Shown here: piece by piece, positions 1 through 37,345 of the stretch | Numbering within the stretch: the stretch's first letter is position 1 | How the letters are laid out: the number at the start of each line of letters is the position of its first letter | Origin: Actinomycetota bacterium | GTDB taxonomy: Bacteria > Bacillota > Desulfotomaculia > Desulfotomaculales > Desulfocucumaceae | DNA length: 37,345 nucleotides | Direction of reading: 5' to 3' | Assembly (NCBI GenBank): GCA_023475565.1 | Contig: JAMCVT010000088.1 | Coordinates: 1 to 37,345, forward strand | Translations under genes and position numbers: made by a program | The notes under the pieces: model-generated | The model's input: the letters and a program-made list of their open reading frames with translations, nothing else | What the model was told of the DNA's origin: nothing | Database searches by the model: none

Positions 1-2
1 TT

Positions 3-51
3 CAAATTCCCAAGCTGAGGGTTGAGAGTTCGATCCTCTTCACCCGCTCCA
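3..51 (+). repeat. Partial tRNA 3' end (T-arm plus acceptor strand ending CACCCGCTCCA), copy 1 of a direct repeat; tentatively Gly-type
   Basis: CAAATTCCCAAGCTGAGGGTTGAGAGTTCGATCCTCTTCACCCGCTCCA; T-loop TTCGATC, CCA end; recurs at 1308-1363. The 5' half is not visible and the anticodon stem does not pair well. Confidence 0.7.
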
Positions 52-174
52 AATTTTCATAGAAATATCAAGGCCTCAACGATTACGGGGAGACCAGGTC
101 TTATCAGTTCAAGAAAAAGGATTGGTAAAGATTTTTATTTCGACAAATTTAATTCCAAATAAAAACGTTATTTC

Positions 175-203
175 TTGACAGCATAGAATATATAAATTAT
201 TAT
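175..203 (+). promoter_or_regulatory. Sigma-A-type promoter upstream of pyrE-like gene
   Basis: TTGACA (175-180), 17-nt spacer, TATTAT (198-203). Confidence 0.6.
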
Positions 204-267
204 GTTATTTAAAAGTTATACCTTAAAGGAGGTGTAGCCGCTCTCATGATTGTTGGCGGCTAATTTT

Positions 268-858
268 ATGTCAATTGGCAATAAAGTTTTTAATACATTT
301 AATAAAGAATGGATAATTCTTCACGCTCTCGTTAAAGAGCATTCTTTTGAGTTTGGCAAATTCATACTTTCCTCGGGTAAAGAGAGTAAATATTATTTTG
401 ATGCTAAACAAGTTACGCTACACCCAGAAGGTTCCTATCTCATAGGAAAAATTATTATTCAGAAAATTAAGGGTTTAAATATTGATGCCGTTGGCGGACT
501 TACCATAGGCGCTGATCCTATAGTTGGTGCTTTATCTCCTGTAGCTCACCTTGAGGGAATGAACACGCTTAAGATGTTTATTGTTCGGAAAGAACCCAAG
601 AAACATGGAAAATGTAAATATGTAGAAGGTCCTGTTTTGAATCAAGGGGATCGGGTTGTAATTGTGGATGATGTAATTACCACTGGAGGTTCAATTATTA
701 AGGCTATTGAAGCGGTACAGGAACTAGGTTGTCAGGTGGTAAAAGTAATTGTACTTGTTGACAGAGAAGAAGGGGGTACGGAAGTTCTCCAGGGAAGGGG
801 AATAGAAGTAGATCCAATCTTTACAATTGAAGATTTTAGAGACAATGAGTCGCTTTGA
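268..858 (+). CDS. pyrE: Orotate phosphoribosyltransferase-like protein
   Basis: PRPP-binding motif VVIVDDVITTGGS, GKFILSSGKESKYYFDAKQVTLHPEG, GGLTIGADPI. Start uncertain (TTG 250 or ATG 268). Confidence 0.88.
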   Translation: MSIGNKVFNTFNKEWIILHALVKEHSFEFGKFILSSGKESKYYFDAKQVTLHPEGSYLIGKIIIQKIKGLNIDAVGGLTIGADPIVGALSPVAHLEGMNTLKMFIVRKEPKKHGKCKYVEGPVLNQGDRVVIVDDVITTGGSIIKAIEAVQELGCQVVKVIVLVDREEGGTEVLQGRGIEVDPIFTIEDFRDNESL

Positions 859-1141
859 GCTAATCCGAATGCTAGAAGAGCAGTTTTCTGTGTCCAACTT
901 ATGGAAGATAGTTAGATTCTGTTATGATATGCCAAAAGAAAATCGTGACCCAACAATAATTGCAATCTGCAATGTTCTGGAAAAGTTAGCAACCCTAAGA
1001 GAAGGGGTTTCAGTTAACGCGGATCTCGCCTCAGGGCAGGATAAAGCTGTTAGGATATTGGCCATTAATGCACTAAGAGGCAAAAAATATGCTTTATCTG
1101 AATTAAATAAAATGACATTCCAAAACGATAACCCTACTTGA
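845..1141 (+). CDS. Small hypothetical protein overlapping the pyrE end
   Basis: In-frame ORF with ATG at 845 (upstream TTG 827 possible), overlaps the pyrE stop (translational coupling plausible); no family recognised. Confidence 0.5.
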   Translation: MSRFELIRMLEEQFSVSNLWKIVRFCYDMPKENRDPTIIAICNVLEKLATLREGVSVNADLASGQDKAVRILAINALRGKKYALSELNKMTFQNDNPT

Positions 1142-1152
1142 TAGGGATTTTT
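1131..1152 (+). terminator. Short hairpin with T tract at end of pyrE cassette
   Basis: CCCTA-cttga-TAGGG followed by ATTTTT. Confidence 0.4.
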
Positions 1153-1307
1153 CTATTAAGGTGGTAATGATACATGCGAAGCTTATATTGTTAACATTAA
1201 GTATAAATAGGTTTCGTAGTGAATGTTACTTTGCAGTCGTAAAACCTTCGAGGTGTTGCAAATAGTCACTTTTTACCTTATCCATGCTTACCTTTCGTTC
1301 GCGTCGA

Positions 1308-1363
1308 CAAATTTTCAAGCTGAGGGTTGAGGGTTGAGAGTTCGATCCTCTTCACCCGCACCA
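1308..1363 (+). repeat. Partial tRNA 3' end, copy 2 of direct repeat, with a 7-bp internal duplication (GGGTTGA)
   Basis: CAAATTTTCAAGCTGAGGGTTGAGGGTTGAGAGTTCGATCCTCTTCACCCGCACCA, near-identical to 3-51. Confidence 0.7.
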
Positions 1364-1373
1364 GTAAATAAGA

Positions 1374-1400
1374 TCCCCCAACATTTTAGGGGGTTTTTTG
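1374..1400 (+). terminator. Rho-independent terminator after the tRNA-like repeat
   Basis: CCCCC-aacatttta-GGGGG followed by TTTTTTGTTTTTTTT. Confidence 0.75.
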
Positions 1401-1556
1401 TTTTTTTTCAGCGTTTTGTTGGAAATAATTTTTTCTTTTATAACAAATTTGGCACTCCTTACATATTATACATCAGGAGAAGGTAAATGTTGTATTCCCA
1501 GGGTGTCCCGGGTGTGGCGCTGGAATTTGTTGAATAAAATAAGGAGTGATTTAATA

Positions 1557-2180
1557 ATGCCTAATGGCAATAACAACATCTGTCTGGTATTTGAGGCGTG
1601 TGTGCAAAAGGTGGCGGAGGCCAGGTTGACTGTAGCTGCCATCAATGCGGCTACGGGTCTTGGTATTGTGGTAAACCCCCTCACCGGCGAGGCTACCGCT
1701 GTGGTGGGCGGTGTGACCGTACCCATTTCTTTTGAATTTTTCTGCCAGAGCAACAACGCATTCTTCCGCCCCACACTGCTCAGGGATAAAATAGTCAACT
1801 GCGGTTGGGTAAACGGCGTTATCCTGATCAGAAACCTTGACACCGGCGCTATTTTGGCCTGTCTCAATATAGCGGCAACTTTCCAGGAGGAGCAGGAAGC
1901 TCCCGGCGTTTTACCCACAGATATTATTCAGGAGCAGACTGTGGAAGAAGAGGGAACCGCCATATGCATCGTATTTGAAACCAATACCGATACCGCCTTA
2001 ACCGAACCTGTGCTGATTTTTAAATGCATCCTTCTGGTCAAGAAGACAGTCACTCGCGAGCTGGTGGCCGTTCTTCCCACATGCCCGCCTGTTATACAGC
2101 CCTGTCCTACGGTGTGTCCTACGGTGTGTCCAACGGTGTGTCCTACTAACCAGGTCAGAATTTCCTGTGTCTGTGTGTAG
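1557..2180 (+). CDS. Cysteine-rich hypothetical protein with CPTV tandem repeat near the C-terminus (possible spore-coat or surface protein)
   Basis: ATG at 1557 with AAGGAG upstream; 207 aa; CPTVCPTVCPTVCPT tail encoded by 12-nt tandem repeats at 2103-2147. Confidence 0.65.
   Translation: MPNGNNNICLVFEACVQKVAEARLTVAAINAATGLGIVVNPLTGEATAVVGGVTVPISFEFFCQSNNAFFRPTLLRDKIVNCGWVNGVILIRNLDTGAILACLNIAATFQEEQEAPGVLPTDIIQEQTVEEEGTAICIVFETNTDTALTEPVLIFKCILLVKKTVTRELVAVLPTCPPVIQPCPTVCPTVCPTVCPTNQVRISCVCV
2103..2147 (+). repeat. 12-nt tandem repeat (tgtcctacggtg, about 3.7 copies) in coding sequence
   Basis: Direct reading; third copy carries one substitution (tgtccaacggtg). Confidence 0.85.
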
Positions 2181-2374
2181 CCATTAAACAACTAAGCAAG
2201 ATAAGGAGGACTTAAAGATATACCTATAGCAAGATTGGCAAGTGTGTCCGGTAGTAAATTTATAAGGCTGGGGGCGCCCGTAGCCTTTACCTTTAACGAA
2301 GGCAATAAAGACCAGAACATTAACGATGCAGACCTTCCCTTTAATTGGCAGCAGGTCCACAATAATTAGAAGTC

Positions 2375-2479
2375 ATGGCGGTCAACTCTATAGCATATAA
2401 GTCGCAGTTTACCGGCTGCACCAACTATCACCAATTCGTCGTTTTAGTGCGGCGCGGTTTAGCCAGCCTCAAAACATAA
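2375..2479 (+). CDS. Very small ORF (34 aa), hypothetical
   Basis: ATG...TAA encoding MAVNSIAYKSQFTGCTNYHQFVVLVRRGLASLKT; weak evidence. Confidence 0.3.
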   Translation: MAVNSIAYKSQFTGCTNYHQFVVLVRRGLASLKT

Positions 2480-2493
2480 TAAAAAAAGAAATA

Positions 2494-2537
2494 CCGTCAA
2501 AAGGCCTCATCCTAATAAAAATGAGGTCTTTTGACGG
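2494..2537. terminator. Strong hairpin, 17-bp stem with one wobble
   Basis: CCGTCAAAAGGCCTCAT-cctaataaaa-ATGAGGTCTTTTGACGG. A-rich tract on the 5' side, so it would give a U tract on the minus strand. Confidence 0.6.
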
Positions 2538-2591
2538 ATTGCCGAGGACTTTTGTGTATAATTTACAAAAAGACTGACTGGCAGGTGTTTT

Positions 2592-3113
2592 ATGAAGCAG
2601 CGCTTTTTCTTCTGCCCCAAGTGCGGGGGAAAGCTGTCATACAGAAATGACGGCGAAAGACCAAGGCTCACCTGTGATAAGTGCAGGTACATTTTCTATG
2701 AGAACCCGGCGGTGGGGGTGGCGGCGGTGGTGCTGGACCCGGAGGGCAGGATACTTCTGGGCAGGCGCACCGGCAGCTGCAAAGGGCGGTGGTGCATACC
2801 CTGCGGCTACGTGGAGTATGACGAGGATGTTTACCACGCGGCGGTGCGGGAGTTGCGCGAGGAGACCGGGCTGGACATAAGGGTCACCGGCATCTGTGCG
2901 GTGAAGTCAAACTTCCACAACCCCGATGCCCATACAGTGGGGATATGGTTTTGGGCCGGGGTAAACGGGGGGGAACTGCTGGCCGGGGGTGACCTGGACC
3001 GGCTGGGTTTCTTTTTCCCGGATGACCTGCCGTCCCTGGCCTTCCCCACCGACAGGGAGGTAATAAGAGAGATCAGTGAGTCCCGGGGCGGGCTGGACAA
3101 ATATTCACTTTAA
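2592..3113 (+). CDS. Nudix hydrolase with N-terminal zinc ribbon
   Basis: FCPKCGGKL...LTCDKC zinc ribbon; Nudix box GYVEYDEDVYHAAVRELREETGLD. Confidence 0.92.
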   Translation: MKQRFFFCPKCGGKLSYRNDGERPRLTCDKCRYIFYENPAVGVAAVVLDPEGRILLGRRTGSCKGRWCIPCGYVEYDEDVYHAAVRELREETGLDIRVTGICAVKSNFHNPDAHTVGIWFWAGVNGGELLAGGDLDRLGFFFPDDLPSLAFPTDREVIREISESRGGLDKYSL

Positions 3114-3212
3114 GAGATCCGGCCCAATATTAATGCAGATCGGAGTTATATCTGCAGCGGCTGAAAAATATTATTTTACAGTAAGCCAAAACAGTATAAC
3201 AAAGACGGTGCA

Positions 3213-3695
3213 ATGAAGGTGAACAGGGAGCAGAATCTTTTAATCAGGGTATATTTGCCTCTTACATTTGTAATTATTCTAACTGACCACCTTTTCCCGG
3301 GCCGGGTGGCGGTTAACTATTTTAAGTTTGTAGTTGTTTTAACTCTTTTTCCGGCTGCCCTGCTCACCGGAAAATGGTTTAGGGAGCAGGTAATCTTGAC
3401 CTTTGCCGTATTCCTGATGGTGGTGGGGGACTTTTTTTTAAACCTGTGCAGCGCCATTCCGGATCTGGCGGGGGATGTCAGGATTTTTGGGGTGTTGAGC
3501 TTTATTCTGGCGTACCTTTCCCTCCTGGCCGGTCTGCTTATTCTGATAAGTGACATAGGGGTAGCCAATAATGTGTTTAATCCGGCCTACTCGTCCATTA
3601 TCGTGCCCTGGCTGCAGAATATAATATGGGGGACCTATATACCGGCGTGGACCCTTATGGCGGTTAACATAGCCGAGAACCGCCTGCTGGCCTGA
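3213..3695 (+). CDS. Hypothetical membrane protein
   Basis: 160-aa ORF with several hydrophobic segments. Confidence 0.65.
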   Translation: MKVNREQNLLIRVYLPLTFVIILTDHLFPGRVAVNYFKFVVVLTLFPAALLTGKWFREQVILTFAVFLMVVGDFFLNLCSAIPDLAGDVRIFGVLSFILAYLSLLAGLLILISDIGVANNVFNPAYSSIIVPWLQNIIWGTYIPAWTLMAVNIAENRLLA

Positions 3696-3735
3696 CCGGG
3701 GGGGACTGCTGACCTCCCAAAAGGACTGAAAATGG

Positions 3736-3764
3736 TTGCTTATGGGCTCAGCAACCCGTATAAT
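3736..3764 (+). promoter_or_regulatory. Promoter for the SCIFF operon
   Basis: TTGCTT, 17-nt spacer, TATAAT, upstream of the AGGAGG site of the SCIFF precursor. Confidence 0.6.
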
Positions 3765-3799
3765 ATAGGTTGGATAGGCAAAAGGAGGGGTAAAGATTC

Positions 3800-3949
3800 A
3801 TGGGCAAACACATAAGGACTGTAAATAAAAACAACCTCAGGCAGACCCTGCAGGGCCGGGGGTGTGGAGAATGCCAGGCTTCCTGCCAGTCTGCCTGCAA
3901 AACATCCTGCACCGTGGGCAACCAGGTTTGTGTCAAGGAAAAAAAATAA
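3800..3949 (+). CDS. scfA: SCIFF-family ribosomally synthesised peptide precursor (six cysteines in forty-five)
   Basis: MGKHIRTVNKNNLRQTLQGRGCGECQASCQSACKTSCTVGNQVCVKEKK; Cys spacing C-x2-C-x3-C-x3-C-x3-C-x6-C; AAAGGAGGGG upstream; next to radical SAM maturase. Missing from supplied ORF list. Confidence 0.96.
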   Translation: MGKHIRTVNKNNLRQTLQGRGCGECQASCQSACKTSCTVGNQVCVKEKK

Positions 3950-4009
3950 TTCTTAAATAAAGGCCCGGTCCCGTGGGATTGGGTTTTTTACTTTAACGGG
4001 GTAATTTAT

Positions 4010-5353
4010 ATGATACATAAATTTGTTTTTGACGGCGAAAGATTGGTTTTTGACGTCCACAGCGGGGCCCTGCACGTTGTTGATGAACTTGTTTGGGACA
4101 TACTGGAGGAGTTTGACCACTTTACCGAGGAAGACTTTGTCTCCAGGTTCCTGGGCAGATACCCCGGAGAAGCTGTAAGTGAGGCTGTTGAGGAAATAAA
4201 GGAGCTTATTAATAAAAAAATACTTTTTTCTCCCGATCCCTTCGGAGGCAGCTACACCCCTCCGGAAGAAAACCTTATCAAGGCCCTGTGCCTGCACCTG
4301 GCCCATGACTGCAACCTGGCCTGCCGCTATTGCTTTGCCGGGCAGGGAAAATTCGGAGGCGCTGCCGGGCTTATGACGCCTGAAGTGGGCAGGAGGGCCC
4401 TGGAGTTTTTGGTGGAGTCCTCGGGGGAAAGGCGTCACCTGGAGGTTGATTTTTTCGGTGGAGAGCCTCTTCTGAATTTTGAGGCGCTGGCCATGCTGGT
4501 GGACTACGGGAGGGAGCTGGCCGGTAAAAAGGGAAAGGAAATAAAGTTCACCTGCACCACCAATGCCATACTGCTTGACCGCAAAAAAGGTGATTTCTTG
4601 AACAACAACAATATCAGCGTGATACTCAGCATTGACGGGAGACAGGCGGTCCATGACGTTATGAGGCCATTTCCGGGTGGAAACGGGTCCTACGAGGCTG
4701 TGCTGGAAAACATCCGGACTTTTCTGGAGTCCAGGGATTACCGGGACTATTATGTGAGGGGAACCTTTACCGCCCTCAATCCCGATTTTACCGATGACAT
4801 GGAACATCTTGCCGCACTGGGCTTTGACAACATATCCCTGGAGCCGGTGGTGGCTGACCGCAGGGAACATTACGCTCTCAGGGAGGAGATGCTTCCCGCT
4901 GTTTCCCTGGAATATGAAAAGCTTGTCAGGTCCCTTCTTAAAATGAGGCAGACCGGGCGCCACATAAACTTTTTCCATTTCAACATAGACTTTGAGGGCG
5001 GCCCCTGCCTGCCCAAAAGAATGAACGGGTGTGGGGCGGGCTTTCAATACCTGGCTGTCGCTCCGGAGGGAACCCTGTACCCCTGTCACCAGTTTGTGGG
5101 GCAGGGAGAGTTTATCATGGGCGATGTATACACAGGAGTTCGGAGAGACGACCTGACCAGGCTTTTTAAAAATTCCCACCTGTATAAGAAAGAGGGCTGC
5201 AGCAGTTGCTGGGCCAAGTATCATTGCAGCGGGGGGTGCCATGCCAACGCCTATATCCATAACGGCAGCCTCCTCAAACCTTACTCCACCGGCTGCGCCA
5301 TGACCAAAAAAAGGCTGGAGTGCGCCATGTACCTGGCTCAGTGTAATGGTTGA
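4010..5353 (+). CDS. scfB: SCIFF radical SAM maturase (SPASM-type)
   Basis: CNLACRYCFAGQG radical SAM motif; FFGGEPLLNF; C-terminal Cys-rich SPASM region (CHQF...CSSCWAKYHCSGGCHANAY); immediately after SCIFF peptide. Confidence 0.95.
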   Translation: MIHKFVFDGERLVFDVHSGALHVVDELVWDILEEFDHFTEEDFVSRFLGRYPGEAVSEAVEEIKELINKKILFSPDPFGGSYTPPEENLIKALCLHLAHDCNLACRYCFAGQGKFGGAAGLMTPEVGRRALEFLVESSGERRHLEVDFFGGEPLLNFEALAMLVDYGRELAGKKGKEIKFTCTTNAILLDRKKGDFLNNNNISVILSIDGRQAVHDVMRPFPGGNGSYEAVLENIRTFLESRDYRDYYVRGTFTALNPDFTDDMEHLAALGFDNISLEPVVADRREHYALREEMLPAVSLEYEKLVRSLLKMRQTGRHINFFHFNIDFEGGPCLPKRMNGCGAGFQYLAVAPEGTLYPCHQFVGQGEFIMGDVYTGVRRDDLTRLFKNSHLYKKEGCSSCWAKYHCSGGCHANAYIHNGSLLKPYSTGCAMTKKRLECAMYLAQCNG

Positions 5354-5639
5354 GGGACAATCCGGGATACTGTAATTTACGATATATTTATACATATTTT
5401 TATTTATTCCACCAACTTCTTGAAATTCATGGAGGGTTTGTGTAAAACTGGGCTAAGCAGCGTAATTGAAAGTAAAATAGAGAAGACACCATTTATTTTA
5501 ATTTTTCTGTTTTTTTGGATCAGGCACAGGTATGCTATAATAAAAAAGCTTTAAGCTTTTATATGCCATTTTTTAGGTACTGTTTAAATAAAACTTCAGG
5601 AACGGAGGGGGGAATCGTTTTATTATAGAAAAATCAGAT

Positions 5640-6998
5640 GTGTTGTCGAGAAATGTTAAAAGATTTATAAAGTTCGTTAAAGAGCCTAAAGAGCCGGCTG
5701 CCATTATAGGGGTGGCGTTTTACACCATATTCCTGTTATCACTGATATCCGCGGCCTACGCCGGGAATATGAAGTGGGGGATATTCTCAGGCAGCCAGCT
5801 TATTTCAGTGGTGAGCGACCCGGCGGAGGCCAGGGATATTATCAGCCAGCTGATTGATGAACATCCCCGGGGAGATGCTGCAGCACTTCTGGGAAGGCTT
5901 CAGCTGAGGAAGACCAACCAGACAGGCCCGGTTCTGGGTGGCTATACCTTAAAAACAGCCCTTAACGACACGGTAACCTCCCGAATGCGGGGTGCCCAGA
6001 TATTGGTTGACGGTAAGGCCGTGCTGGCCCTGAGAAGCCGGGAGGATGCCGAAAATCTGCTGAGTTCTCTTAAAGGGAAGTATGAGACTGCCGGAAGCAG
6101 CGCATCCTTTGTGGAAAATGTTGAGATAGCCGAAACAATGGTTGAAAATATAAGTGTAATGAGCGTTGAAACCGCTCTGGATGCTGTAAAGGGCGGGGCT
6201 CAGAAAATTGCTGTTTACGAGATTAAAAACGGGGATACCCTCTGGGATATCGCCATTAATGCCGGGCTTTCGGTGGATGACATTATCGCTCTCAATCCCG
6301 GTATGAACCCGGACAGTCTGCAGTTGGGGGACACCATCAGCCTCAGCAAGTCTAATCCCCTGATAAGTGTCAAAACCGTAACGACAAAGACAGCCACCGA
6401 AATTGTGAGCCCGCCGGTGGAAGAGAAAAAGGATTCTTCACTCTACATGGGTGAAAGAAAGATACTGGCCAAGGGTAAGAGCGGAAAAAGGGAAGTTACA
6501 TATCAGGTTACCAGCATAAACGGAATGGAATCCGACCGTCAGGCAGTAGAGGAGAATATACTGGAAAAAGCCGAGCCAAAGGTTATAGCCACCGGTACCC
6601 GCGTTCTTCTGGCATCCCGCGGATCTGGCGGCGGGGGCCGGCTCAGCTGGCCTACGGTGGGATCGGTGATTTCGCCATACGGCAGGAGAGGCGGCAGGCT
6701 GCATGCCGGGGTGGATATCAACGCAGGGGCAGGCACCGCAGTGAGCGCTGCCCAGGCCGGTACGGTGATACGGGCAGGCTGGTATGCGGGGTATGGAAAG
6801 TGTGTTGAAATATCCCACGGTGACGGCATTGTTACCAGGTACGGGCACCTTTCCAGCATAGCGGTGAGCGTAGGGCAGAAGGTAGGCGCAAGGCAGTTTA
6901 TCGGCAGGGTCGGCTCCACCGGCCAGGCCACCGGGCCCCACCTGCACCTGGAAGTACGGGTGAACGGCCAGGCCAGAAATCCAATGAGTTTCTTTTAG
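5640..6998 (+). CDS. M23 family peptidase with LysM and G5-like domains
   Basis: LysM YEIKNGDTLWDIAINAGLSVDDIIALNPG; G5-like segment; HAGVDINAGAGTAV...GHLSS...GPHLHLEVR M23 motifs. Confidence 0.93.
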   Translation: MLSRNVKRFIKFVKEPKEPAAIIGVAFYTIFLLSLISAAYAGNMKWGIFSGSQLISVVSDPAEARDIISQLIDEHPRGDAAALLGRLQLRKTNQTGPVLGGYTLKTALNDTVTSRMRGAQILVDGKAVLALRSREDAENLLSSLKGKYETAGSSASFVENVEIAETMVENISVMSVETALDAVKGGAQKIAVYEIKNGDTLWDIAINAGLSVDDIIALNPGMNPDSLQLGDTISLSKSNPLISVKTVTTKTATEIVSPPVEEKKDSSLYMGERKILAKGKSGKREVTYQVTSINGMESDRQAVEENILEKAEPKVIATGTRVLLASRGSGGGGRLSWPTVGSVISPYGRRGGRLHAGVDINAGAGTAVSAAQAGTVIRAGWYAGYGKCVEISHGDGIVTRYGHLSSIAVSVGQKVGARQFIGRVGSTGQATGPHLHLEVRVNGQARNPMSFF

Positions 6999-7010
6999 AA
7001 TCAACAGAAC

Positions 7011-7036
7011 GCCCGCTGCTTGCGGGCTTTTTTTTT
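7011..7036 (+). terminator. Rho-independent terminator
   Basis: GCCCGC-tgctt-GCGGGC followed by T9. Confidence 0.9.
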
Positions 7037-7132
7037 GTCCGGCCGATATCGACTTTTACCCCGATAGACTTTTAGTAAAGTCTTTATTATAATAAATCGG
7101 GGTTGTCCTAAATAGCGAGGAGTGGTTTAAGA

Positions 7133-7714
7133 ATGACTAAAAGTAGATCGTCCTTTATGGCAAGAAGAAAGCTGCAGCAGAAGATAGTGTTTGGATTCCT
7201 GGCGGTTATACTGACGCTGGGGCTGCTGGGTTCATCGATAACCTGGACCTTAAACCGAAGCAATGTTCCTCAGGCCAGCCAGGAGGCGCCCGCGACGCCT
7301 ACGGCGGAGGAACTGGCAGAAAAATCCAAGGCTAATCCCCAGGATGTAAGCCTGTTAAAGGAACTGGCCGCGGCATACTCCAGTGAAGGGCAGAGCGGCA
7401 AGGCGGTAGAAACCTACGAAAAGGCGCTTTCCCTGGCCCCGGAGAGTGAAGATCTTAAAACAGGCCTGGCCGGGAGCTGCGTTTCGGCCGGACAGTATGA
7501 CAAAGCTGAAAAGATACTGCAGGAGCTGATCAGCAGCAACCCAAATAATAAAGAGGCCCATTACTATTACGGGCACACCCTGGTGGCAAGGAAAGACTAT
7601 GCCGGGGCCGTGGGAGAGTTTGAAAAGTATGTCAGCCTGGCGGGGGAAAATGATCCCCATACGGCAAGGGTAAAGAGCCTGATAGAAACACTTAAGCCCC
7701 TGGCCAAACAGTAA
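7133..7714 (+). CDS. TPR-repeat membrane-anchored protein
   Basis: N-terminal TM segment; TPR-type repeats (SGKAVETYEKALSLAPES, YDKAEKILQELISSNPNNKEAHYYYGHTLVARKDYAGAVGEFEKY). Confidence 0.85.
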   Translation: MTKSRSSFMARRKLQQKIVFGFLAVILTLGLLGSSITWTLNRSNVPQASQEAPATPTAEELAEKSKANPQDVSLLKELAAAYSSEGQSGKAVETYEKALSLAPESEDLKTGLAGSCVSAGQYDKAEKILQELISSNPNNKEAHYYYGHTLVARKDYAGAVGEFEKYVSLAGENDPHTARVKSLIETLKPLAKQ

Positions 7715-7717
7715 AAG

Positions 7718-7999
7718 GCTTATACTGTAAATATTATGCTGTCGGAAGCCAGGAGCCAGAAGCCAGAATGGTCTGTGCATTCCTTACGAGATATATGAAG
7801 GCTGATTAATCGGGCACAAAAATCTCTGTGTCCTTGGTTTTCTTGTGAAGTGCAAGGATGGCTTGCACTTTTATTTTTTCCTCTTTTATTCTGACTTCTG
7901 TATAATTGGGGACATTCCTGTCCTTCAAGAGATACCAGAACTTCAGCAGGTGTGTCCCCATTCCTCTGGCTTCCGACCGTAAAGGATTTCAGTATAAGC
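7718..7999. mobile_element. Candidate MITE-like/palindromic element with about 35-bp imperfect terminal inverted repeats
   Basis: Left GCTTATACTGtaaatattatgctGTCGGAAGCCAG; right (reverse complement) GCTTATACTGaaatcctttacgGTCGGAAGCCAG. Confidence 0.6.
7806..7961 (-). CDS. 51-aa ORF inside the inverted-repeat element
   Basis: MGTHLLKFWYLLKDRNVPNYTEVRIKEEKIKVQAILALHKKTKDTEIFVPD; below the ORF-track length cutoff. Confidence 0.4.
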   Translation of the reverse strand: MGTHLLKFWYLLKDRNVPNYTEVRIKEEKIKVQAILALHKKTKDTEIFVPD

Positions 8000-8105
8000 G
8001 TCTTTTCAATAATTTACCGCTGGGACGGGAAAAGCCCCGCCGTTATAATATAATCAGTCGGTTTACATTATAATTTACTGATTGGTTAAAACAGGAAGGA
8101 ATATC

Positions 8106-8981
8106 ATGGAACATAGAGAAAATAATAGAGGCCATTATTGGGCGGGCTTTTTAATGAGGGCCGCATTTGTTTTGCTTACCTTTATACTGGCAGCGGCTAT
8201 CAAGCTTCCCTCCCAGGTAAGGGGCTACTCCTATGAGCTTTACAGGGAGTCGGCCAGGTCTTATATGGATTACCAGACCAGGGGACTGATAACGCTGGAG
8301 AGCGATCATATAAGGGTTAAATACCAGCCCAAAGATGCCGGGTACGCCGGTATGGTGCTGGAGGCATCGGAAAGGTTTTACCTTCCCATAGCTGAAAAGT
8401 TCGGCCTGCAGTCTAAAAACAGGATTACCGTACTGGTGTACCCCTCCAGTGAGGAGCTGAACGCCAGTTTCGGGTGGCCCGCCAGTGAAAATGCCATGGG
8501 TGTATACTGGGCGGGTGTAATAAGGGTGCTGTCACCGGCCTCCTGGGTTGAGGGGGCTGACCCCGTGGAAATGCGGGATGCCTTTTCAAATATAGGACCC
8601 ATGGCCCACGAAATGACGCACCTGGCAGTGGACTACGCCACCAGGGGAAACTGTCCCCGCTGGTTTACCGAGGGGCTGGCGCAGCTTGAAGAATATCATC
8701 TTACCGGCTTCCGGTTCTCCCCGGGCAATGATTCCGGAGAGAGTTTCTACAGCCTCAAGGATATGGACAGGAATTTTGACGATCTGCCCGACCAGGCCCT
8801 GGCCTACCGGGAGTCCCTGTCCGCTGTAGAGTATATAAGCTCGGTCTACGGGGAGAAAAAACTGCTGGCCATAGTGGATTCCCTTGGACAGGGCAAGGGG
8901 ATGGGGCAGTCCCTGGAGAGTATTCTGGGGGTAGATATTGCTACCTTTGAACAAAATTGGCGAAGTTGGTCGGATTTTTAA
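8106..8981 (+). CDS. Gluzincin-type (peptidase MA-like) metallopeptidase, probably secreted
   Basis: HEMTHLAVDYATRGNCPRWFTEGLAQLEEY (HExxH plus downstream Glu); N-terminal hydrophobic segment. Confidence 0.82.
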   Translation: MEHRENNRGHYWAGFLMRAAFVLLTFILAAAIKLPSQVRGYSYELYRESARSYMDYQTRGLITLESDHIRVKYQPKDAGYAGMVLEASERFYLPIAEKFGLQSKNRITVLVYPSSEELNASFGWPASENAMGVYWAGVIRVLSPASWVEGADPVEMRDAFSNIGPMAHEMTHLAVDYATRGNCPRWFTEGLAQLEEYHLTGFRFSPGNDSGESFYSLKDMDRNFDDLPDQALAYRESLSAVEYISSVYGEKKLLAIVDSLGQGKGMGQSLESILGVDIATFEQNWRSWSDF

Positions 8982-9115
8982 TTTTTGAGGCAGGAAATTT
9001 CCCCTGTTTTAAAGAACTAAATCACCAAAAGCATTGTTAAACAAAAGGAAAATAAAAAAATGAGACTGCTTACTGTGCCGGTGCCGTTTGGACAAACACG
9101 GAATGGAGGACAAAA

Positions 9116-10381
9116 GTGCAAAAACTGGTGATAGTAGGAGGGGCGCCCCTTAGGGGCAGGATTAGAATCGGCGGGGCAAAGAATGCTTCCCTGGCCCTAC
9201 TGTGCGCCACCGTTCTGGCCGGGGATGTTGTTACTATAGAAAATATTCCTGACATAAACGATGTCAGGGTTATGATTAAATTAATAGAGTTCATAGGGGC
9301 CGAGGTTGAGTGGCAGGGCAGTGACTGCGTGAGAATAACCCCTCCGGAGGCCATTGCTGAAATGCCTCCGTATCACCTGGCCAAAAAGCTTCGGGCCTCC
9401 AATCTTCTGCTGGGGCCCATGCTGGCCAGGTTCGGAAGGGCTGAAATACCGCTGCCCGGGGGCTGCAATATAGGTATCCGCCCCATGGACCTGCACTTTA
9501 AGGGATTCGCCGGGATGGGGGCCGAGATAACCCTTGAAAAGGGCAGTGTGCAGGCCACCTGCAAGAGATTGAAGGGATCCCGCATTTACCTTGACTTTCC
9601 CAGTGTAGGGGCTACCGAAAACATAATGATGGCCGCCTGCCTGGCCGAGGGTCAGACAGTTGTTGAAAACGTTGCCAAGGAGCCGGAAATAGTGGACCTG
9701 GCCAATTTTTTAAACTGCCTGGGGGCCAGGGTCCGGGGCGCCGGAACCGATATTATAAAGATAGAGGGCATGACCTCCCTGGGAGGGTGCCAGCGCTATG
9801 CAGTTATTCCTGACCGAATAGAGGCCGGGACCTTTATGGTGGCGGCGGCTGCCACCAGGGGAGATATACAGCTGGAAAATGTCATTCCCCTTCACCTTGA
9901 GCCTTTCAGGGCCAAGCTTAAGGAGGCCGGGGTGGATATAATAGAGGGTGAGGAGTGCCTCAGGGTAAAGGTGTCGGGGCCTCTTAAGCCCATTGACATC
10001 AAGACGCTGCCGTACCCGGGGTTTCCCACCGACATGCAGTCCCAAATGATGTCCCTGCTTTCAACCGTTTCCGGCACCAGCCTGATTACTGAAAACATTT
10101 TTGAAAACCGCTTCCAGGTGGTGGATGAGCTGAAAAGGATGGGGGCCAGGATTAAGGTGGAGGGAAGGCTGGCCATCATCGAGGGCGCCGGGCAGCTCCA
10201 CGGAACCCAGGTCAAGGCCACCGACTTAAGGGCCGGGGCCGCGCTGGTGATAGCCGGGCTAATGGCCGAGGGCACCACCGAGATTACCAATGTGGAGTAT
10301 ATATACAGGGGCTATCACGATTTTGAAAGCAAGCTGAACGGCCTGGGGGCCAATGTAAAGGCTATGAAGAACGGCGCGTAA
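9116..10381 (+). CDS. murA: UDP-N-acetylglucosamine 1-carboxyvinyltransferase
   Basis: GGAKNASLALLCA; active-site loop PGGCNIGIRPMDLH with Cys; full-length EPSP-synthase-like fold. Confidence 0.96.
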   Translation: MQKLVIVGGAPLRGRIRIGGAKNASLALLCATVLAGDVVTIENIPDINDVRVMIKLIEFIGAEVEWQGSDCVRITPPEAIAEMPPYHLAKKLRASNLLLGPMLARFGRAEIPLPGGCNIGIRPMDLHFKGFAGMGAEITLEKGSVQATCKRLKGSRIYLDFPSVGATENIMMAACLAEGQTVVENVAKEPEIVDLANFLNCLGARVRGAGTDIIKIEGMTSLGGCQRYAVIPDRIEAGTFMVAAAATRGDIQLENVIPLHLEPFRAKLKEAGVDIIEGEECLRVKVSGPLKPIDIKTLPYPGFPTDMQSQMMSLLSTVSGTSLITENIFENRFQVVDELKRMGARIKVEGRLAIIEGAGQLHGTQVKATDLRAGAALVIAGLMAEGTTEITNVEYIYRGYHDFESKLNGLGANVKAMKNGA

Positions 10382-10393
10382 AGCGCCGTTCTT
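10367..10393 (+). terminator. Perfect 11-bp hairpin overlapping the murA stop
   Basis: AAGAACGGCGC-gtaaa-GCGCCGTTCTT. Confidence 0.55.
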
Positions 10394-10432
10394 GTTGGTA
10401 GACGTCTTAATAGACTTATTTTTTGAATCAAC

Positions 10433-10454
10433 CCATATATGTTATAATATATGG
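10433..10454. promoter_or_regulatory. Palindrome overlapping TATAAT at the start of the MNT gene
   Basis: CCATATAT-gttata-ATATATGG, 8-bp perfect arms. Confidence 0.4.
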
Positions 10455-10906
10455 AAATGAAGAACGGTTTGGTGGTTGAAATGAAGGATATTCCTTTTCT
10501 GCCGCTGCTGGCTCAGTACTTCGAAAGAAGGCCTGAAATTACAGCGGCCTACTTATATGGATCCTATGCCGAAGGGGTGGCCAGGCGGGATAGCGATGTG
10601 GATATCGCTGTATTAACGGATCCTGTTCCGGGAAACACGTTAAAATACCGCCTGGAGGTAATGGAGGATGCCCGGAGGCTTTTAAAACGGAGTACAGAAG
10701 TTATTATTCTGAATGAAGCTCCAAGATTATTGCAGTTTCAGGTTATTCAGAAGGGCTGTATTATTTATGAAAGAAGCGCCGACAAAAGGGCATTTTTTGA
10801 AATGGATATAGCCGGCAGGTATTATGATTATAAAAAATATTTTGATTTTCATGCCAGGCATTTGGCCGCAAGGATAAAGGAGGGCGGGCTGGGTGTTAGA
10901 CAATAG
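10451..10906 (+). CDS. MNT-type minimal nucleotidyltransferase (MntA-like antitoxin)
   Basis: GSYAEGVARRDSDVDIAVL nucleotidyltransferase motif; start may be ATG 10457 or 10481. Confidence 0.85.
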   Translation: MEMKNGLVVEMKDIPFLPLLAQYFERRPEITAAYLYGSYAEGVARRDSDVDIAVLTDPVPGNTLKYRLEVMEDARRLLKRSTEVIILNEAPRLLQFQVIQKGCIIYERSADKRAFFEMDIAGRYYDYKKYFDFHARHLAARIKEGGLGVRQ

Positions 10907-10991
10907 CGTAATCCTGGTCCGCCTGGCCAGGCTTGATGAATACATCTACCGCTTGAAGAGGTTTGAAAACATTGAATGTGAAATTCCTTGA
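10893..10991 (+). pseudogene. Truncated HepT/HEPN-like (DUF86) toxin
   Basis: VLDNSVILVRLARLDEYIYRLKRFENIECEIP* resembles the HepT N-terminus; overlaps the MNT gene; ends after 32 codons, with no room for the HEPN active site. Confidence 0.6.
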
Positions 10992-11047
10992 GAACAGCTG
11001 ACATACCGATTCAGGTATGTCTTTTTAATAAAACAGCAGGAGATAAT

Positions 11048-11527
11048 ATGCAGATCAACATACTGGCGGTGGGGCGGCTTAAGGAAAAATACCTCCAGGA
11101 GGCCCAGAAAGAGTACCTGAAAAGGCTTTCGGCCTACGCCAGGGTGAAAGTCACAGAGGTGGAGGACGAGCCCTTTAAAGAGGGTATTTCAGCCTCCCTG
11201 GAGGAGTCCGTGAAGTCCCGGGAGGCCGGGCGGCTCTTAAAGCACCTGAGCCAGGGGGACTTCGTGGTGGCACTGGACCGGGAGGGCAGGCAGATGACCT
11301 CGGAGGAGCTTTCAGAATTCATCTCCACCCTGGGCCTGGAGGGAAAGAGCCGGGTCACCTTCATCATCGGCGGCACTCTGGGACTATCGGAGGAAATAAC
11401 CAAATCAGCAAACCACAAACTGTCCTTCTCCAAAATGACCTTCCCCCACCAGCTCATGAGGGTGATACTGCTGGAGCAGGTATTCCGGGCCTTTAAAATT
11501 GCCCGGGGGGAGCCGTACCACAAGTAG
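11048..11527 (+). CDS. rlmH: 23S rRNA (pseudouridine1915-N3)-methyltransferase
   Basis: MQINILAVGRLKEKYLQEAQKEYLKRLS...FIIGGTLGLSEE...FPHQLMRVILLEQVFRAFKIARGEPYHK. Confidence 0.97.
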   Translation: MQINILAVGRLKEKYLQEAQKEYLKRLSAYARVKVTEVEDEPFKEGISASLEESVKSREAGRLLKHLSQGDFVVALDREGRQMTSEELSEFISTLGLEGKSRVTFIIGGTLGLSEEITKSANHKLSFSKMTFPHQLMRVILLEQVFRAFKIARGEPYHK

Positions 11528-11589
11528 GGGCGAAGCTTTGCTGTAGCTTTTTGTTTTAACGAGTTTGTAAAAAGTTATCGCACATCAGA

Positions 11590-12714
11590 TTATTTGACTA
11601 AATAACGATATCTCTCTGGTTCCAGACGGATTTCTTCGGCCAAAGCCTGATATTCGGGGGCTAACACTATCGAACGAATGCGTTGCCCGTCGTTGTCTCG
11701 TGGCATTACAAAACCACTGTCAATCCATCTTTTTACTTTGTCCCTGATTGTTCTATCAGACAGGTTTAACCATTTCCTTAAATCGGATGTACTCGCCCAA
11801 TTATACCGAAAGGCTAGTTGAGTGAACACTATTCTTTGATTTGGATCTAAGACTCGAATCAATTCCGGCTCAATTGTTGTATATTCCTGGCTCTTTTCCT
11901 CTACAAGTTTGGCGGCCTCTTCAAAAACTTCGGCTACACCTGAAATAAAAAACTCAAGCCACTGAGAAATATCACAATCATTTCTTCCAAAATAGTAATT
12001 ATGGTGTAAACCCATTTGAATGTTCTTATAATATTCTCTAAGATTGCGATCATAGAATGTTTCCAGGACGAATAACCCTTTTAGGCCAAATCCTCCAAGT
12101 CTAAGGATATAGGTGGCTATCATTCTTGCTGTTCTTCCGTTACCATCCATATAAGGGTGTATTGTGAGAAACTGCCACATTACTATTCCTGCCTTAATGG
12201 GAGTAGGAGTAACTTGGGCACTTGGCGAATTAACCCAGGCCACAAGGTCCTCCATGAGTCTTGGAACGTTAGATGGTTCCGGAGGAATATACCAATTAGA
12301 TTCATTACGTTTCCCGACTTGGTTTTGCTCAGATCTGTACTCGCTTTGGCGGGGTCTGCGACCATGGGTAATTACTCTGATTATTGCGTGAAGTTTCTTA
12401 ATAAACTTTTCGGTTATAGGTAGTTGTCTTTCTTCGCAATCATCCAGATATTCAATGGCTTTCATCAAGTTGTAGACTTCTTGTTGTTCATCAGATGTGT
12501 GTTGTCGGTAGAGGGCTTCTCTTTTTGCTTGTTCGGCAAGATTGTTTCCCTCCAGTTTAGTAGATAATAGAACTGTTTCCTCTCGAGATTCCTTCCTCAT
12601 TATTTCTAAGATTGAAGAAGGAAGTGGGAGGTTTTCTACCAGTAAACTTGCCTTTTGTATTTTCATTAGATTCTGTGCCATTATGTTGGTAATGGTGTAA
12701 TGGGGATTGTACAT
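11590..12714 (-). CDS. Fic family protein
   Basis: HPYMDGNGRTAR Fic motif; N-terminal STKLEGN resembles the (S/T)xxxE(G/N) inhibitory motif; C-terminal winged-helix-like segment. Confidence 0.93.
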   Translation of the reverse strand: MYNPHYTITNIMAQNLMKIQKASLLVENLPLPSSILEIMRKESREETVLLSTKLEGNNLAEQAKREALYRQHTSDEQQEVYNLMKAIEYLDDCEERQLPITEKFIKKLHAIIRVITHGRRPRQSEYRSEQNQVGKRNESNWYIPPEPSNVPRLMEDLVAWVNSPSAQVTPTPIKAGIVMWQFLTIHPYMDGNGRTARMIATYILRLGGFGLKGLFVLETFYDRNLREYYKNIQMGLHHNYYFGRNDCDISQWLEFFISGVAEVFEEAAKLVEEKSQEYTTIEPELIRVLDPNQRIVFTQLAFRYNWASTSDLRKWLNLSDRTIRDKVKRWIDSGFVMPRDNDGQRIRSIVLAPEYQALAEEIRLEPERYRYLVK

Positions 12715-12835
12715 TTTGATTACCTCCTCCTAATTATATTATATCATTGCCGCTAAATTGCCGCAATATGCGTAACAAGGGAGACGAATCTTTTGCTGAC
12801 CGACATCCAATAACCCATCCAGATGGCCGGGAGCT

Positions 12836-13201
12836 TTGCGACAGTGCTTGGAAAGAGAGGTGATCGCCCTGTCTGATAAATCTGAGGAACTTTTTGACCG
12901 GCTGTATCATGAAAACCATTTAAAGGTATACAGGCTGGCCCTGGGACTTGCCGGCAATGCTAATGACGCTGAAGAAACAACCCAGGAGGCGCACGGCCAG
13001 AGGGTGCTTTTCTGCCTGGTGGTTACCCTGGGCCTGCCTTACAGAACTGCCGCCGAAATAGTCGGCTGTTCACTGGGATCGGTAAAGACTGCGCTGCACC
13101 GCGCCAAAAAAAGAGTGGCCGGCTACCTGGCGGATTATTTTTACAATAATTTAAGACGAAATCATCCGGCAGCCGGCCAAGAGGAAATGACGGGTAAGTG
13201 A
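12836..13201 (+). pseudogene. ECF-type RNA polymerase sigma factor with apparent in-frame internal deletion
   Basis: Start of region 2 (EELFDRLYHENHLKVYRLALGLAGNANDAEETTQEA) joined directly to region 4 (QRVLFCLVVTLGLPYRTAAEIVGCSLGSVKTALHRAKKR). Confidence 0.7.
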
Positions 13202-13241
13202 AAAATGGCCTGAACCCTTGGGTAAAGGTTCAGGCCATTTT
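13202..13241. terminator. Bidirectional-type hairpin terminator
   Basis: AAAATGGCCTGAACC-cttgggtaaa-GGTTCAGGCCATTTT. Confidence 0.8.
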
Positions 13242-13261
13242 GTATGCCCCGGGTGTGGCTC

Positions 13262-13627
13262 TTAATCGTCTTTCTTTTTTTGTTTGTTATAGCCGCTCTC
13301 GCCGTAGGGCCGCAGGGTGTTCAGCCACTTGTCCTCCAGCGCTGTAACGGCCTGGCGCCATTCTTCCTTTGGTATTTCCTCCTGGTTGAGGGTTTCCAGA
13401 ATATCGAAGGTAAAGGCATCAGGGCCGTGTAAATTCCAATCTTCCTGCAGCGCCTTGCTGCGGTGGCATCTCAATTCCAGCTGAAAGCGGCAGCTGTTGA
13501 AGTTCCCCGGCAAGTTCAAACTGCTGCCGATGAGAATTTTTCCGTTCACAATATTTCTTATCCGGTACACTCCCATGGGAGGAGGGTTATGCTTGTAGGC
13601 TAACTTGAGCTCTTTCCGTCTATCCAA
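13262..13627 (-). CDS. GIY-YIG nuclease family protein
   Basis: GVYRIRNIVNGKILIGSSLNL GIY-YIG-like core. Confidence 0.75.
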   Translation of the reverse strand: MDRRKELKLAYKHNPPPMGVYRIRNIVNGKILIGSSLNLPGNFNSCRFQLELRCHRSKALQEDWNLHGPDAFTFDILETLNQEEIPKEEWRQAVTALEDKWLNTLRPYGESGYNKQKKKDD

Positions 13628-13671
13628 CCTTGTTCAACTCCTTTTTTTACTGTCAAAAGTACTGCTTCCGG

Positions 13672-14436
13672 CTAGAGCTTCACCCAGTACGAGCTGCCGT
13701 CCTGAGTCCGGTCCATAAAGCCGTATTCTATCAGGTAGCGGCGCAGCAGGACATAGTCGTTGTAGAAGGGCTTTAAAACAGCGTTAACTTCTTTTTCGGT
13801 ATAGTTTTTGTTTGTCTCAAAATATTTTACAAGATGCCTTAAGATGGCCACTCTCTTTTTCTCTTTAAGAGGGAACGAGTCAAGAGGGCCATTAAGCCCC
13901 TGCTTAAAATAGGCGGCTAATATTTTTTGGCTTTCCTGCTCGGTAATGGCAAAACGGTCATCCACTTTTTTGGAGCTCCGTGGGATTTCGATGAAGGTAT
14001 TTTTTTTGGGCACCTGTTCCCCCAGCAGTTCCATAATGGCTAAAAAAACTTTAGCCTGCTTTTGTTTTTCTCTCAGGGTGAAGCGGTGATTGCGGATGGT
14101 TGACGTGCTGCCGGTGCCAAGCGCTTTAGCCGCCTCGTTGTCACTATAGCCCTCATAGAAAATTTCTAGAATAGTTTTCTGGTGATCCGTCAGCCCGGTT
14201 AATTTTTTATCCAGGTTGAGCAGAAAATGGAAGGCTGAGCGATGGCTCCGGGCAATGTGGACCTTAATATATTTTTTGGCCTCATACAGCTGGCCTTCGT
14301 CAGGGTAGATGACGCCGTTGGAGAAGCTTTTTCCACAGATGAGGCAAATGAAATCCTCGCTCTGCTGCCGGTAAATATAGCCTTGCTTGATGTCCTGCAG
14401 CGATGCCCGCCAAAATAGATCAGACATGTCGATCAT
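13672..14436 (-). CDS. DUF2087-type transcriptional regulator with N-terminal Cys/His motif and LuxR-like HTH
   Basis: CLICGKSF...HIARSH; HTH LTDHQKTILEIFYEGYSDNEAAKALGTGSTSTIRNHRF; C-terminal KYFETNKNYTEKEVNAVLKPFYNDYVLLRRYLIEYGFMDRTQDGSSYWV. Confidence 0.8.
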   Translation of the reverse strand: MIDMSDLFWRASLQDIKQGYIYRQQSEDFICLICGKSFSNGVIYPDEGQLYEAKKYIKVHIARSHRSAFHFLLNLDKKLTGLTDHQKTILEIFYEGYSDNEAAKALGTGSTSTIRNHRFTLREKQKQAKVFLAIMELLGEQVPKKNTFIEIPRSSKKVDDRFAITEQESQKILAAYFKQGLNGPLDSFPLKEKKRVAILRHLVKYFETNKNYTEKEVNAVLKPFYNDYVLLRRYLIEYGFMDRTQDGSSYWVKL

Positions 14437-14637
14437 TTTATAAACACCTCTATATAAGCATCTATCATTATCATAGATATATTATTAAAAAGTTTATATG
14501 TTGTCAAGGCTGATTCTGATTTCCTTTTGAATAAATGCCAGGTGGTTCCATCCATTTTGGCTTTTTTTCAGGAAAGGCTGGCGAAAGTCTCTGAATGTCG
14601 CTATAATGCTTATGTGGATGAACACTCAGGAAGATAT

Positions 14638-15855
14638 ATGGCGGGTAGTAATTATATGGCAATTATTCAGAGTGGGGTAGAATCGAAACCAAAATTGTGG
14701 ACTCTTAATTATGTGCTCATTTGTTTGTCGTCCCTCACGGTTTGCCTTTCTTTTCACAGCCTGATGCCGACATTGCCCATGTATATCCAGAGGCACGGCG
14801 GCTCGAGCGGGATGGCCGGGCTGGCCATGGCGGCTCTCACAGTCGCAGCGGTTATTATCCGGCCGGTTGCCGGTTGGGCACTGGACAGGTTTGGGCGCAG
14901 AATCATATTGATTACCGGTCTTTTGACTTTCCTGATTCCTTCCCTGGCCTATATTTTGATGCTCCCTGTGATCCCGCTGCTTTTCTTTCGCTTTTTCCAG
15001 GGCTTTGGCTGGGGAATCGGCACCACAGCACAGGGAACGGTTGCCTCTGATGTCATTCCCAGGGGCAGGCTGGGGGAAGGGTTGGGCTTTTTTAGCCTGG
15101 CAGTCAGCATTTCATTAGCCAGTGCGCCGGCTATCGGTTTATGGCTGGTGGACCGTTTTTCCTTTCACGCTTTGTTTGTCTTTGGCTCTCTTTTGACCGT
15201 GGCTTCTCTGGTTCTGGCGCTGATGATTAAGTACCCCAAGCTGGAGCCTTCGCATCAAGTATCAAAACGGGGTTTCCTTGAAAAGCCGGCCCTTCGCCCC
15301 TCGGCAGTCATCCTTTTGGCAACAACCACCTATAGCTCTTTGCTTTCCTTTCTTGCTTTGTTTATTCAACAAAAAGGGATGTCGACAGCCGGGCTGTTTT
15401 TTACCGTCCTGGCGATCACCACGCTTGTCTCCAGGCCCCTGTCGGGAACCATCGTGGACAGAAAAGGACGCAGCGGATATGATCTGACCGTTTTTTCCGG
15501 CCTCGCTGCCATTATCATTTCGATGATTATTATCGCTCAGACCTCTTCTTTGTGGCATTTGATATGGGGAGGGATCTTGTTCGGCATCGGGTTTGGCTTC
15601 GTTCAGCCGGCCATGTTGGCTTTATGCATCACGAGCGTTTCCCCCGACAGAAGAGGGGCGGCTAATGCCACTTACTGGACCGCATTCGACACAGGAGTCG
15701 CTTTCGGCTCGGTTCTCTGGGGAATCATCGCCAGTTATTTCGGCTATGTGGTTATGTTTTATCTAAACATAATTCCACCCCTGCTGGCCTTGCTGGTCTA
15801 TTTAATGCGGCAGCGGGACGGGGTTTCTTTGTCGCGCAATAAATTACCGGCCTGA
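14638..15855 (+). CDS. MFS transporter
   Basis: 12-TM-type hydrophobicity; PVAGWALDRFGRR, RPLSGTIVDRKGR loop motifs. Confidence 0.92.
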   Translation: MAGSNYMAIIQSGVESKPKLWTLNYVLICLSSLTVCLSFHSLMPTLPMYIQRHGGSSGMAGLAMAALTVAAVIIRPVAGWALDRFGRRIILITGLLTFLIPSLAYILMLPVIPLLFFRFFQGFGWGIGTTAQGTVASDVIPRGRLGEGLGFFSLAVSISLASAPAIGLWLVDRFSFHALFVFGSLLTVASLVLALMIKYPKLEPSHQVSKRGFLEKPALRPSAVILLATTTYSSLLSFLALFIQQKGMSTAGLFFTVLAITTLVSRPLSGTIVDRKGRSGYDLTVFSGLAAIIISMIIIAQTSSLWHLIWGGILFGIGFGFVQPAMLALCITSVSPDRRGAANATYWTAFDTGVAFGSVLWGIIASYFGYVVMFYLNIIPPLLALLVYLMRQRDGVSLSRNKLPA

Positions 15856-16000
15856 ACAGAGGTTTTTCCTGTGAATAATTTTCCCGAATTTATGAAAAAC
15901 CCAAAACAGCCATTAATCCCAATAAGTCTGGCTATTAACCTGTATGGGTATGGTCAGACTCCTTATTTTCTTAAAAATACCGGAAAAACGGGGCGGTAAA

Positions 16001-16333
16001 ATGAACATTCAGATATTTGGCATAAAAAAGTGCCGGGATACCAGGAAGGCCGAGCGCTATTTCAAGGAGCGCGCCATTTCTTATCAATTTGTCGACCTGA
16101 CAGTGCGCGGCCTCGGCAAAGGCGAGCTGGGCAGGGTCAGGGCGGCGGTTGGACTGGAAAATCTTATAGATACGGAGGGAAAGGAATACGCCAGGCGCAA
16201 TCTCAAGTATATGGCCCACGACAGGGAAGAGGTGCTGCTGGCTTACCCGCTGCTGCTCAAAACTCCCATTGTAAGGAACGGGACTAAAGCCACGGTGGGC
16301 TACTGCCCGGATATCTGGCAGGGGTGGAGCTAG
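16001..16333 (+). CDS. ArsC/Spx-family protein (arsenate reductase-like)
   Basis: FGIKKCRDTRKAERYFKERAISYQFVDL; LLKTPIVRNGTKATVGY. Confidence 0.88.
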   Translation: MNIQIFGIKKCRDTRKAERYFKERAISYQFVDLTVRGLGKGELGRVRAAVGLENLIDTEGKEYARRNLKYMAHDREEVLLAYPLLLKTPIVRNGTKATVGYCPDIWQGWS

Positions 16334-16388
16334 AAGCAGTGGCCGGGTGTATACTGTTTAGAATAACCAGGTGAAGGAGATATAAATA

Positions 16389-17627
16389 TTGTCGGATACA
16401 ACCACGGGCTTTTTTCGCAACCGGTTTATTCAGGCTATTTTAGTTTCAGGTATATTACTGCAAACCGGAATCTGGGTGCGCAACTTTGCTATTCTATTGT
16501 TCGTTATGGACCGCACCGGCAATAATCCTTTAGCGGTTTCGCTCATTTCCGTGGCTGAGTTTGCCCCCATCTTTTTGTTTTCCTTTATCGGAGGAACCTA
16601 TGCGGACCGCTGGCGTCCCAGAATTACCATGATCTGGTGCGATCTGCTGAGCGCCCTGTCAGTGTTCCTGGTGCTTTTGACAATAATTTTTGGAACCTGG
16701 GAAGCGGTCTTTTTCGTTACTTTCATCTCGGCCATCCTGTCTCAGTTTTCCCAGCCATCCGGCATGAAGCTGTTTAAGGTGCACGTGCCGGGGGAGCAGC
16801 TGCAGATGGGGATGGCCATGTTCCAGACATTAATGGCTGTTTTTATGATTATAGGCCCACTCCTGGGAACCTTTGTCTACCAGAGATTTGGCATTAATAT
16901 TGCTGTCGGGGTGATGGGGGTGGCCTTTCTGCTGTCGGCCGGGGCGCTTACCTTTCTGCCCCCGGATAAAAGAGATGCCAAAGAAAAGACGGAAACAGAT
17001 TTCTGGGGGGAGCTGGCCGACGGCTTTCGCTATGTGTGGCTGAACAGGGTGCTGACAGTGCTTGGCGGGGTGTTTATAGCGGCCGGCCTGGCGGTGGGAA
17101 TAATCCAGCCCCTGGGGATTTTTGTGGTGATTGAGCGGCTGGGCCTGCCTAAGGAAAGTTTGCAGTGGCTGATGGCGGTAAATGGTGCGGCCATGCTGCT
17201 GGGCGGCGGCGTGGTAATGGGCCTTTCCAAAAAAATAGCTCCACAGAAGCTGCTGGCCATGGGACTTCTGGTAAGCGCCATCTCGGTTGCGGTAGTGGGG
17301 CTGTCCACCAGCCTTGTGATCACGCTGTCTTTTCAGTTCCTGAGCGGACTGTTTTTCCCCTGTATTCATATTGGAATTAATACTTTAATTCTGCAGGCCA
17401 CCAGAGAGGAATTTGTCGGGCGGGTAAACGGGGTGCTGAACCCCATGTTCATGGGGGCCATGGTAATTATGATAAGCCTGGCCGGCTGGCTTAAGACACA
17501 GTTTTCGCTGGTGACCATGTACGAGGTGTCCGGGGCGCTGTTTTTCGCAGGTATGCTGCTTATTGTACCCATCTTTAACCGGAGTGATCCCCGGGGACAG
17601 GATAGTGCCGGGGCTGAAGCGGAGTAA
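16389..17627 (+). CDS. MFS transporter
   Basis: Multiple TM segments; GGTYADRWRPR loop; RBS GAAGGAG upstream. Confidence 0.9.
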   Translation: MSDTTTGFFRNRFIQAILVSGILLQTGIWVRNFAILLFVMDRTGNNPLAVSLISVAEFAPIFLFSFIGGTYADRWRPRITMIWCDLLSALSVFLVLLTIIFGTWEAVFFVTFISAILSQFSQPSGMKLFKVHVPGEQLQMGMAMFQTLMAVFMIIGPLLGTFVYQRFGINIAVGVMGVAFLLSAGALTFLPPDKRDAKEKTETDFWGELADGFRYVWLNRVLTVLGGVFIAAGLAVGIIQPLGIFVVIERLGLPKESLQWLMAVNGAAMLLGGGVVMGLSKKIAPQKLLAMGLLVSAISVAVVGLSTSLVITLSFQFLSGLFFPCIHIGINTLILQATREEFVGRVNGVLNPMFMGAMVIMISLAGWLKTQFSLVTMYEVSGALFFAGMLLIVPIFNRSDPRGQDSAGAEAE

Positions 17628-17641
17628 AAGGGAGTCTTGCT

Positions 17642-17836
17642 ATGAATGGAACAGAGCGGAAAAATATTAAGCCCGGCTTTAAAGTGAAAATTATACAGAA
17701 ACAGCACCAGCGCACCGGGCAGCTGACTGAGGGCGTGGTGAAGGATATATTGACCAACAGCGCCGTTCATCCGCACGGTATAAAAGTCCGTCTGGAGAGT
17801 GGAATTATTGGCAGGGTGCAGGAAATAATGGGGTGA
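17642..17836 (+). CDS. YwbE family protein
   Basis: GFKVKIIQKQHQRTGQLTEGVVKDILTNSAVHPHGIKVRLESGIIGRVQEI. Confidence 0.9.
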   Translation: MNGTERKNIKPGFKVKIIQKQHQRTGQLTEGVVKDILTNSAVHPHGIKVRLESGIIGRVQEIMG

Positions 17837-18160
17837 ACTGGTGCTCCGGCTGAACCGGTTTTATGATCTGAACCGGAATACGGCCGGCAGGAGGGCCACA
17901 AAATAATCAGCACGGCCACGGTGATGTCCAGGGTGATGACTATTGACGGGTATATTTTTTAGTAGTGCAGAATGCCTATTCAAAAATGGGAAATATGGCT
18001 TAGTTATGAATAGGAGGAAGTTTGATGGGAAGAACGAAAACATTTTTCTAATCGAAAGTTTATGAAATAACAGTTTTTTTACTTTCAGATGTATTTAGTT
18101 ATTTTTTTTTAACCCCTCCCGGTTATTTGACTGGCCGGGCAGGGGAAGGGGTGGGTAGGC

Positions 18161-19327
18161 GTGGACTGGCTGAACCGTCGCAGAATTGTAATGTATTCCT
18201 GGTCGTTTGTGGCCGTATATATTTTTATTGCAGGGCTGTCGTACTCTTCCGGAAAGGGTATAAATGACTCCCGGGGACAGGCCCTGGGCAGCGACTATAT
18301 ATGCTTTTATGCCGCTTCAGAACTTGCCCGGGAGGGTGATGTAAGTGGTATATACGACATAAAGCAGATTTACCGGAAAGAAGTGGAGCTTGCCGGTGAT
18401 CAAGCCGATATGGTCGGGTTTTATTATCCTCCCACATTCCTGCTGCTGGTCCTGCCGCTTGCTTATATGCCTTATGTGGTCTCCCTGGCGATCTGGATAA
18501 GCACAACACTTCTGGGCTACGCGGCCCTTTTGCGAAGAATAGCTCCGGACTCCGCAACTCTCGGTCTTGCGCTGGCATATCCGGGGGCCTTTCAAAATGC
18601 CATACATGGGCAAAATGGTTTTCTGACTACGGCATTACTTGGCTGGGGACTTGTTCTTCTGCGTGGGTGTCCGGTCCCGGCGGGGATATTGCTGGGACTG
18701 CTTACCTATAAGCCCCACCTGGCCCTGCTGGTATTTTTGGCCCTGCTGGCAGGACGCTGCTGGGAAGCTCTTGCGGCAGCCGCATTTTCCGCCGGGGCGT
18801 TCGCCCTGGCAAGTGCCGCAGTTTTTGGGCCGGACGCATGGCTCTCTTTTAAGGACCAGATTCCTTTTGTATCCAATATTACTGAGGCAGGCTACCTGCC
18901 GTGGGTGAAAATGTCCACCGTTTTTGCAGCTTCCCGCCTGGTCGGGATTGGCATACAGCCTTCATATATACTTCAGGGAATAATAACTTTTTGTGTGATT
19001 ATACTTGTTTTCTGGGTATGGCACAGGGAAATGTCATACTATCTCAAGGTTTCAGTGCTTATAGCCGGGATTTTTCTGGCCACACCGTATGCCTTTCAGT
19101 ATGACCTGGCCCTTTTGGCTGCAGCTATTGCATTTTACGGCTGGGAAGGGTACAAGAAAGGCTGGCTGCCATATGAAAAGGCGGTCCTTTTTGTTGTCTG
19201 GATAATGCCCCAGATTAATGATCCTATCGCCAGGTTTACTAATATTCAGATTGTCCCGTTAATCCTGGCGGCCTTTTTAATGCTGGCCATGCGCCGCATT
19301 TATTTTTTTGAAAGATCAATATTATAA
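18161..19327 (+). CDS. GT87-like (DUF2029) membrane glycosyltransferase
   Basis: GSDYICFYAASELAREGDVSGIYD and FYYPPTFLLLVLPLAYMPY are typical; many TM segments. Confidence 0.8.
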   Translation: MDWLNRRRIVMYSWSFVAVYIFIAGLSYSSGKGINDSRGQALGSDYICFYAASELAREGDVSGIYDIKQIYRKEVELAGDQADMVGFYYPPTFLLLVLPLAYMPYVVSLAIWISTTLLGYAALLRRIAPDSATLGLALAYPGAFQNAIHGQNGFLTTALLGWGLVLLRGCPVPAGILLGLLTYKPHLALLVFLALLAGRCWEALAAAAFSAGAFALASAAVFGPDAWLSFKDQIPFVSNITEAGYLPWVKMSTVFAASRLVGIGIQPSYILQGIITFCVIILVFWVWHREMSYYLKVSVLIAGIFLATPYAFQYDLALLAAAIAFYGWEGYKKGWLPYEKAVLFVVWIMPQINDPIARFTNIQIVPLILAAFLMLAMRRIYFFERSIL

Positions 19328-19399
19328 ATTTTTTAGGTCGCGGCGCCCGCTGTCTGGTGATTTTCCTCTTACTGTGTCTTCCGGCTATATCTTAAAAAG

Positions 19400-19430
19400 A
19401 CCTCCCCACTGAAACAGGGAGGTTATTTTA
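19400..19430 (+). terminator. Rho-independent terminator
   Basis: ACCTCCC-cactgaaaca-GGGAGGT followed by TATTTTA. Confidence 0.7.
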
Positions 19431-19674
19431 CTTGTTTTAGCCATAATATAAATACTTGCAGAAATTTAACCCTTTTATTTCCCATATGCCCGGAGGGGTA
19501 TCCAAAGGGCTGCGTATAGAAGGTGCTGAAAAATTATGTGGAAAAATCATTAAATCAAGGTGTATAATCTATTTAGAAATATGAGGTTCATGCCAGCTGC
19601 CGCTGCCATAATATGCTGTATTGCCCTGAATGAGCGGTGAAAACGCGGCTTGAAAACCTCTGGGGGGTATATCT

Positions 19675-22101
19675 GTGGATAATAAAAAGGTTACTATAAA
19701 GGTGCTGGGTATGGAGTGCTCGGCCTGTGTGGCCCGGGTTGAGCGGGCGCTGAACAAAATGGAAGGGGTGGCCGGGGCGGCGGTGAATTTCGCCGTTGGA
19801 AACGTTACCATAGGCTACGACCCCGGCCGGGTAGGGGTGGATGACCTGATAAAGGTCATCGTGGACCAGGGCTACCGGGTGCCCACCGGACGGATTGAGC
19901 TGAAAATAGGGGGAATGACCTGTGCTGCCTGCTCCGCCCGGGTGGAGAGGACCCTGGCGGGAATGGAGGGCGTTTTCAAGGCCAATGTTAATCTGGCCAT
20001 GGAGAGGGCCACGGTGGAGTACGACCCCGGGCGGGTAAGCCCGGCTGACCTCAAAAAGGCTGTGGTTGATGCAGGTTACCGGGCCGGGGACGGGGAGGTC
20101 AGCCCTGATGGGGACAGTGAGAAATTGGAGCGGGAGAGGGAAACCAGGCGCCAGCTGACCCTTTTCATACTGTCGGCGGCTTTTTCAGTTCCCCTGCTGT
20201 CCATGATGTTTGCGGACCTGTTTGGCTTTCACCTGCCGGCCTTGCTGCACAACAAGATATTTCAGTTCGCCCTGGCCACCCCGGTGCAGTTCATTGCCGG
20301 GTATCAGTTTTACCGGGGGGCCTACAACTCGCTCAGGCACGGCAGCGCCAACATGGACGTGCTGGTGGCCATGGGCACTTCGGCGGCATACTTTTACAGT
20401 GTGGCCACCACCTTCTTTTTCCCCGGACATGTTTATTACGAGACCGGGGCTATTATCATAACCCTTATACTGCTGGGTAAAATGCTGGAGGCCATCGCCA
20501 AGGGCCGGACCTCCGAGGCCATTAAAAAGCTTATGGGGCTGCAGGCCAGGACAGCCCGGGTAATCCGCGGGGGGCAGGAGATGGACATACCTGTGGAGGA
20601 TGTGATAAAGGGGGACCTGGTGGTGGTGCGCCCCGGGGAAAAGGTGCCCGTGGACGGATCGGTGAAAGAGGGCTTTTCCAGTGTGGACGAGTCCATGCTT
20701 ACCGGGGAAAGCATACCGGTGGACAAGAAGCCCGGTGATGAGGTTATCGGAGGCACCATAAACAAGCACGGCAGCTTCAGATTTGAGGCCACCAGGGTGG
20801 GGTCTGAAACAGCCCTGGCCCAGATAATAAGGATAGTGGCGGAGGCCCAGGGGTCGAAGGCGCCCATCCAGCGCCTGGCCGACGTAATCTCGGCCTACTT
20901 CGTGCCCACCGTGGTGGGGGTGGCTCTGCTGACCTTCCTGGTATGGTATTTTATCGCCGACCCGGGCAATTTTTCCCGGGCGCTGATTAATTTCACCGCC
21001 GTGCTGGTCATAGCCTGCCCCTGCGCCCTGGGGCTGGCCACACCCACCTCCATAATGGTGGGGACCGGGCGGGGCGCGGAAAACGGTATACTGATCAAGG
21101 GCGGGGAGCACCTGGAAAAGGCCCACGGGCTGAATACCATTGTGCTGGACAAAACCGGAACCATCACCAGGGGAGAGCCCTCTCTGACCGATGTTATCGC
21201 TGTGGGGGAAATAGGCGAGAAGGAAATGCTGCGGCTGGTGGCCTCGGCTGAAAAGGTGTCTGAGCACCCCCTGGGCGAGGCTATTGTAAAGGGGGCCAGG
21301 GAAAAGGGCGTTGAGCCGGCTGACCCCCAGGGCTTTGAAGCTGTCCCCGGCCAGGGGATAGTGGCCAGGATAGACGGCCGGGACCTGTTAATAGGCAACC
21401 GCAGGCTGATGAATTCCCGGAATGTTGATATATCCGATCTGGAAAAAAGGGCCGGCAGCCTGGAGGGAGAGGGCAAAACCGCCATACTGGTGGCTGTAAA
21501 CGGCAGCCCGGCCGGGGCGGTGGCGGTGGCCGACACCGTGAAGGACAGCTCGGCGGAAGCCATCCGCGCCCTTCAGGAAATGGGTATACAGACTATTATG
21601 ATTACCGGAGACAACAGGCGCACCGCCGGGGCCATAGCCCGGCAGGTGGGAATTCCCGGGGAAAATGTGCTGGCCGAGGTGCTGCCCCAGGACAAGGCCC
21701 GGGAGGTAAACAGGCTGAAAGAAAAAGGCCTTATGGTGGGCATGGTGGGGGACGGCATAAACGACGCCCCGGCCCTGGCCACCGCCGATATAGGCTTTGC
21801 CATAGGCACCGGCACAGACGTGGCCATGGAGGCCGCCGATATAACACTGATCAAGGGAGACCTGAGGGGAGTGGCGGCCAGCATCAGGCTCAGCCGGGGA
21901 ACCATGCGCAACATAAAGCAAAACCTCTTCTGGGCGCTGGTTTACAACTGCCTGGGGATACCGATGGCCGCCCTGGGATTTCTCTCCCCGGTGCTGGCCG
22001 GAGCGGCCATGGCCTTCAGCTCGGTGTCGGTGGTGTCAAATGCTCTGAGGCTGAAAAGGTTTGACCCTTACCGGGATTTCCGGCGGGAGGGGAAGAGGTA
22101 A
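19675..22101 (+). CDS. copA: Copper-translocating P-type ATPase with two HMA domains
   Basis: [15 protein letters not shown] and [48 protein letters not shown]. Confidence 0.96.
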
Positions 22102-22185
22102 TATAAGGGTGTTTTTATTGCCGCCCTGGAGGAATGTGGATGTTTATGTAGAAGAGGGGATAGGGAGTTTTACGGGATATTATTT

Positions 22186-22237
22186 AACCTTTGGGAAAAA
22201 AGCTTTCCGGGGTATTGCATTAAACAAAGGTTTTTTT
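22186..22237 (+). terminator. Possible terminator downstream of copA
   Basis: AACCTTTG ... CAAAGGTT followed by TTTTT; large loop. Confidence 0.45.
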
Positions 22238-22337
22238 GGATAATATATGGAAATATTAACCACCGGGAATAAGTGTTGCCGGTAAGCCGGTAAGACAGAA
22301 AGAAAAAGGCTATCATTTTGGGGAGGATTCGTAAGCA

Positions 22338-24047
22338 ATGGAAACACCATCCGCCGCAAACACGGCTTCATACGCCAGCTTTATCCAGGACATAATTACA
22401 GAAGACCTGAAAATGAAGAAAAATGACGGCCGGGTGCATACCAGGTTTCCACCGGAGCCCAACGGCTACCTTCATATAGGGCATGCCAAGTCCATCTGCC
22501 TCAATTTCGGCATTGCCGCCAGGAACGGGGGGCTGTGCAATCTCAGATTCGATGACACTAACCCCAGTAAAGAGGAAGTGGAATATGTCGAGTCCATCAA
22601 GGAAGATGTGAGATGGCTTGGCTATGACTGGGACGCCCGGCTTTTTTACGCCTCTGACTACTTTGCTGATCTGTACCGCTTTGCCGTGCAGCTTATCAGG
22701 GACGGAAAGGCCTATGTGTGCGACCTGACTCCCGAAGAGATCAGGAATTATCGCGGGACTCTCACCCAGCCGGGGAAGGAGAGCCCCTGCCGCAGCCGCT
22801 CGGTGGAAGAAAACCTGAGACTGTTTGAAAAGATGAGGGCGGGGGAACTCCCCGACGGGGCCTGTGTGCTGAGGGCTAAAATAGATATGGCCTCACCCAA
22901 CCTCAATATGAGGGACCCGGTGCTATACAGGATTCAGAAATCCTCCCACCACCGGACCGGAGACAGGTGGTGCATTTATCCCATGTACGACTATGCCCAC
23001 CCCATTTCCGACGCCCTGGAGGGGATCACCCACTCCATATGCACGCTGGAGTTTGAGGATCACCGGCCATTGTATGACTGGGTGCTGGACAATATAGACG
23101 TGCAGGGTCACCCCCGGCAGATTGAGTTTGCCAGGTTAAATCTCACCTATACGGTAATGAGCAAGAGGAAGCTCCGGGAGTTGGTGGAGAAGAAGTTCGT
23201 CAGCGGCTGGGACGACCCCAGGATGCCCACTATATCCGGCCTGCGCAGGCGGGGCTACACACCGGAGGCCATGCGGGACTTCTGTGACCGCATAGGGGTG
23301 GCCAAGGCCAACAGCATGGTGGATATAGCCGTGCTGGAGCACTGCATACGGGAGGACTTGAACTTGCGGGCGCCCCGGGTGATGGCGGTGCTGCGCCCCC
23401 TGAAGATAATAATTGACAACTACCCCGAAGATGTTGTGGAGGACCTGGACGCAGATATTAATCCTGAGAACCCGGCCCTGGGTAAGAGGAAGGTGCCCTT
23501 TTCAGGGGTGCTGTACATTGAGCGGGACGATTTTATGGAGGACCCGCCCAAAAAGTTCTTCCGCCTGGCCCCCGGACGTGAGGTCCGGTTAAAGCACGCC
23601 TACATAATAAAGTGCGAGCGGGTGGTGAAGGACGGGAAGACCGGCGAGATAATCGAGCTGCACTGCACCTACGACCCGGAGACAAAGAGCGGCATGTCCT
23701 CCGATGTCCGCAAGGTCAAAGGGACTCTGCACTGGGTTTCCGCCGCCCACTCCGTAAAGGCCGAAGCGCGCCTGTATGACCACCTTTTTACCCGGGAAAA
23801 CCCGGAGGAGGACAGGGAGGGCGCGCACTTCACCGATTATATCAATCCCGGGTCCCTGGAAGTGCTGACTTCCTGCCTGCTGGAGCCCGGCCTGGCCGGG
23901 GCTGCGCCCGGAAGCCGCTACCAGTTCTTAAGACACGGCTATTTCATAGTTGATCCGGTGGACTCCCGGGAGGGATCGCCTGTATTCAACAGGATAGTTT
24001 CCCTGAAGGACACCTGGGCCAGGATGCGGCAGTCGGGGAAAGCATAG
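22338..24047 (+). CDS. glnS: Glutaminyl-tRNA synthetase
   Basis: [30 protein letters not shown] (KMSKS-type); GlnRS-like C-terminal anticodon-binding domain. Confidence 0.95.
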
Positions 24048-24164
24048 TTTTCCAATCCCTGCCCCTTCCTTTTATTGCCAAAAACCACTTTTACTGAAGG
24101 AAAAAGGTCAGCGCGAATAGAAATATAAAGTGGGCCTTTTAATGGATAAGGAAAGGGTGGTTTG

Positions 24165-24746
24165 ATGGGCGCACATGAAATTGACTATAAAATTTACGGG
24201 AATGAAATACAGTTTGTGGAAGTGGAACTGGACCCGGGGGAGAGTGTTATAGCCGAGGCCGGGAGCTTTATGATGATGGACCGGGAAATTGAAATGGAAA
24301 CCATTTTCGGAGACGGCGCCGACAGCAACAGGGGTTTTGCCTCCAAGCTGCTGGGGGTGGGCTTCTTCGGCGGGGAAGGCTTCATAATGCAAAAGCTGGA
24401 GGGTGACGGGATGGCCTTTGTCCATGCCGGGGGAACCATTCATGAAAAGGTGCTGCAGCCCGGGGAGACTATAAAGCTGGATACCGGCTGCCTGGTGGCC
24501 ATGACCCGCAGCGTTGGGTATGACATTGAATTTGTAAAAGGTGTAAAAACCTTTTTGTTTGGCGGAGAAGGGCTTTTTTTCGCTGCCCTCAGGGGGCCCG
24601 GCAGGGTGTGGATACAGTCGCTGCCCTTCAGCCGACTGGCCTCCCGGGTGATTGCCTGCGCCCCACAGACAGGGGGAAAGGCCAGGGGGGAAGGAAGCAT
24701 ACTGGGAGCCTTGGGAAATGTGCTTGACGGGGACAACAAATTCTAA
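24165..24746 (+). CDS. AIM24 / TIGR00266 family protein
   Basis: AEAGSFMMMDREIEMET...GGEGFIMQKLEGDGMAFVHAGGTI...VKTFLFGGEGLFFA. Confidence 0.88.
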   Translation: MGAHEIDYKIYGNEIQFVEVELDPGESVIAEAGSFMMMDREIEMETIFGDGADSNRGFASKLLGVGFFGGEGFIMQKLEGDGMAFVHAGGTIHEKVLQPGETIKLDTGCLVAMTRSVGYDIEFVKGVKTFLFGGEGLFFAALRGPGRVWIQSLPFSRLASRVIACAPQTGGKARGEGSILGALGNVLDGDNKF

Positions 24747-24789
24747 CTGTCTGACTGCCCGAATATTTTAATCCAAAGGAGGTAGCGGA

Positions 24790-24936
24790 ATGGAATCGAA
24801 GTGCGGCAGCTGTAAATGGCGGGCGAAGGCCGAAAAAAGGCCGGGGTCGCTGTCGGCCAGGCTGTGGCGGTGGCACACCAGGTGGTGCCCCGGTTGGAAG
24901 GCCTACCAGAGGGAACTGGCCTCATTGAAAAAATGA
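24790..24936 (+). CDS. 48-aa Cys/Trp-rich small protein
   Basis: AAAGGAGG then ATG; MESKCGSCKWRAKAEKRPGSLSARLWRWHTRWCPGWKAYQRELASLKK; below ORF-track cutoff. Confidence 0.65.
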   Translation: MESKCGSCKWRAKAEKRPGSLSARLWRWHTRWCPGWKAYQRELASLKK

Positions 24937-24941
24937 GTTTA

Positions 24942-26213
24942 TTAAAAGCTCCTTATAAACATCCCGGCCTTTTCGCTGTCCAGGAAGTCTTGTATGTCTT
25001 CAATGCCCAGACTTTTTAAAAGCTCCATAACATACCTGTTGTCAACCGGGGTGTGAGAGCAGGCGTCGCTGCCATATTCCTCTACGAGGTCTCTGCCTTT
25101 TTCAGGGTCGATGAGTACTTTCGGCCCGCCTACGCAGCCGCCGCTGCAGCCCATCCCTTCAAGGAAATTTGCCTCTATTTTTCCTTCCAGCACTTCTTTT
25201 AGAAGCCTCCTGCAGTCCTGAACACCGTCAGCCTGCAGGGACTTTATTTTTATATTCCTTTCGGGTCTTATCCTGTTCAGGGTGTCTGAAACCGCCCGGC
25301 TTACCCCGCCGGTCCTGGCGTATATCCTGCCCGCACGGGAGGAGTGCTCGCTCTCGTCCTCCTCCAGTTCGGCGGGGTTAATGCCCACCGCCTCAAATAT
25401 CTGCTCCAGCTCTTTAAAGGTAAGCACTGCGTCCACGGCATCCTTTATATCGGGCTCTTTGGCCTCGGCCTTCTTGGCTATGCAGGGGCCCACAAAAACC
25501 ACCTTCGATCCCGGGTGAAGGTGCTTTATGCCCCTGCCGCAGGCCGTCATGGGCGAAACCGAGGGGGATATATGGGGAACCAGATCCCTGTACACCCGTT
25601 TGACCATGGACACCCATATGGGGCAGCAGCAGCTTGTCAGCAGGAAGTCACTGTCCCGGGTAACCTGCCTGTCGAATTCCAGCGCCTCCTTTAAGGTCAG
25701 TATGTCGGCGAAAAGGGCCACTTCCACCATTCCGTAAAACCCAAGCCTTTTAAAGGCTGCCCTCATTTTACCGGGTGTGACCCCTGGTCCGAACTGTCCT
25801 ATAAAGGCCGGGGCGACAATGGCGAATACGGGTATCTTGCGGTCTTTAAGCATATCTATAAGGGGGACGAACTCCTTTTTGTCCACCAGTGAGTAGTCCC
25901 GGCACACCTCTACGCACCTGCCGCACCCGGAGCAGTTGCTCTGCTTTATAATTACATTGCCTTCCATGTCCCTCACTATGGCGTTAAATAGGCACGAGGC
26001 CTCGCAGTTTTCCTCCCTGCCGCAGGCGCCGCTGCAGTCTTTCACCTTAAAAACAACTTTGTCGGGTTCACCTCCCCCCGAGGCGTAAAGAATTAAATGG
26101 TCAGTGGTATCCCCGCCCCTACTGCGGATCTTTTCTTTTTCCCCGGGCATTGTGCCCTGGTAGGCGGACTTTACCATTCTCTTAAAAATAGCATCATAAT
26201 CCGGGCCGGTCAT
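24942..26213 (-). CDS. [FeFe]-hydrogenase-like protein with two N-terminal Fe-S clusters (non-canonical H-cluster motifs)
   Basis: LLTSCCCPIW, VGPCIAKKAEA, EGMGCSGGCVGGP; N-terminal CX3CX5CX3C and CX2CX2CX3C. Confidence 0.88.
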   Translation of the reverse strand: MTGPDYDAIFKRMVKSAYQGTMPGEKEKIRSRGGDTTDHLILYASGGGEPDKVVFKVKDCSGACGREENCEASCLFNAIVRDMEGNVIIKQSNCSGCGRCVEVCRDYSLVDKKEFVPLIDMLKDRKIPVFAIVAPAFIGQFGPGVTPGKMRAAFKRLGFYGMVEVALFADILTLKEALEFDRQVTRDSDFLLTSCCCPIWVSMVKRVYRDLVPHISPSVSPMTACGRGIKHLHPGSKVVFVGPCIAKKAEAKEPDIKDAVDAVLTFKELEQIFEAVGINPAELEEDESEHSSRAGRIYARTGGVSRAVSDTLNRIRPERNIKIKSLQADGVQDCRRLLKEVLEGKIEANFLEGMGCSGGCVGGPKVLIDPEKGRDLVEEYGSDACSHTPVDNRYVMELLKSLGIEDIQDFLDSEKAGMFIRSF

Positions 26214-26391
26214 TTATATCACCCCGGTATAATATCTTCCAAAGGATTGACTTTTATTAAAGGATATGATTTCCCAATTGTTCCCTGTGTGATGCCTGTT
26301 TTTCCTGAAATAAAGGCGCCCCCCGGAAGGAGATAGGAAGCCTCATATCAAATGTTATAAGTAGAGTTCATTTATGAAAGGTGTTGTAACT

Positions 26392-27207
26392 ATGAGCCTT
26401 TTTACAGTTGACCGGAGCAAGTGCAAGAAGGACGGGATTTGCGCGGCCGTGTGCCCGCTAAGAATTATCTCAATGGGTGAGGACGGGCTTCCGTTTATGC
26501 CGGACGGGGCTTCCTGCATAAACTGCGGACACTGCGTATCGGTCTGCCCCCAGGGAGCGGCCACACTTAAAACAATGAACCCTGCTGACCTGGTTATGGT
26601 TCAGGACAAACTTCTCCCCGGCCCCGAACAGGTGGCGCACTTTCTGGCTGCCAGGAGGTCCATCAGGTCCTATAAAGACAAGCCGGTGGATCGTGAAACT
26701 CTGGAAAGGCTGATAGGCATCGCCGGGGTTGCGCCATCCGGCCATAATGCACAGCCGGTTCACTGGCTGATGGTGGAAGACGCAGGCGAGGTAAGGCGCC
26801 TTTCGGGCCTGGTAATTGACTGGATGCGCCAAATGATTAAAGAGAGGCCGGAAGTCGCCGGGCCTATGGGAATGAGGGCACTTGTGGCGGCATGGGAGAT
26901 GGGACTGGACAATATCAGCCGCCGGGCCCCCCATGTGGTGCTGGCCCATGGGCCCAAAAAACTTGGCGTCACGCGGGACTCCTGCATTATAGCTCTTACC
27001 TACCTGGAGCTTGCCGCATATTCCATGGGGCTGGGGGCCTGCTGGGCCGGTTATCTGGGAACCGCCGCCGCAGTTTTCCCTCCCCTGATAGAGGCACTGG
27101 GCATTCCCGGGGAGCACCGCGTTTTCGGCGCCATGATGCTGGGCTATCCCAGGTTTAAATACCAGCGCATACCCCGGCGCAAAGAGCCGTCGGTAAGCTG
27201 GAGATAG
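26392..27207 (+). CDS. Nitroreductase family protein with N-terminal ferredoxin domain
   Basis: CKKDGICAAVCP...CINCGHCVSVCP; RRSIRSYKDKPVDRETLERLIGIAGVAPSGHNAQPVHW. Confidence 0.93.
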   Translation: MSLFTVDRSKCKKDGICAAVCPLRIISMGEDGLPFMPDGASCINCGHCVSVCPQGAATLKTMNPADLVMVQDKLLPGPEQVAHFLAARRSIRSYKDKPVDRETLERLIGIAGVAPSGHNAQPVHWLMVEDAGEVRRLSGLVIDWMRQMIKERPEVAGPMGMRALVAAWEMGLDNISRRAPHVVLAHGPKKLGVTRDSCIIALTYLELAAYSMGLGACWAGYLGTAAAVFPPLIEALGIPGEHRVFGAMMLGYPRFKYQRIPRRKEPSVSWR

Positions 27208-27249
27208 TTTTTTGCAGAGGGTGCTAGACAAGTAAAAATACAGCTTCGC

Positions 27250-27290
27250 AGGGCTCGTAACCTTAATTGGTCATGAGCCTTTTTGTTGAT
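27250..27290 (+). terminator. Terminator-like hairpin after nitroreductase gene
   Basis: GGCTCGTAACC-ttaatt-GGTCATGAGCC followed by TTTTT; one wobble and one mismatch. Confidence 0.6.
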
Positions 27291-27331
27291 GTTTATTACC
27301 ATAAAGAAGCTGTATGAGGGGACGCCTCCAG

Positions 27332-27368
27332 ATAAAATTTATTGATTTGTTTAATCAATAAATTTTAT
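27332..27368. promoter_or_regulatory. Perfect 16-bp AT-rich palindrome upstream of the dehydratase/activase operon
   Basis: ATAAAATTTATTGATT-tgttt-AATCAATAAATTTTAT. Confidence 0.6.
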
Positions 27369-27410
27369 ATATAATCGCGGTGATTTAATTTTTAAAAGGA
27401 GGTGTTTTCC

Positions 27411-28682
27411 ATGTCCGGCGATTATCGAAAAATGTGGGAGTCCATCGGACTTGATTTAGAGGCCCATGACCGGCTGCTGCAGGCACTGCCGCCAGCTTAC
27501 GGGGAGGTATACCTGACCCAGGAAAACCGCCCGGCTATGGATTATTTCGATTTTGTGGTCAACGAAATACACGGGCTGCGCATTCAGGAGCTTCAGGAGC
27601 ACAAAGCCCGGGGCGGCAAGGTGATAGGTACCTTTTGTGTTTTTGTTCCGGAGGAAATTATCCGCGCGGCCGGGGGGATTTGTATCGGGCTGTGCTCCGG
27701 GATAGAAATAGGGTCTGCCCAGGCCGAGAAGGTCCTGCCCAGGAGTATCTGCCCCCTGATCAAGTCGTTTATGGGCTTCAAGCTGGCCAGGGTTTGCCCC
27801 TATTTTGAGTCCTGCGACATGGTGGTGGGGGAAACCACCTGTGACGGTAAAAAGAAAGCCTTTGAAATACTAAATGACTATGTCCCCGTCCATGTGCTGG
27901 AAGTGCCCCAGATGAAGCGTGAAAAGGACCGCCTCCTGTGGCGGGGCGAGGTGGGTGATTTCCTCGCCGGCGTTGAGGAAGTGACCGGAAACAGGGTTAC
28001 GGCTGAGTCACTGGCCCGCTCAGTAAGGGAGGTGAACGGCAAGCGCAGGGCCCTGGCCCGTCTGGCCGGTCTGCGCAAAAACAGCCCCGCCCCCATCAGT
28101 GGAAAAGACAGCCTGCTGATTGAGCAGATAGCCATGTATGACGATGTGGAAAGGTTTACTCTGAAAGTAAACCAGCTCTGTGATGAGCTGGAAAAAAGGG
28201 TCAGGGAAGGGGTAGGCGTGCACAGGCCCGGCGCGCCGCGCATTATTGTCACAGGCACCCCGATGGCCATTCCCAACTGGAAGGTGCCCCACATAATAGA
28301 GGGCAGCGGGGCGGTCATTGTGGCCGAGGAGCTTTGCACCGGACTGCGCTATTTTGAAAATACCGTTCCGGAAGAATCTGAAAGTATGGAACAGTCGCTG
28401 GGGACTATAGCAGACAGATATATGAACATAAACTGCGCCTGCTTCACCCCGAACACCGGCAGGATGGAAAAGCTTGTCCAGCTGGCCGAAGAGTATAATG
28501 CGGACGGTATTATACACTGCTCTCTTTCCTTCTGCGATCCTTATATGATTGAGGCCAACCGGGTGGAAAAGATGCTTAAAGAAAAAGGCATACCCATGCT
28601 GAAGATAGAGACCGATTATGGGCAGGAAGATGTCGGCCAGCTTAGGACCCGGATTGAGGCCTTCCTGGAAATGATCGGGTAG
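27411..28682 (+). CDS. 2-hydroxyacyl-CoA dehydratase D-component family protein (HgdB-like; candidate double-cubane cluster protein)
   Basis: RGGKVIGTFCVFVPEEIIRAAGGICIGLCSG; SCDMVVGETTCDGKKKAFEIL; GIIHCSLSFCDPYM; LKIETDYG; paired with activase. Confidence 0.88.
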   Translation: MSGDYRKMWESIGLDLEAHDRLLQALPPAYGEVYLTQENRPAMDYFDFVVNEIHGLRIQELQEHKARGGKVIGTFCVFVPEEIIRAAGGICIGLCSGIEIGSAQAEKVLPRSICPLIKSFMGFKLARVCPYFESCDMVVGETTCDGKKKAFEILNDYVPVHVLEVPQMKREKDRLLWRGEVGDFLAGVEEVTGNRVTAESLARSVREVNGKRRALARLAGLRKNSPAPISGKDSLLIEQIAMYDDVERFTLKVNQLCDELEKRVREGVGVHRPGAPRIIVTGTPMAIPNWKVPHIIEGSGAVIVAEELCTGLRYFENTVPEESESMEQSLGTIADRYMNINCACFTPNTGRMEKLVQLAEEYNADGIIHCSLSFCDPYMIEANRVEKMLKEKGIPMLKIETDYGQEDVGQLRTRIEAFLEMIG

Positions 28683-28691
28683 GGGGATATT

Positions 28692-29456
28692 ATGCTGAGC
28701 GCCGGAATAGACATAGGCTCCAGGACTATTGCACTGGTGGTCACCGACGGGAAAGAAATTGTACAGTCAGCGGTTGTCGATACCGGCTTCGACCCTGCCA
28801 AAAAAGCGGCGGAAATGGCTGCCGGGCTGACGCAGGCAGTGCCTGTGACAGCTACGGGCTATGGCAGGCACTCGGCCAAAAACGGATTTGCCGGCCATGT
28901 CATTACAGAGATAAAGGCCCATGCCCTGGGCGCGGGCCGCCTTTTTCCCGGGGCCGGGACAGTGCTGGACATTGGCGGGCAGGATATGAAGGTTATACTG
29001 CTGGACGCCAAAGGGAATGTGGAAGACTTCCAGATGAATGACAAGTGCGCGGCCGGGACAGGCAAGTTCCTGGAAGTTATGGCCGGGGCCCTCGGTTATG
29101 GTTCGGTTGAGGATTTTGGCAGGGACTCTCTGACTGGAGCCCCGGGAACCAGAATAAGCAGCATGTGTACTGTTTTTGCGGAGTCGGAGGCGGTTTCCCT
29201 GGTGCACCGGGGGACTGACCGGCGTGACATAGGCAGGGCGCTGCATGCCTCGGTGATTGAAAGGGCCTTTGGGCTCATTCAGCGGGTGGGCTGTGCCGCA
29301 CCCCTGGTCTTTACCGGGGGTGCGGCTCTGAATCCCTGTGTTGTGCAGCTGTTGAGGGAGAGAATAAAGGGGCCGGTGCTTATCCCTGGCGATCCCCAGT
29401 TGGTGGGTGCTTTGGGGGCAGCCTTGAGCGGCCTGGAAAACAAGAATCAGCAGTAA
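28692..29456 (+). CDS. Acyl-CoA dehydratase activase (HgdC-like, ASKHA ATPase)
   Basis: GIDIGSRTIALVV; TGYGR; EIKAHALGA; LDIGGQDMKVI; MNDKCAAGTGKFLEVMA; FTGGAALN. Confidence 0.95.
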   Translation: MLSAGIDIGSRTIALVVTDGKEIVQSAVVDTGFDPAKKAAEMAAGLTQAVPVTATGYGRHSAKNGFAGHVITEIKAHALGAGRLFPGAGTVLDIGGQDMKVILLDAKGNVEDFQMNDKCAAGTGKFLEVMAGALGYGSVEDFGRDSLTGAPGTRISSMCTVFAESEAVSLVHRGTDRRDIGRALHASVIERAFGLIQRVGCAAPLVFTGGAALNPCVVQLLRERIKGPVLIPGDPQLVGALGAALSGLENKNQQ

Positions 29457-29479
29457 GCATTGAACGGTTTCAAACCGGA

Positions 29480-29510
29480 GGCCGGGTCCCTAGAGAGACC
29501 CGGCCTTGTT
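29480..29510 (+). terminator. Rho-independent terminator-like hairpin
   Basis: GGCCGGGTC-cctagaga-GACCCGGCC followed by TTGTT. Confidence 0.65.
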
Positions 29511-29612
29511 GCGGGTTTCTATCAGCAGAAGCGGAGAGAATAAGAAGGAATTGCTTTAGCAAATTCCAAATTAAGTGTGGCAGGATATTTTGTCCTTTTG
29601 TGGAAATAAACC

Positions 29613-31046
29613 TTGTTTAGAGGATTTTCCCCGGGTGGTGTTCTATTGGATTTAATTTCCCTTGTTGGAACATATATTAAAATGCACCGTATGATTGCCC
29701 CGGGGGATGTTGTGCTGGCAGGGGTATCAGGGGGTCCTGATTCTATTGCCCTTCTTCATATTTTAAACAGGCTGAAAAAGGAATACAGTATAAAACTGTA
29801 CGCAGGGCATTTAAACCACATGTTCAGGGGCGGGGAGGCCGATGCCGACGCCCGGCTGGTGGAGGACCTGGCCGGGAAATGGGAAATTCCGCTGGTATCG
29901 GAGAGGATTGATGTTCCCCGGTACCTGAAAGAAAACCGCCTGTCTCCCCAGGAGGGAGCCAGGGAGGTGCGCTACCGGTTTTTCGAAAGCACTGCCCGGG
30001 AAATAGGCGCAAACCGGGTGGCCCTGGGGCATCATGCTGATGATCAGGCCGAAACAGTTCTTATAAACCTTATAAGGGGGGCAGGGATTACCGGGCTGGG
30101 GGGAATACCGCCGGTGCGGGAAGGTATGTATATCCGTCCCCTTATGTGTGTACGCAGGGCCCAAATAGAGGATTACTGCCGAACTTTCAGCATACCCTAC
30201 CGGATGGACAGCTCCAATTTAAAGACCGTATACCTGAGAAACCGCGTGCGGCTTGAGCTGCTGCCGCTCCTGGAGGAAAAATACAACCCGGCGGTGGTTA
30301 TATCACTTAACCATTTGGCTGAAATAGCCAGGGAAGAGAACTGTTTCCTTGAAGAAAGGGCCGGGGATGCTTTTAAAGATGTGCTGGAGAGGCGGGAAAA
30401 GGGTAAGGTGGCCATTTCCCTGGAAAGACTGGCCCGTTACCCTGTCGCGCTGAAAAGGCGAGTGGTAAGGCTGGCCTTCAGGGAAGTGGACGGGGCCTCC
30501 GGGCTGCCGGGCTTTGAGCATGTTGACAGGATACTTGAGGCGGCCGGCGGCGCTTCAGGCCGGGGAAAAGTTGAACTCCCCGGTGGTATTTCGGCGGTTA
30601 TTAGATACAGCCTGTTGGAGATTATAAAAGATGAGGGCAGGTTTGCAGTACCGTATTACCAGCATGCGCTGCAGGTTCCCGGTACCACTTTCCTTCCGGA
30701 AACCGGCCGCATTATTGTTGCCGAGGTGCTGGATACCGGCACGGCCGGGGATCCCCGGAGTTTTTGCCGGAACGAGGCCCTGGTGGACATGGAAAAGCTT
30801 GACGGGCCCCTGTGGGTGCGCCGGAGGAAGGATGGAGACATATTCAGCCCTTTGGGGATGGGTGGAAAGCTGAAGCTTAAAAAATTTTTAATCGACCGGA
30901 AGGTGCCCAGGGAAGAAAGGGACGCGATACCGATCGTAAGTTGTGGAAATGATATTGTGTGGGCGGCTGGTTTTTGCCCGGGACATTATTTCAGGGTTAC
31001 CGAAAGCACAAGGGTATGCCTGCATCTAAGGCTTATGGATGACTGA
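29613..31046 (+). CDS. tilS: tRNA(Ile)-lysidine synthase
   Basis: VLAGVSGGPDSIALLHIL PP-loop; ALGHHADDQAETVLINLIRG; start uncertain. Confidence 0.94.
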   Translation: MFRGFSPGGVLLDLISLVGTYIKMHRMIAPGDVVLAGVSGGPDSIALLHILNRLKKEYSIKLYAGHLNHMFRGGEADADARLVEDLAGKWEIPLVSERIDVPRYLKENRLSPQEGAREVRYRFFESTAREIGANRVALGHHADDQAETVLINLIRGAGITGLGGIPPVREGMYIRPLMCVRRAQIEDYCRTFSIPYRMDSSNLKTVYLRNRVRLELLPLLEEKYNPAVVISLNHLAEIAREENCFLEERAGDAFKDVLERREKGKVAISLERLARYPVALKRRVVRLAFREVDGASGLPGFEHVDRILEAAGGASGRGKVELPGGISAVIRYSLLEIIKDEGRFAVPYYQHALQVPGTTFLPETGRIIVAEVLDTGTAGDPRSFCRNEALVDMEKLDGPLWVRRRKDGDIFSPLGMGGKLKLKKFLIDRKVPREERDAIPIVSCGNDIVWAAGFCPGHYFRVTESTRVCLHLRLMDD

Positions 31047-31150
31047 CTCTGCGCGATTGATTATTGGCCTGTTATTGCAAAGGGATTCGCGGCCATGGTA
31101 AAATACTCATTATGTCTCTTTGTTAGGTTGTCAGAGAGGAGTGTCATTGT

Positions 31151-32968
31151 TTGAACAAGGTCCTTAAAAACCTGAGCATATACCTGCTCATTGTATTGGT
31201 CATTATATTTTTGATAAAGTTCACTTCGTCCCCGACAGCCGCGCCGGACAGAATCCGGTATGACCAGCTTATAGGGATGATAAAGAATAAGGAAATTACC
31301 AGGGTGACTGTACAGACGGGTGCGAACTCCAGCCATATCCTTGCCGAGAAGAAGGAAGGAACCAAGCTGGAAACCCGGGGTCCCCAGCCTGATCCCGATC
31401 TGCGCAGGCTGATGGAAGAAAAGGCAGTGCAGTTTGACTATGATGAGGTCCAGCCCCGGTGGTGGACCGGAATTATTACCAGCCTGCTGCCTATACTGCT
31501 GTTTGTGCTGCTGTTTTTCTTTCTTATGCAGCAGACCCAGGGTGGTGGCAACCGGGTGATGTCCTTCGGAAAGAGCCGGGCCAGGATGGTCACCGATGAA
31601 AAGAAGAAGGTTACCTTTGACGATGTGGCCGGCGCCGATGAGGTGAAGGAAGAGCTGGCCGAGATAGTGGAGTTTCTTAAAAACCCCAAAAAGTTCAACG
31701 AGCTGGGGGCCAAGATCCCCAAGGGGGTGCTGCTCTTCGGGTCGCCGGGGACCGGTAAAACCCTGCTGGCCAGGGCAGTGGCCGGAGAGGCCGGTGTGCC
31801 CTTCTTTACCATAAGCGGTTCCGACTTTGTGGAAATGTTCGTTGGTGTCGGGGCCTCCAGGGTCAGGGACCTGTTTGAGCAGGCCAAGAAGAACGCCCCG
31901 TGTATAGTATTTATCGATGAGATTGACGCCGTGGGCAGGCAGCGCGGCGCCGGGCTCGGGGGCGGCCATGATGAGCGCGAGCAGACCCTTAACCAGTTGC
32001 TGGTGGAGATGGATGGATTTGCCCCTAACGAGGGGATAATTATAATAGCCGCCACCAACAGGCCGGATATACTGGACCCGGCGCTTCTAAGGCCGGGCAG
32101 GTTTGACCGCCAGGTGGTGGTGGATGTTCCCGACCTGGCCGGGCGCAAGGAAATATTGAAAGTTCACGTCAGGGGTAAGCCACTGGCCGAGAATGTGGAC
32201 CTGGAGGTGCTCGCCAGGAGGACACCGGGCTTTACCGGCGCTGACCTGGCCAATATGGTGAATGAGGCGGCTCTTTTATCCGCCAGATTTGAAAAGCATG
32301 AAATAGGCATGAAAGAGCTGGAGAGCTCCATAGAGAGGGTAATCGCAGGCCCCGAGAAGAAGTCAAAGGTTATCAGCGAAAAGGAAAAAAGGCTGGTATC
32401 CTACCACGAGGCCGGTCACGCCCTGGTGGGCTATCTGCTGCCCAATACCGACCCGGTGCACAAGGTTTCCATAATTCCCAGGGGCCGGGCCGGGGGCTAT
32501 ACCCTGCTGCTCCCCAAGGAAGACCGGTATTATATGACCAGGTCCATGCTGCTGGATCAGGTGACCATGCTCCTGGCCGGGAGGGTGGCCGAGGCCGTGG
32601 TGCTGCACGAAATCAGCACCGGCGCCCAGAACGACCTGGAAAGGGCCACCGGCACCGTGCGCAAGATGATTATGGAGTACGGCATGAGCGATACCATAGG
32701 GCCCCTTACCCTGGGCCGCAAGCAGGAAACTGTGTTTCTGGGCAGGGATATTTCCAGGGACAGGGATTACGGTGAGGAAATAGCCACCGCCATTGACAAG
32801 GAAGTAAAGAATATAGTGGGGCAGAATTATGACCGGGCCAAGGAACTGCTGGAAACCCACATGGACACACTGCATATAATAGCCGGTGTGCTCATGCAAA
32901 AGGAAACCATCGAGGCCATCGAATTTGAAGACCTGATGAAAGAGGCCGGTCTTTACAAAGAAGAATAA
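31151..32968 (+). CDS. ftsH: ATP-dependent zinc metalloprotease FtsH
   Basis: [19 protein letters not shown] Walker A; SRH region; HEAGH; N-terminal TM segments. Confidence 0.97.
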
Positions 32969-33012
32969 TCCAAAAAATATTTTTCCGCAGCAGCAAAGGA
33001 GGAGTCAGCCGG

Positions 33013-33462
33013 ATGGAAAGAACCTACCTGATGATCAAGCCCGACGGGGTTCAAAGAGGACTTATCGGGGAAATACTAACCCGCTTTGAAAAGAAGGGCC
33101 TTAAAATTGTAGGCCTCAAAATGCTTATAATACCCCGGGAGACAGCCGAAAAGCACTACGGAGAGCACCAGGGCAAATCCTTCTTCGCTCCGCTGGTGGA
33201 TTATATAACCTCCGGCCCGGTGGTGGCCCTGGCCGTTGAGGGCAAGGATGTAATCACCACCGCCAGGGAAATGATGGGGGCCACCAATCCCTTAAAGGCA
33301 GCGCCGGGGACCATTAGGGCCACCTATGGCATGGATGTGGGCAGGAATATAATTCACGGGTCCGATTCGGCCGCCAGCGCGGAAAGAGAAATAGGCATTT
33401 TCTTTATGCCCGAAGAGCTGGTGGAATACTCCAGGGATGTAGACAGGTGGATTTACGAGTAA
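33013..33462 (+). CDS. ndk: Nucleoside diphosphate kinase
   Basis: [40 protein letters not shown]. Confidence 0.97.
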
Positions 33463-33548
33463 AAAAGCGGCTGCGGTCGTTTTTACGAAAAAATAAATTT
33501 TTTAGTTGTGGATAACTTAAGGCTCATCGTAATCCATGTGCTTATTCC

Positions 33549-34280
33549 TCAATTTCCCAGTCCTTTTACAATCTCGTGATCAAGAATTCTTTTACGTTCT
33601 TTCCAATCCGGCATATGCACGGTCAGAAACTCATAAAAATCTTTATTATGTTTGGGATAAAGAAAGTGCGTCAGCTCATGTAAAACAACATAATCGATAC
33701 AGGGCGGCGAAGCTTTGTACAAATAGTAATTCAGATTGATTTTACCGTGTTTTCTGGAGCAGCTACCCCAAAGGGTTTTCATTTTTCTAACTTGAAGTGC
33801 CGGTTTATCAATACCGTGTTTGGCAATAACAGGATATAAACGTTCAATAACCACCAAAAAATACGACCTGCTCTGTTTTTGCCACCAGCGCTCAAACTGC
33901 TTTTGTAGAGCCTGTTTATCCCCAGTGGTGGGCGACTGTATAAAAACATGATCTTCCTTTTGTTCTATTTTGTAGATTTTCCCTTCATTGACAATAATCC
34001 TATTCTGTCTGCCCAGAATACGGGTTGATATTCCGCTGTGTATTATTGATTCGAACTCATTGGCCTCGGCGTCTTTGAAATAATTCAAAGATTTTTCTAT
34101 CCATTTGGTTTTGCTGCTGAGGTAATCATTTATCCATTCATCCGATACTCCAAGCGGTGCAGACAGCTTAACGACGCCGTCCGGAAAAACTTTTAGCCGG
34201 ATTTTTTTTACACTTTTGCGCTCAATGATTATTTCAATATCGCTACACGATCCTGTCAAGCATGAATTTTTTTGTTTCAC
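33549..34280 (-). CDS. YgjP-like (M48-type, DUF45) metallopeptidase
   Basis: LWGSCSRKHGKINLNYYLYKASPPCIDYVVLHELTHFLYPKHNKDFY. Confidence 0.9.
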   Translation of the reverse strand: MKQKNSCLTGSCSDIEIIIERKSVKKIRLKVFPDGVVKLSAPLGVSDEWINDYLSSKTKWIEKSLNYFKDAEANEFESIIHSGISTRILGRQNRIIVNEGKIYKIEQKEDHVFIQSPTTGDKQALQKQFERWWQKQSRSYFLVVIERLYPVIAKHGIDKPALQVRKMKTLWGSCSRKHGKINLNYYLYKASPPCIDYVVLHELTHFLYPKHNKDFYEFLTVHMPDWKERKRILDHEIVKGLGN

Positions 34281-34283
34281 AAC

Positions 34284-37200
34284 CTAATACCTGCTAATTG
34301 CTGTTTTTCTGAGTCCTTCCAGCATAAGGTCAATTTTCTCAATGGGCAATTTTATTTCATATTCTTCAGTAAAATCCCAAATCAGGTCGTCAAGGGCCTG
34401 GTCCATATCTTTGTGTACAGCTACATTATTACGCCAATCCACCTTTGCGCGGCTGGAAATAGCCTTCTTGACCTCAATGGCCAATTGCCCCATCGCTTCA
34501 TCCATCTCCGGCGGCACAGCGTTTATCGCTTCGGCAATGATACTCTGAATCGTTCCGTAAAAAGCTTTCGCATCACTGTCATTGTCTATACAGGCCGGGT
34601 AGTGATGGCCGGTATAGCCTCTTTTAAAATCATCCGCCATTGTCTCCATTTTAAAGAGATAAGCGTTATCATTTCTTGACGCCTTGTATTCGTCAAGGGT
34701 TTCTTTAACCTGCTCAGAAAACCTTTTGTATAGCAGGGGGTCATCGTAACGGCAGGTTTCCAGCTCCCTATCCATGCGGGTGCGAATGGCATCCCCTTTG
34801 GCGGCCTTGCCATCCAGTTTGGCAAGCTGCTCCTTCATCCCTTCGGCATCGTGGATAGAAACAGGTTCAACAATAATCCGGCTTGGTTCGGAAAGCACGA
34901 AGTTATTCAGCAGGCTGCGAATGCCGTCTTCATATCTGCTAAAATCCACCTTCTCATTATAGCGGAGCAAAACTGCCCCGCGAAGTTTTTGGAAATGAAG
35001 CAAATCTTGCTTGTATTTCTGAATCTGGTCATATCCAATGGCACTATACAATGCATAGCTTCCCATAGCCAAATCCAATAAACGGGAAAAAATTGAAAGC
35101 CTTTCACAAAAAATTTTTCTCAGACCTTTGTCTTCCAATGCGCTTTGCCAGCCCTCGGAACTGTTTCGGTCAAAATCTTTTCCCTCAAATACAAACCATA
35201 ATTCCTGATGCGCCTTTTCCAGTTTGAGCTTTTGATCACCGGCGCCATAAATAGCATTTTCTATATCGGCCTGATCATATCCGTCCATGCCGGATTTTTC
35301 ATCCGAATACATATCCAGGGCAGTATTAAGCTTGCTGAAAATGCCCCAATAATCCACGATGAGTCCGAAGTCTTTGCCTGGATACACTCGGTTGATGCGG
35401 GCAATGGCCTGCAGCAGTGAATGTTCCCGCATGGGTTTATCCACATACAGCACGGCGGCAACCGGCGCATCAAAGCCGGTTAGAAGCATATCCTTGACAA
35501 TAAGCATATCCACATCTTCGCCGCCAATGAAGCTGTTTTTGGCCCATTCACAATATTCCTCATAGTTGTTGCCAAAGAGAGGCTCCACCTCTTCTTTGAA
35601 AAAGTCCCTTATTTTCTCTTTGTTCTCGCTGGTAAGCGCATCATCTTCTTTATCATTTTCGGGGGATATCACCACCGCTGTTTTTACACCGCCCAGTTTT
35701 CTTATTGATTTATGCAGGTCAATGGCTGTGGGGCGGGAGGAAGCTGCGACCATAGCTTTAAAACCCTTCGTTTTTGCATAACGCATAAAGTGCTCATGAA
35801 TGTCAAAGGCCACCATGTCTACACGTTGACGAGTCTGGGCCAGGGGTAAAAACCGGCTCCATTTGCGCTTCATATCTTCCTGCCGCTCAAGGTTCAGCGG
35901 CGCGAGGATGTATTTGAGATAATCGTCAATTTTATCGCTCGTCACATTCTGCGGAATAATCCTGCCCTCATAGACAAGGGGAACGATGACGCCATCCTCT
36001 ACGGCCCTGATAATGGGGTAACTGTCAATAAGAGGACCGAACTGTGCATAGGTGTTAAACTGGTGCTTCTTAAGCAGCGGCGTGCCGGTAAAACCTATTC
36101 TTACCGCATTGGGCAGCACATCAATCATAAAGTCATGGAGTTCGCCCGAGTGGGTGCGATGGCTTTCATCCACCAGCAAAAAAATATTGTCGTCTTTAAT
36201 CTTGACCCTTTTTTTTGCCGCTGCGTCAAATTTTTGCACAAGGGTAGTAATTATGGTTTCACCTTTGTCATTTAACAAATCAATCAAGCCCTTGCCTGTC
36301 TTGGCCCTGGCCGGGCCAAGCTGCGTTTTGGCAAAGTTGTCCCGCAGCTGTTTATCCAGATTGATCCGGTCGTTGACAAGCACAAAGCGGGGCTCTCTGA
36401 TATCCCGGTCAGCTATTATTTTTTTAACCAGCATCACCATGGTGAGAGATTTTCCGCTGCCCTGCGTATGCCAGATTACACCGCTTCTGGTGCCCTTGTC
36501 ATCTTCCCCTTTTATGCGTTTCATGGCTGCCAGTATACCGAAAAACTGCTGGTAGCGGGCAATTTTCTTTACATTGTTATCGTATAGTATGAAATAACGG
36601 ACCAGTTCCAAAAACCTCTCCCTGGAAAGCATGGAAACGATAGCCCTGTCCTGTTCGGTGACTTTTCCGTCCGAACTGACATTATTGCATTTTTCCTGCT
36701 GCCATTTGTAGTTCTTTTCCCGCCATATATTAAAGTGCTCGAAAGGCGTACCGCAAGTGCCGTATTTAACAGTGTTTAGATTCATGGCCATAATTATCTG
36801 GGCATATTTGAACAGATGGGGGATATAGTTGGGCTGCCAGTTGCGTATATTTTGGGCAACTCCTTTTTCCACATCGATACTGGATTTTTTGCACTCAATC
36901 ACCACCAGGGGAATGCCGTTGACCAGCAGCACTATATCCGGCCGCGCATACCTGCCGTTCGGCCGTTCTACCGAGAACTCATCCGTTACCTGCCATATAT
37001 TGTTCTCCGGATGCTCCCAGTCAATAAACTTCAAATCAAAGGATTGACGGCCGCCGTCAAACAGCTCCTCTTCGTAGCTGTTGCCGGAAAGGAGCGTATC
37101 ATAGATGGTTTTGCCCGCCGACATCAGTCCGGAAACAAGCGGCACATCAATATCGTTGATGGCCTTGCCGATAGTCCGGTCGGAAAAGGGCGTTTGCTTG

Positions 37201-37345
37201 CCCCTATACACAAAGGACTGGCGGTGCAGAAACTCCCGCAAAACCTCGGGGAACAGAACATTGGAAAGCCGCCCGCGCAAGATTTCCGCCTGCGAGCGGG
37301 GTATATATTGATAGCCTAATTTTTTTAAAACTTTTATCGCCCTTT
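34284..37345 (-). CDS. hsdR: Type I restriction endonuclease subunit R (5' end truncated by window edge)
   Basis: PDIVLLVNGIPLVVIECK nuclease motif; HTQGSGKSLTMVML Walker A; DESHRTHSG; frame stays open to 37345 (...IKVLKKLGYQYIPRSQAEILRGRLSNVLFPEV). Confidence 0.94.
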   Translation of the reverse strand, partial: RAIKVLKKLGYQYIPRSQAEILRGRLSNVLFPEVLREFLHRQSFVYRGKQTPFSDRTIGKAINDIDVPLVSGLMSAGKTIYDTLLSGNSYEEELFDGGRQSFDLKFIDWEHPENNIWQVTDEFSVERPNGRYARPDIVLLVNGIPLVVIECKKSSIDVEKGVAQNIRNWQPNYIPHLFKYAQIIMAMNLNTVKYGTCGTPFEHFNIWREKNYKWQQEKCNNVSSDGKVTEQDRAIVSMLSRERFLELVRYFILYDNNVKKIARYQQFFGILAAMKRIKGEDDKGTRSGVIWHTQGSGKSLTMVMLVKKIIADRDIREPRFVLVNDRINLDKQLRDNFAKTQLGPARAKTGKGLIDLLNDKGETIITTLVQKFDAAAKKRVKIKDDNIFLLVDESHRTHSGELHDFMIDVLPNAVRIGFTGTPLLKKHQFNTYAQFGPLIDSYPIIRAVEDGVIVPLVYEGRIIPQNVTSDKIDDYLKYILAPLNLERQEDMKRKWSRFLPLAQTRQRVDMVAFDIHEHFMRYAKTKGFKAMVAASSRPTAIDLHKSIRKLGGVKTAVVISPENDKEDDALTSENKEKIRDFFKEEVEPLFGNNYEEYCEWAKNSFIGGEDVDMLIVKDMLLTGFDAPVAAVLYVDKPMREHSLLQAIARINRVYPGKDFGLIVDYWGIFSKLNTALDMYSDEKSGMDGYDQADIENAIYGAGDQKLKLEKAHQELWFVFEGKDFDRNSSEGWQSALEDKGLRKIFCERLSIFSRLLDLAMGSYALYSAIGYDQIQKYKQDLLHFQKLRGAVLLRYNEKVDFSRYEDGIRSLLNNFVLSEPSRIIVEPVSIHDAEGMKEQLAKLDGKAAKGDAIRTRMDRELETCRYDDPLLYKRFSEQVKETLDEYKASRNDNAYLFKMETMADDFKRGYTGHHYPACIDNDSDAKAFYGTIQSIIAEAINAVPPEMDEAMGQLAIEVKKAISSRAKVDWRNNVAVHKDMDQALDDLIWDFTEEYEIKLPIEKIDLMLEGLRKTAISRY

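Follow-up and report, generated by a model that had tools for sequence, protein, structure and literature searches.

The window, the whole 37,345-nucleotide stretch of DNA analysed here, carries a gene for a double-cubane cluster protein (DCCP) that is followed, 10 bp further 3′, by the start of a gene for an ASKHA-type activase (Table 1). An earlier note on this DNA had described an HgdB-like protein directly upstream of its activase, and both open reading frames were recovered at those positions. For the first gene, a start at the GTG at 27402, which would lengthen the frame, is less probable, because the ATG at 27411 has an AGGAGG Shine-Dalgarno sequence. The genes next to the pair encode neither a second HGD-D subunit nor a CoA-transferase, in keeping with the note's description of a locus that lacks separate alpha/beta dehydratase subunits and a CoA-transferase. 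The remaining HGD-D and activase genes of the window genome sit on other contigs. Contig C33 holds a paired two-gene HGD-D locus (L002/L004) and contig C14 another HGD-D locus that has its own activase (L003/L005); this genome has such dehydratase/reductase-like systems alongside the DCCP. Upstream of the pair lie two further redox genes. The ferredoxin part of the ferredoxin-nitroreductase has seven cysteines, arranged as C-x5-C-x3-C followed by CxxCxxCxxxC; a classical 2[4Fe-4S] ferredoxin has one more. The hydrogenase-like frame contains the H-cluster-type motifs TSCCCPIW, GPCIAKK and GMGCSGGCVGGP, and scores 323 bits against the group B model TIGR04105, under the cut-off of 450.

Table 1. 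Genes and predicted regulatory features of the DCCP locus (window positions)
Feature	Position	Strand	Basis
FeFe-hydrogenase-like ORF	24942-26213	-	ORF
Ferredoxin-nitroreductase	26392-27207	+	ORF
Terminator-like hairpin, GGGCTC..GAGCC then TTTTT (tentative)	27251-27284	+	Sequence and RNA fold of 27205-27412
LysR-type box 1, ATAAAATTTATTGAT, one mismatch to ATAA-N7-TTAT	27332-27346	+	selD-site PWM
Putative -35, TTGTTT	27347-27352	+	17 bp before the -10; TTGNNN conserved there in orthologs
LysR-type box 2, ATCAATAAATTTTAT, one mismatch	27354-27368	+	Palindrome; 22 bp after box 1
Putative -10, TATAAT	27370-27375	+	Part of conserved motif 27345-27375
Shine-Dalgarno of DCCP gene, AGGAGG	27397-27402	+	8 bp 5′ of ATG; sequence
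DCCP gene, 423 aa	27411-28682	+	NF040772, 6ENO match, six ligand Cys, tree
ASKHA-type activase (probable DCCP reductase), 254 aa, NDKCAAGTGKFLE	28692-29456	+	TIGR00241, 7yyl_E, Cys positions

Pfam, NCBIfam and PDB searches are concordant for the first gene of the pair. Its product matches NF040772, 'double-cubane-cluster-containing anaerobic reductase', at 498.3 bits (cut-off 350, E = 1.3e-149) and PF06050 at E = 5.7e-126. The best solved matches are the two C. hydrogenoformans DCCP entries, 6ENO and 7YYL (E about 1e-156; 7e-157 for 6ENO). Cluster ligands were assigned by alignment to BzdN, in which six cysteines, Cys36, Cys73, Cys100, Cys263, Cys293 and Cys327, hold the [8Fe-9S] cluster (PMC11971306). 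These align with C76, C114, C144, C309, C344 (or C342) and C375 of the window protein; the double-cubane cysteine set, whose absence the earlier note had named as one thing that would refute its reading, is complete, with a cysteine at all six positions. For the fifth ligand, the alternative C342 is invariant and C344 varies in 9 of 111 sequences. A tree built by a quick method and with long outgroup branches sets the window protein within the long-form DCCP clade together with 6ENO (84 rows, SH-aLRT 99), and a short-form clade with E. coli YjiM stands beside it. Family model, solved matches, cysteine map and tree all agree with the layout of DCCP plus ATP-dependent reductase that the note had proposed. 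That the two frames form a DCCP system is close to certain, and the DCCP is an ordinary member of its family. NF040772 is matched above its cut-off in 81 of the 113 genomes of the same order, and 80 named orthologs were collected with 54-94% identity to the window protein, the nearest from Peptococcaceae bacterium BICA1-7 (94%), followed by those of Desulfocucumis, Pelotomaculum and similar genomes.

The activase matches TIGR00241 at 207.5 bits (cut-off 125.4) and retains both cluster cysteines, C119 and C159. The solved DCCP reductase (DCCP-R), 7yyl_E, is matched at E = 7e-45 and 157 bits, with MbdQ, HgdC and HadI scoring slightly higher, and the activase tree leaves its relation to C. hydrogenoformans DCCP-R without resolution. 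A dedicated activase as an obligatory DCCP neighbour was rejected, since about half of the sampled long-form DCCPs (32 of 61) have no activase directly downstream; genomes without an adjacent dedicated activase have other activase types. Pelotomaculum and its relatives (L048, L052, L054-L058, L060, L061, L063-L065, L067, L071 and L074) encode DCCP orthologs of 73-82% identity with all conserved cysteines present and no activase directly downstream. Their genomes have no close orthologue of the window activase and encode members of another activase clade, often some kilobases off. At these loci the dedicated activase looks to have been lost or replaced.

Judged from its sequence, the DCCP gene has its own conserved promoter, separate from the nitroreductase gene, with paired LysR-type boxes that flank the putative -35 element. 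The terminator-like hairpin, which a consensus terminator scan did not report, may tentatively close the upstream nitroreductase unit. The two boxes together make up a perfect palindrome, 27332-27368, with 16-bp arms. The leader (27205-27412) folds far better than shuffled sequences do (z -5.2), pairing the Shine-Dalgarno sequence to the upstream GGGGACGCCUCC, which would mask it. A riboswitch or other RNA element was considered here and rejected, because Rfam gave no match for the leader and its fold is not conserved in L042, the 94%-identical ortholog of the sister species; the palindrome is likewise not common to that ortholog. The palindrome is better read as two putative LysR boxes than as an RNA element.

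Similar promoter sequences recur across the order. Close DCCP orthologs have ATTTGNNNNATNNNNNWNNNYTATATAYAAT in common upstream. With at most one mismatch, this motif has 26 matches in the 113 genomes of the order, against three for a backward control pattern. All eight exact matches lie directly upstream of a long-form DCCP gene. Among those with one mismatch, G013:C79, G019 and G079:C31 also precede DCCP genes, and two others, G097:C65 and G098:C12, sit just 5′ of selD. A related motif, ATAAAAAYAATNNATTNNNNNRATAAAGG, is found at DCCPs without a neighbouring type-A activase. Its five exact matches across the order are all at DCCPs, and weaker ones precede both long and short forms. The search for ATAAAAAYAATNNATTNNNNNRATAAAGG allowed three mismatches, at which the backward control also matches and many of the weakest matches will be due to chance. 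The genes downstream of 39 selected non-DCCP matches were inspected, and among these the motif precedes SelD (TIGR00476) six times and YedE (TIGR04112) five times. It also stands before a DUF3343-sized frame accompanied by YedF and a cysteine desulfurase family protein, before an MtaA-like methyltransferase and before a C-GCAxxG-C-C protein; Sec-lyase-like genes are likewise among those preceded by the DCCP-type motif.

HdrA- or MvhD-like genes follow ATAAAAAYAATNNATTNNNNNRATAAAGG about ten times among the 39 selected non-DCCP matches (L233, L235, L236, L239, L240, L242, L243, L249, L264 and L265), and these may belong to the same regulon as the DCCP. At L238/L058 the motif stands before two ADP-ribosylglycohydrolase-like genes accompanied by an ABC ATPase, and at L247 before a periplasmic-binding-like protein, again with an ABC ATPase; judged from their sequences, these genes may have a role in uptake or salvage of a selenium compound.

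The two motifs have in common a LysR-type box, ATAA-N7-TTAT (T-N11-A) or a near match to it, which often appears as two copies spaced by exactly 22 bp. Of 60 DCCP upstream regions, 32 have an exact box within 300 bp, whereas dinucleotide shuffling gave a mean of 2.6 and a maximum of 7 over 200 rounds. For selD the count is 18 of 40 (shuffle mean 1.7, maximum 5). As a background, 15 of 197 other intergenic upstream regions from the window and close loci carry an exact box, and several of these 15 are themselves upstream of selD, Sec-lyase-like, HGD-D or activase genes. Fisher tests against this background give p = 1.6e-13 for DCCP and 5.6e-8 for selD, values that overstate the significance because the genomes are related. 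The motifs were first spotted by eye in DCCP upstream regions and then tested on selD. A weight matrix (PWM) derived from DCCP promoters alone scores significantly at 17 of 40 selD promoters. In the reverse direction, selD sites of other genera gave a PWM that selects box 1 of the window (p = 0.004, 500 shuffles). Both window boxes are one base off the exact sequence; exact boxes with the same 22-bp spacing are found in G010, G038, G041 and G110. Boxes of this type, whatever their spacing, are present in G041 and in G037 and G038, the latter two having DCCPs that group with the C. hydrogenoformans protein; a 22-bp pair is seen in G038 and G041.

Gene neighbourhoods likewise point to selenium. 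The window genome encodes a Sec-type selD with an in-frame TGA (G000:C37:3290-4210), with yedF downstream of it and an exact box at -196. Because selD is near-universal in the order (107 of 113 genomes), its presence or absence is no test there. In G098, selD, a long DCCP, a short DCCP and an activase follow in succession with yedE near by, and in G096 selD lies one gene upstream of the DCCP. In other Clostridia, whose orthologs are 54-60% identical, a small DUF3343-type protein follows the DCCP in 34 of 46 loci, assigned to that family (PF11823, 'Se_S_carrier') by length, sequence and position. A cysteine-desulfurase-family gene is often also found at these loci, and a LysR gene at two. PF11823 is absent throughout the window's own family, and DUF3343 as an obligatory DCCP partner was rejected for that reason. 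Among 14 control genomes, NF040772 and PF11823 each exceed their cut-offs only in E. coli and M. jannaschii. On the promoter and neighbourhood evidence, the DCCP operon likely belongs to a selenium-responsive LysR-type regulon.

A selenium link of DCCP is not new; earlier papers drew it provisionally, through gene neighbourhood, as in the provisional linkage of DCCP to selenium in PMC10418091. Lin et al. 2015 (PMC5322559) proposed LysR_Se, YedE, YedF and DUF3343 as selenium genes. In the STRING table of that paper the top partners include a 2-hydroxyglutaryl-CoA dehydratase subunit as well as a CoA-substrate-specific activase; the searched text discusses these two no further and gives no operator. 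Under CO, DCCP and DCCP-R are reported to go down, and their unit includes a LysR gene (PMC7306483). In archaea, the LysR_Se protein HrsM represses Cys-encoding isogenes at adequate selenium (PMC11097638). The searched portions of PMC5322559 and PMC11097638 contain no bacterial LysR_Se operator motif and do not list DCCP among the members of the regulon. An operator shared by DCCP and selD, with statistics, was not found in the literature searched, a body of work whose scope leaves the main DCCP papers outside.

Membership of the superfamily PF06050 is common to DCCPs and to true 2-hydroxyacyl-CoA dehydratases and benzoyl-CoA reductases, and the slightly better activase scores to MbdQ, HgdC and HadI than to DCCP-R could suggest that the pair is a component of such an enzyme with its activase. 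The DCCP sequence makes this scarcely credible. It scores far under all cut-offs of the dehydratase and benzoyl-CoA reductase models (for NF052456, 2-hydroxyacyl-CoA dehydratase, 122 bits against 700), HadC has no Cys at window positions 76 and 309 in the alignment, and no partner subunit or CoA-transferase adjoins the pair. The tree, which the note had named as a check, places the window protein with DCCPs and away from HadC, MbdN and BzdN as well as from the HGD-D paralogues encoded in the same genome. The note had further proposed that the pair, the ferredoxin-nitroreductase and the FeFe-hydrogenase-like protein form a low-potential reduction module. This reading draws on the sister species L042, where the gene order is kept, and on G027, a third species of the genus, which has neither DCCP nor nitroreductase, a single event of weak weight. 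Across 80 orthologous loci, the co-occurrence check that the note had suggested finds both neighbours next to the DCCP in L042 only, and the arrangement is absent from the other 79. In other genomes of the window's family, the nitroreductase homologue (50-62% identity) and the DCCP are on different contigs. With these separate contigs, the synteny and the separate DCCP promoter all against it, the four-gene module was rejected as very improbable. Associations of the DCCP with selenium genes, which were not visible to the note, have better support.

A stronger competitor is a DCCP/DCCP-R pair of unrelated function that reduces azide, hydrazine or acetylene-like compounds, with the boxes belonging to another LysR regulator or reflecting an AT-rich promoter style. 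No activities of DCCP other than small-molecule reductions of this kind have been reported (PMC11971306, PMC7306483), the AT content of the promoters here is high (63%) and neither window box is an exact copy. Against this, box frequency is far above both shuffled sequences and real intergenic background, and the non-DCCP motif matches are strongly enriched in selenium genes. We regard the unrelated function as unlikely, though clearly less so than the other two alternatives, and the two genes as probably a two-component ATP-driven reductase of the selenium regulon.

By analogy with C. hydrogenoformans, an activase dimer would accept electrons from ferredoxin or a similar donor and would couple ATP hydrolysis to their injection into the [8Fe-9S] cluster, after which the DCCP would reduce a small molecule. 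The regulatory and neighbourhood evidence suggests that this operon would be part of the selenium regulon, with a LysR_Se/HrsM-type protein as its probable regulator, and that its role may be to acquire or reduce a selenium (or sulfur) compound or to cope with selenium shortage. A selenium or sulfur substrate for the DCCP is a reasonable conjecture, held tentatively. Equally tentative is the fuller proposal that the DCCP supplies SelD by reducing a selenium (or sulfur) compound and that paired ATAA-N7-TTAT boxes at 22 bp are the LysR_Se operator. DCCPs, with their nitrogenase-like double-cubane cluster, are found from E. coli to methanogens and have no known natural substrate (PMC11971306). 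Should the promoter evidence hold, it names a condition (selenium status), a likely regulator class and partner genes for testing. If true, the proposal would bring an enzyme without a role into selenium metabolism and supply a candidate bacterial operator for the proposed selenium regulator LysR_Se.

Among known systems, the DCCP and DCCP reductase of C. hydrogenoformans (6ENO, 7YYL) have the same two-gene layout and the same six inferred ligands, and their DCCP is 55% identical to that of the window across 419 columns; unlike the DCCP, the window activase is not clearly the orthologue of its counterpart by score or tree. E. coli YjiM/YjiL also belongs to the NF040772 family, with an adjacent activase and cysteines at all ligand positions, but YjiM falls in the short-form clade, is 37% identical and is about 40 residues shorter (383 versus 423 aa). 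BzdN of class I benzoyl-CoA reductase (8S02), whose double cubane is an electron-storage site (PMC11971306), resembles the window protein in that its six [8Fe-9S] ligands map onto window cysteines, yet it is only 27% identical and forms a heterodimer with BzdO. With the proposed LysR_Se/HrsM selenium genes (PMC5322559, PMC11097638), the likeness lies in the promoters: the order's DCCP and selD genes have promoter boxes in common, and yedE, yedF, DUF3343 and Sec-lyase-like genes have a related motif in front of them.
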